Shown here: positions 1 through 64,000 of the stretch, piece by piece | Layout of the letters: every line of letters starts with the position of its first letter | How positions within the stretch are numbered: position 1 is the stretch's first letter | Translations under genes and position numbers: made by a program | NCBI RefSeq assembly: GCF_000321415.2 | Contig: NC_019902.2 | Coordinates: 2,170,001-2,234,000 of the forward strand | Origin: Thioalkalivibrio nitratireducens DSM 14787 | GTDB taxonomy: Bacteria > Pseudomonadota > Gammaproteobacteria > Ectothiorhodospirales > Ectothiorhodospiraceae | DNA length: 64,000 bases | Reading direction: 5' to 3' | Notes under the pieces: model-generated | The model's input: the letters and a program-made list of their open reading frames with translations, nothing else | Databases searched by the model: none | Told to the model about the DNA's origin: nothing

Positions 1-1141
1 GGTGCCAAACGCTGCCCGGCTGGCCGGAGTCCAGCGTCTGCCGCAGCGTTGCGGCCGCCGCGGTAGCGTAACGCGGCTGGCGCAACGGATGCAGCTCCCG
101 CGGCCTGGGGGAGAACTCGGGGAACGCCGGATCCGCTTCGGCCTGGTAGCGCAACCGGCCGTCCAGCGCGCTGACGAACCGCAGCCCGGCCTTGGACTGC
201 ATCGGGTAGCGTTCCCGGATCAAACTCGCCTTGCCGCTCGCCTGCAGCCGGATCACCGGGCAATCCCTCGGCTGCCGGCTCGCGCCCAGGTCGCGCCGGG
301 GCAGCCCCGGGAACAGCCCCGGCGGCATCAGCGCCAGCCTGCCAGGACCGGCAACCGTCAGATCCAGCGCGAACGGCACCGCGGGATCCACCCGGTACGG
401 CTTCAGCGCCCGCTCGGGCTCCGGTGTCCGCGGGCGCACCAGGATCCGTTGCAGGTTCGAGGCGGTGTACGCCAGCACGTACACGTTCGCGTCGTCGGCG
501 GCAACGGCCAGCGGTGTCAGGCCATCCGGCAACGGCTGCTGCCAGCGCAGGCGCAGCGGCTGCGGCACCTGATGCACCGGTTCGAAGCGCTCGGGCTGCG
601 CGCGGTACGGCAGCGGCAGGGGCTCGCCCTCGCACAGCGACACGCGATCCTCGCTGAGGCACCAGATCCGGCTGTCCGGGTCCACCACGGCACGCAGCAC
701 GGGTTGCGGCAGGGGCAGGTGCTGCTGCCAGCGCCGGCGCAGGTGAAACACCACCATGCCTTGCTCGGCATCGTTCCGGTACGGCGCGACGAGGCGGCCA
801 TCGCCGCCCAGGTGCAGGTCGACGAAGCGTCCGGCCGGCGCCTGCACCGGGGCCAGTTCCCGATCCTCGAGCGGCCAGAACTCGCCGCCCACACTGTATT
901 CGAGGCGTTGGCCGTCCGGGCTGATGCGGCCGATCTGACCGTGTGGATCGAGCACCAGCGGCGCGGCAGTCTGCCACTGCGCCCGGGCCGCAGCCGGCGC
1001 GTTGCCCGGCAGCTGCAGGGATTGCCGCTGGGCGAGCGTGAGCGCGCCGCCGCAGCCGGCGTTCCATGCATAGAAGGACGAGCCATTGTCGAAGTCGGCT
1101 TCCTCCCTGAACAGAAAGTACGGCGTGTTGTTGACGTCCAT
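1..1141 (-). CDS. Contractile injection system protein, beta-rich, C-terminus beyond the window
   Basis: This is the last visible gene of the injection-system operon. About 380 codons are seen and the frame is still open at the left edge. I do not recognise a named domain. The protein is rich in short beta-prone segments and Leu/Pro/Arg, with repeat-like stretches (VLDPHGQIGRI, AVVDPDSRIWCL, AVAADDANVYVL) that look like propeller blades. Its place just after baseplate gp6 suggests a tail or baseplate accessory, or a fibre-like part. The chosen ATG at 1139-1141 follows a GGGGGTG box; a GTG 9 bases upstream is possible. The frame is also open back to the TAG that ends the preceding gene. Confidence 0.7.
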   Translation of the reverse strand, partial: MDVNNTPYFLFREEADFDNGSSFYAWNAGCGGALTLAQRQSLQLPGNAPAAARAQWQTAAPLVLDPHGQIGRISPDGQRLEYSVGGEFWPLEDRELAPVQAPAGRFVDLHLGGDGRLVAPYRNDAEQGMVVFHLRRRWQQHLPLPQPVLRAVVDPDSRIWCLSEDRVSLCEGEPLPLPYRAQPERFEPVHQVPQPLRLRWQQPLPDGLTPLAVAADDANVYVLAYTASNLQRILVRPRTPEPERALKPYRVDPAVPFALDLTVAGPGRLALMPPGLFPGLPRRDLGASRQPRDCPVIRLQASGKASLIRERYPMQSKAGLRFVSALDGRLRYQAEADPAFPEFSPRPRELHPLRQPRYATAAAATLRQTLDSGQPGSVWH

Positions 1142-1306
1142 GATCAGCACCCCCGCCACGGCTGCAGTGGGAGGGGCTTTGGCGCCGGGCGGCTCCGGAA
1201 CGGACCGCCTCGCGACCCGCCCCGCCTGCTGACCGGGGGCGGGGGCTCCACCGCCGGGTACCGGACGAGGCCTGCCTGCCAGTGCGCGGAGTGCATCATC
1301 GAGCTG

Positions 1307-3472
1307 CTAGCACACATCCGGGATCACCGGCGCCGGCACCGGGCGAGCGCCACCGTCGCCCGGTGCCGGTGCGAGCCCTTCGGGCAACTCGGGCGTTCCC
1401 GTTCCGCTGCCGACACCGATGCCGACCAGCTCGGGCAACTGGTAGGCGGCCAGGTCCAGTGGCTCGTCGAACTCCAGGCGCCGCCAATGACCGTCACTGC
1501 GCACGAATACAGCAAGCGCGTTCACCTCCCGCACGCCCGGCGCACGCGCCGCCTGCGTCAGCAGTTCCCTGCCACGCACCGCAGTTCCCAGCGGCCAGCC
1601 CTCGCCCTGCGCGCCGCCCGGTGCCAGCGCCCAGAGGTAGTGCATCAGCACCTCGCGCACCGCCCGCAGGGTCTGCTGCTCGGTCTGCACGTCGTGGACC
1701 GAGATCTTCACGGAGACCGCAACCGGCACAAACTCGGGGCTCAGCACGTACAGCTCGGTCCCGATCAGGATGCGCTGACGCAGGTAGTTGAAGACGTCCT
1801 TCAACAGCCCCTGCGTGGGCCGGGGCGCGGCATCGAGCACCGGCTCGCCAGGCGGCAGCACGACCAGGCTCACGACCCCGGGCACACCCTCCCGCGCCGC
1901 GCGGATGCTGGCCCCGGGAAGGAAGCCCTCCAGCACCTCGCAGCGCGCGACCGGATTGATGGGATTCGCCAGCGTCAGCAGGCGGAAGTCGTCCCGTGTC
2001 ACCGCACGGTTGCGGTGGGTGAGGAACTGCGGAATCCGTTGTTCGGCCTGTTCCACCGTCTCGGCATCGACCCCGCCACGGGTCGGCCAGTCCTGGCGCA
2101 ACACCAACCGGCTGCTGGCCCCGGTCAGTTCGGTCAGGCTGCCGGGAGGCAGGTTGCCCCCGCGGCCGCCGCCGAAACGGTAAGCCGCCACGCGGATGCG
2201 GTGACCCTCGGGCGGCCGCTTGCCATTCTGGCCGTTGCCGAAATGGACGTGACCGGCCACCGCGTCGAGCCGGAACACCCGGTCCTCCGGGCCGCGGCCG
2301 GCCAGAAAGTCCACACGCTGCCAGGGCACCCAGGCCCCCTCTTCCGCCACGGTCAGTTCCAGCGTCCCGGCGTCGATCTGAGTGTCCGGCAGCACGACGA
2401 CCTGATCGGGCCGGCCGTTGCCGATCCCGACCATCAGGTCGCGCTTGAGTCCCTGGCCGACGATGTCGACACCGTTGGCGTCCAGGTACCCCAGCGGCAG
2501 ATCGGGTTCTTCGGCACAACCGAGCCTGAGCCAGAACACGATGCGGTTGGCGGCCATCTGGGTCGGGAGCTCCGGCGGCAGTTCGCCGAGACCGGCAAAC
2601 ATCGGATCCTCCCGGGTCAGCCCCTGGAACAGCGCCGGGTTAGGCGGAAGCCGCAGGCGCGCCACCCCGGCGCGGCGCCCGCCCAGCGAACTGTCGTGCA
2701 CCACCTCCAGCGGCAGTGAAAGGATCTCGCCCTCCTGACCCTGAACCATCAGGGTCCAGTCCAGCGCCCTTGCGCGCAGGTCGCTGACACTCTCACCCGT
2801 GTCCGCATCGTCCGGCGCGATCGCGATGTTCAGGACGATGCCGGCCAGCCCGGCGCGGATCTCGTCGATGTTGGCGACCAGCGTGCGCGGCACCGAAAAG
2901 GCGAGGTAGTACACCTTGTCCAGGCTCCGCGCGAGGCTCAGTGGCTCGCGGGGTACGTCGAACACGTGCGGCTGGAACGGTGCGGGAATCTCGCCGCGCG
3001 CGAGCGCGTACTGCTCGTGCAGATCATCGAGCGTCAGCCCCAGCGCCTGCAGATCCTCCGCACCCAGCGTCTGCTTGATCGCGACCGACAGCTCGAGTGG
3101 CGTCGGCTGCACCTCGCCCACAGTCGTGAAGGTCTGGCCCGCACCGGTCAGCTGCACGCCGGCCGGCACCGCCGGCGGGATGCGCACCGAGCGCGGTCCG
3201 GTGCCGACGCAGGCGACCCCCACCGCCGGCTGTGCCGGCCGCACCGGAATCTGCAACAGGTTCAGGAACACCCGCCGCTGCCGCTCGGGGATCAGATTGG
3301 CGCGATAGAGGATGGTCTCGGTCAGCCAGGCGAACAAGTCGATAAAGTTGTGCACCGGATCGCCGGGCGCGAGCTGTGTGAGCTCCGGCAGATGAGTGGC
3401 GAGCCTCGCCCTGGCCTCTGCGACCAGGTCTTCGAAGCGGCGATCGTCCAGGTTGGGCACCGGTAGCGGCAT
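1307..3472 (-). CDS. Baseplate J/gp6-like wedge protein
   Basis: A 721-residue baseplate wedge component, the gp6/Afp11-12 counterpart, which would form the ring around the spike. The N-terminus (RRFEDLVAEARARLATHLPE, then a GDPVHNFIDLFAWLTETILYR segment near residue 45) is typical of eCIS baseplate J proteins. The central FGNGQNGKRPPEGHRIR stretch followed by a Gly-rich GGGRGGNLPPGS is the classic baseplate J signature. It directly follows gp25, with a 14-base gap, as in phage P2, T4 and Afp-type loci. The gene ends with TAG at 1307-1309, and the same frame stays open afterwards into the next gene. Confidence 0.93.
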   Translation of the reverse strand: MPLPVPNLDDRRFEDLVAEARARLATHLPELTQLAPGDPVHNFIDLFAWLTETILYRANLIPERQRRVFLNLLQIPVRPAQPAVGVACVGTGPRSVRIPPAVPAGVQLTGAGQTFTTVGEVQPTPLELSVAIKQTLGAEDLQALGLTLDDLHEQYALARGEIPAPFQPHVFDVPREPLSLARSLDKVYYLAFSVPRTLVANIDEIRAGLAGIVLNIAIAPDDADTGESVSDLRARALDWTLMVQGQEGEILSLPLEVVHDSSLGGRRAGVARLRLPPNPALFQGLTREDPMFAGLGELPPELPTQMAANRIVFWLRLGCAEEPDLPLGYLDANGVDIVGQGLKRDLMVGIGNGRPDQVVVLPDTQIDAGTLELTVAEEGAWVPWQRVDFLAGRGPEDRVFRLDAVAGHVHFGNGQNGKRPPEGHRIRVAAYRFGGGRGGNLPPGSLTELTGASSRLVLRQDWPTRGGVDAETVEQAEQRIPQFLTHRNRAVTRDDFRLLTLANPINPVARCEVLEGFLPGASIRAAREGVPGVVSLVVLPPGEPVLDAAPRPTQGLLKDVFNYLRQRILIGTELYVLSPEFVPVAVSVKISVHDVQTEQQTLRAVREVLMHYLWALAPGGAQGEGWPLGTAVRGRELLTQAARAPGVREVNALAVFVRSDGHWRRLEFDEPLDLAAYQLPELVGIGVGSGTGTPELPEGLAPAPGDGGARPVPAPVIPDVC

Positions 3473-3486
3473 CGGTCATTCCATCT

Positions 3487-3891
3487 TCAGGTCAGCTGGT
3501 TCAGATCCAGCGCGAGGGCCAGCGACTGCGGGGCGTCGGAATGACGCAGGCGATAGCGCACGGTCAGGTGCACCTCGGACAGGCGCTCGCGCGTCGTCTG
3601 CACATCCACTCCCTCCACCACGACCCGCGGCTCCCAGCGCTCCAGCGACTTGCGTACCACCCGCGCCATCAGCGCCCGGGTGGTCTCGGTGTTGGGTTGG
3701 TGCACGAAGTCCAGCAGCCCGGCACCGAAGTCGGGCCGCATCAGCCGCTCCCCGGGGCGCGTGAGCAGGATATTGAGCATCACCTCGCGGATGCTGCGGT
3801 CATGCTCGGAATACGGCAGGCGGCCGTGCTGGATGCCACCGAGCAGTGGCCAGCTGATGAGCCTGGGGACCGGCACGTTCATTCGCGGCAC
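3487..3891 (-). CDS. GPW/gp25-family baseplate protein
   Basis: A 134-residue homologue of T4 gp25 and phage P2 GpW. In known systems this small wedge protein starts sheath assembly on the baseplate. The family signature is visible as ILLTRPGERLMRPDFGAGL near residues 40-60, and the length is normal. It lies between the 548-residue membrane protein (which ends at 3892, directly adjacent) and baseplate J. Translation probably starts at MPRMNVPVP; the second Met, three codons in, is also possible. Confidence 0.94.
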   Translation of the reverse strand: MPRMNVPVPRLISWPLLGGIQHGRLPYSEHDRSIREVMLNILLTRPGERLMRPDFGAGLLDFVHQPNTETTRALMARVVRKSLERWEPRVVVEGVDVQTTRERLSEVHLTVRYRLRHSDAPQSLALALDLNQLT

Positions 3892-5538
3892 CTAGCGTTT
3901 GAGTTTGGGGAACGGCAGGCAGATGCGCACCCACGGCAGCCACCAGAACAGGATGTTCAACAGCGAGACCATGATCATCAGCAGGATCATCGCGACCAGC
4001 GTGACGACCGGCAGGCTGAACGAGCAGATCCACTGCAGCGTTCCACCCGGCGGGGCACTGTCGGGGACCGCGTCCGCGGTGACGCCCTTCTTGAATTTGA
4101 TTCGGTCGATCAGGTTGAAGGTGTCCGCCGGGGTGATCATGCTCACCCCCTTCGCCAGGCCGCGTTTGAGATCGGCCAACCCCGGCATCTGGATCAGCGC
4201 CGGACGGCTGGCCTCGGGGTCGAACGGAGCGGCAACACGGAAACGCCGACTGCGCTGGCCCGCGGTGGCCCAGACCAGGTGTTCCTTGCCTTCGACGTCC
4301 AGCACACGCACGAACGGGACGACCTGGTAGAGATCGTGCCGGCCTTGCTGGAACTTCGGAATCGGCACCTCCCTTGCCTGCTCCGTCAACTGTCCGGATA
4401 CCCGGGCCAGGAGCAACTCCCGGAGCCGGGCGGCCTGGGCCTCGGTGAACTCGAGCCGATACTCGATGCTGGCGCTGGAACCACTGGCCGGCTGCGCGGC
4501 GTCCGGCAGCCGTGCGAGCACGGCCGCGGTCCCGTGGCGGTCGATCGCGTCCTCCTGCCCGATGATCCAGCGCAGCAGCGGATTGTCGCCACCATGGCTG
4601 GCGCAGCTGCGCAGGTACTCGGCCAGGCTCTCGCGCGGTCGCACCTGCTCGCGACCCCGTCCGCGACTGACGTTCAGAAAACGGACCTCCCCGAGCAGTT
4701 CCTCCAGACCGGCGTTCTCCACGATTCCGGCCTCACCGAGATGGTACCGGTTGACCAGCATCCGCAGCAGTTCAAAGAACGCCATCGTCGGCCGGCCGCC
4801 CTCCACGTGGCGCGCGTCGCCGTCACGCCAGCGCCGCCGCGCCGGGGCCTCGCGCAGGCCAAACGGCCAGGACAGCTGGCGCTCCAGCGCCTGCTGCACG
4901 CTGCGCTCGGAGGCTGCATCAAACGGCGTCTCGACTGCGCTGTGCTGGTAGTAATGAAAGCCGCCCAGCGGCAGGTAGCCGTAGAGCACGGTGCGGGATT
5001 TGCCGTTGCGGTCGCGGGTGACCACCGGGTGCAGCGGGTGGGTCTCCTCGCCGCTGTAGGTGGGCTTGTCCTGCCGCGGCCGCACGCTGCCGTCCGGGCA
5101 CAGCCGGCGCTGCGCGTCGGGGTCGCGCAGCTCGTCCGCAGCCGGCTGCCAGCCGAGCGCCGCGCCGTCCTCCAGCACCCAGGCAAACTCCTCGCCGCCG
5201 CGCACGCTGCGGATGACAAACCCGGCCGACGCGATGCGGGCCGGATCCAGCGCCGGAAAGCCGGGCCGGTCGCATGCGATCTCGCAGCTGATCAGGTAGA
5301 AGCTGCGATGGATCGGCAGACGCAGCACCACGCTTTCGTCGTGCCGGCTGAAGCGGTCCTGGAACTGCCAGATCGATGCCTGCGGCTGCTCCAGCGCATG
5401 ACTCTCCAGATCCTGCAAAAAGCGGGGGATGAAATCGGTCTCCTGGTAACGATGCAGCTCGGTTCCGGCCTCCAGCGAGTAATGCGGCCGCTGCAGCCGT
5501 ACCCGGTCGTTTGCGTGTCGGACTGCTGTGCTTGCCAT
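3892..5538 (-). CDS. Unknown injection-system protein with C-terminal membrane segment
   Basis: A 548-residue protein of unknown function encoded between the spike and gp25 genes. A good ribosome site (AGAGGAA) precedes the ATG at 5538. The first 480 residues look soluble, with many charged and aromatic residues and no signal peptide. Residues about 503-538 form a long hydrophobic stretch rich in Leu, Ile, Met and Val, followed by a short basic tail (PKLKR). That is consistent with one or two membrane spans. The position argues for a baseplate-associated part, and the hydrophobic end would allow it to tether the machine to a membrane. This last role is inference. I recognise no domain. Confidence 0.85.
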   Translation of the reverse strand: MASTAVRHANDRVRLQRPHYSLEAGTELHRYQETDFIPRFLQDLESHALEQPQASIWQFQDRFSRHDESVVLRLPIHRSFYLISCEIACDRPGFPALDPARIASAGFVIRSVRGGEEFAWVLEDGAALGWQPAADELRDPDAQRRLCPDGSVRPRQDKPTYSGEETHPLHPVVTRDRNGKSRTVLYGYLPLGGFHYYQHSAVETPFDAASERSVQQALERQLSWPFGLREAPARRRWRDGDARHVEGGRPTMAFFELLRMLVNRYHLGEAGIVENAGLEELLGEVRFLNVSRGRGREQVRPRESLAEYLRSCASHGGDNPLLRWIIGQEDAIDRHGTAAVLARLPDAAQPASGSSASIEYRLEFTEAQAARLRELLLARVSGQLTEQAREVPIPKFQQGRHDLYQVVPFVRVLDVEGKEHLVWATAGQRSRRFRVAAPFDPEASRPALIQMPGLADLKRGLAKGVSMITPADTFNLIDRIKFKKGVTADAVPDSAPPGGTLQWICSFSLPVVTLVAMILLMIMVSLLNILFWWLPWVRICLPFPKLKR

Positions 5539-5549
5539 GGGCGTTCCTC

Positions 5550-6191
5550 TCACCAGACGTTGCCGGCACCCGGCGTGTAGCTCGAACTCACGACGGCATT
5601 GGTGATCACGGTATCGGCCTGCACCACGCCGCTGAACTTCGACATTCCGGCGTTGACCGTCACCATGCCGGCGCTGACGGTGATGCTGGCGGCATCGACC
5701 TTCACCTCGCCGGTGGAGCGTACGCTGACCTCGCTGGCGGTCATCTTCACGCTCTGGCCGCCGCGCGCGAGTTCGACCTCGCCACCGTTGCCGTCGGTGA
5801 CGGTCAAACGATGGCCCTGCGGGGTGCGGATCTCCAGCCTGGGGCCCTCGCCGTCGTCGAACTCCAGCACGGTGCCGGCCGGGGTGCGCACGACATAGCG
5901 CTCCTCCTGCGGCTCGGCCTCGTCGGGCACACTGCCCTGCCCGCTCCAGATGCTGCCGAGGACCAGTGGCAGCTCCGGCGTGACGAACGCCAGCACCACC
6001 ACCTCCTGGCGGCGGGGAATGAAACTCGCTCCGTACCCGCTTCCCGCGGAAGAGACGACCACCGCAGCCCAGAGCTCCATGTCCACCCCGTGCAGCCGCA
6101 CCTTGACCCGGCCCCGGCCCTCCGGGTCGGCGTTGTCGGTCACCTCGCCGAGATGCAGGCTCGAGACACCGCCGATCGCATGTGGAGTCAC
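5550..6191 (-). CDS. gp5/VgrG-like spike protein
   Basis: A 213-residue central spike protein. The N-terminal OB-fold region contains LGEVTDNADPEGRGRVKVRL (about residues 14-33), the usual start of gpV/VgrG spike domains. It is followed by RRQEVVVLAF and LVLGSIWSG motifs. The C-terminal third is a run of short alternating beta segments (SVKMTASEVSVRSTGEV and similar), typical of the triple beta-helix needle. I chose the GTG at 6189-6191 because an excellent GGGGGAGG ribosome site lies just upstream. A GTG at 6239 in the same frame lacks one. No PAAR tip protein is visible nearby. Confidence 0.9.
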   Translation of the reverse strand: MTPHAIGGVSSLHLGEVTDNADPEGRGRVKVRLHGVDMELWAAVVVSSAGSGYGASFIPRRQEVVVLAFVTPELPLVLGSIWSGQGSVPDEAEPQEERYVVRTPAGTVLEFDDGEGPRLEIRTPQGHRLTVTDGNGGEVELARGGQSVKMTASEVSVRSTGEVKVDAASITVSAGMVTVNAGMSKFSGVVQADTVITNAVVSSSYTPGAGNVW

Positions 6192-6403
6192 GAGCCCCTC
6201 CCCCGGCGCGGAAGGGACGTCCGGGCGGACCGCAGACACCGCGCGCCGAAGCCGACACCTGCGCGGACGCCCACCGCCGGCAGCCGTGCAGGCACATGCT
6301 CTGCGCCGATGGCGGCCGGGGCCGTGGCGTCGTGCACGCCGGCGCTACACGGCGCCGCTCCGGCAGGGGGTCTCGTTGACGGCAACAGGCGCATGCCGGT
6401 CAA
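6188..6403 (-). CDS. Possible 71-residue peptide between hub and spike genes
   Basis: A short open frame that fills the 208-base gap between hub and spike. Its TTG start overlaps the hub stop codon (TTGA) and its TGA overlaps the spike GTG (GTGA), the same coupling seen elsewhere in this operon. Third codon positions are mostly G or C, as in neighbouring genes. The product is rich in Ala, Arg, Gly and Pro, and no family is recognised. A first internal ATG lies three codons in. It could be a real small component or a chance frame in GC-rich DNA. Confidence 0.35.
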   Translation of the reverse strand: MTGMRLLPSTRPPAGAAPCSAGVHDATAPAAIGAEHVPARLPAVGVRAGVGFGARCLRSARTSLPRRGRGS

Positions 6404-7443
6404 TCGTTCCAGTCCGGGCGGTGGACTTTGAGCTCGGTCTCGTAGCCCGCGGTGTTGTCGAACCGGTGCACGCAGTGCACCACCTGGTAGGTTCCCCGCA
6501 GCCGCCCGGAGACACCGGTGAGTTCGATCTCGCGGCCGCTGCGCAGCGCGGACTGGCCGAGCATGCGGATGTCGCCACTGACGAAGTATTTCGCGCGGCG
6601 GCGGAAACGGCCGGCGACGAAGGCGTCGGCCTCGCCCTGCGAGCGTGCAAACGGCTGCACCACGACCTCCGGACCGGGCCAGCCCAGCCTCCCCAGTAAT
6701 TGCGCGGCGGTGGTGCCCGGCGGCGGGGTGGCCAGCGTGCTCGCAGAGGCCACCGCCGCCTGGTCGGTCGCCGCATTGAAGCCGCGGACCTCGGTGGCAT
6801 CGTGCTGGTGGTTGAGATCCGCGATCAGCCGCACCTGCAGGGCATTGTCCTGCGGGTCCACCCGTACCGGAGTGGCGTCGGGCTCTTCCGGACGAACCCG
6901 CAGGCGGCCATCCTCCAGGCGCAGCGCGATATCCAGCGGAGCGAGCAGCCTCAGCAGGAAGGCCAGGTCGCTCTCGTTCAGCTGGTGATAGTCCATGGCC
7001 ACCGTCGAGGCGCTGACTTCGACCTCCAGGCCGGCGTCATCGGCCACCGAGCGCACCACCGCATCCAGCGTCGTGTCCTCGAACACGCGGCTGCGACGCC
7101 TGCGGCCCAGCCGGTGGAGACGGTCCTGGAGCAGCAGGACCAGCCGCGGGGCCCCATCGCCGTAGCGCTCCTCGAGCGCGGTGATTTCGCCGTGGAAAAT
7201 CCTGCCCTCGCCATCGGTATCGATGGCCAGTTCCACCTCATCGCCCAGCCGGAGATCCTCGAACAACAGCCCGGGGGCCTGGCCTTCACCCTGACCGAAA
7301 TTGGCCAGCTGCAACTCGGCATGAGCACAACCGGTGAGCGGAAGGTTCACGATCATCGCCGACAGCGCGTCCTGCAGATCGCGGCGCGCCTCGCCAGCGA
7401 CCCGGATCCGGGGGCGGCTGCTTGCGAAGGCGGTGTCGTGCAT
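6400..7443 (-). CDS. Baseplate hub protein (gp27 / late control D-like)
   Basis: A 347-residue hub protein of the phage late-control-D/gp27 type, the Afp8 N-terminal equivalent. It would form the trimeric ring holding the spike. Visible family features are an N-terminal beta domain with LLFEDLRLGDEVELAID, a GEITALEERYG segment, DTTLDAVVRSVADDAGLEVEV near residue 125, and NESDLAFLLRLLAPLDIALRL, which matches the VgrG/gp27 YxESDxxFLxRL pattern. Here hub and spike are two genes rather than the single fused gene seen in Afp8. The ATG overlaps the stop of the DUF5908 peptide (TGATG). Confidence 0.9.
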   Translation of the reverse strand: MHDTAFASSRPRIRVAGEARRDLQDALSAMIVNLPLTGCAHAELQLANFGQGEGQAPGLLFEDLRLGDEVELAIDTDGEGRIFHGEITALEERYGDGAPRLVLLLQDRLHRLGRRRRSRVFEDTTLDAVVRSVADDAGLEVEVSASTVAMDYHQLNESDLAFLLRLLAPLDIALRLEDGRLRVRPEEPDATPVRVDPQDNALQVRLIADLNHQHDATEVRGFNAATDQAAVASASTLATPPPGTTAAQLLGRLGWPGPEVVVQPFARSQGEADAFVAGRFRRRAKYFVSGDIRMLGQSALRSGREIELTGVSGRLRGTYQVVHCVHRFDNTAGYETELKVHRPDWND

Positions 7444-7604
7444 CAATCCACCGCCAGGCGCGCCCGGCGTTCCTCCAGCAGCGCCAGGTTCTCCATCAGG
7501 TCGCGCTCGTCGGGCCCGAGTGGCACCGACTCGGCGGCTGGCGCCTGCTCCGGTACGGGCGTCCCCTCGACCTCGGCGATGACTTCGTGGATCACTACCG
7601 GCAT
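7443..7604 (-). CDS. DUF5908-like small injection-system protein
   Basis: A 53-residue protein starting MPVVIHEVIAEVEG and ending in a charged helix (LMENLALLEERRARLAVD). The start and size match the small DUF5908 proteins found next to the LysM adaptor gene in eCIS loci. Their role is not settled. It begins 21 bases after the Afp7-like gene and its TGA overlaps the hub ATG, so the two are probably translated together. Confidence 0.75.
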   Translation of the reverse strand: MPVVIHEVIAEVEGTPVPEQAPAAESVPLGPDERDLMENLALLEERRARLAVD

Positions 7605-7624
7605 TCGATGTTCCTCTGGTCACG

Positions 7625-8512
7625 TCAGTCGAAACCCACGCCTGACAGCCTGGGCTTGGAGGTCGCCACGGTCTTGACCTCCGCACGCATGCTTCCGGCC
7701 GTCTGGGTACTGGCGAAGGCACCGCCGATCCCGGTCCCAACGCTGGCCGACACCCCGACCCTGAAGGCCGCGTCCCCGGTCACCGCGGCGCCGGCCGGCG
7801 GCACCGCGAGGGCCGACGCCGCCGGCAGCCGCGGCGACTCGATCCCGTTGTAAAGGGCGGTCTCGCGCCAGTCACGGGGATCCTGCCCGGCGGCCGCAGA
7901 CGCCTCGTGCACCGGGGTGTCGCTCCCGGCGGCGGGGTTGTCCGCGTCCGGCGCGGCGCCACCGGTCGGCGTGAGCCTGGGCGTCGCCCGTTCCGCCTGC
8001 TCGATGTCCCGGCTGCGGAACTGGTAGCGGTCCTCGCTGAGCTTGATCGACACGGTGGCTCGCAGCGGCCGACCTTCGGGAGAGAAGAAGTCCAGCGTCT
8101 CGTCGAAGCTCTGCACCAGGCCGAGAAACTCGAATGCACCCCACTGGAACAGGCAGCGGCGCGGGGCCTGCAGCTGATCGCCCGCCGCCACCGGCTTCAT
8201 GAAGTGCTCGGCGATCTGCCCGGTCAGCTTGCGCACGTCGGACCCTTCCTCGATCCTCTTCGACGCGGGCTCGCCCTGCGCATCCGAGCCGACGGTCGTG
8301 TCGAAGATCAGCTCCACGCTCAGCGTCGACGAGCTCTTGTCCACGAACTGTGCCGCCTGGCTCGTGCCGTTGCGCGGGTTGGCCTTCAGCGTGTTCGACA
8401 GCGCGACCTTGAGCGAGGCCGGGTTGAACTGCACGTCGATCGCGTCGTGGGTATCCGGCTGGTCGTTGCTGCCGGAGACGGGGATCAGTTGTGCGCGCTC
8501 GATATCGGCCAT
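7625..8512 (-). CDS. Afp7-like tube-baseplate adaptor with LysM-like C-terminus
   Basis: A 295-residue protein of the CIS tube initiator / gp53-LysM type that joins the inner tube to the hub. The N-terminal half carries the family pattern DVQFNPASLKVALSNTLKA (about residues 26-44) and a long beta domain with LSVELIFDT and RRCLFQWGAFEFLGLVQSFD. A LysM-like segment (ASAAAGQDPRDWRETALYNG, about residue 205) follows, and then a low-complexity tail. The gene abuts tube 2: the ATG at 8512 overlaps the last base of that gene's stop codon. Confidence 0.88.
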   Translation of the reverse strand: MADIERAQLIPVSGSNDQPDTHDAIDVQFNPASLKVALSNTLKANPRNGTSQAAQFVDKSSSTLSVELIFDTTVGSDAQGEPASKRIEEGSDVRKLTGQIAEHFMKPVAAGDQLQAPRRCLFQWGAFEFLGLVQSFDETLDFFSPEGRPLRATVSIKLSEDRYQFRSRDIEQAERATPRLTPTGGAAPDADNPAAGSDTPVHEASAAAGQDPRDWRETALYNGIESPRLPAASALAVPPAGAAVTGDAAFRVGVSASVGTGIGGAFASTQTAGSMRAEVKTVATSKPRLSGVGFD

Positions 8513-9018
8513 CAGGCGCCCTCCCCCGCCGCCGGGCGCACCAGCGTAAGTCCCTCGTGAACGAGGTGCAGTTCCTCGATCGCGGCCTGGCTCGCCGTAG
8601 CCGACAGGTCCGGTCCCTTGAACCTGGTGGCCAGTACCTGGGCCAGCTTCCAGACCAGAACCGGGTGGTCCTGCACCGAGGTCACGTCGCCGGTACCGTC
8701 GACCGTGACCGACGGGTGTCCGAGTACCTCGATCTCACCCTCCAGGCGATAGCCGTAGTTCGCACCGCGGGTGGTGATATCGAACCACTTCCAGAGATCA
8801 TCGATGCTGGTGACGCCGCGCTTGAGCACCACCGGCGCGAACCGGGTCTGGCCGGCGCGCTGGAAAGCACCCCAGTTCCGGCCGCCTTCGGCGATCAGCT
8901 TGGGCTCCATGGTCACCTCGAGCCCGGTCACCTCGCTGAACTGACCACCGCATAGGAGCTCGGACCGGTCGCCGTTGTAGAGCGAGACCCGGAAGCGAAA
9001 GGGGACGAACTCGGTCAT
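8512..9018 (-). CDS. Tail tube protein 2 (gp19-like)
   Basis: A 168-residue inner-tube protein of the T4 gp19/Afp5 family. It has FRFRVSLYNGDRSE at the start, then FSEVTGLEVTMEPK and VVLKRGVTSIDDLWKWFD, the standard tube motifs. It differs from tube 1 by a longer central loop and C-terminus, so it probably occupies the baseplate-proximal ring, like Afp5. The start overlaps the sheath 2 stop by four bases (ATGA). Confidence 0.92.
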   Translation of the reverse strand: MTEFVPFRFRVSLYNGDRSELLCGGQFSEVTGLEVTMEPKLIAEGGRNWGAFQRAGQTRFAPVVLKRGVTSIDDLWKWFDITTRGANYGYRLEGEIEVLGHPSVTVDGTGDVTSVQDHPVLVWKLAQVLATRFKGPDLSATASQAAIEELHLVHEGLTLVRPAAGEGA

Positions 9019-10490
9019 GTCCTCAGCTCCGCCGTCCAGTCACCACCGCGATGGACGAAGGCGATATGAATGCGATCGATCGGAAAGGCCGGCGCCACCT
9101 CGATCTCGAAGATGATTACGGCGTCCTGGCCGGTGATCTGCCGGATGCGGTAGGCGTCCTCTGACTTGCGGCCGCGCAGCGCGCCCTGCCGGTATAGGCG
9201 CCGGAAGAAATCCTCCAGCAGCAGCCGGGGCCGCGGGTCGCGGTGGTCCACGTTGAACACCAGCACTTCGCCCAGCGCCCGCAACTGGCGGAGCAGGAAC
9301 CCCATGAAACGGGCCACCTCGCCGCTGCGGTACTCCGCGCGCCCGGTGAGCGTGTACTGGTCGGGCGGCAGCGCGGGCACCGCGAGGCGCTCGTCGTCCA
9401 GGTGCACGCGGCCGCCGTTGACCTGCAGCACGCCGATGCCCGGCCGCTCGCGCAGTTCGAGGGTGCGTTGCAGGGTCACCGCGGGATACGGTCGCGCATC
9501 GGCGCGCATCGGCAGCCCCGCCACCGAACGCCAGATGCCCCGTCGGCGAGCGCCGCCGGCCTGCAGGCCGGCGAGCGCACCGACGCTGCTGACCAGCCGG
9601 TAACCCGCGCCACGCAGGTAGGGGAAGAGCAGCTGCAGCCGGCGCAGCTGGGGCCCGTCGCTGCTCGCCTTGATCGCCTCGATGTCAGCAAGCGCCGCAG
9701 GGTCGAGTCCCGGCCGGTCGGCATTGTCGGTGTCGGAATAGGCCAGCGGCAACGTGAACAGGCACTGCACATCGGGACGGTGCCGCGCCAGCAGGTACTG
9801 CAAGGGCCGCAGCAGGTCGCCGGTAGGCAGCGGCGGCGGAGCGTGTTCGATCTCACCGGGATTGCGCCGCTCGCGATGGCCGTTGTCGATCTCCGTGCCA
9901 CAGGGCAGGAACGGTGGCTCCGCGTTGGCCAGCCGCATGCGCGGAATGTCGGGCAGGTTGGCCGGAATCTGCAACCGCTCCAGGTCCGGCAGCGCGACCA
10001 CGCCCACCTCGGGCAGCGACAGCAGCAGGGCGATACCGCGCAGGCTGTGCAGATCGTGCGGAACCAGCCTGCGCGACGGCAGAAACCCCGCCTGCGCCTC
10101 ATCCTCGGGAATCCGCAGCACCCACAGCCGCTCGCCGCCATTGGCGAAGAAGTCGGTCACCGCCTGCGGCAGCCAGGCCCGCCGACCGGCGAGGATGCTG
10201 CGGTAGTCGGTCGCAGCCTCGCGCGCATCGGGGAAGATGTCGTCGAACTCGGCAACGGAGTTGAGCGGCAGCGGCAGATGACATAGCGCTCGTTCCTCCG
10301 GGGCCGCGAACAGGCGCTCCTCCAGCAGCGGACCCAGACCCACCGAACGCATCTGCTCGAGTGCCTCGTCCGGGATGCGCGGGCGCCGCACCCGCCCGGG
10401 GGCGTGGCCGAGCAGCAGCACCGGCAGTACCGGCCGCTGGCTGGCCGGCGGCCGCGGGGCGACCCGGATACGTTGCTGGAGGAGTTCCAT
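9015..10490 (-). CDS. Tail sheath protein 2 (divergent sheath paralogue)
   Basis: A 491-residue divergent sheath protein. The C-terminal half retains sheath features: FMGFLLRQLRALGEVLVFNV, then LLEDFFRRLYRQGALRGRKS followed by a predicted beta strand. The middle has NGGERLWVLRIP and LQLLFPYLRGAGYRLVSSVG. The N-terminus is Arg/Pro-rich and unlike sheath 1. Loci of this class often carry two or three sheath proteins, with one capping an end of the tail, so a terminal-layer role is likely. Translation probably starts at MELLQQRIRV, 4 bases after the tube 1 gene. Confidence 0.85.
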   Translation of the reverse strand: MELLQQRIRVAPRPPASQRPVLPVLLLGHAPGRVRRPRIPDEALEQMRSVGLGPLLEERLFAAPEERALCHLPLPLNSVAEFDDIFPDAREAATDYRSILAGRRAWLPQAVTDFFANGGERLWVLRIPEDEAQAGFLPSRRLVPHDLHSLRGIALLLSLPEVGVVALPDLERLQIPANLPDIPRMRLANAEPPFLPCGTEIDNGHRERRNPGEIEHAPPPLPTGDLLRPLQYLLARHRPDVQCLFTLPLAYSDTDNADRPGLDPAALADIEAIKASSDGPQLRRLQLLFPYLRGAGYRLVSSVGALAGLQAGGARRRGIWRSVAGLPMRADARPYPAVTLQRTLELRERPGIGVLQVNGGRVHLDDERLAVPALPPDQYTLTGRAEYRSGEVARFMGFLLRQLRALGEVLVFNVDHRDPRPRLLLEDFFRRLYRQGALRGRKSEDAYRIRQITGQDAVIIFEIEVAPAFPIDRIHIAFVHRGGDWTAELRT

Positions 10491-10494
10491 GCGG

Positions 10495-10956
10495 CTACGA
10501 CTGCTCGATGGACTCGACCGCAAGCACCAGTTCCTCGATCGCGACGTCGCTGCCTCCCTTGGCGGTCAGCGTCGGCCCGGTCCACTTGATGGGCATGGCG
10601 TTGATCAGCTTCCAGGTCACGACGGCGCCCTGGCCGCCCGGATCCTCGCTCTTGAGCTTGATCTCGACGTTGCGCTTGGCGGTCACGTCCCCGGCGCGGA
10701 TCTGGTTGAGCCACGAATACAGGTTCTGCGCGCCGATCACACCGCGTTTCAGGGTGACGTCCCCCGCCTTGTGGATCGCGGGGATTTTGCTCACGTAGTT
10801 CACCGGAGCGTTGCCGTTGCGGTACTCGGCCACGGTGACCTCGGCATTGAGCCCCGACACCTCGGAGAAGCCGCCCTGCACGTCGCCTTCGGACCCGTCG
10901 CCCAGGTTCACCAGGTAGTTGAAGACCGAATACGGGGTATCCCTCAGTTCAGCCAT
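10495..10956 (-). CDS. Tail tube protein 1 (gp19-like)
   Basis: A 153-residue major inner-tube protein. Family motifs are NYLVNLGDGSEGDVQGGFSE at residue 14, followed by SGLNAEVTVAEYRNG, VTLKRGVIGAQNLYSWLNQI and a C-terminal IEELVLAVESIE strand. The length is normal for Afp1/Pvc1-type tubes. An AAGGAG ribosome site lies at the usual distance before the ATG, the strongest in this operon, which fits a protein needed in many copies. It follows the sheath 1 gene by 17 bases. Confidence 0.95.
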   Translation of the reverse strand: MAELRDTPYSVFNYLVNLGDGSEGDVQGGFSEVSGLNAEVTVAEYRNGNAPVNYVSKIPAIHKAGDVTLKRGVIGAQNLYSWLNQIRAGDVTAKRNVEIKLKSEDPGGQGAVVTWKLINAMPIKWTGPTLTAKGGSDVAIEELVLAVESIEQS

Positions 10957-10973
10957 GTCTTGTCTCCTTGGGC

Positions 10974-13181
10974 TCAGGCGTCAGCCGTCTTCTGGCCGAT
11001 GCGGAAAATCACGAACTCGGCCGGCTTCAGGGCGGCCACGCCCACCTCGCAGACCAGGCGGCCGTTGTCCAGATCGTTCTGGGTCATGGTGCTGCGGTCG
11101 CAGCGCACGAAGTAGGCCGCCTTTGGCGAGGAGCCGAGCAGGCGACCGTTGAACCACTCGTTGTAGAGGAAATCCTCGACCGACGAGCGCACGTTCGCCC
11201 ACAGCCGCTCGCCGTTGGGCTCGAACACCACCCATTGGGTCGAGCGGTCGATGGATCGCTCGAGGTAGAGGAAATAGCGGCGGACGTTGACGTAGATCCA
11301 CTCCGGGTCGCTCGAGAGGGTGCGCCCGCCCCAGACGCGATGACCACGACCGGGGAACGAGCGCAGGCAGTTGATGCCCGCCGGGTTCAGCAGTTCCTGC
11401 TGGAACCGGTTGACCTCCTGGGCAAAACGCAGCGCGCCGATCACCGGTTCGTTGGCCGGCGCCTTGTGCACGCCGCGGGTAACGTCGGTGTTGGCATAGA
11501 TACCGGCAAGGAAACCGGCGGGCGGCACCGTGATGTGCTCCTCGAGGCCGCGCGGGTCGGAGATCACCACCCACGGGTAGTACAAGGCCAGCCGCGAGTC
11601 ATCGAAGTTGGACGCGAAGTCACGGATCTCGGACAACGCCATTCCCTGGCGGGCATCGACGATGCCGATGCGGTAGCGCATCCTGCGGCAGTGCTTCTGC
11701 ATTTCCACGACCACGGCCTGGTGGCTATCCGGGTGCGCGGCAGCTGCAGGTGTCATCACGATGGAGATATCCTCGATGTCCTCGAGCGCGGCAAGCCCGG
11801 TGCTACCGTTGACCTCGTCGACCGCACCGGCATAGTCGCGAGCGGACGGAACGTCGCCGTCGGAGCCGCCGGACATCTGGATCAGGTAGCGTGGCCCCTC
11901 GACCGACAGCGGCGGCGGCTGGAGCGCGTCCGCGGCGAACATCGCGTACAGCGCCGCCCGTATGGTCTCGCCGGTGGCACCGTCGGCCAGGCTGCACGCG
12001 ACGGGACTGGTCAGCCGGTCGTAGCGCCTCTCGGGCTCCGCGGACAGCACCTGCGACAGGCTGCGCTCGCCGCCCGGGGCCGTCGACACGTCGCCATAGC
12101 TGTAGACGATCCGGCCATCGGCGTCACCCAAACGCACGTCGACGTCGAAGTTGCGGAGCACGACGCTCGCCGAGGGCGCCGACGGCGTTCCAGCCAGCGC
12201 AGCCAGCGGCAGTTCGATCACGTCGGCCACGTCCGGATTGACGCCGGGGCTGACCGTGAAGACCGTACCGTTCGCGTTCAGGGTGCCGTGCAGAACTGTC
12301 AGGCCACCCCAATCCGTTCCGCCGGTGATGCCGGAAACGTCGATCCCCTCGGGCAGCGTGAGGGTGGCGAAGCTGCCATCAGCCAGGGCGCCACTGGCGG
12401 GGGACCTCGCGTGGACACGCGTGAAATGCACATTTGCCTCGCCGGCATCGACCACCACCTCGGCCACCAGAACGCCCTCATCGGAATCCGGCGCATCTTC
12501 CGGACGGAGGTCCGCCGCTGCGAGCGCAACGCCGTCGGCAGTCTCGATCACCGCGTGGTTGCCCACCAGCACGTAGTGGTCGCCGACTCTGCGAACCAGT
12601 CCGCTGACGTCGATCGGAAAGCGTGCGTCCGGGGCCCGGTCGTCGATATCGCCCACGCGGACATCCCCTGGCAGCCCGGTCGCCTCCAGGTACGCCAGCT
12701 CACCGTCGGCCAGCGGCGCAGTGGCCGACTGGAAACGCAGCAGGTTCTCGCTGTCCCGCCAGTGCAGTTCCAGGGTGTAGTTTCCCGCGGCGCCAGGAAA
12801 TCGGCTGCGGAACGTCACCACGCTGCCAGGATCCGCCGCGGTCGAGAGCTGAGCGGTGCTGCCTCCACCGTCGGCATCGGTGTTGTTGATCCCGGCCAGG
12901 GTACGGGCCACGAAGAGCTGCTTGCCGCCGTTGTCGAAAAAGGCGCGCGCGGCAACCGCGGTGTGGTTCAGCACCGAAGTGCCGCCCAGGCTCAGATCGC
13001 CGCTGTCGCCATAGATGCGCTCGAACTCGCCGAAGCTCGTGACCACCTCGGGTTTCCCGCGCAACGGTCCGGTGCGCGTAGGCCCGACGATGGCGGCAAC
13101 GCTGGTGCCAACGCCCTCGATCGACTTGGCGCGGAAGCTGACTTCCTCGACAAAGACGCCGGGCGCAAGGTACTGGGACAT
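10974..13181 (-). CDS. Tail sheath protein 1 (major contractile sheath)
   Basis: A 735-residue major sheath protein. The N-terminus (MSQYLAPGVFVEEVSFRAKS, then GTSVAAIVGPTRTGPL and FDNGGKQLFVARTL) and C-terminus (YLERSIDRSTQWVVFEPNGE, then a segment with SSPKAAYFVRCD) are textbook sheath. The middle carries an insertion of about 250 residues (roughly 130-380), rich in Asp, Gly and Val, likely a surface domain. This makes the protein longer than minimal sheaths of about 350-480 residues. It is encoded directly after the carboxypeptidase-regulatory-like gene. Confidence 0.96.
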   Translation of the reverse strand: MSQYLAPGVFVEEVSFRAKSIEGVGTSVAAIVGPTRTGPLRGKPEVVTSFGEFERIYGDSGDLSLGGTSVLNHTAVAARAFFDNGGKQLFVARTLAGINNTDADGGGSTAQLSTAADPGSVVTFRSRFPGAAGNYTLELHWRDSENLLRFQSATAPLADGELAYLEATGLPGDVRVGDIDDRAPDARFPIDVSGLVRRVGDHYVLVGNHAVIETADGVALAAADLRPEDAPDSDEGVLVAEVVVDAGEANVHFTRVHARSPASGALADGSFATLTLPEGIDVSGITGGTDWGGLTVLHGTLNANGTVFTVSPGVNPDVADVIELPLAALAGTPSAPSASVVLRNFDVDVRLGDADGRIVYSYGDVSTAPGGERSLSQVLSAEPERRYDRLTSPVACSLADGATGETIRAALYAMFAADALQPPPLSVEGPRYLIQMSGGSDGDVPSARDYAGAVDEVNGSTGLAALEDIEDISIVMTPAAAAHPDSHQAVVVEMQKHCRRMRYRIGIVDARQGMALSEIRDFASNFDDSRLALYYPWVVISDPRGLEEHITVPPAGFLAGIYANTDVTRGVHKAPANEPVIGALRFAQEVNRFQQELLNPAGINCLRSFPGRGHRVWGGRTLSSDPEWIYVNVRRYFLYLERSIDRSTQWVVFEPNGERLWANVRSSVEDFLYNEWFNGRLLGSSPKAAYFVRCDRSTMTQNDLDNGRLVCEVGVAALKPAEFVIFRIGQKTADA

Positions 13182-13190
13182 GGTGGGCTC

Positions 13191-13973
13191 CTAGGGTTGG
13201 CGTGGTTGCACCGCGAGGTGGTTCTTATCGAACGATCGCAACAAGCGGACCTCGCCCGGCGTAATGCTGAGCGCGATGTGGGCATGGAATCCGGAATCAT
13301 CGACGGCCTCGATGTCGAACGGCACGTCAGTGGCGGCCGGGTCGGCCGGCACGCGGGGATCCGCCGCCGGGTGCGCGCGGATCGTCAGTTGCGCAGCATA
13401 GTGCTCGACGCTCTCCGGCAGCGGCGGCAAGCGACGCAGTGGCAGCACGAAATCGCCATGGGCGTCGGTCTGGGCCACGAACCCGAGGCCGGCTTCGGAC
13501 ACGATGACGGCCAGGTCGAGCAGCGCCCAGGGCAGTGGAGTCCCATCCTCGCGGCGGACCGTCCCGATCAGGGCCCCGCCCACGGGCAGGCGGGTTCCCA
13601 ATGGGGTGGGATAGACCAGCAGCACATGGCCGCCACCCGTTCCCACCGTGATATCGAAGCTGCGTGGGTTGTAGCGCCCGTTCGGGTCACGCATGCGGCC
13701 GGCGAGGCGCACCGGGGAACCGGCAGGCCGGGTACGGTGCGCCTCGTCGGCCCTGCCTTGCACCATGCCAGCATGCTCGTCCGGGTGCAGCCACAGCGCC
13801 AGACGCCCGGGCTTTTGCAGCCAGCGCAGGCGCGGCGGCCGGTCGCTGAGTTCGATCTCGAGCGGCGCGTCCACGCGTTCCCGGTCATTCGCATCGGTGC
13901 CTGTGGTCGCGTCCAGGAAATAGACCACGTTGCTCGCGTGCAGGACGTTGGTCTCGAGCACGCGCGGGTTCAC
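13191..13973 (-). CDS. Injection-system protein with carboxypeptidase-regulatory-like domain
   Basis: A 260-residue protein starting with GTG at 13971-13973, which overlaps the stop of the upstream cap gene. The N-terminal 100 residues are uncharacterised (HASNVVYFLDATTG, ALWLHPDEHAG). The C-terminal half looks like a carboxypeptidase regulatory / transthyretin-like beta sandwich, with LPVGGALIGTVRREDGTPLP and VAQTDAHGDFVLPLRRLP. Such accessory genes occur beside the cap gene in some eCIS loci. A structural or fibre-like role is inference. The same frame is open further upstream, but that part overlaps the cap gene and does not look coding. Confidence 0.8.
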   Translation of the reverse strand: MNPRVLETNVLHASNVVYFLDATTGTDANDRERVDAPLEIELSDRPPRLRWLQKPGRLALWLHPDEHAGMVQGRADEAHRTRPAGSPVRLAGRMRDPNGRYNPRSFDITVGTGGGHVLLVYPTPLGTRLPVGGALIGTVRREDGTPLPWALLDLAVIVSEAGLGFVAQTDAHGDFVLPLRRLPPLPESVEHYAAQLTIRAHPAADPRVPADPAATDVPFDIEAVDDSGFHAHIALSITPGEVRLLRSFDKNHLAVQPRQP

Positions 13974-14557
13974 ATCACCCCCGCGGGCAGCACGCGCGTG
14001 GTCACCGGCGGCCCCTCGCTGCGTGGCGGCCTGAGTCTGAGCCGCACCGTGCGCAGCACATAGGGCGCGGTGCTCGTGTACTTGGCCTCGAAGACGTCCC
14101 AGATGCGCATCAGATCTTCCGTGGACATCTCTTCCGGCATCACCGTGAGCAGTTCGCGCTCGCTCCAGCCATCGTCGATCTCGACCATGTGCGCCACGTC
14201 CAGTTGGCAATCGGTCGCGAGTTCGAGCATGGCCCAGGTCAGCAGATCCGCCTCGTGCTCGGGACTCGTGCCATTCGCGATCAGCAGGACGTGAAGATTG
14301 AGCGGCAGTTCGGCCTGCGGCGCGCCGGCGCCAGTGCCGGTCTGTGGAAAGTGCCGACTGCGGCCATGGGGATCGACGACCAACCGGTGCAGATAGATGC
14401 CCAGCAGGTTGCCGGTCAGGGCCGTCGCCACGTCGGCGCTGCCGAGCAGGGACACACGACCATTGACCGGGTCGTCGCGGAGTTCGCTGGGCAGCCGCCG
14501 CGAAAGGAACTCCGCGAGTGCCAGCAACGATGCCTTCACCCCCCGATACGATGCCAC
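13970..14557 (-). CDS. DUF4255/Pvc16-like tube cap protein
   Basis: A 195-residue protein resembling the N-terminal domain of Pvc16/Afp16 (DUF4255), which ends the tube and sets tail length. Recognisable parts are VTTRVLPAGVM at the end, LPLNLHVLLIANGTSPEHEA in the middle and LGIYLHRLVVDPHG near residue 52. It is the first gene of the operon as seen here, starting with GTG at 14555-14557. The next gene begins within its stop codon. Confidence 0.85.
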   Translation of the reverse strand: MASYRGVKASLLALAEFLSRRLPSELRDDPVNGRVSLLGSADVATALTGNLLGIYLHRLVVDPHGRSRHFPQTGTGAGAPQAELPLNLHVLLIANGTSPEHEADLLTWAMLELATDCQLDVAHMVEIDDGWSERELLTVMPEEMSTEDLMRIWDVFEAKYTSTAPYVLRTVRLRLRPPRSEGPPVTTRVLPAGVM

Positions 14558-15527
14558 GATCGCATGCCCCCGCTTCTCGGCACCCGCAATTCCTGCCCGC
14601 CCCCGAACACACCGCGTAATCAGCAGCCGCTCGGAGCCCCCCGAACGTTATCTCCCCTCGGGCCATGATCCGCCTGCGCGCCACGGAGAGTCCGCTGACG
14701 GCGGCGGGATCCATCCTAAAGAATCACCAGGCTTGGGCCGGCCATGATGACAGACCCTTGCAGAACACCTGTGGAACCTACCGGGATCCCTGGCGGGGTC
14801 GAGATGGGCCCATCCGTCGCAATGTTCTTAGTCCAGCATGCCGACGAATCACAGGCACCTGCCGGGCATACCCGAGGAATATGTGACGCACACTGCAAAA
14901 TTTCGCACCCCAACCGGCCCGAACCCGAAAACTACGCCCTGTTGGCGCCTCGGTTGCTTGTTATTTCGGGCGACAGCCCGCCGCCGGGCGGCTCTCCGGT
15001 AGCGGAGTCGCCCTCCGGGTCCAGGAACGCCGCAAAGCCCTCCCCTGCCCGTGCCAACACCTTTTCCGCGATGTGCAGATTCAGACGTCGGTACTTTCCC
15101 ACTGGGCCTCGGCGTCACCCGCTGTCCTCGCCGGCAACTGGGATGAACCGGTAGCGGATGGCAGGGACGGGCCGATGCGCCGTACACTCGGACCCGTGAG
15201 AATGGCCTCCGCGGCCGCGAGCACGGTTCGGGACGTGCCCGGCACCGCGCACGATGCACGGATCCGCGCGGTGCCAAGCCGGCACACTCCCCTCGGGGCT
15301 CCGAACCGCCGTCGGGTGCATTGAGCAGCGGCCGCGACAGGCCAGCGGATCGCGTCACGGACTCTCGGTGCTGATATCCGGCTCCGGGAACCCCGAGGCA
15401 GGGGCTGCCAGGAGCCTGTCGGCCGGGCAAGGCGTGCGGTAGCGCCGTCTCCCGGTTGCACGGCGCGGCGCAAACGATCCGTGGGCCGGATTCGGGTAAC
15501 GATTGGCATGGCAGCATCGGGGGAGAC
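14558..15527. other. 970-bp gene-free stretch upstream of the injection-system operon
   Basis: No frame here has convincing coding character on either strand, and no RNA gene or repeat was seen. A short AT-richer patch (about 14,890-14,970) and an AT-richer run near 14,712-14,725 could hold the operon promoter or a regulator site. No sigma-70 pair scored well. Confidence 0.5.
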
Positions 15528-15992
15528 ATGAGACGCTCAGGTGATCGCGCAGGCATCCGGAACTTCGGTCGAGTGGTGTTCGCGGGCATGCTCGCGAGCA
15601 TGCTGGTGGCAGGTTGCGCAACGGTCCACAAGGATCGGCGCGTTAAGGGCCTGGAGGCCACGGCGAACAGCTACCAGGCGGCGCTGCGCTGGGGCGATTA
15701 CGCGACGGCGGTGGGGATGCTGTCTCCGGATCGGCGCCTGGACGAGGAAGCGCTGGACGACTTCTCGGGCCTGCGCATTACCCGGTACGAGATCGTTCAG
15801 CCGCCAGTGATACATGCCGACGACCGCGCGACGCAGACCGCGGCGATCGAATACGTCTTCGAATACAGCCAGGTCGTGCAGCGCCTGACCGACCGCCAGC
15901 AGTGGCACTGGGACGATGCTTCGAAAAACTGGTGGCTCGCATCAGGCCTTCCGGACTTTGCCTCCGACGGCACTCGCGGCCGTAGCCGCTGA
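15528..15992 (+). CDS. Putative lipoprotein of unknown function
   Basis: A 154-residue predicted outer-membrane or periplasmic lipoprotein. A signal peptide (VVFAGMLASMLVAGCATVHK) with a lipobox LVAGC places the lipid-modified Cys near residue 30. The mature part has SYQAALRWGDYATAVGMLSP, suggesting a small alpha/beta fold of the NTF2 or TPR-like size class, and ends in a Trp-rich strand (WHWDDASKNWWLASGLP). The ATG follows a GGGGGAGAC ribosome site. No family name is certain. Confidence 0.8.
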   Translation: MRRSGDRAGIRNFGRVVFAGMLASMLVAGCATVHKDRRVKGLEATANSYQAALRWGDYATAVGMLSPDRRLDEEALDDFSGLRITRYEIVQPPVIHADDRATQTAAIEYVFEYSQVVQRLTDRQQWHWDDASKNWWLASGLPDFASDGTRGRSR

Positions 15993-16054
15993 ACGGCGCT
16001 ACCGGAGAGGCCGTCCCTTCTTCCCCGGCGAATCGGCCACGGGAAGGATATGGG

Positions 16055-16565
16055 TCATTCCGGGCCGACGTATTGCCGCGCGCATCGGCTGCCTCGAACA
16101 CGAATTCCACCGCCTATGGCGGCAGTCCCGGGCTGACGCCCTGGTCGTTCACCACGTGGTGGTTGGTCAGCACCAGCCGTTCGGCGGCGGGGTCGCCGGC
16201 CCGCACCAGGAATCCGGTGCCGATGCGCCCGCCCAGACGTTCGCGCACCGCGCAGACTGCCCGCGCCCACTCCAGCCCGGTCTGCCACCAGCGCCAGGTT
16301 ACGGGCCCTTCACCGCCCAGGATCGCCTCGAGTTGCCCCGCCTCGGACGCTGGTGCCGAATGCAGCGCCTGCACCGCCGGGGCGCTGAGGTCCATCTCCG
16401 CCCCCGGCAGTCCCATCAAGCGTGCGCGCAGGATCGCCACGACACCGGCTGCGCGCGCGGATTCCGCCTCCAGCCCCCCACACCTCGGTGCACTGGCGCA
16501 GCGTGCGGCTGGCGCGCCGGCACGCCTGCTCGATCAAGCTGTAACTGATGAACGCCCGGTACTTG
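16055..16565 (-). pseudogene. Decayed trypsin-like protease gene, possibly with a TIR-like start
   Basis: Remnants lie in two frames downstream of the NmrA-like gene. Nearest that gene, one frame reads KYRAFISYS, similar to the first strand of TIR domains, and then degenerates. Another frame (about 16,535-16,114) carries IGTGFLVRAGDPAAERLVLT followed by NHHVV. This is the histidine-containing start of a trypsin-like peptidase (family pattern TNxHVV). That frame meets a TAG at 16,114 but continues sensibly after it (AVEFVFEAADARGNTSARND). No Asp or Ser catalytic region is seen. Stop, frame change and missing parts all indicate a dead gene. Confidence 0.6.
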
Positions 16566-16572
16566 CGTTCCC

Positions 16573-17523
16573 TCAATCGATCGGGATCCGCGTCCCGTTC
16601 TCGGCGAGCCACTGGCGGAAGTTCTGGAGCCCGGGGTTCAGGGAGCGGGCCCGTTCCGGGTCGCGGGCACGGCAGAAATCGTCGTTGAAGTCGCGTTTGA
16701 ACTGGAACATGTTGCCGAGATCCTCGGCGCCAGGAAACCCGAGACCACGGTAAACCTCGGGCGGCACATCGTGGTAGCGAACCTCCTGTCCCAACGCCTC
16801 GGTGAGCGCGACAGCCATCTCCGGCCCGCTCAGATGCTCACCGGCAATGCCTACCGTCTTGCCGATGTGCTCTTGCCCCTGCCGGAACACGCCATAGGCG
16901 CACCTGCCGATGTCCTGGGCCGCAATACCGGGAAGCTTGCGGTTGCCCATCGGGAAGGCGATGGCCAGCACGCCGTCGTGGCCGCGTTTCGGGCCCAGGC
17001 CGAAATGAATCAGGTTGTCCCAATAGAACGAGGTGAGCAGGAAGGTCGTCGGCAGCCCGAGTTCGCTGAACAGATGCTCGGCCTCGCCCTTCGCGTCGAA
17101 GTGCGGCACCTTGTATCGCTCCATCAGCGTCGGCATGCGATCGTCGGTCAGCGGAACCCAGCGACGCGTGTCTTCCAGCGTGGACCAGATCACGTGCTCC
17201 ACCCCGGCTGCCTTCGCTGCCTGCGCTAGGTTTCCGGCCTGGGCCAATTCCTTGTCCGGCGAGAAGTGTTCCCAAAAGTTGGTGACGCAGTAGGCGCCGT
17301 GTGCACCCTGGAATGCGCGCTGCAGGCTCTCGGGATCGTCGAGATTCGCTTCGACAACCTCGCCGCCCAGCGCGGCCAGTTCCCTGGCCTTTTCGGAGGC
17401 GGCGTGGCGTGTGAGGGCGCGCACACGGAACGGTCTCTGCGGATCCCCCAGAATCGCACGCGCCAGCCCCCCACCCTGTGCGCCGGTAGCCCCTATAACC
17501 GCGATAACTTTGTCTTTAGCCAT
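16573..17523 (-). CDS. NmrA-like NAD(P)-binding oxidoreductase/sensor
   Basis: A 316-residue Rossmann-fold protein of the NmrA/HSCARG group, atypical short-chain dehydrogenases that often sense NADPH/NADP rather than catalyse. The nucleotide-binding motif is VIAVIGATGAQGGGLARAIL at residues 6-25. Downstream are AYCVTNFWEHFSPDKELAQA and a hydrophobic substrate-binding half with LLTSFYWDNLIHFGL. The ATG follows an AGGAGAATCAG ribosome site. The gene stands alone, divergent from the L,D-transpeptidase gene. No catalytic role can be assigned from sequence alone. Confidence 0.88.
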   Translation of the reverse strand: MAKDKVIAVIGATGAQGGGLARAILGDPQRPFRVRALTRHAASEKARELAALGGEVVEANLDDPESLQRAFQGAHGAYCVTNFWEHFSPDKELAQAGNLAQAAKAAGVEHVIWSTLEDTRRWVPLTDDRMPTLMERYKVPHFDAKGEAEHLFSELGLPTTFLLTSFYWDNLIHFGLGPKRGHDGVLAIAFPMGNRKLPGIAAQDIGRCAYGVFRQGQEHIGKTVGIAGEHLSGPEMAVALTEALGQEVRYHDVPPEVYRGLGFPGAEDLGNMFQFKRDFNDDFCRARDPERARSLNPGLQNFRQWLAENGTRIPID

Positions 17524-17827
17524 CTGATTCTCCTCCCGTGATTCGATCCCGCGGGGTGATCCCCGGAGCGGCGGGCCCACCACGGGCATTCAGGGTTCAA
17601 CGCATCCCCCTGGCCGTTGCTCCCACGACCCGAACCTGCCTTTTAGCATCCTATGCGACCGACGGCATCCCCGAGCCCTGCATGGGCTCGTCGAGGTCAT
17701 CGGCACCGGAAACCTTGCCGGCCGGGATCCGCGCGCCAGGGGACCGGCTGGAAGATGTCAGACGTGCCAAGGATGCGCTATAAGAGCGGTGAATACTTCG
17801 TCCTCCACGGAATTGTTCGAACACACG
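17524..17827. other. Divergent intergenic region (NmrA-like / L,D-transpeptidase)
   Basis: 304 bases between two divergent genes, with no gene seen. A TATAAG box at 17,779-17,784 could be the -10 of the rightward gene, with a poor TGTCAG -35 and 17-base spacing. Such a promoter would start transcription near 17,791, which favours the ATG at 17,828 over a GTG at 17,789. Confidence 0.35.
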
Positions 17828-18445
17828 ATGAGCCCCCTGTCCCACCGACGCCGTTTCACACGGATAATGCTGGGCGTGCCGCTGGCGCTGCTGGCCATGG
17901 AACCCGCCCGTTCCAACCCGATCGAGGCGTTGCTGGCAGACGCGCAGAAACCCCTGCACGACGACGAGTTGTGGGTACTGGTAGACGACGCAGAGGCGAC
18001 CCTGAGCGTCTTTCGCGGCCACACCGTGATCGAACGCTTCTTCCCGGTGTCGCTGGGACGCAGCGGCGCGAAACCGGAACGGCTGCGCGGCGGCAACGTC
18101 ACGCCACTGGGCGAGTTCCGGGTCAACCGTTTCAACCACGAGAGCCGTTGGCACATCTTCATCGGAATCGACTATCCCACGCCGGAGCACGCCCGGATGG
18201 CACTGGAGTCCGGCGTGTTCACCGAACAGGATTACCAGGCCTTCATGCGCCATCGCCACCGCTACGGCCAGCCGCCGCAAAATACGATTCTGGGCGGGGC
18301 CATCGGCATTCACGGGATCGGGGGAGGCGACCCGGAGATCCACAACCGCTTCCACTGGACCGAGGGCTGCGTTGCGGTCACCAACGAGCAGATCGAGCGG
18401 CTGGCCGAACTGGTGGATATCGGAACCCGCGTTGTGATCCGGTGA
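17828..18445 (+). CDS. YkuD-family L,D-transpeptidase (exported)
   Basis: A 205-residue YkuD-domain enzyme, expected to form 3-3 peptidoglycan cross-links or attach proteins to the wall in the periplasm. The N-terminus has HRRRFTRIMLGVPLALLAME, an export signal with a twin-arginine-like motif. The catalytic region shows GIHGIGGGDPEIHNRFHWTE followed by GCVAVTNEQI, giving the conserved His and the Cys of the xGCV motif. A GTG 39 bases upstream in frame is possible. A second, LysM-bearing transpeptidase lies 1.2 kb further on, so the two probably have different substrates. Confidence 0.88.
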   Translation: MSPLSHRRRFTRIMLGVPLALLAMEPARSNPIEALLADAQKPLHDDELWVLVDDAEATLSVFRGHTVIERFFPVSLGRSGAKPERLRGGNVTPLGEFRVNRFNHESRWHIFIGIDYPTPEHARMALESGVFTEQDYQAFMRHRHRYGQPPQNTILGGAIGIHGIGGGDPEIHNRFHWTEGCVAVTNEQIERLAELVDIGTRVVIR

Positions 18446-18620
18446 ACATTATTCGCGGGTGCCCCCCGCCCGCTATGGACACGCGCGGCCGACTCCAGTA
18501 CATCCTATGTACAGCAGCCCGCGTCTGCGTTCCAAGCGGCTCTACCGGTGCTGGAGACGCGGGGCGCCTCGAAGCCGGCCTTACCCCGGTCCCCAACCAG
18601 CGAAGTGCAAGGAGATGACC

Positions 18621-18908
18621 ATGAACCCGAAGATCACGTCCCTCAAACTCGGTGCCGTAGCCGCTTCTCTCGCGATACTGGGCGGATGCGCCTCCACGAG
18701 CGCGCTGGAAGAGGTGCGCATGACCGCAGAGGCGGCACAGGCCGAAGCGGCCGAGGCCCGCAGGATCGCCACCCAAGCCCAGGGGACCGCCGATCAGGCC
18801 CTGACCACGGCCAACGAGGCCAAGGCGGATGCCGAAGCCGCCCGCCGGACCGCGGACCAGAATCGCGAAGAGATGAATCGCATGTTCCAGCGCACGATGC
18901 AGAAGTGA
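18621..18908 (+). CDS. Lpp/OprI-like alanine-zipper lipoprotein
   Basis: A 95-residue small lipoprotein resembling murein lipoprotein Lpp/OprI. The signal peptide ends in the lipobox LGGCAST (Cys near residue 22). The mature part is a long Ala-rich coiled coil with heptads (EAAQAEAAEARRIATQAQGT and so on). It ends in QRTMQK, with the terminal Lys that in Lpp is joined to peptidoglycan. An AAGGAG ribosome site sits six bases before the ATG at 18,621; an in-frame ATG at 18,615 overlaps it. Flanking L,D-transpeptidase genes suit such wall attachment, although that link is inference. Confidence 0.85.
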   Translation: MNPKITSLKLGAVAASLAILGGCASTSALEEVRMTAEAAQAEAAEARRIATQAQGTADQALTTANEAKADAEAARRTADQNREEMNRMFQRTMQK

Positions 18909-19032
18909 CGCAGCCGGCCGCCCCCGTCACCGGCGGGTGGCGGCCGCTCGCGGAGTGTCTCCAGCGAATGCCGGTGGTTCTCCGGTCAGGCCGGCAAGGC
19001 GACGAGGCGCGGGATCGCCCGCCCGCGTGCCT

Positions 19033-20007
19033 TCACTCCGGCACCGACAGGAGCCTGGCGACCGGGCGTTCCAGCGGCACGGCCAGCCCGTCGGGTTCCT
19101 CCACCAACGCCCGCAGGCGGGCATAAGCCACGGGGCTGAGTTCCTCGCCGCCGGAAGCTCTCCTCACCATTTCCACCGCGTTGTTCAGCGGTTCGAAACT
19201 CCCTACGTTCTCCTCCAGTTGCGGAAACGACTGGACAAGGATCCTGCCGTCTTCGGTCCGCCCCGCCTTGAACGGCTGGTCGATGATATTGACCGGAGTC
19301 CCCGCATGCACGCGCTCGAACAGCGATTCGATATCCTCCGGAAACATGCGGATGCAGCCACGGCTGACGCGCATGCCCACACCGTCGGGCCGATTGGTTC
19401 CATGGATCAGGTAGCTGGGCAACCCGAGCAGGATCGCGTGGCGCCCCAGCGGGTTGTCCGGCCCCGGCGGCACCACTTCCGGCGGGGGCTCACCCCGCGC
19501 GGCGGCCTCCTCGCGCATCGAGCGCGGTGGGTTCCACGACGGATCCTTCACCTTGATCGTCGTGCGGGTCAGGCCGACCGGTGTCGCGAAGCCATCGCGG
19601 CCTACGCTGATCGGATAGGTTTCCACCACGTCTTCGCTGGAATAGTAGTAGAGCCGCATCTCCGAGAGGTTGACCACGATGCCCTCACGCGGCGCGTCGG
19701 GCAGGATGTAGCGCCCGGGAATCACCACCTCGGCGCCGGCTTCGGGCGCCCAGATGCTGACATCCGGGTTGGCCATCCGAATCTCTTCGTACCCGACGTT
19801 GTGCCTGCGCGCGACGTCGATCAGCGTTTCGTCGCCGCGAACCCTGACCACCTGGATCTCGCCGATCACGTCGCCGGTTTCGGGCAGCGGATAGTGGCCG
19901 GGAGGCCACGGTTCGGCCGCCGCGGCAGCCGCCACCAGCAGCCAGGCGCACAGGCCCGGGATCCACGCCTGGCGCACGACCCTGGACCAGGATTGGGAAA
20001 TCGACAT
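19033..20007 (-). CDS. LysM-containing L,D-transpeptidase (ErfK/YbiS type)
   Basis: A 324-residue periplasmic enzyme. It has a signal peptide (WIPGLCAWLLVAAAAAAEP), then a LysM domain (about residues 45-100) with ETLIDVARRHNVGYEEIRMA and NPDVSIW. The YkuD domain follows. Catalytic residues are visible in YLIHGTNRPDGVGMRVSRGC and IRM (His, Ser-Arg-Gly-Cys). This is the ErfK/YbiS/YcfS arrangement, whose E. coli members attach Lpp to peptidoglycan, and an Lpp-like gene is immediately convergent. An AGAGGA box lies before the ATG at 20,007. Confidence 0.92.
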   Translation of the reverse strand: MSISQSWSRVVRQAWIPGLCAWLLVAAAAAAEPWPPGHYPLPETGDVIGEIQVVRVRGDETLIDVARRHNVGYEEIRMANPDVSIWAPEAGAEVVIPGRYILPDAPREGIVVNLSEMRLYYYSSEDVVETYPISVGRDGFATPVGLTRTTIKVKDPSWNPPRSMREEAAARGEPPPEVVPPGPDNPLGRHAILLGLPSYLIHGTNRPDGVGMRVSRGCIRMFPEDIESLFERVHAGTPVNIIDQPFKAGRTEDGRILVQSFPQLEENVGSFEPLNNAVEMVRRASGGEELSPVAYARLRALVEEPDGLAVPLERPVARLLSVPE

Positions 20008-20312
20008 CAGCCGTCCTCTCGTTTCCGGCCCACGCGTCAGCGGGGCCCTTGACCGTTCGGGAAGCGCTCCGTGTCCCGGTGCTTCACCGTGGATACGCGC
20101 CCGGGCGGCACCGATTGCCACACCGGGCTGGAGATGGATCGATGATACAACGCCCCCCCGGGCGATGCCGTGATGACGCTCGCACCCCCGTCGACGCGTC
20201 TACACTCTCCTGCACCCGGACTGGCGATCAGCGTGCCAGTGCCCGCCGGCAGCCAGCGGAATGTGCCGTCCCGCTGCACATCACACAGCGCTGATGTGGC
20301 AGGGAGACCCTG
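20008..20312. other. Divergent intergenic region, nothing clear
   Basis: 305 bases between the LysM transpeptidase and the frameshifted small gene. A GATACA-like and a TACACT-like -10 are present without matching -35 boxes. No RNA gene or repeat was seen. Confidence 0.4.
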
Positions 20313-20767
20313 ATGAACGTGGTTCCGCGACGTGACCCCGATTCCCGCCTGCGGCGGCTTTCGCCGGGGATGTCGATCACGATGGACGTCGATCCGCGTG
20401 CGCTGTACGTGCCCGCGGGCCTCGCACTCAGCGCCGGCAAACGATACCGCCTGGCGGCCCACGGAAAGTGGAGGGATGGCGCCATCACCTGCGGGCCCGA
20501 GGGGCTGGGGGTGCGGCTGGCCGACTCGCTTTAATCGCTCGCCAGGGAAGCCGTTCTTCCTGCTCTGCGGATGCCAGGGCCGCAACGATTGGCGTGCCTT
20601 CGCGGTGGGGGGCATGTGACTGGGAGGTACCCGACGCCGCCGCTGGCTCGGACGGCCTCGCACTCTATTTGTTCGCCAACGACTGGCGCTGGATGTACTG
20701 GAACAAGCGGGCGTTGACCGCCCAGCACGACGGACCGCTTCGGGTCACGATCACACGCCTGGCCTGA
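20313..20767 (+). pseudogene. Small gene broken by two frameshifts
   Basis: A plausible AGGGAG ribosome site and ATG at 20,313 begin a frame reading SRLRRLSPGMSITMDVDPRA, then ALYVPAGLALSAGKRYRLAA and up to RLADSL, stopping at 20,534. The sense continues in a second frame (FNRSPGKPFFLLCGCQGRND) to 20,619, and then in a third (GSDGLALYLFANDWRWMYWN and GPLRVTITRL) to 20,767. Joined, this gives about 150 residues. The beta-rich layout resembles small jelly-roll lectin-like proteins that end in a strand of the pattern LxVxIxRL. Either real decay or two sequencing indels would explain it. Confidence 0.6.
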
Positions 20768-21083
20768 CACACGATCGGCACAGGCAAGACGGCTTCTGCC
20801 GGAAAGCTCGCCCGGGTTATGCGCTCACGGCGCAGGACTGCCGACCGGGCCATCGCCACCGACCGCCGGGTGCACCCCACCGACAACGGGCTGCGAACGC
20901 CGAACCTTGCCGGTCGAGCCGTTCCAGGCGAGCCCGCAAGCAGCGGGTTCGTCCGTCGAGGCCAACCGACCGGCAAACCCTCCCCTGCGCGGCTGTCCGG
21001 AGACGGCGTGGGCATGTCGATGTGCTGCGTCAGCGACCGTGCCAGCGCCGCGCCCCGACCCGCTTGCATCGCGTCGCCGTTGC
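20768..21083. other. Convergent intergenic region, nothing seen
   Basis: 316 bases between the broken small gene and the 3' end of the VWA gene. No convincing hairpin-plus-T terminator, RNA gene or coding frame was found. Confidence 0.4.
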
Positions 21084-23543
21084 CTATTCGGCCACGACGA
21101 GCGGCGTGCGCGCGAGCACTTCCCCGCTATCGGATGCGCGATACCGGACTTCGTAGCGACCTGGCGCCGCGGGAGCGAACAGCTGGACCGGGTTCCCCTG
21201 GGACGCCCGCGCCTCGCGCAGCGCCGGCACGTCGTCGGCGGCACCTTCGTTCACCACCTGGATGAAGTCCTCGAACCGCCCAGGGCCCTGCCAGGCCACG
21301 GTCATCACGCCCCCGGCCTGCACATCGCCTTCGACCGCGAGCGACACATCGCCAGCACCAACGGTGACCGGCAGCGCGGCCAGCGTGCGCCTCGATTGCT
21401 GGATCACGTAGCGCAGCTCGTAGTCGCCTTCCGCCTCCGGTGCGCGCAGACGCGCGGGAGTTCCGCGGCTGGTGCGCCAGTAGTCACCGCGGCTGCCCTC
21501 GCCTGCGCCGAGTTCCACGATGGTGATGTAGTCGCCCGGGTTGTCCGGACCCTCCCAAACCACCTCGATCTGCCCACCGGGAACGATGACCTCGGGGCCT
21601 TCGAGGCTGGCGGATGCCGCCACCAGCGTAATCGGCCGGCTCGCCAGCGTGCGCCCGGACTGGTTGATCACGTAGCGCAGCTCGTAGGTGCCCAATGCGT
21701 CCGGCAGCGTGACCCGCGCCGGCGAACCGAAACGAGTCCGGGCGTAACTGATGCTCGTGCCCTCGGGCGCGCCGGCCTCGACCACCGCAATGTAGTCGCC
21801 CGGGTTGTCCGGCCCTTCCCAGGCCACCTCGATCGCAGCCCCGGCCACCGCCTCGTCCGGTGCCTGCAGGCCCGCGCTCGCTGCCACCAGCGTGATCGCC
21901 CGGCTCGCCAGCGTGCGCCCGGACTGGTTGATCACATAACGCAGCTCGTAGGTGCCCAATGCGTCCGGCAGCGTGACCCGCGCCGGCGAACCGAAACGAG
22001 TCCGGGCGTAACTGATGCTCGTGCCCTCGGGCGCGCCGGCCTCGACCACCGCAATGTAGTCGCCCGGGTTGTCCGGCCCTTCCCAGGCCACCTCGATCGC
22101 AGCCCCGGCTACCGCCTCGTCCGGTGCCTGCAGGCCCGCGCTCGCCGCTACCAGGGTTACGGCCTGGCTCGCCAGCGTGCGGCCCGACCCGTGGTGCACA
22201 TAGCGGACCTCGTAGGCACCCAGCGCGTCCGGCGCGGTCACCTGCGCGGGCGAGCCGAAACGGGTCCGGGCATAGCTGATATGAGTAGCGTCCGGTGCCC
22301 CGGCCTCGACGATCGCGATATAGTCGCTCCGGTCGTCGGGTCCGGTCCATTCCACCGGGAATCGTTCCCCGCTGGTGACTTCCCCTGGGGCGGACACGCT
22401 GGCCTCGGGCAGGGCCTCGGCCAGTTCCACGCGCGCCGTCACATCCTGCTCCAGCGTCGCCGCGATGGTGCTGCCGCCGGACATTGCCCCGGCGTTGCCC
22501 TCGATCCGGTAATCGCCAGGCGTCACGAGGATCCGATGCCTTTCGCCCGCACCGCGCCCGGTTTGCGCGGCCTCGCTCGCGAGATCGGTCCAGGTCCACT
22601 GGACATCGGGAACCGCTACACCGGTGCGGGCATCGACCCCCTCCAATGTCACGGTGGCCAACATCCTCTGCAAAGGGATATCGACGACGCCCGAGAGCGT
22701 CTCGTCGACCGCGAGTTCGAGTGCACCCTCGTAGCCCGGGTGCCTCACGGCGATGCGGTAGCGCCCGTCCTCCAGCGCCGCTGTAAACGACGCCGTGGCA
22801 TCCGCCGCAGCGACCCGTGCTCCGGTCTGCGCATCGAATATCTGCCAGTCGCTCGGGCCAAGAGGCTCTTCGGTACGTGCATCCACCGCCCGGAACACCA
22901 GCTCGACGGCCTGTGGCATCGACACCGCGGCAAGGGCCTCGGCGAGCTCCACACCCGAGCTGGTATGGAATAACTGGCCCCCGGTCTGTTCCGGCACACA
23001 CGAGAGGCTGTTCACTTCCGCGGAGGTCATCCCGAAGCCGACCACATGGGCACGAATCGGGATACCCTCGGCCGCCAGCTGCGCGGCCAGCGCGCAGGGA
23101 TCGCCGCCGCAGTTCTCGAGACCGTCGGTCACCAGGATGATGTCGGCCGATTCCGCGGTACGCGGAATCTGGGTGCGCGCCAGCTCGAGGCTGTCGGTCA
23201 GCGGGGTCATGCCCCGGGGATTCAGCGCTCGCATCAGCGCAGTGAGTTCACCCGGGTCGTGCACTCCAAGCGGCGCCAGCACCTCGATGTCGGCGCAGTC
23301 ACCGCGGCGCCGGTGGCCGTAGGCGATCACCGAAATCGGCGCGCCGGCGTCCCGGCCCGCGAAGAACTCCTCCATCACGTCACGGGCCACCTCGATCCGG
23401 GTAATGTCGCCGTCGATGCGGTTCCACATCGATCCCGAGGCATCGAATACCATCACGGTGGCACGATCCGCCGCGGTGGCGGCGCCCGTGCCGAACAGGG
23501 CCACGGCGAGCAGGGTGGCGAACGGTCTGGAGAGGCTTCGCAC
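21084..23543 (-). CDS. Secreted VWA-domain protein with five tandem 88-residue repeats
   Basis: An 819-residue exported protein. It starts with GTG after an AAGGAG box, and the signal peptide is RSLSRPFATLLAVALFGTGA. The VWA domain (about residues 25-215) has an intact metal site: FDASGSMW, then RGMTPLTDSL, then LVTDGLENC. Two carboxypeptidase-regulatory-like segments follow (about 240-400). Then come five repeats of about 88 residues with the pattern WEGPDNPGDYIAVVEAGAP, then SYARTRFGSPARVTLPDALG, YELRYV and LASRAITLVAA. Repeats 2 and 3 are almost identical, also in DNA. A surface adhesion or scaffold role is inferred; the gene stands alone. Confidence 0.88.
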   Translation of the reverse strand: MRSLSRPFATLLAVALFGTGAATAADRATVMVFDASGSMWNRIDGDITRIEVARDVMEEFFAGRDAGAPISVIAYGHRRRGDCADIEVLAPLGVHDPGELTALMRALNPRGMTPLTDSLELARTQIPRTAESADIILVTDGLENCGGDPCALAAQLAAEGIPIRAHVVGFGMTSAEVNSLSCVPEQTGGQLFHTSSGVELAEALAAVSMPQAVELVFRAVDARTEEPLGPSDWQIFDAQTGARVAAADATASFTAALEDGRYRIAVRHPGYEGALELAVDETLSGVVDIPLQRMLATVTLEGVDARTGVAVPDVQWTWTDLASEAAQTGRGAGERHRILVTPGDYRIEGNAGAMSGGSTIAATLEQDVTARVELAEALPEASVSAPGEVTSGERFPVEWTGPDDRSDYIAIVEAGAPDATHISYARTRFGSPAQVTAPDALGAYEVRYVHHGSGRTLASQAVTLVAASAGLQAPDEAVAGAAIEVAWEGPDNPGDYIAVVEAGAPEGTSISYARTRFGSPARVTLPDALGTYELRYVINQSGRTLASRAITLVAASAGLQAPDEAVAGAAIEVAWEGPDNPGDYIAVVEAGAPEGTSISYARTRFGSPARVTLPDALGTYELRYVINQSGRTLASRPITLVAASASLEGPEVIVPGGQIEVVWEGPDNPGDYITIVELGAGEGSRGDYWRTSRGTPARLRAPEAEGDYELRYVIQQSRRTLAALPVTVGAGDVSLAVEGDVQAGGVMTVAWQGPGRFEDFIQVVNEGAADDVPALREARASQGNPVQLFAPAAPGRYEVRYRASDSGEVLARTPLVVAE
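21650..22180 (-). repeat. 264-bp tandem DNA repeat inside the VWA gene
   Basis: Two adjacent units are nearly identical over most of 264 bases (for example the stretches starting at 21,652 and 21,916), and a third, less similar unit continues to about 22,240. The unit length of 88 codons keeps the reading frame. The high identity indicates recent duplication or gene conversion. Confidence 0.85.
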
Positions 23544-23764
23544 GATTGTTACTCCTTCCTTGATGGACAGCAGAATCCGACGACGGCTGTACGCCGGTTG
23601 CATGGACCACAAGGGTGGGGGCAAGTCCCCACCACAACCGGCGAGGGTACAACGGTACGCGAGCCGGCGGAAGCACCAGCGCTACTGGCACCGCCGCCGG
23701 GTACCACGCATTCCACATACGCCACTAGAATAGCCGCCATCATCGCACCAACCCGGAGGCGGAC

Positions 23765-24931
23765 TTGTTCTCGCAGAAGGTTCTGCATATCTGCCTGTCA
23801 GAGGGCTGGGGTGGGCTGGAGATGTATCCGGCGCGGGTGTTCCCCGAATTACGCCGGCAGGGCTGGCAGCCCCGCGGACTCGCCCTGCGCGGGTCGCGCG
23901 TGGCATCGAGCCTCGAGGCGGCGGGAGACACGCCGCTGACGGTGTCGTCGCGGGCCGGGGCCCTGCTATCCCTGCCGCGCTTGCTGCGCTGCATGAAGCG
24001 GGAAGATATCCGCACCGTCCATTGTCACAAGTCCTCGGATCTGCGGGTCGGAGTACTGATGAAGTCCCTCTGGCCGGAGATCGGCCTGTTCTTCACCGAC
24101 CACATGGGTGCGACTCGGCCCAAGAAGGATCTGCTGCATCGCTGGATCTACCGCCGGCTCGACCGGCTGTTCTCGATCAGCGATGCGACGCGGGCGCGCA
24201 ACCTGAAGGCCTTTCCGCTGCCGCCCGAGCGGATCCGGCGCCTGTACCTCGGGATCGACCCCGAGCCCTACCGGCCGCGGCTCGATCCGGCTCCACGCGC
24301 GGCGATGCGCCGCTCGCTGGGGATTCCCGGCGGGGCGGTCGCGGTCGGGCTGCCCGGACGCCTGACCCCCGGGAAGGGACAGCAGCTGTTCCTCGAGGCC
24401 CTGCACCGGCTCGAGCGCGACGCGCCGGAGCTCGCGATCCACGGCGTCATCGCAGGGGGGCTGCACGCCGACGAAGGCAGCGACCCGGAGTTCGTGCAAG
24501 AATTGCAGCGGTACGTCCGGGCTCATGGCCTCGCGTCGCGAGTCCACTTCACCGGCTTCCGTTCCGACCTGCCGCGTGTGCTCGAGGCGCTGGACATCGT
24601 CTGCGTCCCGTCGCTGAATGAGGCCTTCGGCCTGACAGTGATCGAAGCGATGGCGGCGGCGCGGCCGGTGATCGGGTCGAACAGCGGGGCAATCCCGGAG
24701 ATCCTCGACACGCGTGTCGGGCGACTCGCCGATCCGTCGGATCCGTCCGCCTGGGCCACGGCCATCGCGGAACTGGCCGCCGATCCCGAGCTGCGCAGTC
24801 GCCTGGGGCTGGCGGCACGCCACCGCGCCTGCGAGGTGTTCAGCCTGCGCGCCCATGTCGAGGCCCTAACCCGGGAATACGCCGCTGCCGATGTGCGGCA
24901 AACGGCCTCCCGCGCTAGACCCGGATCCTGA
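23765..24931 (+). CDS. Glycosyltransferase family 4 (LPS/capsule type)
   Basis: A 388-residue GT-B retaining glycosyltransferase. The N-terminal domain opens with VLHICLSEGWGGLEMYPARV, with the GG of the first loop. The C-terminal donor domain has VGLPGRLTPGKGQQLFLEAL, and the EX7E motif appears in NEAFGLTVIEAMAAARPVIG. Translation starts with TTG at 23,765 after a GGAGG box; no better ATG exists. It is transcribed away from the VWA gene and towards the minus-strand LPS gene run, so a role in LPS core or O-chain assembly is likely. The sugar is unknown. Confidence 0.88.
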   Translation: MFSQKVLHICLSEGWGGLEMYPARVFPELRRQGWQPRGLALRGSRVASSLEAAGDTPLTVSSRAGALLSLPRLLRCMKREDIRTVHCHKSSDLRVGVLMKSLWPEIGLFFTDHMGATRPKKDLLHRWIYRRLDRLFSISDATRARNLKAFPLPPERIRRLYLGIDPEPYRPRLDPAPRAAMRRSLGIPGGAVAVGLPGRLTPGKGQQLFLEALHRLERDAPELAIHGVIAGGLHADEGSDPEFVQELQRYVRAHGLASRVHFTGFRSDLPRVLEALDIVCVPSLNEAFGLTVIEAMAAARPVIGSNSGAIPEILDTRVGRLADPSDPSAWATAIAELAADPELRSRLGLAARHRACEVFSLRAHVEALTREYAAADVRQTASRARPGS

Positions 24932-25038
24932 AACCGTCCCGGGGCCGTCCCGGCGTTGCCCCGGAGCCCGCGCCTCAAGCCGTGCGCCAGACCCGGCGCG
25001 GACCGCCCGCCGGCGCGGGCCCAGCGGCGGTTCCGGCC

Positions 25039-26100
25039 TCAGGGTCGATCGAAACCAACGGGCGCTTCCAGCAGCCGGCGCCACTCGCCGAGCACCGCGG
25101 ATCTGCGCAGGTCGGGCCGGCCTCCGACCCGCGGCCGCCCGCCCGAACGCCAGTCAACCACCCGGGCAACGATCGCGGCATGATCGCGCGCGTCGACCAG
25201 TTGGACCGGGTCGCCGAGAATTTCGGCGGCAGCGCCGAAGTCATGGGCCAGAACCGGGGTTCCTACGGCGTTGGCCTCCGCGAACACCAGGCCGAAGGTC
25301 TCGGGATGCTCGTCCTGCGGGTAGAAGACGCACAATGATTCGCGCACGTGGCGCAGCACCTCGTCGCGCGGCAGCCGGCCAAGCACGCGGATCCCTGGCC
25401 GGGTCGTGCAGCCGGGGACGTACTGCTCCAGAACCTCCGGGGCGCTTCCCGCGATCGCGAGCTGCATCGCGGGAAGCTCGCGCTGCACGGTCAGGAACGC
25501 TTCCAGTACGCGGCGCAGGCCCTTGTTCGGCGTACTGAAAAAAATCATCCGGTCGTGGTCGACGGGTACCGGCTCGACCTGCAGGCGGTCGTCCACAGGA
25601 TTGTAGATGCGCCGGATCGGCACCCGCGACCCGCACCCTGACAGCGTACCCAGCAGGCGCGCGGGAACGCCGTTGATCAGGCGGTCGCTCGCCCGCGCCA
25701 GCGCATCGGACACCGCGATCACGGAACAGCGGGTACGCGCCAGCACCGCCCGCTTCAACATCACCTCCGGCCGCTGCCAGTTGTGAACCCAGACATGGAG
25801 CCGGCTATCGGGGAACCGCTGGCGGTATCGGGAGGCGAGCCGGATGCGTCGCAGGATCACCACCGCGTCGGCCGGTTCTCCGGCAAACGGATCCGGCGTA
25901 TCCAGGGGCAGGTAGCGCACGCCCGGTGAGATTTCGGCCGGCCGGGAACGACCCAGTTGCTCCACCGCCACCGCATGCACGGAGGCCAACCCCTCGGCGA
26001 CGGTGACCAGTGACGCCTCGGTGCCCCCCACCGCCTCCCTCCGCAGGCCCTGACCGTCGTAGGGGGTGGAGGACTTGGGATCGACGAACAGCAGGTTCAC
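25039..26100 (-). CDS. Glycosyltransferase family 4
   Basis: A 353-residue GT-B glycosyltransferase ending the minus-strand LPS gene run. The N-terminus MNLLFVDPKSSTPYDGQGLR and the GGTEASLVTVAEGL loop belong to the acceptor domain. A donor domain carries FFSTPNKGLRRVLEAFLTVQ and the EX7E motif in HPETFGLVFAEANAVGTPVL. Its ATG overlaps the GT2 stop by four bases (ATGA), so the two are co-translated. The sugar and acceptor cannot be read from the sequence. Confidence 0.88.
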   Translation of the reverse strand: MNLLFVDPKSSTPYDGQGLRREAVGGTEASLVTVAEGLASVHAVAVEQLGRSRPAEISPGVRYLPLDTPDPFAGEPADAVVILRRIRLASRYRQRFPDSRLHVWVHNWQRPEVMLKRAVLARTRCSVIAVSDALARASDRLINGVPARLLGTLSGCGSRVPIRRIYNPVDDRLQVEPVPVDHDRMIFFSTPNKGLRRVLEAFLTVQRELPAMQLAIAGSAPEVLEQYVPGCTTRPGIRVLGRLPRDEVLRHVRESLCVFYPQDEHPETFGLVFAEANAVGTPVLAHDFGAAAEILGDPVQLVDARDHAAIVARVVDWRSGGRPRVGGRPDLRRSAVLGEWRRLLEAPVGFDRP

Positions 26101-26867
26101 TCCCGCGGCCCACCCTGCTCACGCTCGTAGAGCTCGTTCAGCTTCGCATACTTCATGTACGCATTGAACGCGGTCGTGACCGCAACGGTCATCCCGTCCG
26201 GACCCTGGAAGAATCCGCCCTTGAACACCAGTTTGCGCAGCAGCGCCACCAGCGCGTGCACTGCAGGCCGCCAGCCCGAGGGCTGGACGCCGCGATCCTT
26301 CATCGCCCAGGCATCCAGCGCCGACAACTCGTCGATGCGCCGGATCCAGTGGGACAGATCCTCGTAGGTAAAATGGCGGATGTGGCCCTTCAGGTGCCGC
26401 ACGCGCGGGGCCTCCACCCGCGAATGATGCTTGCGCGGCAGGTAGCCGGACGTCGCGCGATGGTACAGGCGAACCACCGAATCCGGATAAAACCCGGCCG
26501 CACGGATCCAGTGGTTGCCAACGAAGTTCCGGCGCCGCAGGGCGTAGGCGGTCTGCGGATCATCGAGCGATAGCGCACGGATCAGCGCGACCGCGTCGTC
26601 CTCGAGGCGTTCGTCGGCATCCAGCGACAGAATCCAGTCGTTGGTCGCCAGCGGCACGCCGTACGCTTTCTGCGGTCCGTCCCCAAGGTAGGCCTGTTCG
26701 ATCACCCGCGCGCCCTCGGCCGCGGCGATCTCCCGGGTGCGGTCGGTGCTGCGCGAATCGACGACGATGATCTCGTCGCAGACCGGGCGCAGCGAACGGA
26801 TACAGCCCGCGATCATCGCCTCCTCGTTGAGCGTGATCACGGTCGCGGTAATCGGCAACGGCGTCAT
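26097..26867 (-). CDS. Glycosyltransferase family 2, WaaE/KdtX-like
   Basis: A 256-residue GT-A enzyme resembling WaaE/KdtX LPS-core beta-glucosyltransferases. Motifs are ATVITLNEEAMIAGCIRSLR, then DEIIVVDSRSTDRTREIAAA, GPQKAYGV and the DXD-containing WILSLDADERL. A C-terminal part with RKLVFKGGFFQGPDGMTV is shared with that group. The ATG overlaps the FkbM stop (26,864-26,867). A sugar is likely added to the inner core in the cytoplasm; the exact linkage is inferred from family resemblance only. Confidence 0.88.
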   Translation of the reverse strand: MTPLPITATVITLNEEAMIAGCIRSLRPVCDEIIVVDSRSTDRTREIAAAEGARVIEQAYLGDGPQKAYGVPLATNDWILSLDADERLEDDAVALIRALSLDDPQTAYALRRRNFVGNHWIRAAGFYPDSVVRLYHRATSGYLPRKHHSRVEAPRVRHLKGHIRHFTYEDLSHWIRRIDELSALDAWAMKDRGVQPSGWRPAVHALVALLRKLVFKGGFFQGPDGMTVAVTTAFNAYMKYAKLNELYEREQGGPRE

Positions 26868-27604
26868 CCGGTTCCCCTCCCCGGACCGGAACGCGCACCC
26901 GCCCAGGCCCGGAACCACTGCTTCAGCCGCTTGGCCAGCGCACCCGCGCGGATGCGCGCATCCATACCCCATACCCGCAACCGATCCAGCGGGGTCACCG
27001 CGATCTCGCCGCGGCGCACGTAGACCGAATCGCTCCTGTCCTTGTACCAGATCGTGTAGCCGTTGCGCTCCATCCAGTGGCGGATTTCCCGAAGATACGG
27101 ATTCGTGTAGGCGCCGCCATGGGTCTCGACGGAGATCATCGTGGGCCGACTGGTCATGTGCTTGAGCACGAACCACTCGCTGCCTTCGGTGTCGACGGAA
27201 AGCAGGTCGATGCTGCCGTCGTCGATGGTGCTGAACCGCGTGCAGGGTGCCGTGAAGGCTCGCGCTTCATCCCGGTTGGCCCCGTCGTTGACCAGCGCGG
27301 GGCTGCTGTCCAGGGTCGCGACATGGGTCGAGCTGCCCCGGTAAAGCAATTTCACTTCCCCGTCGAAATCACAGAGCGCACAGGCGTGCAGTTCGACGTT
27401 CGGCCGGCCCTGGAAGTACGCCCGGATCAGTTCCACCGACGCGGGCTCCGGCTCCACCAATGTGGCCCGGACCCCGTCCAGGATGAAATCGTGCACGTTC
27501 GACGTTTCCGGATGGTACACGCCGACCTCCGCAACATGGCCGAATCGATGGCCAGTCGCGGTGGCTCGTGCGTAGAAGGTCTGATTGAGGGCCATCCCGT
27601 TCAC
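26864..27604 (-). CDS. FkbM-family SAM methyltransferase
   Basis: A 246-residue FkbM methyltransferase, a group that methylates sugar hydroxyls in LPS, glycans and natural products. Visible parts are HVAEVGVYHPETSNVHDFIL (SAM-binding strand region), ATLVEPEPASVELIRAYF, and IDLLSVDTEGSEWFVLKHM, which is the FkbM hallmark (DxEGxE). A Lys/Arg-rich C-terminus follows. The GTG at 27,604 is used here; an ATG three codons in is equally possible. Placement between kinase and GT2 genes suggests modification of an LPS-core sugar. Confidence 0.88.
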   Translation of the reverse strand: MNGMALNQTFYARATATGHRFGHVAEVGVYHPETSNVHDFILDGVRATLVEPEPASVELIRAYFQGRPNVELHACALCDFDGEVKLLYRGSSTHVATLDSSPALVNDGANRDEARAFTAPCTRFSTIDDGSIDLLSVDTEGSEWFVLKHMTSRPTMISVETHGGAYTNPYLREIRHWMERNGYTIWYKDRSDSVYVRRGEIAVTPLDRLRVWGMDARIRAGALAKRLKQWFRAWAGARSGPGRGTG

Positions 27605-27712
27605 CCGTCAGCGATGCAGGGGTACAGGGTACCCCCACGGGTCATCCAGGGCATCCGCGCACTCCGTTCGGACGAACGTCCGCCGGGGGGCCAACGGATC
27701 GTGGCGCCAGGA

Positions 27713-28465
27713 TCAAGGCGTCTCCGGCACTGTCCGGTGGCCGGGACTGCAATCGCCGCAATGCTGCCGCGATTGCAGATCGCGCACCCACGGCTGCTGC
27801 CGGAGGCGATCCATCAACGCGCTGCGTTCCCGCCGCGAAAGCGGGCGCAGCACCGCGCGCAGCAGCGTGCGCTGCACACCAACGGGCAGGGGCATCCCGG
27901 CCTCCAGCGACTGCACCGCGAGCCGGCTCAGCATCCTCTCGGTTTCCCTGACCCGATTGCGCATGGGTCGCACGCCATCCGTGTCGACGATCCACACCTG
28001 TCCGGCAACCCCGATCACGAAATTCTCGATCGTGAGATCCCGGTGGAACAGCCCGTTCCGGATCAGGCGGCCGACGATCATCCCGACGGAACGGGCGACC
28101 GCGCGCAGCTGCAGCCCGTACCCCCCCGGAACCTGCACGCTCCGCTGCAGGACTTCCCAACCGGATACGCCGGGCACGTAGGACAGCCGCATATCGACGC
28201 ACCAGCCGCGGCAACCGAACCGGATCTCGGGCCGTGACAACAGCTCGGGCACTGCAATTCCCACCCGCCCCAGCAAGCGGTTACCCCGAACCGTGCGCTG
28301 GGCCGCGCTGATCCCGAGCAGATGGGTCAGGAACCGACGCGGGTTGAGCGGCCAGGTCTTGAGCACCTGCGGCGACTCGCCGGGGGGATGGATCAGCCAT
28401 ACGATCCGGGGTCCATCAGCCTTCAGGCAGCGGATCGCGAACTCCGGGGGCAACGGCACCGTCAT
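27713..28465 (-). CDS. WaaP/InaA-like lipopolysaccharide kinase
   Basis: A 250-residue protein-kinase-fold enzyme of the Kdo/WaaP family, which phosphorylates LPS core sugars. The catalytic loop NGLFHRDLTIENFVIG (HRDxxxxN) and the metal-binding IVDTDGVRPMRNR segment (DTDG in place of DFG) are intact. PLNPRRFLTHLLGISAAQRT with following Arg residues corresponds to the N-lobe region. The N-lobe is short, so the true start may lie upstream (TTG or GTG within 70 bases); the ATG used here has no strong ribosome site. It follows the heptosyltransferase gene, as in many waa clusters. Confidence 0.8.
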   Translation of the reverse strand: MTVPLPPEFAIRCLKADGPRIVWLIHPPGESPQVLKTWPLNPRRFLTHLLGISAAQRTVRGNRLLGRVGIAVPELLSRPEIRFGCRGWCVDMRLSYVPGVSGWEVLQRSVQVPGGYGLQLRAVARSVGMIVGRLIRNGLFHRDLTIENFVIGVAGQVWIVDTDGVRPMRNRVRETERMLSRLAVQSLEAGMPLPVGVQRTLLRAVLRPLSRRERSALMDRLRQQPWVRDLQSRQHCGDCSPGHRTVPETP

Positions 28466-28535
28466 GCCCGCCAACTGCACCGCGACCACAGGACAGGCTC
28501 GGCACAAGACTCCGAAGCGCGGATCGTCGTGGCCA

Positions 28536-29609
28536 TCACCCAGCCGGCAGCCCGCGCCAGAATTCAGCGATCCGGTCCGCGGCCTGGCCCGGGTCGATCC
28601 TCGACATCTCCGTGTCGCTAGCCCCTGCCGGCGGCTCCAGGCCGAGGGTGCGACCCTCCGCGTTGCACGGGCGCCAGCGCAACGCCGTTGACGAACGCTT
28701 CGAAGGGAAGAAGCCCACGGTGGGCACGTCCAGGCAGCCGGCGACATGCAGGGGCCCGGTCGACCCAGCCACGAACAGGTCCGCGGCGGCCAGACTGCGC
28801 GCGAACCGCGCCAGGCCGTCCCGAGACGCATAGACCGCGGTCTCGCGGCCCTCGACCAGCATCATGGCAGCCAGTTCCCGGGTCCGCGGCTCCTCGCCGG
28901 GACCAGCGGTCAGGACCCAGACGGGCGCATCGTTTCCCGCGTCGCGCGTCAGTCGGGCATGCACCCCGTGTACCAGCTGTGCATACTGCGCGACGCTCAG
29001 GTTGTTCGACGAACCGCCCGACCCGGCATGCACGAAGAACCACGGGCGCTCTGGCGGAATCCTGAGCCGCCTGGCTAGGCCCGATCGTTCCGCTGCCTTA
29101 TCCTGCGGCGAAAGCGGCCAGTATGGCGGCGCCACTGGATGGGCCCCGGCACCCAGCCTGCCCAGCAACGCCCGGGCGAGATCCTCGTTGTACACATACT
29201 CGGGCTTCAGCGAACGCGACCGGCGCTGGGGCACTCGCACCGGATACAGGAACTGGGCGGGCTTAGTGGCCGGGGCCAGCCGCAGCGGGATCCCCGACCG
29301 CAGTCCAAGCCAGCCGATACGAGCGGTCGAAAACAGGGTGAGCATCGCGTCGAAGCGCTGGCGCCGAAGTTCGGCCAGCAGCGTCCGCCGGGCGCCCGCA
29401 CCGGCGTTCGGCCCTGGATCCACGACCACGTCGTCGATCCAGGGGCACTCCCGGGCGAGCGGCTCGGTATAAGGGGGCACCAGCACCGCGATCCGGGTGT
29501 CCGGCAGGGAGGACCGGAGGAGCGCCAGTGCCGGCCAGGCGAGCATGAAATCGCCAAGCCGGTCGTTGCGGACCACCAACAGCCGGCGGCACGCAATCGT
29601 CGTCTCCAT
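28536..29609 (-). CDS. ADP-heptose:LPS heptosyltransferase (GT9)
   Basis: A 357-residue GT9 glycosyltransferase, expected to add heptose to the inner LPS core from ADP-heptose. The N-terminal motif RLLVVRNDRLGDFMLAWPAL is diagnostic. The nucleotide-binding domain shows WFFVHAGSGGSSNNLSVAQY and the LFVAGSTGPLHVAGCLDVPT motif that holds the ADP end. It is the first gene of the minus-strand LPS run. The start is uncertain: a GTG 33 bases upstream is open in frame. Confidence 0.92.
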   Translation of the reverse strand: METTIACRRLLVVRNDRLGDFMLAWPALALLRSSLPDTRIAVLVPPYTEPLARECPWIDDVVVDPGPNAGAGARRTLLAELRRQRFDAMLTLFSTARIGWLGLRSGIPLRLAPATKPAQFLYPVRVPQRRSRSLKPEYVYNEDLARALLGRLGAGAHPVAPPYWPLSPQDKAAERSGLARRLRIPPERPWFFVHAGSGGSSNNLSVAQYAQLVHGVHARLTRDAGNDAPVWVLTAGPGEEPRTRELAAMMLVEGRETAVYASRDGLARFARSLAAADLFVAGSTGPLHVAGCLDVPTVGFFPSKRSSTALRWRPCNAEGRTLGLEPPAGASDTEMSRIDPGQAADRIAEFWRGLPAG

Positions 29610-29686
29610 GCCGTCATCCAACCGCGTGTCGCCGTACGCCACGGGCTCCGCGCCGAGGTTGCCCCGCGGCCACCAGCCACACGCCC

Positions 29687-29995
29687 TCAATCGCCTTTCG
29701 GCTTCTTGCGCAGGGCGTCGATGTTGATCGGAACCACAGTGTTCTGGCGTGGCTCGTCGACATAGCGGGGCCGCATGTTCATCTCCTGGCCCAGGGCATC
29801 GGCCAGTTCCTGCTCTCGCGCGACGATCAGCGAGAGGCAGTCGCGGATGCCCTCGATGGTCCGGTCCGTCAGCGGATGCTGGATGCCCGGCGGGGCATGG
29901 GTATCGCGTGCTACGTCGGTCAGCACCTTCTTCACCATCGCGAGGATGCGTTGTTCCTTGGTCAGTTCGGCTTCGGGGGCTTCGTGTTCGCTCAT
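29687..29995 (-). CDS. Conserved-looking small protein of unknown function
   Basis: A 102-residue acidic-to-basic cytoplasmic protein. The N-terminal half is a predicted helix (LTKEQRILAMVKKVLTDVAR), followed by PGIQHPLTDRTIEGIRDCLS and another helix with LIVAREQELADALGQEMNMR. It ends in a basic tail (DALRKKPKGD). There is no membrane segment and no known motif. It sits between the LPS run and the hydrogenase genes, all on the same strand, but 77 and more bases from either, so it may be independent. Confidence 0.65.
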   Translation of the reverse strand: MSEHEAPEAELTKEQRILAMVKKVLTDVARDTHAPPGIQHPLTDRTIEGIRDCLSLIVAREQELADALGQEMNMRPRYVDEPRQNTVVPINIDALRKKPKGD

Positions 29996-30193
29996 GGGGG
30001 TTTCCGTGATCGCGGGGCCAATCACGCGAAGATAGCAGACGCTCGCCCTCGCACGCGACGCCACCCCACGGCTGCGGGGGATGGATGGCCCGCCGGCACG
30101 TGTCCCCGAGCCTGCATCGGGTTGGGGGGTGAACGGTACCGCCCGCGGGACCGATGCAGCAGCGCCAGCGGGCGGCATGGTCGCGGCGCGCTG

Positions 30194-30667
30194 TCAGGCC
30201 AGCAGCACCTGGACACGTTCCGCCACTTCGCGCAGCGCTGCGGCGCGCCAGGCGCGGCCCGCGGTGGCCGAACCCGCCTCGATGCCGATCAGGTGCAGTC
30301 GCGCCGGCAGGGCACCCAGCGCGCGGGCGAGCAGCAGGGTCTCGGCTAGGCCGAGGTCGTGGGTCGACGCTACCCGTGCGTGCGCGATCACCTCGTCAAG
30401 ACCCAGTTCCCGCACGCTGCCGGGCGGCAGGCCCGCCTGGATCGCGTCGATCACGATCACGTTCATCGAGGGTTCGAAATGGTCGATCAGGGTCGGGCCC
30501 GGGCGGTCCAGCGCCTCGAGTTCGACCAGCCGGCCGAAACCCGCGTCGCGCAGCCGATCGATCGCTGCCCAACCGAGGCCGTCGCCGACCGTCGGCGAGC
30601 CCACACCCAGGATCCGCCAGCGCTGCGCTGGGAACTGCCTGGGCATCGCGGCACCCCGGTTGCCCAC
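30194..30667 (-). CDS. Hydrogenase maturation protease (HycI/HyaD family)
   Basis: A 157-residue nickel-dependent endopeptidase that clips the C-terminus of the hydrogenase large subunit after nickel insertion. The start of the fold is RILGVGSPTVGDGLGWAAID, with the expected Asp, and the second conserved acid lies in MNVIVIDAIQAGLPPGSV. A His sits in STHDLGLAETLLLARALG. It is the last gene of the hydrogenase operon, directly abutting the large-subunit stop. The substrate, the HydA subunit just upstream, does carry a nine-residue extension after its final metal-binding His. Confidence 0.9.
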   Translation of the reverse strand: MGNRGAAMPRQFPAQRWRILGVGSPTVGDGLGWAAIDRLRDAGFGRLVELEALDRPGPTLIDHFEPSMNVIVIDAIQAGLPPGSVRELGLDEVIAHARVASTHDLGLAETLLLARALGALPARLHLIGIEAGSATAGRAWRAAALREVAERVQVLLA

Positions 30668-31966
30668 TCACCTGCGCCGGACGCGGACTTTCAGAAAGTG
30701 CGTCGCGCAGGAGATGCAGGGATCGTAGTTGCGGATCACCATCTCGCCATGCAGGCGCAACGCATCGTCGTCGTGGTGCAACCCGAAGCTCTCGAGCGAA
30801 CGCCGGAGGTCATCTTCGATGCGCGCCTGGTTCTGCGACGTCGGCGGCACGATCTGCGCGTGACGGACCATGCCGTCGGCATCGAGCCGGTAGCGGTGCC
30901 AAAGCAGACCGCGCGGCGCCTCGGTCGCCCCATGGCCCTGGCCGAACCTTGCGGTGACCGGATCATGGGCCGGCTCCCGCGGCCGGTAGCGTTCCAGCAA
31001 CTCGATCGCCTGCAGCACCGCTTCGTGCACCTCGACCGCCCTCGCGATCACCGAATGGAACATGTTGCGACTCGGCAATCGCAGCCCGGTGGCGGCCAAT
31101 GCAGCGCGCGCGGCGCCGGAAAGCCGGTCGTGGTTCAGGTTCAGCCGCGCGAGAGGCCCGACCAGATAGGGTTGCCCGTGCAGATGGGCGTACAGCGCAG
31201 TCGAATGCGCGACATGCGACTCCTCGAAATGCTCGGGGTACTCGTGCACCGCAAGATCCAGCCCACGGTCCGAAACGATCCGTCCCGAGTACATCGGGTA
31301 TTCGTTCTCGTGGCGCAGCGCCACGGAGGTGAACTCCTGGTCGTCTTCCGGCAGATCCAGCCCGGCGGTGAACGCCACCAGCGCCTCGGCATCGGGCAGC
31401 GCATCGCGCAGTTCGGCCAGCACCGCGGCGGCCCGCGCGGGATCGGGCGCGCGGTGGAAGCCCCCGACCCGCATGCCCACCGGGTGCACCGAACGCCCCC
31501 CGAACAGCCGGATCAGGTCGTTGCCGAGGCGCTGCAGGCGCAGACCCCGGCGCACCGCTTCCGGGTGCTTCTGCGCCATCGCGATCGCGTTGTCGAAGCC
31601 CAGGAAATCCGGCAGCGCGAGCAGGTGGATGTGCAGCGCATGGCTCTGAAGCCACTCGCCGCAGTACATCAGCCGGCGCTGGTCCAGTATCCAAGGCGCG
31701 GGTTCGACGCCGAAGGCCTGTTCCAGCGCCTGCACTGCCGTCATCTGGTACGCCACCGGACAGATGCCGCAGATACGCGCGACCACGTCGAGGACTTCGT
31801 CGGCCCCTCTTCCCTCCAGAAACTTCTCGAAGTAGCGCGGGGGTTCGAAGATGCGCAGGCGCAGATCCTCGATGCGCCCCCCCGAAGCCGTCAGCTCGAG
31901 CGCTCCCTCGCCCTCGACCCGGGCCAGGACCGGCACCTCGATGCGGATCTCGCGCTGCTCGCTCAT
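30668..31966 (-). CDS. hydA: NiFe hydrogenase group 3b large subunit (sulfhydrogenase alpha)
   Basis: A 432-residue catalytic subunit of a bidirectional NAD(P)-linked hydrogenase, probably cytoplasmic. The L1 motif is RICGICP (Cys66 and Cys69). The L2 motif near the end is DPCISCATH (Cys417 and Cys420), so all four NiFe ligands are present. Residues FLKVRVRRR after that His are the expected cleaved tail. The family also reduces sulfur to H2S in some archaea. The start MSEQREIRIEV overlaps the small-subunit stop. The gene order beta-gamma-delta-alpha matches Pyrococcus sulfhydrogenase I. Confidence 0.95.
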   Translation of the reverse strand: MSEQREIRIEVPVLARVEGEGALELTASGGRIEDLRLRIFEPPRYFEKFLEGRGADEVLDVVARICGICPVAYQMTAVQALEQAFGVEPAPWILDQRRLMYCGEWLQSHALHIHLLALPDFLGFDNAIAMAQKHPEAVRRGLRLQRLGNDLIRLFGGRSVHPVGMRVGGFHRAPDPARAAAVLAELRDALPDAEALVAFTAGLDLPEDDQEFTSVALRHENEYPMYSGRIVSDRGLDLAVHEYPEHFEESHVAHSTALYAHLHGQPYLVGPLARLNLNHDRLSGAARAALAATGLRLPSRNMFHSVIARAVEVHEAVLQAIELLERYRPREPAHDPVTARFGQGHGATEAPRGLLWHRYRLDADGMVRHAQIVPPTSQNQARIEDDLRRSLESFGLHHDDDALRLHGEMVIRNYDPCISCATHFLKVRVRRR

Positions 31967-32805
31967 TCCGGCTCCTGCCACTTCAACCACTCGGCGCGGA
32001 AGGAGGGCGCATGGCTGTTGATGAAATGAAAGCGCCGCGCAACCGCCTCGGGCACCAGGCCCAGCCCCTCGAAGCGGCACGCCAGTGCGGCGGTATTGGG
32101 ATTCTCAGCCGGACCGAAACAGGCGTAGCAGTCGCGTCCGAACGCCGGGCACAGCGCCCCGCAGCCGGTGTGCGTAACCGGGCCCATGCAGGGTTCGCCC
32201 TTCGCGACCAGCACGCAGACGTGCTGCTGGCGCTTGCACTCGACGCAGAGCTTGTCCTTGTCGACCACCGGCGCGACCCCGAAAAGCAGCTGGCGCAGCG
32301 CCTGGAAGACCTGGCGCGCGTTGACCGGACAGCCCCACAGCTCGAGATCGACCTTCACGTGCTCGGCGACCGGCGTTGCGCTACCGAGGCTCTGGATGAA
32401 CTCTGGCTGCGCGTAGATCGCCTCCGTCCAACCCACGGCACCGTCGGCATTGAAATTGCGCAGCGCCTGCAGTCCGCCGGAGGTCGCACAGGCGCCGATG
32501 CTGACTAGGTAACGACTGTTCGCGCGCACCCTGCGGATGCGCTCCGCCTCCTCCGGCGTTGAAATGCTGCCCTCGACGAATGCCAGATCAACCGGAGCCT
32601 CCGGATCGACCGGCCCGGCCTCGGCGAAATGCACCAGATCGACCCGTTGCGCAAGCTGTAGCAGCGCCTCACCCGCGTTCAGGAAGGCAAGCTGGCAGCC
32701 GTCGCAGGAACTGAACTTGTGTACCGCGATGCGCGGCCGCGGCTGCGCACGCGCGTTGAATCGGTCTAGTGCGCTGATCGGCAGAACCCGCTCGGTCGTC
32801 GCCAT
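31963..32805 (-). CDS. hydD: NiFe hydrogenase group 3b small subunit (sulfhydrogenase delta)
   Basis: A 280-residue iron-sulfur small subunit that relays electrons between the NiFe site and the diaphorase. The proximal-cluster start is KFSSCDGCQLAFLN near residue 32. Further Cys groups are GACATSGG, WGCPVN and a Cys-rich C-terminal half (KLCVECKRQQHVCV, CMGPVTHTGCGALCPAFGRD followed by CYAC) for two more clusters. No twin-arginine leader is present, which agrees with a cytoplasmic group 3 enzyme. Its TGA overlaps the ATG of the large subunit. Confidence 0.94.
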   Translation of the reverse strand: MATTERVLPISALDRFNARAQPRPRIAVHKFSSCDGCQLAFLNAGEALLQLAQRVDLVHFAEAGPVDPEAPVDLAFVEGSISTPEEAERIRRVRANSRYLVSIGACATSGGLQALRNFNADGAVGWTEAIYAQPEFIQSLGSATPVAEHVKVDLELWGCPVNARQVFQALRQLLFGVAPVVDKDKLCVECKRQQHVCVLVAKGEPCMGPVTHTGCGALCPAFGRDCYACFGPAENPNTAALACRFEGLGLVPEAVARRFHFINSHAPSFRAEWLKWQEPE

Positions 32806-32817
32806 GTTCCCCTCCGG

Positions 32818-33651
32818 TCAGAAGCCCGTGACGCCGAGCCAAGGACGCAGCGCCGGGTAGTGAAACACCGGGCCGTCGTGGCACACGAAATACGGACCCA
32901 GCTGACAGTGCCCGCAATGGCCGATCCCGCACTGCATGTTGCGCTCGATGCTGAGCCAGATCACCTCGGGCGGGACGCCGATCGCCAGCAGACGCTCGAT
33001 CGAGGACTTCATCATCACTTCCGGCCCGCAGAGCATCACGATGCTGCGATCGGGATCGATCGCCGCCTGGCTGAACAGCACAGTGACTCTGCCGACGCTG
33101 TACGGCCAGTTCGGCCCGCCGACATCGGAGGCCAGCAGCACCTGGACATCGGGCAAACGCTGCCAGCGCTCGTACTGGCGGCGCCAGATCAGGTCGTCGC
33201 TGTGCTTGACGCCCTGCAGGATCACGATCCGCCCGAAGCGTTCCCGGCGCTCGACGACGTACCGGATCAGCGAGACCAGTGGCGCACAACCCAGGCCGCC
33301 GGTCACGAACACGACATCGCGGCCCTCGGCCTCCTGCAGCGGCCAACCGCGGCCGTAAGGACCGCGCAGGCCGATGCGATCTCCGACCCGGAGCATCTCC
33401 ATGCCCCGCGTCACCCGGCCCACCGACCGGATCGTGTGCTCCACCGGCCCCCGGGAGTCGGGATCGGAGACGATCGAGATCGGAATCTCGCCGACGCCGT
33501 ACAGGTACAGCATGTTGAACTGGCCCGGTTGGCAGCGGTAGCTCCGCTCGATCCCGGGATCGGTGAAACGCAGGTGCAGCGTGTAGATCGTCGGGGTCTC
33601 CTCGACCCGCTCGACCACCTCGACCTCGAACGGCCGGTCAGGATTGTGCAT
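32818..33651 (-). CDS. hydG: Sulfhydrogenase gamma subunit, FAD/NAD(P) reductase
   Basis: A 277-residue ferredoxin-reductase-type diaphorase subunit that exchanges electrons with NAD(P). FAD-binding features include [20 protein letters not shown] followed by ISI. The NAD-binding half has [22 protein letters not shown]-terminal 2Fe-2S site is formed by [20 protein letters not shown] (four Cys). Its stop is 12 bases before the small-subunit gene, and its start overlaps the beta gene. Whether NAD or NADP is preferred cannot be read from sequence. Confidence 0.93.
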
Positions 33652-34756
33652 CGCCGGACCCCAGCAGCGCCGAGACCTCGGCGGTGATGTCGATCCCGAC
33701 CGGGCACCATGCGATGCAGCGGCCGCAACCGACGCAGCCGGATCGGCCGTACTGTTCGTGCCAGGACGCGAGCTTGTGCGTCAGCCACTGGCGATAGCGC
33801 AGCCGGGTCTCCTCGCGCACCAGGAAATGGCCCATGTAGCTGTGTACCGCGGTGAAACAACTATCCCACTGGCGCAGGTGATCGCTGGAGCCGCCGTCCA
33901 GGACCGGCTCATCCTGCTCGGCGTGACAGAAGCAGGTCGGACAGACCGCGGTACAGTTCCCGCAGGACAGGCAGCGGCGCCCGACGTCGTCCCAGTGCGG
34001 GTGCTCGAGGCGTGCATACAGCGCATCCTTCAGGTTCTGCCCAGGCAAACTCCGAGTCTGGCACCGTACGGCCGCTTCGATTTCGGCATCGGCCTGTTCG
34101 CCTTGTGCCATCGTCGCCGGCGCGAGACCCAGGCGCTCGAGGATCTGCTGCCCCCGATCGGTCCCGGCGGTGGCGACAAAACCCTCGTCAAGTTCGGATA
34201 GCGCGATATCGAAACCGGATTCCGCCTTCGGACCGTCCCCGGTCGAAGCGCAGAAACAGGTGTCCGCCGGGTGGCTGCAGTGCACTGCGACCAGCAGCAG
34301 GCTGTCGCGGCGTGCGGCATAGTGCGGATCAGGATCGGGCTCGCCCAGGAAGTGGCGCTCCTGAATCCGCAACGCCGCCAGGTCGCAAGCGCGAACGCCG
34401 ATGACGGCGGTCGGCGTGTGGCGCAGGCCGGCGTCCCGGAAGGCAAGCCGACCGTCGTCATCGCGCTCGCAGCGCCAGAGCGTCTCGCGCGGGGCGAAGG
34501 TCAGCGGTTTCAGCGCCTGCGGCCCATTCGCCCAGGCGAAACAGCGACCGTGCCCGGTTTCCGTCAGCCGGTAATGCCCGGGGTGCTGACGGTCCCCCAC
34601 ACCCGTGGGCAGATCCGCCGCCGTATCGATCTCGCGCATGGTGATCGCCCCGTCCCGAGCCATCGGCCCCAGGATACGTTCGAACCCCGAGTCACGGAGG
34701 GCGAGCAGGAACGCATCCAGGGTATCCCGCGGCAGGAATAGGGGGGAGGTCGTCAT
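33638..34756 (-). CDS. hydB: Sulfhydrogenase beta subunit, 4Fe-4S protein
   Basis: A 372-residue iron-sulfur subunit, the first gene of the operon. The C-terminal third carries two ferredoxin-like clusters: [16 protein letters not shown] and [16 protein letters not shown]. The long N-terminal part has [20 protein letters not shown], typical of this family and of HdrA-like anaerobic sulfite reductase A. It would pass electrons between the diaphorase and hydrogenase halves. The gene diverges from fnr with 160 bases between them, so oxygen control is likely. Confidence 0.93.
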
Positions 34757-34792
34757 AGCGCGAGAGGTTAGACCATCCGCCCTCGCAAGGCG

Positions 34793-34806
34793 ATGACCTG
34801 AATCAG
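34793..34806. promoter_or_regulatory. Weak FNR-like site between hydB and fnr
   Basis: ATGAC-N4-ATCAG matches 7 of 10 positions of the FNR consensus TTGAT-N4-ATCAA. It lies about 43 bases upstream of the hydB ATG and 117 upstream of the fnr ATG. Close to hydB it could serve only with a very short leader, so this is a weak call. Confidence 0.25.
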
Positions 34807-34916
34807 AAACGGCGCCGACGGCACCGCTCGAAAACGCCCGGCAGCGGGCTCGCAGAATCCACCTTGGCCGCCCGTCCTCTTTCTTTCGAGTCCGGTTTCT
34901 GCTTACATCGGGATCC

Positions 34917-35648
34917 ATGACGATTCATGCTTCGGGTTCCTGTGACCAGTGCTCGTTGAAGCTCCTGTGCCTGCCCGTGGGTCTGCCGGACAGCGAACTC
35001 TGGCAGCTCGATGAGATCGTCCAGCGGCGCCGGCCCATTGCGAAGGGCCAGCTGCTTTTCCGCATGGGGGCACCGTTCCACTCCGTCTACGCGGTGCGCA
35101 CCGGGTCGCTGAAAACCGTGCTGCTCGCCGACGATGGCACCGAACAGGTGACCGGCTTCACCTTTGCCGGGGAAATGCTGGGGCTCGATGCGATCAACCG
35201 GAGCCGTCACCCGGTCAGCGCCGTGGCCCTCGAGTCGACCAGCCTGTGCGAGATTCCGTTCGACAAGCTCGACCTGCTGGCGGGGCACCTGCCGAGCTTC
35301 CGGCAACACGTGATGCGCACGATGAGCCGCGAGATCGCTTCGGATGAATCACTGCTGGCACTGCTCGGCCAGCGCAACGCGGAACAGCGCCTGTCGGCAT
35401 TCCTGCTGAGCCTGTCCATGCGGTTTCGCGCGCGCGGACTGATGGCCGACCACTTCGCGCTGAGCATGTCGCGCGCCGACATCGCGAATCACCTGGGGCT
35501 CACGCAGGAGACCATCAGCCGCCTTTTCACCCAGTTCCGCAAGCAGGGGTTGATCGAGATCCACACGCGGGATCTGACCCTGCTCGATCTGGACAGCCTG
35601 CACCGGATTGCCGGCATCCGGTTTGAACCCCTCTCCCGGATCGCCTGA
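34917..35648 (+). CDS. fnr: FNR/ANR-type oxygen-sensing transcription regulator
   Basis: A 243-residue Crp/FNR-family regulator. All four 4Fe-4S ligands are present at the E. coli FNR spacing: Cys9, Cys12, Cys18 (CDQCSLKLLC) and Cys111 (STSLC). It should therefore bind DNA in the absence of oxygen. The C-terminal helix-turn-helix LGLTQETISRLFTQFRKQGL keeps the E-x-x-S-R contacts that read TTGAT boxes, and a perfect box precedes ccoN 3 kb away. It is divergent from the hydrogenase operon. Confidence 0.95.
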   Translation: MTIHASGSCDQCSLKLLCLPVGLPDSELWQLDEIVQRRRPIAKGQLLFRMGAPFHSVYAVRTGSLKTVLLADDGTEQVTGFTFAGEMLGLDAINRSRHPVSAVALESTSLCEIPFDKLDLLAGHLPSFRQHVMRTMSREIASDESLLALLGQRNAEQRLSAFLLSLSMRFRARGLMADHFALSMSRADIANHLGLTQETISRLFTQFRKQGLIEIHTRDLTLLDLDSLHRIAGIRFEPLSRIA

Positions 35649-36108
35649 CCGCCTCTCCGCCCCGCGAACGGAGCACGCCGATTTCTGGTCGTATGCGCTG
35701 TCCGTCTGGCAGAGCCATGAAGTCCGCGAGCGGCTGTTGTTGTGGCAGGACCGGGATCGGATCGCAGTGATGTTCGTCCTGTTCGCCTGCTGGCACCCGG
35801 CGCGACTGACGTCCGCGCAGTGGGCGGCGCTGAAACAGGCCTCGGACCAATGGAACGACGACGTGACCCGCCGCATCCGGAGCCTCCGGCGGCGCACCCG
35901 CCACCTGGACTGGCCCGAGGGTTATCGCGCCCTGCAACAACTGGAACTCGGATCCGAGCGCGTGGAAGCCGCCTGGCTCGCCGGCAGGGCGTGTCCGGCA
36001 CCGGAGGGCACCTTACCGGCCGATCGCCAGTTCCGGCTGGAACGCCTGTTCCCATGGCTGCCGGGAACGGAAATCGCGGAGTTGCTGAACGCGCTCGGCG
36101 ACAGCTGA
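35608..36108 (+). CDS. TIGR02444-family protein of unknown function
   Basis: A helical cytoplasmic protein, at most 166 residues, of the TIGR02444/DUF2390 type. Recognised parts are ADFWSYALSVWQSHEVRERL, then a segment ending VMFVLFACWHPARLTSAQW, and DDVTRRIRSLRRRTRHLDWP. The true start is unclear. No ATG or GTG is available before the conserved FWSYAL block, and only TTG codons at 35,608 and 35,623 exist, both inside the fnr gene. It therefore overlaps fnr by 25-40 bases and may be translationally coupled to it. Confidence 0.75.
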   Translation: MPASGLNPSPGSPDRLSAPRTEHADFWSYALSVWQSHEVRERLLLWQDRDRIAVMFVLFACWHPARLTSAQWAALKQASDQWNDDVTRRIRSLRRRTRHLDWPEGYRALQQLELGSERVEAAWLAGRACPAPEGTLPADRQFRLERLFPWLPGTEIAELLNALGDS

Positions 36109-36218
36109 GTCGCGCGGTCCGGCCTGCGGCCCGCAGGCGCCGCGCACCGGGCCGATCCGGACCCGGCCCGCAAGGCTGGATCCCGTCCACCCGGGCATGT
36201 ACGAAACGGGCCGCGGAG

Positions 36219-37502
36219 TCAGACGGCCGCCACGAGCGCCTGTTCCAGGTCGGCCAAGATATCGTCGATATGCTCGATGCCGACCGACAGACGCACCATG
36301 TCTTCCCGTACCCCCGCCCGTTCCAGTTCCTGCACCGAGAGCTGCCGGTGCGTGGTCGTCGCCGGATGGCAGGCCAGGCTCTTGGCGTCGCCGATGTTCA
36401 CCAGCCGCGTCACCAGCTGCAGTGCATCGATGAACTTCGCTCCCGCCGCCCTACCCCCGTGTGGGCTGCGGATTCCGAAACTGAGAATGCCCGCGGCGCG
36501 GCCACCCAGGTAGCGTTGAACCAGCGGGTGGTCGGGATGGTCGGGCAGCCCTGCATAGGCCACCCAGCTCACCGCGGCATGTCGGTCGAGGAACTGGGCC
36601 ACTGCCAGCGCGTTCTCGCAGTGACGGTCCATTCGCAGCGCCAGCGTCTCGATTCCCTGCAGCACCTGGAAGCTGTTGAACGGCGAGATCGCGGCACCCA
36701 TGTTGCGCAGCGGCACCACCCGCGCGCGACCGATGTACGCCGCCGGACCGAACGCCTCGGTGTAGGTCACGCCGTGATACGAGGGATCCGGCTGGGTCAG
36801 CCCCGGGAAGCGCTCGGCGTGATCCGCCCAGGGGAAACGCCCCGAATCGACCAGCACTCCGCCGATGGTGGTGCCATGCCCGCCCATGTACTTGGTCAGC
36901 GAATGCACGACGATGTCGGCACCGTGCTCGAACGGCCGGCAGAGGTATGGCGACGGCACGGTGTTGTCGACGATCAGCGGGATCCCGTGCCCGTGCGCCA
37001 GGTCCGCGAGCGCCGCGAGGTCGGCCACGTTGCCGGCCGGGTTACCGATCGATTCGCAGAAGACCGCCCGCGTGTCCTGGTCGATCAGCCCGCGCATCGC
37101 GTCGATGTCGCCGGGAGGCGCGAAGCGGACCTCGATACCGTAGCGCGGCAGCGTGTGCGCGAACAGGTTGTAGGTACCACCGTACAGCGTGCTGGTCGTC
37201 ACCACGTTGTGACCAGCCTCGGCCAGGGTCATCAGCGAGGCGGTGATCGCGGCCATCCCCGACGCGAACGCGAGCGCCCCGACGCCGCCCTCCAGTGCCG
37301 CGACGCGCTGCTCGAGCACGTCGGTGGTCGGGTTCATGATCCGGGTGTAGATATTGCCGGGAACCTTCAGGTCGAACAGGTCGGCCCCGTGCTGGGTGTC
37401 GTCGAAGGCGTAGGAGGTCGTCTGGTAGATCGGCACGGCCACCGCCCGGGTGGTCGGGTCCGGCGCAAAGCCGGCGTGGATCGCCTGCGTCTCGAACTTC
37501 AT
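36219..37502 (-). CDS. O-acetylhomoserine (thiol)-lyase, MetY type
   Basis: A 427-residue PLP-dependent Cys/Met-metabolism enzyme, expected to make homocysteine from O-acetylhomoserine and sulfide. The length with its internal insertion is that of MetY rather than the shorter MetB/MetC. Visible are ETQAIHAGFAPDPTTRAVAV, YTRIMNPTTDVLEQRVAALE, the SGMAA loop, and VVHSLTKYMGGHGTTIGG with the PLP Lys. Direct use of sulfide would suit a sulfur-oxidiser. ATG codons at 37,502 and 37,508 compete; the first follows an AGAGAG box. Confidence 0.9.
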   Translation of the reverse strand: MKFETQAIHAGFAPDPTTRAVAVPIYQTTSYAFDDTQHGADLFDLKVPGNIYTRIMNPTTDVLEQRVAALEGGVGALAFASGMAAITASLMTLAEAGHNVVTTSTLYGGTYNLFAHTLPRYGIEVRFAPPGDIDAMRGLIDQDTRAVFCESIGNPAGNVADLAALADLAHGHGIPLIVDNTVPSPYLCRPFEHGADIVVHSLTKYMGGHGTTIGGVLVDSGRFPWADHAERFPGLTQPDPSYHGVTYTEAFGPAAYIGRARVVPLRNMGAAISPFNSFQVLQGIETLALRMDRHCENALAVAQFLDRHAAVSWVAYAGLPDHPDHPLVQRYLGGRAAGILSFGIRSPHGGRAAGAKFIDALQLVTRLVNIGDAKSLACHPATTTHRQLSVQELERAGVREDMVRLSVGIEHIDDILADLEQALVAAV

Positions 37503-37704
37503 CGGCATCTCTCTTCGTTGATGGGCGGCAAGCGGCAGGCCTCTCTGGGTTCGTCTGTTCGTGATGCGCCGTGCAGCCACGTGCGCGCCAAGGATACGAC
37601 AACCCGGCTGGAGCGAGACAGCGCGCCAGCCGGCGACGCGCGGCCACAAGACGTAGCCGGGCACGGCCCTAAGGAATTCATGGCCCAGGACCATCAATTA
37701 AGAT

Positions 37705-37720
37705 TATCCCCAAGGGGGTA
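37705..37720. promoter_or_regulatory. NarL-like 7-2-7 inverted site upstream of ccoN
   Basis: TATCCCC-AA-GGGGGTA fits the arrangement of NarL/FixJ-type sites (TACYYMT-N2-AKRRGTA), with 11 of 14 positions compatible. It lies about 105 bases upstream of the predicted transcription start and could hold an upstream activator. No matching regulator gene is in the window. Confidence 0.3.
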
Positions 37721-37777
37721 GAGACCACGAGACTGGCCGTTCGGTTCCCGGGAAGTCGGCTGAAGTGGACAAAAGTC

Positions 37778-37818
37778 TTGATCTGGATCAACCCAAACGG
37801 TGTTTCTTCGCCTACACT
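37778..37818 (+). promoter_or_regulatory. FNR-activated class II promoter of ccoNOQP
   Basis: TTGAT-CTGG-ATCAA at 37,778-37,791 is a perfect FNR box. A TACACT -10 hexamer at 37,813-37,818 puts transcription start near 37,825, so the box centres at about -41, the position of class II FNR activation. The box overlaps the -35 region, which has no sigma-70 match of its own. The leader to the ccoN ATG is about 60 bases. Confidence 0.85.
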
Positions 37819-37885
37819 TCGCAGAGCAGCGCGAGCGGGGTGGCGGCTCTGGTCGGGCTGGTTTTGTCACCGATGGGGGAAATCC

Positions 37886-39352
37886 ATGGAAACAACCGCA
37901 GATACTCAGAAAGCAGGTGCAGGTACCCACAAGGCGGAAGCGACACAGGAGACCTACAACTACAAGGTCGTCCGGCAGTTCACGATCATGACCATCGTCT
38001 GGGGCGTGGTCGGAATGCTGGTCGGCGTAATCATCGCGGCGCAGCTGGTCTGGCCGCAGCTCAACGTCCACGAATGGCTCAGCTTCGGGCGGTTGCGCCC
38101 GCTGCACACCAACGCGGTGATCTTCGCCTTCGGCGGTTCCGCACTGTTCGCCACGTCCTACTACATCGTGCAACGGACCTGCCAGACTCGGCTGTTCGGA
38201 GGGCCGCTGGTGGCCTTCACGTTCTGGGGCTGGCAGCTGGTCATCGTGCTGGCCGCCATTACGTTCCCGCTTGGGATAACGATGGGCAAGGAATACGCCG
38301 AGCTCGAGTGGCCGATCGCGATCCTGATCGCGGTGGTCTGGGTCGCCTACGCGATCGTGTTCTTCGGCACGATCGTCAAGCGCAAGGCCAAACACATCTA
38401 CGTCGCGAACTGGTTCTTCGGTGCCTACATCCTCACCATCGCGATGCTGCACATCGTCAACAACCTGGCGATCCCGGTCACGCTGTTCAAGTCCTACTCG
38501 CTGTACCCGGGCACGGTGGACGCGATGGTGCAGTGGTGGTATGGCCACAACGCGGTCGGCTTCTTCCTCACGGCGGCGTTCCTGGGGATGATGTACTACT
38601 TCGTTCCCAAACAGGCCGGGCGCCCGATCTTCTCCTACCGACTGTCGATCGTGCACTTCTGGGCGTTGATCTCGCTGTACATGTGGGCCGGCCCGCACCA
38701 CCTGCACTACACCGCGCTGCCCGACTGGGTGCAGTCGCTCGGGATGGTGTTCTCACTGATGCTGCTGGCACCGTCCTGGGGCGGAATGATCAACGGAATC
38801 ATGACCCTGTCCGGGGCCTGGCACAAACTGCGCACCGACCCGATCCTGCGCTTCCTGATCGTCGCACTCTCGTTCTACGGTCTGGCGACGTTCGAGGGCC
38901 CGATGATGTCGATCAAGACCGTGAACGCGCTGTCGCATTACACGGACTGGACGATCGGTCACGTGCACGGCGGAGCACTCGGCTGGGTCGCGATGATCTC
39001 GATCGGCTCGCTGTACGCGCTGATCCCGGTGCTGTTTGGCAAGGAGCGCATGTACTCGATCAAGGCGATCGAATGGCATTTCTGGCTCTCGACCATCGGC
39101 ACCGTGATGTACATCGTCTCGATGTGGATCTCCGGCGTGATGCAGGGCCTGATGTGGCGTGCGGTGAACCCCGACGGTACGCTGACGTACAACTTCGTCG
39201 AGACCCTGGTGCAGATGTACCCGTACTACTTCCTGCGTTTCCTGGGCGGCGCGATCTTCTTCGTCGGCATGTTCTTCATGATCTGGAACGTCTGGAAGAC
39301 CATCGCGGGAACCAAGCCGGTCGTGCACACCGTGCCGCAGACCGCACACTGA
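37886..39352 (+). CDS. ccoN: cbb3-type cytochrome c oxidase subunit I (CcoN)
   Basis: A 488-residue heme-copper oxidase core with about 12 membrane spans. It holds heme b, the b3-CuB site and proton uptake channels. Family features are [20 protein letters not shown] at the start, [20 protein letters not shown] (heme ligand region), [20 protein letters not shown], and [20 protein letters not shown]. The ATG follows a GGGGGAAA box. A frame starting at the FNR box is open in phase but lacks a plausible start. This high-affinity oxidase suits micro-oxic growth. Confidence 0.97.
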
Positions 39353-39371
39353 TCAGGGGGGGGAACACACC

Positions 39372-39980
39372 ATGAGTCATGAAGTAGTCGAAAAAAACAT
39401 CGGCCTGATGATCGTGCTGATCATCATCGTGATCAGCATCGCAGGCTTGGTCCAGATCGTGCCGCTGTTCTACCTGAACAGCACCACGCAGCCGATCGAG
39501 GGGATGGAGCCCCGGTCCGCGCTGGAACTGGAGGGACGCGACATCTACATCCGCGAGGGCTGCTACACCTGCCACTCTCAGATGATCCGTCCATTCCGCG
39601 CGGAGACCGAGCGCTACGGCCATTACTCGGTGGCCGGCGAGTTCGTCTGGGATCACAACTTCCAGTGGGGCTCCAAGCGCACCGGGCCGGACCTCGCTCG
39701 GGTCGGCGGTCGCTACAGCGACGAATGGCACCGCCTGCACCTGATCGACCCGCGCGCGGTGGTGCCGGAATCGAACATGCCGGCCTACGCCTTCCTCGAA
39801 GACCGCGAGATCAACGCGGACATCACCCCGCGCAAGCTGCGCGCGCTGCAGCGTCTCGGTGTCCCCTACACCGACGAGCAGATCGCCGCGGCCGCCGACG
39901 AGGTGCGCGGCAAGACCGAAATGGATGCGATGATCGCGTACCTGCAGGGCCTGGGTACCGTCCTCGCGCACTGGAGATGA
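39372..39980 (+). CDS. ccoO: cbb3 oxidase subunit II, mono-heme cytochrome c (CcoO)
   Basis: A 202-residue membrane-anchored cytochrome c. One N-terminal span ([20 protein letters not shown]) is followed by the heme motif [13 protein letters not shown] (first Cys near residue 64) and the Met-bearing NMPAYAFL axial region. It passes electrons to the CcoN heme b. It begins 19 bases after ccoN, with a weak GGGG box. Confidence 0.96.
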
Positions 39981-39983
39981 TGG

Positions 39984-40166
39984 ATGAGCTTCGGCGTGAT
40001 CCACGGCCTGATGACGGTCCTGCTGATCATCCTCTTCGTGGGGATCGTCTGGTGGGCCTTCAGCAGGCGGAACAAAGAGCGTTTCGAAGAAGCCGCCAAT
40101 CTCCCCTTTGCCGATGACGAACACCACCCGGCCCCGAAGCGGTCGCACGAAGGAGATAAGAAATGA
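39984..40166 (+). CDS. ccoQ: cbb3 oxidase small subunit CcoQ
   Basis: A 60-residue single-span membrane protein (MTVLLIILFVGIVWWAFSRR) with a short charged cytoplasmic tail, the size and position expected for CcoQ, which stabilises the oxidase. It begins 3 bases after ccoO and overlaps the ccoP ATG by four bases, so its translation is coupled. Confidence 0.93.
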   Translation: MSFGVIHGLMTVLLIILFVGIVWWAFSRRNKERFEEAANLPFADDEHHPAPKRSHEGDKK

Positions 40167-41116
40167 ACGAGCACGACATGACAACGTTCTGGCACTGGTG
40201 GGTCGTTGGGCTCACCGTCGCCAACATCCTGGGAATGGTCTGGCTGATCCTCTGGACGTCCAAAAAGCGCCCAGGCGAGGTCGCGCAGGGCGAGGAAATG
40301 GGCCATACCTGGGACGGCCTGTCCGAGTACAACAACCCGCTGCCCCGTTGGTGGCTGTGGATGTTCTGGATCACCATCGTGTTCTCGGTGATCTACCTGA
40401 TCCTGTACCCGGGCCTCGGCCGTTTCGCCGGGCTGCTGGGCTGGCACTCGGGCAACATGCTGAACGTCGAGGACAGCCAGTATCACCGCGAGATGCAGCG
40501 TGCCGAGGAACGCTACCAGCCGATCTTCGCCGCGATGGCCGAACGCGGCATCCCGGCGCTGGCCCGCGATTTCGATAGCCTGACGACCGGTCGGCGGCTC
40601 TACCTGAACTACTGCGCGATCTGCCACGGCGCCGATGCGCGCGGGGCCCGCGGTTTCCCGGACCTCGCCAACGGCGTCTGGCAGTGGGGCGGCAGCCCGG
40701 ACGAGATCAAGAAGACCATCCTGCACGGCATCCACTACGATGGCGATCCGAACACCCGCCGCGGGGAAATGCCGGCGCACGGGGCGTTCATGGATTCGGA
40801 AGCCATCGAGCAGACGGCCCATTACGTACTGCAACTGTCCGGCCGTCCCGATGCCGACGCCAGCCTCGCCAGCGCGGGTGAAGCGCACTACAACACCTAC
40901 TGCATGGCCTGCCACGGCGCAGACGGCACCGGCATGACCGCGCTGGGTGCGCCGGACCTCACGCAGGACACCTGGACCTTCGGCGGCTCGCTGGAGGACA
41001 TCAAGACCAGCATCGCCGCAGGCCGCAAGGGCGAAATGCCCGGCTTCCTGGATCTGCTGGGCGAGGATCGGGTGCACGTGCTCTCCGCCTACGTGTACAG
41101 TCTCGACCGTAACTGA
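40163..41116 (+). CDS. ccoP: cbb3 oxidase subunit III, di-heme cytochrome c (CcoP)
   Basis: A 317-residue membrane-bound di-heme cytochrome c. It has two N-terminal spans, then heme motifs CAICH (near residue 151) and CMACH (near 247). The duplicated domains each end in an axial Met segment (GEMPAHG, GEMPGF). It takes electrons from soluble cytochrome c and feeds CcoO. It is the last structural gene, followed by a strong terminator. Confidence 0.96.
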   Translation: MNEHDMTTFWHWWVVGLTVANILGMVWLILWTSKKRPGEVAQGEEMGHTWDGLSEYNNPLPRWWLWMFWITIVFSVIYLILYPGLGRFAGLLGWHSGNMLNVEDSQYHREMQRAEERYQPIFAAMAERGIPALARDFDSLTTGRRLYLNYCAICHGADARGARGFPDLANGVWQWGGSPDEIKKTILHGIHYDGDPNTRRGEMPAHGAFMDSEAIEQTAHYVLQLSGRPDADASLASAGEAHYNTYCMACHGADGTGMTALGAPDLTQDTWTFGGSLEDIKTSIAAGRKGEMPGFLDLLGEDRVHVLSAYVYSLDRN

Positions 41117-41134
41117 CGGTCGTCCTCGAGCCAC

Positions 41135-41173
41135 GGGCGGGCTACAATGCGCTTGTAGCCCGCCCTGTTTTTT
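41135..41173 (+). terminator. Rho-independent terminator after ccoP
   Basis: A perfect 13-bp stem (GGGCGGGCTACAA paired with its complement) with a five-base loop is followed by TTTTTT at 41,168-41,173. It ends the ccoNOQP transcript before ccoG, so ccoG-ccoH need a promoter of their own or read-through. Confidence 0.93.
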
Positions 41174-41224
41174 CAGAGTCCCGGAATACCCGTTCCTGAA
41201 ATCCCACTGGACACGAAAGCCGCC

Positions 41225-42649
41225 ATGTCTGAGAACGACACACGTAGCAAACGCAAGGGCTCCGCCACGCCCGCAGAGGGACTGGAAGGCGAACTCTACG
41301 CGAAGCACCAGAAGATCTATCCGCGCCAGGTCCACGGCCTGTTTGCGCGGCTTCGTGTCACCGCGCTGCTCGTGCTGCTCGGTATCTACTACGGGTTGCC
41401 CTGGGTCCAGTGGGACGGCCGGCAGGCGGTCCTGTTCGACCTGCCCGAGCGCAAGTTTCACGTGTTCGGGCTTACGTTCTGGCCACAGGACTTTTTCCTA
41501 CTGGCCGTACTGCTGGTGATCGCTGCGCTGTCGTTGTTCTTCTTCACCGCACTCGCCGGGCGCCTCTGGTGCGGCTACGCGTGCCCGCAGACGGTCTGGA
41601 CCGAAGCCTTCCTGCGCATGGAACGCTGGTTCGAGGGCGACCGAGCGAAGCAGATGAAGCTGGACAAGGCGCCGTGGACCCGCGACAAGATCCTGCGCAA
41701 GACTGGCAAGCACACGGCCTGGGCCGCGTTCGCGCTGTTCACCGGCCTGACCTTCGTCGGCTATTTCGTACCGATCGCCGACCTGATCCCGCGTTTCTTC
41801 ACCCTGAACACTGGCGCCTGGGAGACCTTCTGGATCCTGTTTTACGGTTTCGCGACCTGGGGCAACGCGGGTTTCATGCGCGAGCAGGTCTGCATCTACA
41901 TGTGCCCCTACGCACGTTTCCAGAGCGCGATGTTCGACAAGGATACGTTGATCATCTCCTACGACGAGGAACGTGGCGAACCACGCGGACCACGCAAGAA
42001 GGGGGTGGATCACAAGGCGAAGGGACTGGGCGATTGCATCGAATGCACGCTTTGCGTGCAGGTCTGCCCGACCGGAATCGATATCCGTGACGGGCTGCAG
42101 TACCAGTGCATCGGCTGCTCGGCCTGCGTCGACGTCTGTGACGAGGTGATGGAGAAAATGAACTACCCGAAGGGGCTGATCCGCTACACCACCGAGAACG
42201 CGATGGCAGGCACACCCGCGAAGATTCTGCGCCCGCGCGTGATCCTCTATGGGATGCTGCTGCTGGTGCTGCTAGCCGGCTTCGTGTACGGAGTGGGGGC
42301 ACGCAATCCGGTCGGTATCGATGTGATCCGCGACCGGAACGTGCTATACAGGGATTTGCCGGACGGCCAGGTCGAGAACGTCTACACCCTGAAGCTGACC
42401 AACCGCAGCAACGAGACACGCCATTACGTGATCGACGTCTCGGGCGTCGAGGGCGCCGAACTCGCCTGGGAAGAAGGCAGTTTCGTGGAGGTGCCCCCGG
42501 GACGGGTGATCGAGTTCCCGGCGAGCGTACGGGTCGATCCTGCGGCGCTGGACCGCGCCAGTTCGGAGCTGATGTTCCACGCGCAGGTCGTCGATCGACC
42601 CGAGTTGAGCAACGAGCGATCGAGCCGGTTTGTCGGCCCGATTCGCTGA
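41225..42649 (+). CDS. ccoG: CcoG/FixG-type membrane ferredoxin
   Basis: A 474-residue membrane protein of the CcoG/RdxA/FixG family, a cupric reductase needed for copper supply to cbb3 oxidase. It has five or so spans with the CGYACPQTVWTEAFL motif. Two 4Fe-4S clusters follow (CIECTLCVQVCPTGID and CIGCSACVDVCDEVM), and then a C-terminal Ig-like periplasmic domain. It is followed by ccoH at a short gap, as in the usual ccoGHIS order. No ccoI or ccoS is found in the window. Confidence 0.95.
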   Translation: MSENDTRSKRKGSATPAEGLEGELYAKHQKIYPRQVHGLFARLRVTALLVLLGIYYGLPWVQWDGRQAVLFDLPERKFHVFGLTFWPQDFFLLAVLLVIAALSLFFFTALAGRLWCGYACPQTVWTEAFLRMERWFEGDRAKQMKLDKAPWTRDKILRKTGKHTAWAAFALFTGLTFVGYFVPIADLIPRFFTLNTGAWETFWILFYGFATWGNAGFMREQVCIYMCPYARFQSAMFDKDTLIISYDEERGEPRGPRKKGVDHKAKGLGDCIECTLCVQVCPTGIDIRDGLQYQCIGCSACVDVCDEVMEKMNYPKGLIRYTTENAMAGTPAKILRPRVILYGMLLLVLLAGFVYGVGARNPVGIDVIRDRNVLYRDLPDGQVENVYTLKLTNRSNETRHYVIDVSGVEGAELAWEEGSFVEVPPGRVIEFPASVRVDPAALDRASSELMFHAQVVDRPELSNERSSRFVGPIR

Positions 42650-42667
42650 CGGAACAGGAAGAGAAGC

Positions 42668-43174
42668 ATGCGTTATCCTCGCGAAGACAGCGACCCCTGG
42701 TACAAGCATTTCTGGCTCTGGTTCGTGATCACGCCACCGTTTGTCGGCATCCTGCTGGGCGGCCTGCTGGTGACCGCGGCCACTTACGACCCGGACGGAC
42801 TGGTCGTCGATGACTATTACCAGGAAGGACGCGGAATCAACCACTCCATCGAGCGGGCCGAATTCGCGCGTAGCCTCGGGCTCTCGGCCGCGGTCCTGAT
42901 CGAGGGCGAGCGCGTGTGGCTGCACCTGAACAGCAATGTGACGATCCCGAGCGACGGCCTGGAACTGACATTCGTTCACCCGACCCGCAACCACTTCGAC
43001 CGGACGCTCGTACTCGGCTACGATGCGGGGCGCGGCCTGCATTACGCCGATGTCAACCCACTGCCGGAAGCCCGCTGGCACCTCCAACTGGAGCCCGAGA
43101 ATGGCGCCTGGCGACTGCGCGGCCGACTCGATGCGCTCGATGCTCACGAGGTCGTGCTGCAACCCAGCACCTGA
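42668..43174 (+). CDS. ccoH: CcoH/FixH-like cbb3 assembly protein
   Basis: A 168-residue protein with one N-terminal span (FWLWFVITPPFVGILLGGLL) and a periplasmic beta domain. This matches FixH/CcoH assembly factors. It begins 18 bases after ccoG. The TYDPDGLVVDDYYQEGRGIN segment is a hallmark of the family. Confidence 0.92.
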   Translation: MRYPREDSDPWYKHFWLWFVITPPFVGILLGGLLVTAATYDPDGLVVDDYYQEGRGINHSIERAEFARSLGLSAAVLIEGERVWLHLNSNVTIPSDGLELTFVHPTRNHFDRTLVLGYDAGRGLHYADVNPLPEARWHLQLEPENGAWRLRGRLDALDAHEVVLQPST

Positions 43175-43292
43175 GAGAGACCGCCGCAGCCCACCGTACC
43201 CCGTGGGCATCGGGCTGCGTTGGCCCTGCGGCGCGGCCGTGCCGGCGGGGATCGGGTGACAGCCAGGCCCACGAACAGCCCGGATCCTGAAC

Positions 43293-44675
43293 ATGCAAGC
43301 GAACCCGATTTTCAACGCCGACTTGATCCGCCGTTACGACAAGGCGGGACCACGGTACACCTCCTATCCAACCGCGGTGCAGTTCAACGATGGCTTCGAC
43401 GAGACCCAGTTCCGCCGACAGGCCGAGGTCAGCAACGCCCGCGGCGGTCCGCTGTCGCTGTATTTCCACATCCCGTTCTGCGACACCGTCTGCTATTACT
43501 GCGCCTGCAACAAGGTGGTCACCAAGATCCGGGCAAAGGCCGTCCCCTATCTGGACGACCTCTATCGGGAAATGGCATTGCAGGCGGCCCTGTTCGAACC
43601 GGGCCGGCACGTGGAACAACTGCACTGGGGCGGCGGCACGCCCACCTTCCTGAGCCTCGACCAGATGCGCGAACTGATGGCCCGAACCGGGCAACATTTC
43701 GCGCTGAAAACCGACGACACCGGCGAATATTCGATCGAGATCGACCCGCGCGAGGCCGACGCCGGCACGGTCGCGGTGCTGCGGGAACTGGGTTTCAACC
43801 GGATGAGCCTCGGCGTACAGGATTTCGATCCGACCGTACAGCAGGCCGTCAACCGCATTCAGTCCGAGGGACAGACACTCGCGGTGCTGCAGGCGGCCCG
43901 GGCCGAGGGCTTCCATGGCATCAGCGTCGACCTGATCTACGGCCTGCCGTTCCAGACCGTCGACAGTTTCCTGCGCACGCTGGACCGGGTGATCGACGCA
44001 GGACCGGACCGGCTGTCGGTGTTCAACTACGCTCACCTGCCGACCCGGTTCATGCCGCAGCGACGGATCAATGCAGTTGACCTCCCTGCCCCTGCGGTGA
44101 AACTCTCGATCCTCGAGGCCAGCATCGAACGGCTGACCTCGGCGGGCTACGTGCTGATCGGCATGGACCATTTCGCGAAGCCGGAAGACCCTCTGGCAGT
44201 GGCGCAGCGCGAGGGCAGCCTGTACCGGAACTTCCAGGGCTATGCAACGCACGCCGAATGCGACCTGGTGGCAATGGGCGTGTCCGCGATCAGCCAGGTC
44301 GGCGACAGCTTCAGCCAGAACGTGAAGGATCTCGAGACCTACCGCGCGATGCTGGCCGAGAGCCGCCTGCCGATCGAGCGCGGCCTGGTGGTCAACGACG
44401 ACGACAAGCTTCGCCGGGCGGTGATCACGGAGTTGATCTGCCACTTCGAACTCGACGGCGACGCGATCGGCGAACGCTTCGGCATCGACTTCGGCGACTA
44501 CTTCAGTGGCGAACTCGAACACCTCGAACCCTTCGTCGACGACGGCCTGGTAAACGTCGACGGCAACCGCATCCAGGTACTGCCGGTCGGCCGCCTGATG
44601 ATCCGCAACATCTGCATGACCTTCGACCGTTATCTCGACACCGCGGGGGAACGGCGCTTCTCGCGGACGCTCTAG
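43293..44675 (+). CDS. hemN: Oxygen-independent coproporphyrinogen III oxidase (HemN)
   Basis: A 460-residue radical-SAM enzyme that oxidatively decarboxylates coproporphyrinogen III in heme synthesis without oxygen. The radical-SAM motif is FCDTVCYYCACNKVV (CxxxCxxC). The N-terminal RRYDKAGPRYTSYPTAVQFN and the VDLIYGLPFQTVDSFLRTLD block are typical of HemN rather than the HemW look-alikes. Placement after the cbb3 genes is common in gammaproteobacteria and suits FNR-linked low-oxygen growth. No FNR box was seen in its 118-base leader. Confidence 0.96.
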   Translation: MQANPIFNADLIRRYDKAGPRYTSYPTAVQFNDGFDETQFRRQAEVSNARGGPLSLYFHIPFCDTVCYYCACNKVVTKIRAKAVPYLDDLYREMALQAALFEPGRHVEQLHWGGGTPTFLSLDQMRELMARTGQHFALKTDDTGEYSIEIDPREADAGTVAVLRELGFNRMSLGVQDFDPTVQQAVNRIQSEGQTLAVLQAARAEGFHGISVDLIYGLPFQTVDSFLRTLDRVIDAGPDRLSVFNYAHLPTRFMPQRRINAVDLPAPAVKLSILEASIERLTSAGYVLIGMDHFAKPEDPLAVAQREGSLYRNFQGYATHAECDLVAMGVSAISQVGDSFSQNVKDLETYRAMLAESRLPIERGLVVNDDDKLRRAVITELICHFELDGDAIGERFGIDFGDYFSGELEHLEPFVDDGLVNVDGNRIQVLPVGRLMIRNICMTFDRYLDTAGERRFSRTL

Positions 44676-44767
44676 TCCCCGGCACTGGTGTAACGATTCC
44701 CAACGCCCGGGAGACAACCACCACAAGCGACCGCCACCCCCCCGGTCGCGGCCCGGAAGCACCGTCG

Positions 44768-46150
44768 CTACGGAGCGCGGGGGCGCTCCGGGACAAGATC
44801 GACGCTCACGCCTTCCGGGAGCTCATCGACGCTGCCGTCTGCCCCACGGTCGCGCCGCAATGCTTCCGCCAGCGCAGCCCGGGCCGCGGCTTCTCCGTGC
44901 ATCAGCCAGACCTGTTTCGGCACGGACGGAGCGGCCGCGAGCCATTGCCGCAACTCGTCGCGGTCGGCGTGGGCGCTGAGCCCTTCCAGCACCTCGACCT
45001 GGGCCCGCACCCGCATATGCCGGCCGTGCATTTTCAGTTCGCGTTCCCCGTCGAGCAGCGCACGGCCCCGCGTTCCCGGTGCCTGGTAGCCGGTCAGCAG
45101 CACGTGGTTTTCCGGTTCGCCACCGTGCGCCAACAGGTGCCCGAGGATGCGGCCCCCGGTCAGCATGCCGCTGCCGGCGATGATCATGATCGGTCCCTCG
45201 CGCTTGTCCAGGCGCCGTGCGCGCTGCGCGTGCTCGACGATGCGCACCCGCCCGAACGCGGCGTCCAGATCAGCCGATGTCAGCCGGTGCTCGTCCGGGT
45301 AGTTCCGGTAGAGTTCGGAAACCTCGGCAGCCATCGGGCTGCTGAGATAGATCGGCAGCTCCAGTTCGGGCCGACGCCGCAGCAGGCGATCCATCAGCAC
45401 GATCAGCGTCTGCGCGCGACCGAGCGCGAACGAGGGAACGAGCAGCACCGAGCCGCGTTCGAGCACCCGCTCGAGCAGCTCCGCGAGGCTGTCCAGCGGA
45501 TCGGCTGCAGGATGCCGGCGATCGCCATAGGTGGATTCCATCACCACCGCGTCCACGGCCGTGGGTGGCCGCGGCGGATACATCACCGGATCCTCCGGGC
45601 GGCCGATGTCACCGGAAAACCAGACCCGCTGTCGTCCATCGTCTACCTCGACACCCGCGGCACCGAGGATGTGGCCGGCATAGTGGAACGTTGCCTGCAC
45701 GGACCCGATGCGCATAGCCCGGCCGTACGTCACGCTCCGGAACTGGTGCAGCGCCCGTTCCACGTCGGCGGTGTCGTACAGCGGCAACGCAGGCCGGTGG
45801 CGGGACCACCCGTCGCGGTTCGCCGCGTCGGCGTCCTCCTCCTGCAAGCGCGCGGAATCCATCAGGATCACGCGCGCGACCTCGCGTCCAGGCCGGGTGG
45901 TGTATACCGGCCCCCGGAACCCGGCCCGCACCAGGCGCGGAAGATAGCCACAGTGGTCCAGATGGCCGTGCGTCAGCAGCACCGCGTCGATCTTGCGCGG
46001 GTCGAATGGCGGCGGTTCCCAGTTGCGCAGCCGGCCGGCCTTCTCACCCTGGAACATCCCGCAGTCGACCAGCAGGCACTGCCCACCAGCCTCGAGCAGG
46101 TGCTTGGAGCCGGTGACGCCCGCCGCACCCCCGAAACTCGCGACCTTCAC
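44768..46150 (-). CDS. Beta-CASP metallo-beta-lactamase hydrolase (RNase/exonuclease-like)
   Basis: A 460-residue MBL-fold hydrolase with a beta-CASP domain, the architecture of RNA-processing nucleases (CPSF73/RNase J relatives). The zinc motif is LTHGHLDHCGYLPRLV. Further ligands lie in GHILGAAGVE and GDIGR, and the beta-CASP part shows VVMESTYGDRRHPA, PSFALGRAQTLI and a C-terminal EGLSAHADRDELRQWL. Substrate is not determinable here. The GTG start overlaps the stop of the ATP-cone protein (GTGA), so the pair is translationally coupled and likely functionally linked. Confidence 0.9.
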   Translation of the reverse strand: MKVASFGGAAGVTGSKHLLEAGGQCLLVDCGMFQGEKAGRLRNWEPPPFDPRKIDAVLLTHGHLDHCGYLPRLVRAGFRGPVYTTRPGREVARVILMDSARLQEEDADAANRDGWSRHRPALPLYDTADVERALHQFRSVTYGRAMRIGSVQATFHYAGHILGAAGVEVDDGRQRVWFSGDIGRPEDPVMYPPRPPTAVDAVVMESTYGDRRHPAADPLDSLAELLERVLERGSVLLVPSFALGRAQTLIVLMDRLLRRRPELELPIYLSSPMAAEVSELYRNYPDEHRLTSADLDAAFGRVRIVEHAQRARRLDKREGPIMIIAGSGMLTGGRILGHLLAHGGEPENHVLLTGYQAPGTRGRALLDGERELKMHGRHMRVRAQVEVLEGLSAHADRDELRQWLAAAPSVPKQVWLMHGEAAARAALAEALRRDRGADGSVDELPEGVSVDLVPERPRAP

Positions 46151-47010
46151 GCCGACTCCCTGCGGACCTTGCCGCGTTCCAGGATTTCCCGGCATTCGCG
46201 GCGCACGCGCTCGCGCTGGCGCGCATCGAGCCGCAGCGGCTCGAGCAGACGCGGCTTTTCCAGCAGATCGCGGCAGAGCACCGCACCTGCGTCGATCAGG
46301 TTGCGCTTCTGGGCCACCTTCAGGCTGTTCAGACAGGTGAGCGGGTGCAAGCCATGTTCATTGATCAGGCCACGAGTCAACGGGTAGTGATCGGTATTGT
46401 GGCCCGCGAGGATCAGGCCCTCGCAATCCGCGTAGGCGAGCGCATCCTCACTGTAGGTGGTGTTGCTCAAGACCCAGAACGCATCGTGCTTTCCGTCTTC
46501 GCCGACCAGGAGATCGACGGAGCGCGCACGAAGGTACAGCGGGAGTTTCACGTCGTTGCGATACGTCGCCCGGTTGTGGAACTTGCACTCGGCGAACAGG
46601 CGGGCGCCATCGCGCTCGGCGATGATATCGATCTCGTGTTGCACGCAGCGGCCCTGCACAAACCGATTGTAGTGCACCTGATAGCCCATCGCCTCGAACA
46701 GCCGGCCGCAGAACTGCTCGAACGGAAACCCGCTGGGCCCGAGATCGATCAGCGCCCGCTTCAGGCTGTAGGTGATCGCGGTCCCGCGCGATCGGCGCTG
46801 AAGTGCCTTGCGCGCCATGCGGTACAGCTTTCCGGTGGTGATGCCGTCGCGCAGGCGTGGCTCGACATCGGCGAGGACCTCCTCCGCCATCGCCTTGCCG
46901 GCACCTGCCCAACGCAGGGATCTACGGAGCTTCTCGCGCGAATACGCTTCGCGCTGCCCGTCACTCTTGCGGACCTCGATCCCGCCCTCCGCCGGGTCCC
47001 CGCGCTGCAT
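46147..47010 (-). CDS. ATP-cone and PD-(D/E)XK (Mrr-like) nuclease-fold protein
   Basis: A 287-residue two-domain protein. The N-terminal ATP-cone (about residues 10-90) has VRKSDGQREAYSREKLRRSL and is a nucleotide-sensing module known from NrdR and ribonucleotide reductase. The middle domain is a PD-(D/E)XK fold: FEQFCGRLFEAMGYQVHYNR, then HEIDIIAERDGARLFAECKF with Asp128, Glu141 and Lys143 as probable catalytic residues. A helical C-terminal part follows. It is coupled by overlap to a beta-CASP hydrolase. Whether it repairs, defends or processes nucleic acid is unknown. Confidence 0.85.
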   Translation of the reverse strand: MQRGDPAEGGIEVRKSDGQREAYSREKLRRSLRWAGAGKAMAEEVLADVEPRLRDGITTGKLYRMARKALQRRSRGTAITYSLKRALIDLGPSGFPFEQFCGRLFEAMGYQVHYNRFVQGRCVQHEIDIIAERDGARLFAECKFHNRATYRNDVKLPLYLRARSVDLLVGEDGKHDAFWVLSNTTYSEDALAYADCEGLILAGHNTDHYPLTRGLINEHGLHPLTCLNSLKVAQKRNLIDAGAVLCRDLLEKPRLLEPLRLDARQRERVRRECREILERGKVRRESA

Positions 47011-47186
47011 CACCCCGCCCGCCTGTACACCCTGTCGCCTCCCGCAAACCCGAGGTCCGTCTTCACGTCGGCGGCTCCCGCAATCGTTCCGACCGCGTTG
47101 CGCGCAGCCCACCGCCGATCGCCGCGGCTGTGCATATCGAGCATAGCGCAACGCTGCCCCAACGCGCGATTCCAGTGGCGATCAGC

Positions 47187-47225
47187 AAAAGCGAAGGGCC
47201 CGGGTTCGCGGGAACCCGGGCCCTT
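47187..47225 (-). terminator. Strong rho-independent terminator after the porin gene
   Basis: A perfect 14-bp stem (47,194-47,207 with 47,212-47,225) and four-base loop, followed on the minus strand by a TTCGCTTTT tract. It sits 20 bases beyond the porin stop and should end that transcript. Confidence 0.9.
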
Positions 47226-47244
47226 CCTGCCATCAGACAACGCG

Positions 47245-47973
47245 TCAGAACGTCTTGGACCAGCCGACCCAGACCTTCAGGTCATCGGAGTTCGAGCTGC
47301 CAAGAGCGTCGGTCTCGCCGATATCCGCATACTCGAGATTGAACGAGAACTCGCCGTAGGTGGCGGCGTCCTTCACCAGGCTGGCCGCGAAATGTCCGTA
47401 ACTGGCGCTCACTCCATCCTTACCGTCGATGTCGAAGTCGTAGTAGCCCAGCGTCAGGCCCAGTGCGAAGTCCTCGGGCAGCGGGATGTCCGCACCGATG
47501 TAGTAGTAGATATCTCCGGTATCGAACAGGTCATCGTCATTGTCGCTGTTGACGGTGTAGGCCAATCCCGCCTTGAACATGTTGAAACTGACTTCGCCGT
47601 AGATCTCGCCGAAATCGATGCTGTCGCTGGAGTCCGGGTAGGCATAGTAGAGGTAGCCGACATCGTAGCCGATGCCGTTGCCCAGCTCGCTCGCGAATCC
47701 CAGATACAGATCGAGCTCGTAGCCCGTGTCGTCGCCGAAATCGACGTTCGACGCCCAGGTGCCGGCGTAAAACCCGGACTCATGCTCGAAGTCGAGGCCT
47801 CCCTGAATGGCGGCGGAGTCGTCGGTCTGGGTTACCCCACGGAAGAGGTAGTTGGACACCACGCCGATGTTCGCAGCGAGCTCGGCCGAGGCGGTGGAAC
47901 TCAGCGCAAGTCCGCCCGTGGACACCATCGCGATCGCGGCTGCTGAAACGGTGGAGCGGGTGAATCTCTTCAT
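47245..47973 (-). CDS. TorF-family putative outer-membrane porin
   Basis: A 242-residue outer-membrane beta-barrel protein of the TorF/Gcw_chp family. A signal peptide (STVSAAAIAMVSTGGLALSS plus TASA) is followed by SNYLFRGVTQTDDSAAIQGG, a family signature near residue 40. Alternating acidic-aromatic strands (YELDLYLGFASELGNG, YYYIGADIPLP) and a terminal WVGWSKTF beta signal follow. It has an AGGAGAACCGAAG ribosome site and its own terminator, so it is a single-gene unit. Transport substrate unknown. Confidence 0.92.
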   Translation of the reverse strand: MKRFTRSTVSAAAIAMVSTGGLALSSTASAELAANIGVVSNYLFRGVTQTDDSAAIQGGLDFEHESGFYAGTWASNVDFGDDTGYELDLYLGFASELGNGIGYDVGYLYYAYPDSSDSIDFGEIYGEVSFNMFKAGLAYTVNSDNDDDLFDTGDIYYYIGADIPLPEDFALGLTLGYYDFDIDGKDGVSASYGHFAASLVKDAATYGEFSFNLEYADIGETDALGSSNSDDLKVWVGWSKTF

Positions 47974-48323
47974 CTTCGGTTCTCCTGATGGGTATGGGTC
48001 GGTGGAATTACGGATTCAACGTTGTTGACGTGTCGCTCATCGACAGACCAGCTCCCAGCACGAGGCGTGCCAGGAACGCCACGGGGCCGAATCGGGTGCT
48101 TACAACAGTTGTTGCCGTGATGTAACAGCCCGCTGCCCCAGGGGGGTGCGGGCAACCCAGAGATACGCATCAACCTGGTGCACAGGTTTCACCGGCGACA
48201 CAGGAATGACATCTGAATCACGGTGCCGATCGGACCGGACGGGAACGGCCGACCGGCATCCGGCATTGTCCAGCCGGTACTTTTGTCCGAGACTCGGGCT
48301 TCCCAGCGGAACTGGATGCAGGC
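47974..48323. other. Divergent intergenic region with direct repeats
   Basis: 350 bases between the porin and methyltransferase genes. A 12-base direct repeat GTTGTTGMCGTG occurs at 48,021-48,032 and 48,108-48,119, and each copy overlaps a CAAC...GTTG dyad. These may be operator sites of the porin promoter. No RNA gene or coding frame was seen. Confidence 0.35.
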
Positions 48324-49877
48324 ATGCCCGAGACGATACGCGGCTACGACGAGATCCCCTACGAAAGCTTCCCGATCACGGAGACCCACCCCGACCGGCT
48401 CGCCGCGATCGGCCAATTGTTCGGCCTAAAGGCGCCGGATCCCCGCCGCGCGCGCGTGCTGGAACTGGGCTGCGCGGCCGGCGGGAACCTGCTCCCGGTC
48501 GCCTGGTTCCTGCCCGAAAGCCGCTGTGTCGGGATCGAGCTTTCACGAGAACAGGCCCTGCGCGGCAAGTCCCTCGCCGAGGCGATGGACCTGAACAACC
48601 TGACCCTCGAACACCGCGATATCCTGGATTTTCCGCTTGCAGGCGAGGCCTTCGACTATATCGTGGCGCACGGCGTGTTTTCCTGGGTTCCCGAGAACGT
48701 GCGCGAACACATTCTCGCGCTCTGCGGATCGCGCCTGGCGCCCGGGGGCATTGCCTACATCAGCTACAACACGCTGCCCGGGGGTCGCCAGCGGGCAATG
48801 CTGCGCGACATGTTCCTGCACCACCTGCGCGGCCGCGAATCTCCCCGGGAGCGGCTTTCCGGAGCGCGGGAATTACTCGACTTTCTCGCCACCCCGCTCG
48901 AGAAGACGCCCGCCGGCCACGAGTGGCTGCAGCAGGAACTGCAGTACCTGCGTAGCGCACGGGACAGCTATCTCTATCACGAGTATCTCGAGGACCGGAA
49001 CGATCCCCTGCTCTTCGCCGACTTCGTTGCGGCCGCGTCGCGGCACGGGCTGCAGTACCTGGCCGACAGCCAGTTGCATACCCTGTTCCCGTCGACGCTC
49101 GGGCCGGCCGCGGAACAAGCGCTCTCCCGGTTCGACGACCTGGTCTGCGAGCAGCAGTACGCCGATTTCCTGCGCCTGCGCCCGTTCCGTCAGTCCCTGC
49201 TGTGCCGGTCCAACGACCCGTTGGATCGCGACATCGACCTCGATACCCTGCTGTCGCTGCCGCTGTATGCGGACCTGGTTCCGGCACGGAACGGGCCCCG
49301 CTTCCGCAATGCCGCCGGACAGGAGTTTCGGGTCGACGATCCGCTCACCCGGGCGGTGCTCGGCGTGCTGGCCGCGGCAACTCCCCGCGCCCTCACGCTG
49401 ACCGAGGCGTGGCCACAGGCCGTGGCCTCCCTGTCCGCGAAGCAGCGGGCAAGGGCCACGGACGGAATCCCGGCTACCCTGGCATCGGCGCTGTTCAACC
49501 TGTTCGTCTCCGGTGGCGTGCAGGTCACGCGGATCGGGTCGGAGGCGTGGCGACGCGAAGTGCCGGTTGGGTCGTCGGGTCCCTGCGCCTCCCGGCTCGC
49601 GCGCACACTGGCGCAGCGTGGGGAGGCACTGATTCCCACCCCGCGCCACCAGGCGCTGGAGCTCGATCGGGTTTCCCGCCGGATGGTCGTGCTGCTCGAC
49701 GGAACCCGAAACGCCCCACAGATCGTCGACGCGCTGCTGTCGGAGGCGGCTTCGGACGCGGACTGGGCCCGGTCGCTGGGCGGCGGACCGCCCGAGCGAC
49801 TCCTACCGAAGCTGCGCACCAGTCTGGACCGGCTGCTCCGGCTGCTAGCACACCACGGGCTGGTGAAGATGCCGTGA
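48324..49877 (+). CDS. Class I SAM methyltransferase with regulatory domain
   Basis: A 517-residue protein. The N-terminal methyltransferase domain has ARVLELGCAAGGNLLPVAWF (SAM loop), followed by VGIELSREQALRGKSLAEAM, DILDFPLAGEAFDYIVAHGV and LAPGGIAYISYNTLPGG. The middle domain (about 215-320) resembles the predicted methyltransferase regulatory domain (PF10119), and the C-terminal 150 residues are winged-helix-like. The substrate is unknown; some relatives act on proteins. It stands alone, with cfa downstream. Confidence 0.85.
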   Translation: MPETIRGYDEIPYESFPITETHPDRLAAIGQLFGLKAPDPRRARVLELGCAAGGNLLPVAWFLPESRCVGIELSREQALRGKSLAEAMDLNNLTLEHRDILDFPLAGEAFDYIVAHGVFSWVPENVREHILALCGSRLAPGGIAYISYNTLPGGRQRAMLRDMFLHHLRGRESPRERLSGARELLDFLATPLEKTPAGHEWLQQELQYLRSARDSYLYHEYLEDRNDPLLFADFVAAASRHGLQYLADSQLHTLFPSTLGPAAEQALSRFDDLVCEQQYADFLRLRPFRQSLLCRSNDPLDRDIDLDTLLSLPLYADLVPARNGPRFRNAAGQEFRVDDPLTRAVLGVLAAATPRALTLTEAWPQAVASLSAKQRARATDGIPATLASALFNLFVSGGVQVTRIGSEAWRREVPVGSSGPCASRLARTLAQRGEALIPTPRHQALELDRVSRRMVVLLDGTRNAPQIVDALLSEAASDADWARSLGGGPPERLLPKLRTSLDRLLRLLAHHGLVKMP

Positions 49878-49957
49878 CCTCGAGACGGGCCTTTATCTGA
49901 ACCCCATCTTTAGGAATACTGGGCTCCTCCGTGCCACCCAGCTCATCGGATCGAGAC

Positions 49958-51136
49958 ATGACCCTGCTCGGCCTATTAGAAGAATACGTCCGTGACGGAA
50001 CCCTGAGACTCGAACTGCCCGACGGTTCCCGCCGCGAATTCGGGTCGGGAACCCCGCAGGCCAGCATCCACTTGCACGATGCCGCGGTGATGCGCCGGAT
50101 CGCGTACGATCCCGGCTTCGAGTTTGGCCAAACCTACATGGAGGGCGGCTGGGATCCCGGCCAGCACGGCCTGCGGGCGGTGCTGGACATCACGATGCGG
50201 AACTTTGCCGCGATGTTCGCGCAACGAGCGCGCCACCCGCTGGGGATCCTCCGCAAGCTGCTGCAGCAGGGGAACCGGGTCCGCCGAGCGTACCGGAACG
50301 TGGCGCATCACTACGACCTGGACGAGTGGCTGTTCCGGCGTTTTCTGGATCGCGGAATGTTCTATTCTTGTGCCTACTTCGAGCGGCCGGAAATGACGTT
50401 GGAACAGGCACAGGAGGCCAAGTGCCGCATCATCGCGCGCAAGCTGTGTCTGCAGCCGGGGATGCGCGTGCTGGACATCGGCAGTGGCTGGGGCGGGCTC
50501 GCCATGCATCTGGCCGAGCACCATGGCGTGCGCGTGGATGGACTGACCCTGTCGCGCGAGCAGCTGCGGGTGGCGAGTGAGGAGTGTACCCGGCGCGGTC
50601 TTGACGACCGGGTCGAATTTCACCTTCGGGACTACCGGGAACACCAGGGGCGGTACGACCGTATCGTGTCGGTTGGCATGTTCGAGCATGTCGGTCAACC
50701 CTATTACGGGGCGTTTTTCCGCCAGGTCGACGACCTGCTCGGCGATGACGGCGTGATGCTGCTGCATACCATCGGACGCACCAACCCGCCTGGAACGACG
50801 AATGCGTGGCTGCGCCGGTATATCTTCCCGGGCGGCTACACCCCCGCGCTCTCGGAACTGACTGCGGCCAGCGAACCGACCGACCTGATGATCACCGACG
50901 TCGAGGTCTGGCGCTTGCACTACGCAGATACGCTGGCCGAATGGTTCCGCCGGTTCCAGGAGATCCGCGCGGAAGCCGCGGAACACTTCGACGAGCGTTT
51001 CTGCCGCATGTGGGAGTTCTACCTGGCCTCCTGCGAGGGCACCTTCCGGCACTGGGACCAGATCGTGTTCCAGGTGCAATTATCGAAGGATCGCCAGACC
51101 GTACCCATCACGAGGGACTATCTCTGTGGCGACTGA
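49958..51136 (+). CDS. cfa: Cyclopropane-fatty-acyl-phospholipid synthase
   Basis: A 392-residue SAM-dependent lipid-modifying enzyme that converts unsaturated phospholipid chains to cyclopropane forms at the inner membrane. Motifs are AHHYDLDEWLFRRFLDRGMF, then YSCAYF (substrate lid), MRVLDIGSGWGGLAMHLAEH (SAM loop), and SVGMFEHVGQPYYGAFFRQV with FPGGYTPALSEL, as in E. coli Cfa. A GTG start 27 bases upstream is possible. A hairpin follows the gene. Confidence 0.94.
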   Translation: MTLLGLLEEYVRDGTLRLELPDGSRREFGSGTPQASIHLHDAAVMRRIAYDPGFEFGQTYMEGGWDPGQHGLRAVLDITMRNFAAMFAQRARHPLGILRKLLQQGNRVRRAYRNVAHHYDLDEWLFRRFLDRGMFYSCAYFERPEMTLEQAQEAKCRIIARKLCLQPGMRVLDIGSGWGGLAMHLAEHHGVRVDGLTLSREQLRVASEECTRRGLDDRVEFHLRDYREHQGRYDRIVSVGMFEHVGQPYYGAFFRQVDDLLGDDGVMLLHTIGRTNPPGTTNAWLRRYIFPGGYTPALSELTAASEPTDLMITDVEVWRLHYADTLAEWFRRFQEIRAEAAEHFDERFCRMWEFYLASCEGTFRHWDQIVFQVQLSKDRQTVPITRDYLCGD

Positions 51137-51176
51137 ACCCGATCCCGATGCTGGATCCCCGCCCGTGGCACTGAAG

Positions 51177-51209
51177 GCCGGCAGGGTCCGCGATGCGGGC
51201 CCTGCCGGC
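51177..51209 (+). terminator. GC-rich hairpin between cfa and a small gene
   Basis: A 15-bp stem with one G-T type mismatch and a three-base loop, located 40 bases past cfa and 11 before the next ATG. It has no T-tract, so termination may be partial. The position suggests an attenuating or stability element. Confidence 0.5.
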
Positions 51210-51220
51210 AGAGGTCTCCG

Positions 51221-51427
51221 ATGAAGCGCCGGCGGATCGATGAAGGCCTGGTGATCGTCGGCCTGGTGCTGATCGGCATCGGCGGCTACGCGCTGTACCA
51301 GGGCGAGATCTTCCTGAGCCGGCTGACCGTCAGCGAAGGGCAGAGCATGGGCGGCATCGGCGCCCTGGTGATCGGGGCGCTGTTCGTGGCCGCGGGGATC
51401 TACTTCCTGTTCCAGTCCCGCCGCTGA
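51221..51427 (+). CDS. Small two-span membrane protein
   Basis: A 68-residue protein with two hydrophobic spans (LVIVGLVLIGIGGYALYQG and IGALVIGALFVAAGIYFLFQ) and a short loop (LSRLTVSEGQSMGG), with a basic N-terminus MKRRRIDEG. Both ends probably face the cytoplasm. An AGAGG box lies before the ATG. Family unknown; it is convergent with the YihY gene, leaving only 4 bases between them. Confidence 0.78.
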   Translation: MKRRRIDEGLVIVGLVLIGIGGYALYQGEIFLSRLTVSEGQSMGGIGALVIGALFVAAGIYFLFQSRR

Positions 51428-51431
51428 CCCG

Positions 51432-52802
51432 TCATGGCGCCGGGCGGGCCGCAGCGGTGTCCTGCGGCTGTGTCAACAGGTCCCTCAACGTCGCCGACTC
51501 GAGCGCCTGCACGCGGGATCGTTCCACGCGCGCCACCACGTCTTCCACCGCGGGTATCCCGGCCAGACGCAGATAGCGTTCGGTGTCTTCCCCCTCCCGC
51601 AGCGCGGTCAGGATCTGGTTCACCTGGATCTCCGCGAGGTCCCGCCCCGGGAGATACCGCGGGTCATCGTCGCCGGTCACGACCAGCAGACCCGCCCGGG
51701 TCAGCACCCGGGCGATCCCTGCGAGCGCCCGGCTCGGTACCTGCAGGCGGTAGGCGACCTCGTCCAGCGCCGGGGCCTTCTCGCCGGACAGGAAACGGGC
51801 CCCCACCTCGGCCATCAGGTGCAGTCCCAGGCGTTCACGCATTGCCGCAGAGACCCGCATGCCGGCTCCTCGTACGCGCATATACTCGGGGTGCTGGATG
51901 TAGAATGCGATGTTCGAACCGATCAGCAGAATCAGCCACGCGAGATAGAGCCAGATCAGCAGCATGATCATGATCGCAAATCCGGAGTAGATCGCGTCGT
52001 AGCGGGTCGACCCGGCGACTAGCGCCGCGAACCCCCATCCCGCCCCCTGCCACAGCAGACCCGCGACCACCGCACCGATGATCGCCGGTACCAGGCGGAC
52101 ACGGGTATTGGGAACGAACACGTAGATGAACGTGAACGCCGCGACGATCAACGCGAACGGCAGCAGGTTCGACGCTGCCACGAACAGACTCCCGATGGGC
52201 TCGACGGCCGTGATGCGCTGCATCAGGGTCGAAGACATCACGGTCGCGGTCACACCCAGTGCCGAAACGACCAGAAGCGGGCCGATCATGATCACCGACA
52301 GGTAATTGCTGAAGCGCTGAGAGAGGCTGCGCGTGCCCTCGATGTGCCAGATGCTGTTGAACGCCAGCTCGATCTTCTGTACCAGCGCGATCACGGTGTA
52401 GACGAGGAAGATCAGCCCGATGAAGCCCAGAACCCCGACACGCATGTTGTCCACGAACGACAGCACGTTCTCGGTGATCTCGACGCCCTGCTCGCCCAGA
52501 GGCTCCAGCAGTCCGAGCATCAGCGGCTCGACCGCGTTGTGGGCCCCGAAGGCCTTCAGCACGGAGAACGACAGCGCCAGCAGCGGCACCACGGACAGCA
52601 GCGTCGTGTAAACCAGGCTCATCGCACGCAGCGTGAGCTGACCCTCGGTGGCCTCGCGGATGATCCCGCCCAGGCCACGCAGGATTCCGACGAGCAGTGC
52701 CTGCACTCGGGGCAGTGCCGCCAGGTCGGCCCGGTTCAGCAGGTAGTCCGCCTTCCCGCGCCACTGCGCCAGAGACCCGGCCGCGCCCCGTTCAGGGCTC
52801 AT
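51432..52802 (-). CDS. YihY/BrkB-family inner-membrane protein
   Basis: A 456-residue polytopic membrane protein of the YihY/BrkB family (once called ribonuclease BN). The N-terminal half has about six spans, with MSLVYTTLLSVVPLLALSFS as the usual start, FIYVFVPNTRVRLVPAIIGA, and IYSGFAIMIMLLIWLYLAWL. A soluble C-terminal part of about 150 residues is winged-helix-like (DEVAYRLQVPSRALAGIARV). The start overlaps the stop of the DUF1318 gene (ATGA). Physiological function remains unsettled for the family. Confidence 0.92.
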   Translation of the reverse strand: MSPERGAAGSLAQWRGKADYLLNRADLAALPRVQALLVGILRGLGGIIREATEGQLTLRAMSLVYTTLLSVVPLLALSFSVLKAFGAHNAVEPLMLGLLEPLGEQGVEITENVLSFVDNMRVGVLGFIGLIFLVYTVIALVQKIELAFNSIWHIEGTRSLSQRFSNYLSVIMIGPLLVVSALGVTATVMSSTLMQRITAVEPIGSLFVAASNLLPFALIVAAFTFIYVFVPNTRVRLVPAIIGAVVAGLLWQGAGWGFAALVAGSTRYDAIYSGFAIMIMLLIWLYLAWLILLIGSNIAFYIQHPEYMRVRGAGMRVSAAMRERLGLHLMAEVGARFLSGEKAPALDEVAYRLQVPSRALAGIARVLTRAGLLVVTGDDDPRYLPGRDLAEIQVNQILTALREGEDTERYLRLAGIPAVEDVVARVERSRVQALESATLRDLLTQPQDTAAARPAP

Positions 52803-53419
52803 TTTCGCTGCCAGTTCCCGCGGGCATCCTGGTACCAGTAACCCGAGGGCGCCTCCTCGACCCAGACCCGCGCAAAGGTCTCGCGCACGTTGGGTTCCCA
52901 ATCGGGGCGGTTGTTGGCGCGCGCGATCTCCCGGTACAACGCGGAACGATCGGCGTTCTCCTCGTTCACCAGCCGCTGCACCTGCCCCCTGTCCCGCAGC
53001 GGCACCGCCGAAAGATCCCGGACCGCCACGAAACCGTCATTGCCGAATCCAACCGCCCCGCTGCGCAGGTGCGGCGCCAGGTCGGCATTGCGGGCGCGCA
53101 TGGACGCACGAATCCGGTCGGTTGCGGGCGTCTCGATGCGCAGATCCGGAGACTGCTGGGCCGCGGCGGGGGCCACCACGCGGTCCAGCGCCATCGCCAG
53201 CAGCGACAGGCCGGCGGGCGCACCCCTGCGGCTGGTGGGCTCCGGAGCGTCCTGCGGCTCGGCTGCCGGCACGTCGTCCGGGGTCTGGAGCACCTCGCGG
53301 ACGATCACGCGGGCGGCCTCCTCCGCGGCGGCCGCCGGGAAGTAGATGTGAATCGTGACACAGGCGCTGGTCAACAGCGCCATCAGGGAGAGCACCACCA
53401 GGTGCTGCATGGCCTTCAT
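52799..53419 (-). CDS. DUF1318/YdbL-family lipoprotein
   Basis: A 206-residue lipoprotein: signal LVVLSLMALLTSACVTIHIY with lipobox Cys near residue 20. The region after the Cys (IYFPAAAAEEAARVIVREVL) is a helix common to long DUF1318 proteins. After an Ala/Pro-rich linker comes the DUF1318 block LRDRGQVQRLVNEENADRSA, followed by a segment ending YREIARANNRPDW and VEEAPSGYWYQDARGNWQRK. E. coli YdbL partners with YdbH and YnbE in lipid transport, and a YdbH-like gene lies directly upstream here. No separate ynbE is visible in the 54-base gap. Confidence 0.88.
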   Translation of the reverse strand: MKAMQHLVVLSLMALLTSACVTIHIYFPAAAAEEAARVIVREVLQTPDDVPAAEPQDAPEPTSRRGAPAGLSLLAMALDRVVAPAAAQQSPDLRIETPATDRIRASMRARNADLAPHLRSGAVGFGNDGFVAVRDLSAVPLRDRGQVQRLVNEENADRSALYREIARANNRPDWEPNVRETFARVWVEEAPSGYWYQDARGNWQRK

Positions 53420-53473
53420 CTGTCTGCTCCTCGAGGCAATGGCTGCAAGCCGCAGAATTCCATGAAACGCATC

Positions 53474-55525
53474 TTACTGTACAACAGGACCCGGGCCGTC
53501 TCGAACGGCGTTCAGACGGCGGATCAGTTCGGGCCAATCCACCCGCCGGTTGTGACCCACCACGTCGATCCTTGGGAGACCACCGCCCTGCACCAGCACG
53601 AACGACCCGTCGGCGCGGTCGGCCACACCCGACATCCGGCAGACCTTGCCTTCCAGATCACAGGCGAAGCCGATCCGGCGATACCCGAAATCCTCGAAGA
53701 ACTGCAGGAACGCAGCCGAGATCGCACCCTGCAGGCCGCCGCCGAGTTCGGTCAGGTTCTGCACCGCACGCTGACTGATCCGGCGCCGCCCGGGATCCTC
53801 ATCCGCAGTGGCGATCGCAAGCCGCATGCGCTCGGGCTGCCAGCCGACCAACAGCAGATCCTCGGCCTTGCCGGAGACTCGCCCCTCCACGCGCCCGAAA
53901 TCAAATGCCTCGGTCAGCCGCCGCAACTCGATCCGGCGGATGTCGGCGGAGACCTCCAGCGTGGGTGCGCGCCCGAACAGGTCGCGGATGCGCAGGTCAC
54001 GCAACACGATGTCGCCATCGAACACCTGCACCAGCAGGCGGCCGTCGACACGCAAGCCGTCGATGTCATACCGGACCCGGGGAATCACGCCGGCGAGCTT
54101 TCCCGACAGCGGCGGCCAACCGAGCGTGCGGGTCGCGGTCTCGAGGTTCAACGCCCGGATGGCCCCCTCGAACTCGACCTCGGGTCCATCGGGGCGCATC
54201 CGTACCTTCAGGATCTCGACGCCAAGGGCACCGTCGAGCGTCGGGATGTCGACGGGTTCCTTCACCCGGACGCCGCGCGGCTCGAGATCGAGTTCCACCG
54301 CGAACGAGCCCACCGGGATTCCGAACAGGTGACCGCCCCGATCGAACTCGAAGCTGGCCTGCCCAGGACCGTCGTCACGCCAGTGTGCCTGTCCGGAAAG
54401 CGCATCCAGGCCGAAGCGCCCACGCATATCCTCCAGCCCGAACCCGCCCCAGGATGCGGATGCCGCACGCAGCCGCCCCCCGGCAATGGACAATTCGCCC
54501 TCGCCCGAACCCTGGTAACGGCTGTCCCCGAGCACCGTTCCCGCGAGCATCGGTCCCAGCAGCAGCTCGCCCACCCTGTCCATACGCGACGCCTCCCAGC
54601 GGATCTCACCGCGGTCCAGACGCGCGCCGGTGGTGCGCAAGCCCTGTAGATGCGCGACCGCATGCTCCCCCAGGCGCAGCAGCGCATCCGCAGCCTGCCA
54701 CGATGCCGTCCCGGTCTGCTGCAACCTCGACACCGACATCTCCACCGGGCCCTCTTCGGAGAAATCCAGGAACCACGGATCCACGAATACCGCACCGTCG
54801 GTGAACCCGAGCTGAATGTCGAAGCCTCCGGCGCGATGCACGAACCGGCCGGCGACCGCGATCCCTTCGCCGGCACGGAGTCCCTGTGCGTCGCTGAACG
54901 CGAGTTCCGCAACGCGCAGGTCCGTGCGCAGCGACTGCAGATGTTCACGGGTGTCGAGCCTGCCCGACAACGCCAGCGTGCCGCTGGCGATGGTCACCCC
55001 GAGGTTCGGCACCGGCACCAGCGGCGAGGCCGCAAGGCTCGACAAATCCAGCCCGCCGAGATCGAATTCGAGGCCCAGGCCCGTCCGGTCGGCGGAGCCC
55101 TGGATGCGGCCCCGGCCCTGGAACAAACCGGGCCAGGGCATGGCGAACCCGATTTCCCCAGCAGACCGATCCCAGTGGAATTCCAGAGCCGCCGCGTCCA
55201 GTGTCACCCCGGGCGCCCGGGCACTGAAGCGCCCGTCGCGGCAGCCCAGGCGGCGGTCGCCCAGATCGACCGCCGGGCAATCCAGGCGCAGCTCTGTGAC
55301 CCGGCCCACCGGCTGCGGAAGGCTCAGGGCATCCGCGGTCAACTCGAAACGCGGCTGCCGCTGTTCCAGGAACACCCGCGCGCGCAGGTTCTCGGCGTCC
55401 ATGGCCTGGTGGACCGCGCGTCCGATATCGATCTCGATCTGGAGCCCCGCCGCCACGCCCGCCCCGGGCACCGCCAACAAGACCGCCACCACTGCCAGTG
55501 CCTGCAGAAACCGGCACCGGGCCAT
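53474..55525 (-). CDS. YdbH-like AsmA-type envelope protein
   Basis: A 683-residue periplasm-spanning protein. The signal segment is FLQALAVVAVLLAVPGAGVA. The rest is a long beta-rich body with repeated strands such as ELRLDCPAVDLGDRRLGCRD and GDIVLRDLRIRDLFGRAPTL. The C-terminal GFACDLEGKVCRMSGVADRA followed by DGSFVLVQGGGLPRIDVVGH matches YdbH/DUF3971-type endings. In E. coli YdbH forms a bridge for phospholipid transport with TamB and YhdP. The DUF1318 gene follows 54 bases later. The role is inferred from family and neighbour. Confidence 0.8.
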   Translation of the reverse strand: MARCRFLQALAVVAVLLAVPGAGVAAGLQIEIDIGRAVHQAMDAENLRARVFLEQRQPRFELTADALSLPQPVGRVTELRLDCPAVDLGDRRLGCRDGRFSARAPGVTLDAAALEFHWDRSAGEIGFAMPWPGLFQGRGRIQGSADRTGLGLEFDLGGLDLSSLAASPLVPVPNLGVTIASGTLALSGRLDTREHLQSLRTDLRVAELAFSDAQGLRAGEGIAVAGRFVHRAGGFDIQLGFTDGAVFVDPWFLDFSEEGPVEMSVSRLQQTGTASWQAADALLRLGEHAVAHLQGLRTTGARLDRGEIRWEASRMDRVGELLLGPMLAGTVLGDSRYQGSGEGELSIAGGRLRAASASWGGFGLEDMRGRFGLDALSGQAHWRDDGPGQASFEFDRGGHLFGIPVGSFAVELDLEPRGVRVKEPVDIPTLDGALGVEILKVRMRPDGPEVEFEGAIRALNLETATRTLGWPPLSGKLAGVIPRVRYDIDGLRVDGRLLVQVFDGDIVLRDLRIRDLFGRAPTLEVSADIRRIELRRLTEAFDFGRVEGRVSGKAEDLLLVGWQPERMRLAIATADEDPGRRRISQRAVQNLTELGGGLQGAISAAFLQFFEDFGYRRIGFACDLEGKVCRMSGVADRADGSFVLVQGGGLPRIDVVGHNRRVDWPELIRRLNAVRDGPGPVVQ

Positions 55526-55861
55526 GTCCTTCAGCCCCGTCGACCCAGACCGAACAGGCGGATCACCCACCCGCGCAGGGCCGCCCGCGACGTCTCGATC
55601 GCAGCCATGGCAGGCCGACACCGGTGCGTGGCCCCGGTATGCGCCTGCGGTTGCGCGAAAGCCCTTCGACGCTGCTGGCCGCGAGCCGATGCCCGGCCGG
55701 GCGTGAGGTAAGCGGAGATCCGGTACTGGCACGGGAACTGCCGCCGCGTGGAGCGACGGGACACGCCCGTGTCGGTGCAAGCGCGGCGAGCGACTCCGGG
55801 CCGGCACCACGGACGCCGATCGACCAACGATACCAAGCCGGGCGACAGCCGGAATGCCGGC
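55526..55861. other. Gene-free stretch between ETHE1-like and YdbH-like genes
   Basis: 336 bases on the minus-strand path; probably the promoter of the YdbH-like gene. No clear hairpin, RNA gene or coding frame was seen. Confidence 0.4.
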
Positions 55862-56614
55862 TCAACCCTGGCGATCCACCTCGCAGAGGCGTTCCTTCTC
55901 CGGTGGCAGGTTGTCCGGGCAACTCCCGCAGCCCTCGTTGCCCGGCAGCGCCCAGTCGATCTTCTTCGGGTACGGCAGGTCCATCTCGTTCATGATGCGC
56001 ACGAATTCCTCCAGCGTCCTACCCTTGCCGAGACGCGGGTTGCGCAGCTTCTCCTGACCGATGGTGGTGATCTGGCGTTCCTCGTAGTCGTGTGCCGGGT
56101 AGACCAGCGTCTCGTCGGGCAGGGTGAAGAACTTCTCGTGGATCGAATGGTAAAGCGCCTTGGCGTCGCCGGACTGGAAATCGGTGCGCCCGCAGGCCTC
56201 GATCAGCAGCGCATCACCGGAAAAGAGCATCGCCAGCCCCCCGTGGTCGAACAGGTAGGCATGGTGCGTATCGGTATGACCGGGCGTGTACAGCGGATTC
56301 AGCACTAGATTGCCGATGCGCATCGGCTCGCCTTCGCGCAGGCCGATATCGCGGCACGTCAGGCCGTCCAGCGCCGGTCCGGCCAGTTTGCAGCCGGTGC
56401 GCTCGCGCAGCACCCGACCACCAGTGATGTGGTCCGCGTGGATGTGGGTCTCGATCGCGTAATCGAGCCTGAGGCCGAGCTGCTGCAGCACCTCGAGGTC
56501 GCGTTCCACGGTCTCCAGCACCGGGTCGATCAGCGCGGTGGTGCCGGTATCCGGACAGCTGAGCAGGTAGGTGTAGGTGGAAGACTCGGACTCGAACAAT
56601 TGCCTGAAGATCAT
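55862..56614 (-). CDS. ETHE1-like persulfide (sulfur) dioxygenase
   Basis: A 250-residue MBL-fold enzyme of the ETHE1/sulfur dioxygenase type, which oxidises glutathione persulfide to sulfite with oxygen and a single iron. The metal motif THIHADHITGG and the later ligands in YTPGHTDTHH and GDALLIEACGRTDFQ are intact. The last two match the ETHE1 pattern GDxLLIxxCGRTDFQ, absent from glyoxalase II. The C-terminal NEGCGSCPDNLPPE is unusual, with two added Cys. This fits sulfide use by the host. Confidence 0.93.
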   Translation of the reverse strand: MIFRQLFESESSTYTYLLSCPDTGTTALIDPVLETVERDLEVLQQLGLRLDYAIETHIHADHITGGRVLRERTGCKLAGPALDGLTCRDIGLREGEPMRIGNLVLNPLYTPGHTDTHHAYLFDHGGLAMLFSGDALLIEACGRTDFQSGDAKALYHSIHEKFFTLPDETLVYPAHDYEERQITTIGQEKLRNPRLGKGRTLEEFVRIMNEMDLPYPKKIDWALPGNEGCGSCPDNLPPEKERLCEVDRQG

Positions 56615-56784
56615 CGGATCACTCCCTCTGGATGACGACTCCCCGTTTGGGCCCCGCTGGCCGCCGGCGGTTCCATAGGCACACACGGCACCGGCTGTGA
56701 CCCGACGCCAGGTGCGCCCGTCTGTAACCGCCAGCCGATTTGGCTATGATGCATGCTTTCGAAAACTCTTAGCGGAGAATCCCG

Positions 56785-57024
56785 ATGCAGTCCAGTGAAG
56801 TTGCGGAACTCATCCGCTCGCGTCTCCCCGAGGCCGAAAAGGTCGAGGTCACCGGAGGCGAAGGCAAGTTCGAAGCCGTGGTCGTCAGTCCTGTCTTCGG
56901 CGGCATGAGCGCGGTGAAAAAGCACCAGACCGTGTATGCGACCGTACGCGACGAGATCGCCAGCGGCGCCGTCCATGCATTGACGATCCGGGCGCTGACT
57001 CCGGAGGAATATGCCGGGTCCTGA
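56785..57024 (+). CDS. BolA/IbaG-family protein
   Basis: A 79-residue BolA-family protein that binds monothiol glutaredoxins and 2Fe-2S clusters and sometimes DNA. SEVAELIRSRLPEAEKVEVT is the N-terminal helix, and VSPVFGGMSAVKKHQTVYAT holds the conserved FxGxxxxxRHR-like region, here VKKHQ. This suits IbaG rather than BolA proper. A GGAG box precedes the ATG. The stop overlaps the next gene. Confidence 0.92.
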   Translation: MQSSEVAELIRSRLPEAEKVEVTGGEGKFEAVVVSPVFGGMSAVKKHQTVYATVRDEIASGAVHALTIRALTPEEYAGS

Positions 57025-57574
57025 ACCCGACGGGTCCGGCGTGCAGTACTGTGACCCGCACCGTATCGCGGATCTGCGCAAGCTTCTCGCGCGCTACGGG
57101 ATCGGGCTCGCGGTACATCCACCCGCGGCCAGGCTTCCCGGAAGCTACTGGGGCGAACCCGAGGCCGGCATCGTTGGTAGCACCCTGCACCTGCGCCCCG
57201 ACACGCCGGTGCATTCCGCCCTGCACGAGGCCTGCCACCTGATCTGCATGGACGCCGCCCGGCGCAGCACCGTGCATACCGACGCCGGCGGCAACGACCC
57301 CGAGGAGGAGGCGGTCTGCCTGCTGCAAGTTCTGCTGGCGGATCACCTTCCGGGCGTCGGGCGCCGCAGGCTGATGGCGGACATGGATGCCTGGGGCTAC
57401 AGCTTCCGTCTCGGTTCCACCGCGGCCTGGGTGGCCAACGACAGCGGCGACGCCCGCGACTGGCTGCGGCTTCATGGCCTGGTCGATGCCACCGGCCGCG
57501 TGACCTTCCGGCTGCGCGACACGATGGCGGCGCAACCGGCGGCTGCGTGCAACAATCAGGCCTCGATGGCATAG
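57011..57574 (+). CDS. Possible zinc peptidase-like protein coupled to bolA
   Basis: A 187-residue protein with an HEACH motif inside HSALHEACHLICMDAARRST, matching the HExxH zinc motif, followed 29 residues after the second His by NDPEEEAVCLLQVLLADHLP, where an acidic third ligand could lie. The layout resembles small ImmA/IrrE-like metallopeptidases. It starts within the bolA stop region (14-base overlap), so translation is probably coupled. Whether the fold is catalytic is unknown. Confidence 0.75.
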   Translation: MPGPEPDGSGVQYCDPHRIADLRKLLARYGIGLAVHPPAARLPGSYWGEPEAGIVGSTLHLRPDTPVHSALHEACHLICMDAARRSTVHTDAGGNDPEEEAVCLLQVLLADHLPGVGRRRLMADMDAWGYSFRLGSTAAWVANDSGDARDWLRLHGLVDATGRVTFRLRDTMAAQPAAACNNQASMA

Positions 57575-57748
57575 TGTAACGAGGCGCGCGGCGGATTCCC
57601 GCCGTGTTCGAGGGTACCGGATGGCCCGCTCACCCGCACCAGCCCCGCCCGATTGCGCGCGCAGGCGCGTATCATGGCCTGCCGGGCCACCCCCACCCGT
57701 TCACCGGAGATCCGCGGCCCGCCGCCGCGAAACCGACTGGGAGCCCTG

Positions 57749-58720
57749 ATGGAGACCCGCAAACGACCGCAACCGGGAGAGAAGCAGCGCGCCGCCGACA
57801 AGGTCGCACGCATCCCGGTGAAGATCACGCCAACCGAACGGCCGCTGCGCAAGCCGCGCTGGATCCGTGCCCAGAGCCATACGCAGCCGGGCGTCCAGCG
57901 CATCAAGCGCGTGCTGCGCGAGCAGCGGCTGCATACCGTCTGCGAGGAGGCCAGCTGCCCGAACCTGGGCGAATGCTTCGCCCATGGCACCGCAACGTTC
58001 ATGATCATGGGCGACATCTGCACGCGCCGCTGTCCGTTCTGTGACGTGGCGCACGGGCGTCCGAACCCGCTCGATCCCGACGAGCCCCGGCACCTGGCCG
58101 AGACGATCGAAGCCCTGGGGCTGCGCTACGTGGTCATCACGTCGGTCGACCGTGACGACCTGCGCGACGGTGGCGCCGGCCATTTCGTCGCCTGCATCGA
58201 GTCCATTCGCGAACGCACTCCGCAGGCCCGGATCGAGATCCTGGTCCCGGATTTCCGCGGCCGAATGGACATCGCGCTGGAGATCATGCGGGCTGCTCCG
58301 CCGGACGTGTTCAATCACAACCTGGAAACCGTGCCCCGCCTGTACCGCAAGGCGCGTCCGGGTGCGGATTACCAGTGGTCGCTCGACCTGCTCGAAATGT
58401 TCCGGGAGCGACACCCCGGGATCCCGACCAAGTCCGGGCTGATGCTGGGTATCGGTGAGACCCGCGAGGAACTGCTCGAGGTTCTGCGTGATCTCCGCGC
58501 CCACGGCTGCGAGATGCTGACCCTGGGCCAGTACCTGCAACCCAGCCGCCATCACCTCCCGGTGGAACGTTACCTGGATCCGGAAGAGTTCGACGAACTC
58601 GGCGATCGCGCGCGGGAGATGGGATTCCGGCAGGTCGCCAGCGGCCCGATGGTGCGCTCGTCGTATCATGCCGACCAGCAGGCCCACGAGATCGTGGCCG
58701 ATCGCCCGACCGGCACCTGA
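57749..58720 (+). CDS. lipA: Lipoyl synthase
   Basis: A 323-residue radical-SAM enzyme that inserts two sulfur atoms into octanoyl chains. Both clusters are seen: the auxiliary [12 protein letters not shown] and the radical-SAM CTRRCPFC. A Ser ligand lies in RSSYH near the end. It has a GGGAG box before the ATG. lipB faces it 45 bases beyond its stop (convergent). Confidence 0.97.
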
Positions 58721-58764
58721 ACCCGACTGAAGTACCGTGCGGGCCGGATCGGCCGGCCCGGGCC

Positions 58765-59445
58765 TCAGCGAATTGGGCGCGCGAAGATTCGCACCAGTTC
58801 CCCCGGCAGTGCCGGAACCGGTTCGCGGACGCAGCCCAGCCGCGCCGCGACTTCTGCCTCGAGCACCGACGCGACCCGGTCCGGATCCACGCGCTGTCCG
58901 AGTGCATGCAGCGACGTGCTGGCCAGGCCAGGGTGCCCGCAGGGGTTCATCTGCCGGAACATCTCCAGCCGCGGCACGACGTTCAGCGCGACGCCGTGCA
59001 TGCTGCAGCCACCGCGGATGCGCAGCCCCAGCGCGGCGATCTTCGCGCCTTCGACGTAGACCCCCGGCGCGTCGGGACGGCCGTATGCCGCAACGCCGAA
59101 AGATCCGAGTGTCGCCACCACGGCTTCCTGCAGCAGGTCGACCAAAGAACGCACGCCCAGCCGGTGCCGCCGCAGTTCCAGCAACAGGTAGAGCACCACC
59201 TGCCCAGGTCCGTGAAACGTGACCTGTCCGCCCCGGTCAATCCGGACCACCGGGATCGCCCCGGGTGTCAACAGATGCTCCGCGCGGGCATTACGGCCCA
59301 GCGTGAACACCGGGGGGTGCTCGACCCGCCAGATGGCGTCGGGCGTTGCCGGACCCCGTTCGCACAACTGCAATTGCATCGCCCGCCAGACGGGAACGTA
59401 GGGCTGCAGGCCCAGCCGACGGGCGTGCAGGATCGCGGGGTGCAC
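58765..59445 (-). CDS. lipB: Octanoyltransferase (lipoate-protein ligase B)
   Basis: A 226-residue octanoyl-ACP transferase. Visible are RVEHPPVFTLGRNARAEHLL, GGQVTFHGPGQVVLYLLLEL, the catalytic Lys in VEGAKIAALGLRI and the catalytic Cys in MNPCGHPG. Translation probably starts with GTG at 59,445. It is the last gene of the mltB-rlpA-dacA-dat-ybeD-lipB run, the usual gammaproteobacterial order. Confidence 0.97.
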   Translation of the reverse strand: MHPAILHARRLGLQPYVPVWRAMQLQLCERGPATPDAIWRVEHPPVFTLGRNARAEHLLTPGAIPVVRIDRGGQVTFHGPGQVVLYLLLELRRHRLGVRSLVDLLQEAVVATLGSFGVAAYGRPDAPGVYVEGAKIAALGLRIRGGCSMHGVALNVVPRLEMFRQMNPCGHPGLASTSLHALGQRVDPDRVASVLEAEVAARLGCVREPVPALPGELVRIFARPIR

Positions 59446-59469
59446 GGCTGCCGATGCCTGGCGACCGTC

Positions 59470-59739
59470 CTAGAGCACCATGCGCACCCGACTGCACCGC
59501 TGAAGCGCCTGGTAGAGTGCATCCAGTTGCGCCTGGCTGGTAGCGGTCAGGGTAATGGTGACTCCGACGTAGTTCCCGGCGCGGGACGGGCGGCGAACGA
59601 CCTCGACCGAGTCCCGGTCCGGCACATGTTGCGCAATCGCGCTCTCGACCGCGGCGAACAGTTCGGGGTGCGCCTCCCCCATGACCTTGATCGGAAAGCG
59701 GCAGGGAAACTTCAGCAGGGTGTCGCCTTCGTCGGTCAT
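59470..59739 (-). CDS. ybeD: YbeD/DUF493-family small protein
   Basis: An 89-residue protein of the YbeD family (ferredoxin-like fold, regulatory function unsettled). FPCRFPIKVMGEAHPELFAA and GNYVGVTITLTATSQAQLDA are typical. Its ATG overlaps the dat stop and lipB follows 24 bases after it. Confidence 0.94.
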   Translation of the reverse strand: MTDEGDTLLKFPCRFPIKVMGEAHPELFAAVESAIAQHVPDRDSVEVVRRPSRAGNYVGVTITLTATSQAQLDALYQALQRCSRVRMVL

Positions 59740-60605
59740 ATCCCCTCCTCTCGCGATGCCGCCGATGGGCCCGCCGGCTTCACACGCTGGTAGGCGGCGA
59801 GCGCCTCGTGCCAGGCCTCACCTGGATGTCCATCGCCCACTGCCTTGCCGTCCAGACTCGTGACCGGGAGCAGTTCCTTGGTCGAACTGGTCAGCCAGAT
59901 CTCGTCGGCACCGCGCAATTCGTCTTCGCTGACCGGTTGTTCGTCGCAGGGCCATCGCGTCCCGCGCAGCACGTCGATCAGCACCCGCCGCGTGATCCCG
60001 GGCAGAATCGCGTCGCTCAGCGGGGGCGTCAGCACGTGTCCGTCACGAACCACGAATACGTTGCTCGCGGCGCCTTCCGTCACCTTCCCCTGGCGCAGCA
60101 GGATCGCCTCGACCGCGCCCTGCTCGGCCGCCTGCTGCCGCGCGAGAACGTTCGGCAGCAGGGTCACGGTCTTGATGTCGCAACGGCCCCAGCGCTGGTC
60201 CGGCAGGGTGATCGCACCGACGCCCCGCCCGGCCAGTTCGGGAGCGGGCGGCCTGATCGGATTCACCATCGCGAACACCGTCGCTGAGGGCGTCTGCGGG
60301 AACGCATGATCCCTTGCGGCCACTCCGCGCGTGACCTGCAGGTAGATGGCACGGTCGGCGCCCGGATTCAGGCTGAGCAGGCGTTCCAGCATCTTCCGCC
60401 AGGCGTCCCCCGTAAGGGGATCCGCGATCCGGATCGCCGCCAGCGAACGGCGCAGCCGGTCCAGGTGAGCATCGACTTCGAACAACACCCCCCGATAGCT
60501 GGGGATGACCTCGTATACCCCGTCCCCGAACATGAAACCACGATCCAGCGGAGAGATGCAGACCGACTCCAGCGGCCGGTAGTCTCCGTTCAGGAATGCG
60601 ATCAC
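59736..60605 (-). CDS. dat: D-amino-acid aminotransferase-like PLP enzyme
   Basis: A 289-residue class IV aminotransferase of the D-alanine aminotransferase type, making D-amino acids for peptidoglycan. Motifs are ISPLDRGFMFGDGVYEVIPS, CDIKTVTLLPNVLARQQA with the PLP Lys, and EGAASNVFVVRDGHVLTPPL. It starts with GTG at 60,605, overlapping the dacA stop. Placement next to a D-Ala carboxypeptidase supports the D-Ala role; a branched-chain role is less likely. Confidence 0.92.
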   Translation of the reverse strand: MIAFLNGDYRPLESVCISPLDRGFMFGDGVYEVIPSYRGVLFEVDAHLDRLRRSLAAIRIADPLTGDAWRKMLERLLSLNPGADRAIYLQVTRGVAARDHAFPQTPSATVFAMVNPIRPPAPELAGRGVGAITLPDQRWGRCDIKTVTLLPNVLARQQAAEQGAVEAILLRQGKVTEGAASNVFVVRDGHVLTPPLSDAILPGITRRVLIDVLRGTRWPCDEQPVSEDELRGADEIWLTSSTKELLPVTSLDGKAVGDGHPGEAWHEALAAYQRVKPAGPSAASREEGI

Positions 60606-61831
60606 AGAGGCCAGGCCGAGCGAATCGCCAGCACGGTGCTGTCCCACAGCCAGCGGAAGATGCCACCGGCCTCGACCGTCTCGAGCGCCACTAGCGGCTG
60701 CCGGCCCAGCGTTTCGCCGCCCAGGGTCACCCGCACCTCCCCCACGGTGTCACCGGCCTCGATCGGGGCCATGTGCGGGCCATGCAGTTCCATCGTGGCC
60801 TGCAGCCGTTCACCCTGCCCCTGCGGCAGCACGACCCAGAACGGCTCCGCGAGCCCCGCCTCCACCGTCGTGCTCGCACCCTTGTACAGGCGCGGCTCGT
60901 TCAGCACGGTGCCACCTTCGAACAGCTTGCGCGACTCGAAGAAACGCATGCCCCAGTTGATCAGTGCCTGCGACTCGTTCGCGCGGATGATGCCGCCGCG
61001 CTGGTGATTTGGCGCATCGATCCCCATCACGACCGCAATCAGCCGGCGATCGTTGCGCTTGGCCGATGACACGAGGTTGTAGCCGGCGGCCGAGGTCCAC
61101 CCGGTCTTCAGGCCATCGAAACTCTCGTCGCGCCACAGCAGCAGGTTGCGATTCGACTGGTTGATGTCGTTGTAGGTGAACGACTTTTCGCTGTAGTAGC
61201 CGTAAAGCTCCGGGAAATCACGGATCAACGCGCGCGCCAAGCGCGCCATATCCGCGGGCGTGGTGTACTGTGCCTCGTGGCCCGGGAGCCCGTGCGGGTT
61301 CGCGAAATACGAACGGTGCATCCCCAGTGCGCGGGCCTGGGCGTTCATCAGATCGACGAACGCTCCCTCGGAACCGGCCACGCGTTCGGCGAGCGCGGTC
61401 GACGCGTCGTTGCCCGACTGGACGATCATGCCCCGCAGCAGGTCCTCCACGGCGACCCGCTCGCCGACCTCGATGAACATGCGCGATGCACCGTCCATGC
61501 CGGTACGCCAGGCACGCTCGCTGATCGTGACCTGATCCTCCAGACCGATCTTGCCGGCCCGAATCTCGCTGAAGACCACGTACGCGGTCATCAGCTTGGT
61601 CAGGCTCGCGGGTTCGCGCTCCATGTCGGGATCGAGGGAAGCCAGCGGCAGACCGGAATCGAAATCGATCAGGATATAGCTCTTGGCGGTGATGTCCGAC
61701 GGTGGTTGCGGGATGACCCCCAGCGATGCGGTCGCGGGACCCGGCGTGGGCAGTGGCTGCGCGCCCAGCTGCGGAACGGACGCGACGATCAAAAGCAGGG
61801 AGCCGAGCAAGGCCAGTAGATGCTTGTTCAT
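60602..61831 (-). CDS. dacA: D-alanyl-D-alanine carboxypeptidase (PBP5/6 type)
   Basis: A 409-residue low-molecular-weight penicillin-binding protein. After the signal LLALLGSLLLIVASVPQLGA come the three active-site motifs: SLTK near residue 76, SGN, and KTG in FDGLKTGWTSAAG. A C-terminal beta domain follows, and RWLWDSTVLAIRSAWPL is the amphipathic membrane anchor. It trims the terminal D-Ala of peptidoglycan. An upstream in-frame ATG seven codons earlier exists. Confidence 0.96.
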   Translation of the reverse strand: MNKHLLALLGSLLLIVASVPQLGAQPLPTPGPATASLGVIPQPPSDITAKSYILIDFDSGLPLASLDPDMEREPASLTKLMTAYVVFSEIRAGKIGLEDQVTISERAWRTGMDGASRMFIEVGERVAVEDLLRGMIVQSGNDASTALAERVAGSEGAFVDLMNAQARALGMHRSYFANPHGLPGHEAQYTTPADMARLARALIRDFPELYGYYSEKSFTYNDINQSNRNLLLWRDESFDGLKTGWTSAAGYNLVSSAKRNDRRLIAVVMGIDAPNHQRGGIIRANESQALINWGMRFFESRKLFEGGTVLNEPRLYKGASTTVEAGLAEPFWVVLPQGQGERLQATMELHGPHMAPIEAGDTVGEVRVTLGGETLGRQPLVALETVEAGGIFRWLWDSTVLAIRSAWPL

Positions 61832-62165
61832 CAGGATGAGTGACCTGGGCATGATGTTGATGAGTGAACGATACCAGAGTTCGTGCTAACCGCCGGGCCC
61901 GTACATGGCCGGCCGGCCTCCGCGCGGCGATTCTACCCGCGGCTGAACGGCCCGCCCACCCCGGCGGATACCGGCGGTCCGCGCGATGCGCTAGCGGGCC
62001 CTGCGGGAACTTCGGTGCCTGTGCAACACAGCCAGGCGCGCCGGAGCGAGGCCGGCACGTGCAGGACTAACCCACCCATCACCAACCCACCCACCGCAAA
62101 CCTGCCCAACGCAGCGACGGCATGTCTGGCGAAGCGACCGGGTGATGCATTTTCCGCATCGCCCA
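61832..62165. other. Gene-free stretch between rlpA and dacA
   Basis: 334 bases on the minus-strand path of the rlpA-dacA run. It may hold a promoter for dacA. I saw no clear hairpin or coding frame. Confidence 0.4.
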
Positions 62166-63029
62166 CTAGTCCACCACGACACGGTAATCGGTCAGCGCGG
62201 CCTGGTGCAGCCGCTCGGTCGCATCCTGCACGGCCAAGGGGTCGACCAGCGGCCCGATCCGCACCCGATGCAATGCCCCATTCGCGGCCTCGAACGTGGT
62301 GATCCGCACCGCATCGAAGCCGAGATCCCGCAGATCGGCCTGCACCCGCTCCGCCGCGACACGGCTGGCAAACGCGCCCACTTGGATAAAGCGATCATCC
62401 GCCGGCATCTCACCGGAATCGATCGATTCGTGGTTCGCGCCGCCCTGATCGGCCACGCGCACCGGGCCGGCTTCGTGGTCGCGCGGACCCGCCGCCCGGA
62501 CCAGCACCGGCGCGACTCCCCGTTCCAGCATTCCCAGCCGGTAGGCCGCGGCATAAGAGAGGTCGATCACGCGGCCGGCCACGAACGGTCCCCGATCGTT
62601 GACCCGCACGATCACCCGCCTACCGTTGTTCAGGTTGGTTACCTCGACGAAGCTGGGCAGCGGCAGGCTCCGGTGCGCCGCCGTCATCGCGAACATGTCG
62701 TAGGGCTCGCCACTGGACGTGCGGCGGCCGTGAAACTTGGTTCCATACCACGAAGCGAGGCCGCGCTGTTCGAATCCCTCGCTCGACACCAGCGTCCGGT
62801 AACGCTGGCCGAAGACCTCGTACTCGGGAGGATTTCCGTAGCGACTACGGGGTTCGTCGCGCGGCACCGCGTCGGGGATCGATGCCAGGTCGCGCGGCAC
62901 CGCCCCTGGCGGGCCGTCCACCACCGCCTTGCGGCCCGGGCTGCCGCCGCAGCCGGCCAGGCACAGCCCCCCAGCGAGCGTCAGCACCAGAAGCAGCGCA
63001 AGGAAGCGCCGGCGCCCGCGGTTCATCAT
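62166..63029 (-). CDS. rlpA: RlpA-like septal lipoprotein
   Basis: A 287-residue lipoprotein: signal FLALLLVLTLAGGLCLAGCG with lipobox. A double-psi beta-barrel domain has GLASWYGTKFHGRRTSSGEP, then the DRGPF catalytic segment with VNDRGPFVAGRVIDLSYAA. A C-terminal SPOR domain (about residues 210-287) has FIQVGAFASRVAAERVQADL. RlpA cleaves denuded peptidoglycan at the septum in Pseudomonas. GTG/ATG start codons at 63,032, 63,029 and 63,026 compete. Confidence 0.95.
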   Translation of the reverse strand: MMNRGRRRFLALLLVLTLAGGLCLAGCGGSPGRKAVVDGPPGAVPRDLASIPDAVPRDEPRSRYGNPPEYEVFGQRYRTLVSSEGFEQRGLASWYGTKFHGRRTSSGEPYDMFAMTAAHRSLPLPSFVEVTNLNNGRRVIVRVNDRGPFVAGRVIDLSYAAAYRLGMLERGVAPVLVRAAGPRDHEAGPVRVADQGGANHESIDSGEMPADDRFIQVGAFASRVAAERVQADLRDLGFDAVRITTFEAANGALHRVRIGPLVDPLAVQDATERLHQAALTDYRVVVD

Positions 63030-63096
63030 CACGCTGCCACCACCCTACCCGTGGCACCACGACCCGCGCCGTGTGCCGCAACGGGTCGGGTGCTGC

Positions 63097-64000
63097 TCAT
63101 TGCCGTAGCGCCTCCGCGAGTTGGTGCACCGCCATTGCATACAGTGGACTGCGGTTGTAACGCGTGATCACGTAGAAGTTCGGGTAACCGAGATAGTACT
63201 CGAAGCCGTGCCCACCCTCGAGACGGATCAGCGAGAAACGGCCGTCCGCCGGCACCACTTCAGCCGGATAGACGCCGTGCGCGGCAAGCTCGTCGAGCGA
63301 GAAACGCGCCTGGTAGCCCCCACCCAGCAGGGCCTCGTAGCCCTCGCCTTCCACCTGCGCCCGGGCCACCACCGGCTGTCCCGTTTCCCAGTGGTGCTCG
63401 CGGAAGTAGTTCGCGACACTGCCGATCGCATCGGCCCAGGAATCGATCAGGTCACGGCGCCCGTCGCCGTTGAAATCCACCGCGTACGCCCGGTAGCTCG
63501 ACGAAATGAACTGCCCGCGACCCATCGCGCCGGCGTAGGAGCCGCGTGTCTCGCGGGTATCCAGCCCCTCCTCGTCCACGAGCTGGAGGTAGTGCCGCAG
63601 CTCGCTGCGGAAGAAGTCCGCCCGTGGAGGATAATCGAAACCGAGCGTCACCAGCGCATCCATGACCCGGAACCCGCCCAGGTTCCGCCCGTAGTTCGTC
63701 TCGACCCCGATGATCGCGGCGATCAGCGCCTGGTCGACCCCGAAGACTTCCTCGGCCCGTTCGAGCCAGTACGCCTGTTCCTCCATGAACACCTGCCCCC
63801 GCTCGATCCGCGGACTGTTCACGAAGATCGGTCGGTAATCCTTCCACGGGCGCGCCTCCGCGGGCCGCGAGATCAGATCCAGAATCCGCTGCTGCGGCTC
63901 GACATCGGCAAACAGCGCCTCCAGCTCGCCGCGGTCCAGCCCATCCGCCGCGAGTTCGTCGATAAAGGCGATGACCTCGGGGCGCTCCAGGTACGGCGGA
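63097..64000 (-). CDS. mltB: Lytic murein transglycosylase B (MltB), 5' end outside the window
   Basis: About 300 C-terminal residues of MltB, read through to the right edge. The catalytic Glu lies in IIGVETNYGRNLGGF. Further family blocks are GSYAGAMGRGQFISSSYRAY, VDFNGDGRRDLIDSWADAIG, and NYFREHHWETGQPVV. Upstream residues ERPEVIAFIDELAADGLDRG fit the family start. It is the first gene of the envelope cluster and is followed by rlpA 67 bases later. Confidence 0.95.
   Translation of the reverse strand, partial: PPYLERPEVIAFIDELAADGLDRGELEALFADVEPQQRILDLISRPAEARPWKDYRPIFVNSPRIERGQVFMEEQAYWLERAEEVFGVDQALIAAIIGVETNYGRNLGGFRVMDALVTLGFDYPPRADFFRSELRHYLQLVDEEGLDTRETRGSYAGAMGRGQFISSSYRAYAVDFNGDGRRDLIDSWADAIGSVANYFREHHWETGQPVVARAQVEGEGYEALLGGGYQARFSLDELAAHGVYPAEVVPADGRFSLIRLEGGHGFEYYLGYPNFYVITRYNRSPLYAMAVHQLAEALRQ

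What the first reader, a model, noticed from the sequence alone, without database searches (positions are those of the whole stretch)
3892..5538. Membrane-tethered protein encoded among injection-system baseplate genes
The locus has sheath, tube, hub, spike, gp25 and gp6, but between spike and gp25 sits a 548-residue protein with a long hydrophobic C-terminus and no known domain. Classical Afp/PVC particles are released and need no membrane part. A tail-tethering protein would suggest an anchored or cell-associated machine. This is the window's best candidate for an undescribed variant.
Basis: partly seen in the sequence, partly recalled or inferred. Interest (0 to 1): 0.75.

Follow-up and report, generated by a model that had tools for sequence, protein, structure and literature searches.

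The report
Membrane-helix protein at injector spike slot
In one large branch of bacterial injection machines built from phage tails, the gene place that in related machines often codes for the spike's hard tip holds an undescribed protein with a highly conserved membrane-type helix, which may help the spike enter a membrane.

Summary
In detail: window 3892-5538 (-) encodes a 548-residue protein (here Q) between spike and gp25 of a contractile injection system (CIS), with one strongly hydrophobic C-terminal helix and no Pfam, PHROG, PDB or meaningful NCBIfam relative. Q is a core family, not a local oddity. In all 77 loci found with Q, gp25 is the next core gene; the spike precedes Q in 74, and the other 3 contigs begin at Q. 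Titles span several phyla. In relatives without Q the slot held PAAR or PAAR-like spike tips in 13 of 26 loci; Q loci gave no convincing PAAR-type match, and their spikes end in a special cap. Of 27 loci picked by the cap, 26 have Q next; the 27th contig ends. On a baseplate tree Q systems are one clade, so this is one origin kept together. The helix is Q's most conserved part, flanked by two cysteines kept or lost together (86 both, 8 neither, 0 one). Tail-fibre-like genes are present. Best reading: a spike-tip-slot protein whose helix enters a membrane at firing, more likely the target's.

The parts
3892..5538 (-). Q, 548-aa protein in the spike-gp25 slot
3919..4014 (-). C-terminal hydrophobic helix of Q (residues 509-540)
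   Evidence: AF2 in two members; hydropathy
3907..4026 (-). most conserved stretch of Q (residues 505-544), bounded by the covarying Cys505 and Cys540
4207..5505 (-). folded part of Q (about residues 12-444): discontinuous beta-sandwich with a mixed insert
   Evidence: approximate limits, fold match below the tool's bar
5550..6239 (-). spike, phage baseplate V family (Afp8-like, without hub)
   Evidence: Pfam PF04717
5553..5636 (-). spike C-terminal cap characteristic of Q systems (ends YTPGAGNVW)
3487..3891 (-). gp25-like baseplate protein (Afp9-like)
   Evidence: Pfam PF04965
1307..3472 (-). Baseplate_J protein (Afp11-like); TIGR02243
   Evidence: closest PDB sequence 9gtp_1K
6400..7740 (-). 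hub, Phage_GPD (ORF limits; true start probably inside)
7625..8512 (-). CIS_tube (Cis7-like) protein
8512..9018 (-). tube-type protein 2
9015..10523 (-). probable second, degenerate sheath
   Evidence: weak match to a Rhodococcus sheath, E 5e-4; no Pfam
10495..10956 (-). tube protein 1
10974..13181 (-). sheath
2..1159 (-). start of the Tail_P2_I baseplate gene, which continues left of the window
   Evidence: frame open to the window edge; Tail_P2_I match 1.8e-8 in the adjoining stretch L002; the two parts were not translated as one

Best explanation
Q is a core, clade-defining part of a group of contractile injection systems in whose clusters no PAAR was found. Its gene occupies the spike-tip slot. 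Most likely the folded N-terminal part sits on or next to the modified spike end (or the baseplate around it), and the conserved C-terminal helix, held on a flexible linker, enters a membrane when the machine fires, probably that of the target, helping the spike and tube through. Shown: the family, its position, its co-retention with the spike cap, and the conservation and cysteine covariation of the helix region. Inferred: docking on the spike, membrane insertion, and the direction of insertion.
For: Position: in 77 of 77 Q-selected loci gp25 is the next core gene, its stop 376-954 bases (median 403) past Q's; the spike precedes Q in 74 of 77, and the other 3 have at most 147 bases upstream. 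Slot: in loci without Q the same place holds PAAR (L150, L152, L156), Tox-PAAR-like (L151) or a DUF4280/PAAR-like family (9 loci, L157-L164, L166), that is 13 of the 26 loci examined that show both spike and gp25. In 87 Q-bearing loci (77, 9 more and the own region; two contigs probably counted twice) four PAAR-type queries matched nothing at E 0.01, and two DUF4280-like queries gave one marginal match (E 0.008), about 8 kb from Q. Spike: the YTPGAGNxW cap is strict in 76 of 83 Q-system spikes, with variants in the other 7, and by eye in none of 23 spikes of systems without Q. 27 viral-contig loci chosen by the cap alone: 26 have Q next, the 27th contig ends. In 370 genomes of the class, spike matches over the full cap profile occur in the 8 Q genomes only; one more (G148) is cut by its contig end. 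Helix: mean entropy 1.10 bits against 2.43 in residues 1-500; W533 in 92 and N/D/E528 in 85 of 94 unique cores; Cys505 and Cys540 both in 86, neither in 8, one alone in 0, with 4 changes of the pair on a tree built without the helix. Tail-fibre-like genes: matches in 28 of 28 Q genomes searched. Charge: positive after the helix in 82 of 94 and negative in 7, mean +1.6, against -1.2 before it.
Against: The Q systems are one clade on the baseplate-J tree (SH-aLRT 99), so cap and Q may mark ancestry rather than contact. No complex could be modelled. A 550-residue protein with a low-confidence linker (about residues 461-508) is an odd spike tip and would suit a tether too. Genome-wide absence of PF05488 does not single out Q genomes: 10 of 17 Q genomes lack it, but so do 11 of 17 genomes without Q. 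G148 has a capped spike and no Q was found in it. Two Streptomyces plasmids and a Nostoc plasmid have nothing annotated between spike and gp25, so the slot can be empty. All fibre matches stay under the family's cut-off, and fibres can themselves be anchors, as in Anabaena.
Confidence: 0.42

Rival explanations
1. Membrane tether: Q is a C-tail-anchored protein of the producer's cytoplasmic membrane whose cytosolic part holds the baseplate, as TssL is held to do in the type VI system (recalled) or as proposed for CisA in Streptomyces.
For: Single C-terminal helix, large soluble N-terminal part, low-confidence linker. Membrane attachment of CIS through added helices is published: Cis13 in Anabaena, CisA in Streptomyces, and proposed for Hbor_38620 in haloarchaea (passages read). 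The best PDB matches of sheath and J (8bky, 9gtp) are, from recall, the Streptomyces CIS, which is reported to need a membrane protein for firing.
Against: Helix region far more conserved than the rest of the protein; basic tail after the helix in 82 of 94 cores, against the positive-inside rule (recalled) for an N-in tail anchor; Cis13-like matches in 28 of 28 genomes; position in the tip slot and linked spike end. Two Streptomyces proteins that I label CisA-like found no relative in Q loci, which does not bear on a different tether.
Confidence: 0.3
2. Purely structural part: the helix packs inside the particle, for instance under the spike or in the tube end, and never meets a lipid membrane.
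For: Sequence-specific conservation, with N/D/E at position 528 in 85 and W533 in 92 of 94 unique cores, seems unusual for a plain lipid anchor (inference; no comparison set was run); always encoded among baseplate genes.
Against: Hydropathy 2.79 over 19 residues and 32 residues of predicted helix look more like a membrane helix than a buried one (inference); the stretch before it is predicted with low confidence.
Confidence: 0.17
3. Cargo: Q is an effector carried on the spike, acting by inserting its helix in the target membrane, with a variable extra domain in some members.
For: 8 of 116 homologues carry 106-135 further residues after the helix; type VI tip effectors can carry membrane segments (passages read).
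Against: Q was present in every Q-clade locus that extends far enough, but loci were mostly chosen by Q; in the independent set chosen by the spike cap, 26 of 26. One copy in the own genome. No toxin family match in 64 members.
Confidence: 0.11

Closest known systems
PAAR, PIPY (DUF4150) and DUF4280-like spike-tip proteins of CIS and type VI systems
   Same: Gene slot between spike and gp25; fits a role at the spike end
   Different: Q has no PAAR-type match, is about five times longer and ends in a membrane-type helix; its partner spike ends in a cap not seen in the 23 spikes of systems without Q
CisA of Streptomyces CIS (eLife 2025, PMC12237407, passages read)
   Same: CIS-encoded, one membrane helix
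   Different: No similarity to a Streptomyces protein that I label CisA-like from its layout (zinc ribbon, helix, C-terminal domain, after the baseplate genes); CisA has a large domain after its helix, the window's Q has 8 residues after it
Cis13 of the thylakoid-anchored CIS (PMC8894136, passages read)
   Same: Membrane helix added to a baseplate-associated CIS protein
   Different: Cis13 is the fibre family; the own cluster has separate Cis13-like genes without a strong membrane segment (best 1.67); Q matches no NCBIfam CIS family
Hbor_38620 of haloarchaeal CIS (PMC11566945, passages read)
   Same: CIS-linked predicted membrane protein used to argue for an anchored machine
   Different: Reported with six membrane helices and encoded upstream of the core cluster; Q has one helix. 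No sequence comparison was run
Sco4256-type CIS effectors of Streptomyces (PMC10020575, PMC10066040, passages read)
   Same: Soluble N-terminal part then one membrane helix
   Different: No profile similarity of Q to a Streptomyces plasmid protein that I label Sco4256-like from layout and neighbourhood only

Membership tests
Contractile injection system of the eCIS/Afp kind | sheath, tube, hub, spike, gp25 and J genes together | tested here: met
Contractile injection system of the eCIS/Afp kind | AAA ATPase and eCIS_core (DUF4157) protein in the cluster | tested here: met
   AAA 2.1e-25 and eCIS_core 6.7e-30 in L002
Contractile injection system of the eCIS/Afp kind | PAAR spike tip (Afp10) | tested here: not met
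   none in the own 104 kb by phmmer nor in the own genome by PF05488; S. coelicolor CIS is also reported without PAAR, so not disqualifying
Contractile injection system of the eCIS/Afp kind | Cis13/Afp13 tail fibre | tested here: inconclusive
   two genes match the N-terminal part of CIS13_fam (9.5e-9, 9.4e-8) but stay far under its cut-off
PAAR/PIPY spike-tip protein | PAAR, Tox-PAAR-like or DUF4280 domain | tested here: not met
   Q has no Pfam match
PAAR/PIPY spike-tip protein | gene between spike and gp25 | tested here: met
PAAR/PIPY spike-tip protein | binds the end of the spike | not testable with these tools
   no complex prediction offered
CisA | sequence relationship | tested here: inconclusive
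   hhalign probability 0.2% to one Streptomyces protein and no hit of two such proteins in ORFs of 87 Q-bearing loci; but these are CisA-like by my label only, CisA itself was not at hand
CisA | single membrane helix with a large domain after it | tested here: not met
   8 residues after the helix in the window protein; 8 of 116 homologues have an extension
Type VI secretion system (anchored) | TssJ/TssL/TssM membrane complex | not tested
   not searched
Ig-like beta-sandwich proteins (fold of the N-terminal part) | fold similarity to solved Ig-like domains | tested here: inconclusive

The most novel reading that the evidence does not exclude
A whole cross-phylum clade of contractile injection systems has replaced the hard PAAR tip by a membrane-inserting tip: Q docks on a dedicated cap at the spike end and drives a near-invariant hydrophobic segment, whose two flanking cysteines act as a pair, into the target membrane. 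If the cysteines pair within one chain, the segment would be a disulphide-closed hairpin that could form only after leaving the reducing cytoplasm.
Probability: 0.3. Interest if true: 0.8.

Novelty: new variant of a known kind. Interest (0 to 1): 0.6.

Why it matters
How a CIS tube and spike cross a lipid bilayer, and whether uncharacterised CIS are released or held, are open questions. Q gives a sequence marker for a large CIS clade, and a single gene whose removal would test whether such machines carry a membrane-entering tip or a membrane tether. The family has no model in the Pfam, NCBIfam and PHROG copies searched here and no sequence relative in the PDB copy, so surveys by known domains would miss it.

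Tried and rejected
Tried without gain: viral-contig scan with Q alone (1 pattern match, 0 relatives); tblastn of one Q relative at E 0.1 and of one capped spike at 0.001 against 50,697 phage records (0 matches); tblastn of three Q relatives against 72,556 plasmids (one Rhodococcus record each time); PDB profile search (2 rows, best E 1.7, unrelated); Foldseek against PDB and BFVD (0 matches at 0.001 in each). The Ig-like matches from VIA lie under its bar and are told as a hint only. As a positive control, the own sheath and J do match deposited CIS chains named Afp, Pvc and All3325, so CIS structures are in that library.

Rejected: that Q is CisA-like, Sco4256-like or related to the Roseomonas slot protein, as far as the labelled Streptomyces proteins stand for those families (one marginal phmmer row at E 0.007 for the Sco4256-like query in L037, taken as chance); that Q is a phage gene (the 27 IMG/VR loci with the cap show CIS gene order); that genome-wide lack of PF05488 shows replacement of PAAR. 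A loose motif scan for PAAR met single occurrences in 33 of 87 loci, in any frame; not followed further, taken as chance. A first regular-expression count of the cysteine pair misread the second cysteine and was replaced by an aligned count. AF2 gives one straight 32-residue helix in two members, which speaks against an intrachain cysteine hairpin; unresolved. The motif filter missed the DUF4280-like proteins, which were then found by their length, by Pfam and by phmmer.

Not done: no complex prediction, no dedicated membrane-topology program, no TssJLM search, no comparison set for helix conservation, no check of Roseiflexus castenholzii itself. Of 30 class genomes with a TIGR02243 match and no Q, 20 were fetched; of 48 plasmid records with a J match, 9 besides the Q plasmid. 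Literature: searches showed no listing that describes this protein; Chen et al. 2019, whose survey is reported to name subtype-specific genes, is not held and supplementary files could not be read, so it may be listed there.

Full report
What was checked. The open frame at 3892-5538 on the minus strand codes for 548 residues and lies in an operon-like row: sheath, tube, second sheath-like protein, second tube-type protein, CIS_tube protein, hub, spike, Q, gp25, Baseplate_J, then left of the window Tail_P2_I, two CIS13-like genes, two long frames of no known family, an AAA ATPase and an eCIS_core protein of up to 1279 residues. Q has no Pfam, PHROG or meaningful NCBIfam match, alone or for the 64 members of its family. 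A profile of 64 members finds no relative in the PDB (best E 1.7), although the own sheath matches chains named Afp2-4, Pvc2-4 and All3325, and the own J matches Afp11 weakly.

The family. Of 58 near relatives, 2 genomes including the own have Q; of 370 genomes of the class, 8 including the own. One scan of genome contigs with a 5-row alignment returned 77 loci, whose record titles name members of Pseudomonadota, Nitrospirota, Chloroflexota, Acidobacteriota, Bacteroidota, Rhodothermota, Actinomycetota, Desulfobacterota and Myxococcota; many are metagenome bins, whose naming can be wrong, but isolates include Roseithermus, Hydrogenophaga and Methylomonas, and a complete Rhodococcus opacus plasmid also carries it. 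In all 77 gp25 is the next core gene after Q (stop to stop 376-954 bases, median 403); in 74 the spike lies before Q, and the other 3 start at or just before Q. tblastn with one member met no match among 50,697 phage records. Near-copies occur (several Methylomonas), and two contigs (L016/L057 and L022/L081) are probably the same records fetched twice, judged by equal contig length.

The slot. TIGR02243 matches 38 of 370 class genomes; 30 of these have no Q, and 20 of the 30 were fetched. With 9 plasmid records this gave 26 loci without Q that show both spike and gp25; 3 class loci showed only J. Of the 26, 13 carry a PAAR, Tox-PAAR-like or DUF4280/PAAR-like protein in the slot: L150, L151 (after a further gene), L152, L156, and nine loci L157-L164 and L166 joined by phmmer. 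Pfam was run on four of those nine; one passed the DUF4280 cut-off and three were weak. L168 and L169 share a 112-114-residue protein of no known family there; the Roseomonas plasmid has an unrelated 252-residue hydrophobic protein; two Streptomyces plasmids and the Nostoc plasmid have nothing annotated there; in Deinococcus the spike is not next to gp25. For the remaining 6 no slot protein was recognised in the narrow stretch examined. In 87 Q-bearing loci, four PAAR-type queries found nothing and two DUF4280-like queries one marginal row (E 0.008, L027, about 8 kb from Q).

The spike end. Spikes of Q systems end in a conserved cap with YTPGAGNxW at the very C-terminus: strict motif in 76 of 83, variants in 7, of which L038 is far off. 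None of 23 spikes from systems without Q shows it by eye; several of those end on a bare beta-helix (alignment). Searching by the cap alone gave 27 viral-contig loci: 26 have Q as the next gene, the 27th contig ends; three of these contigs had also been found by Q. In the class sample the cap profile is matched to its end in the 8 Q genomes only; G148 matches to position 131 of 139, where its contig ends, and no Q was found in it. Sixteen further genomes match only parts of the profile.

One clade. On a tree of Baseplate_J (32 Q rows, 22 without Q; 3 chosen Q rows lacked a long enough J and were left out) the Q rows are one side of one branch with support 99 (IQ-TREE quick search). So cap and Q arose once, or were lost once, and have stayed together over deep divergence. 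This is strong evidence that Q is a core part, and only moderate evidence that Q touches the spike end.

Tether or tip. For a tether: added membrane helices anchor CIS in Anabaena (Cis13), act in Streptomyces (CisA) and are proposed in haloarchaea (Hbor_38620) (passages read), and Q's layout would suit it. For the tip: the slot, the spike cap, the extreme conservation of the helix, and the charge pattern (mean -1.2 in the 20 residues before and +1.6 in the 12 after the cysteines; positive after in 82 of 94, negative in 7), which would be unusual for a tail anchor inserted from the producer's cytosol (positive-inside rule, recalled). The cluster also has genes that match the N-terminal part of the Cis13 fibre family; 28 of 28 Q genomes searched have such matches, two in 23 of them, all under the family's cut-off. 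In 7 of the 9 genomes from the genome search they lie within 10 kb of Q; in the other two the Q contig is too short. A 2026 fibre survey (PMC12923769, passages read) places fibre genes after Tail_P2_I and describes Tail_P2_I loci as carrying up to four fibres, which fits the order seen here. Fibres suggest contact with outside targets, but Anabaena's Cis13 shows that fibres can also be anchors.

Conclusion. I favour a spike-tip-slot protein that engages a membrane during firing (0.42) over a producer tether (0.30), a buried structural helix (0.17) or carried cargo (0.11).

Noticed in passing
L002:16156-18006 and 17864-18769 (genome 2166156-2168769, left of the window): Two overlapping frames matching the N-terminal part of the CIS13 fibre family; 23 of 28 Q genomes searched also show two such matches.
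   Followed up: partly
L149:12845-13603 (Roseomonas marmotae plasmid): A different, 252-residue protein with several hydrophobic stretches sits in the same spike-gp25 slot; no similarity to Q by hhalign.
   Followed up: partly
L168:7665-8129 and L169:8353-8817: A shared 112-114-residue slot protein with no Pfam match, possibly another kind of spike tip.
   Followed up: no
L014, L020, L218, L227-L230, L233: Eight Q homologues carry 106-135 further residues after the membrane helix, a possible extra domain.
   Followed up: no
L021:8273-10400 (G186): Q is split between two frames; a sequencing error or a broken gene. The pieces were used apart.
   Followed up: no
window:13191-14714: A 507-residue protein of no known family upstream of the sheath; relatives were recognised in 29 of the 77 Q loci.
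   Followed up: no
L002:5228-9067: A frame of up to 1279 residues with an eCIS_core (DUF4157) domain, a likely cargo or cargo-related protein of this machine; the true start may lie inside the frame.
   Followed up: no
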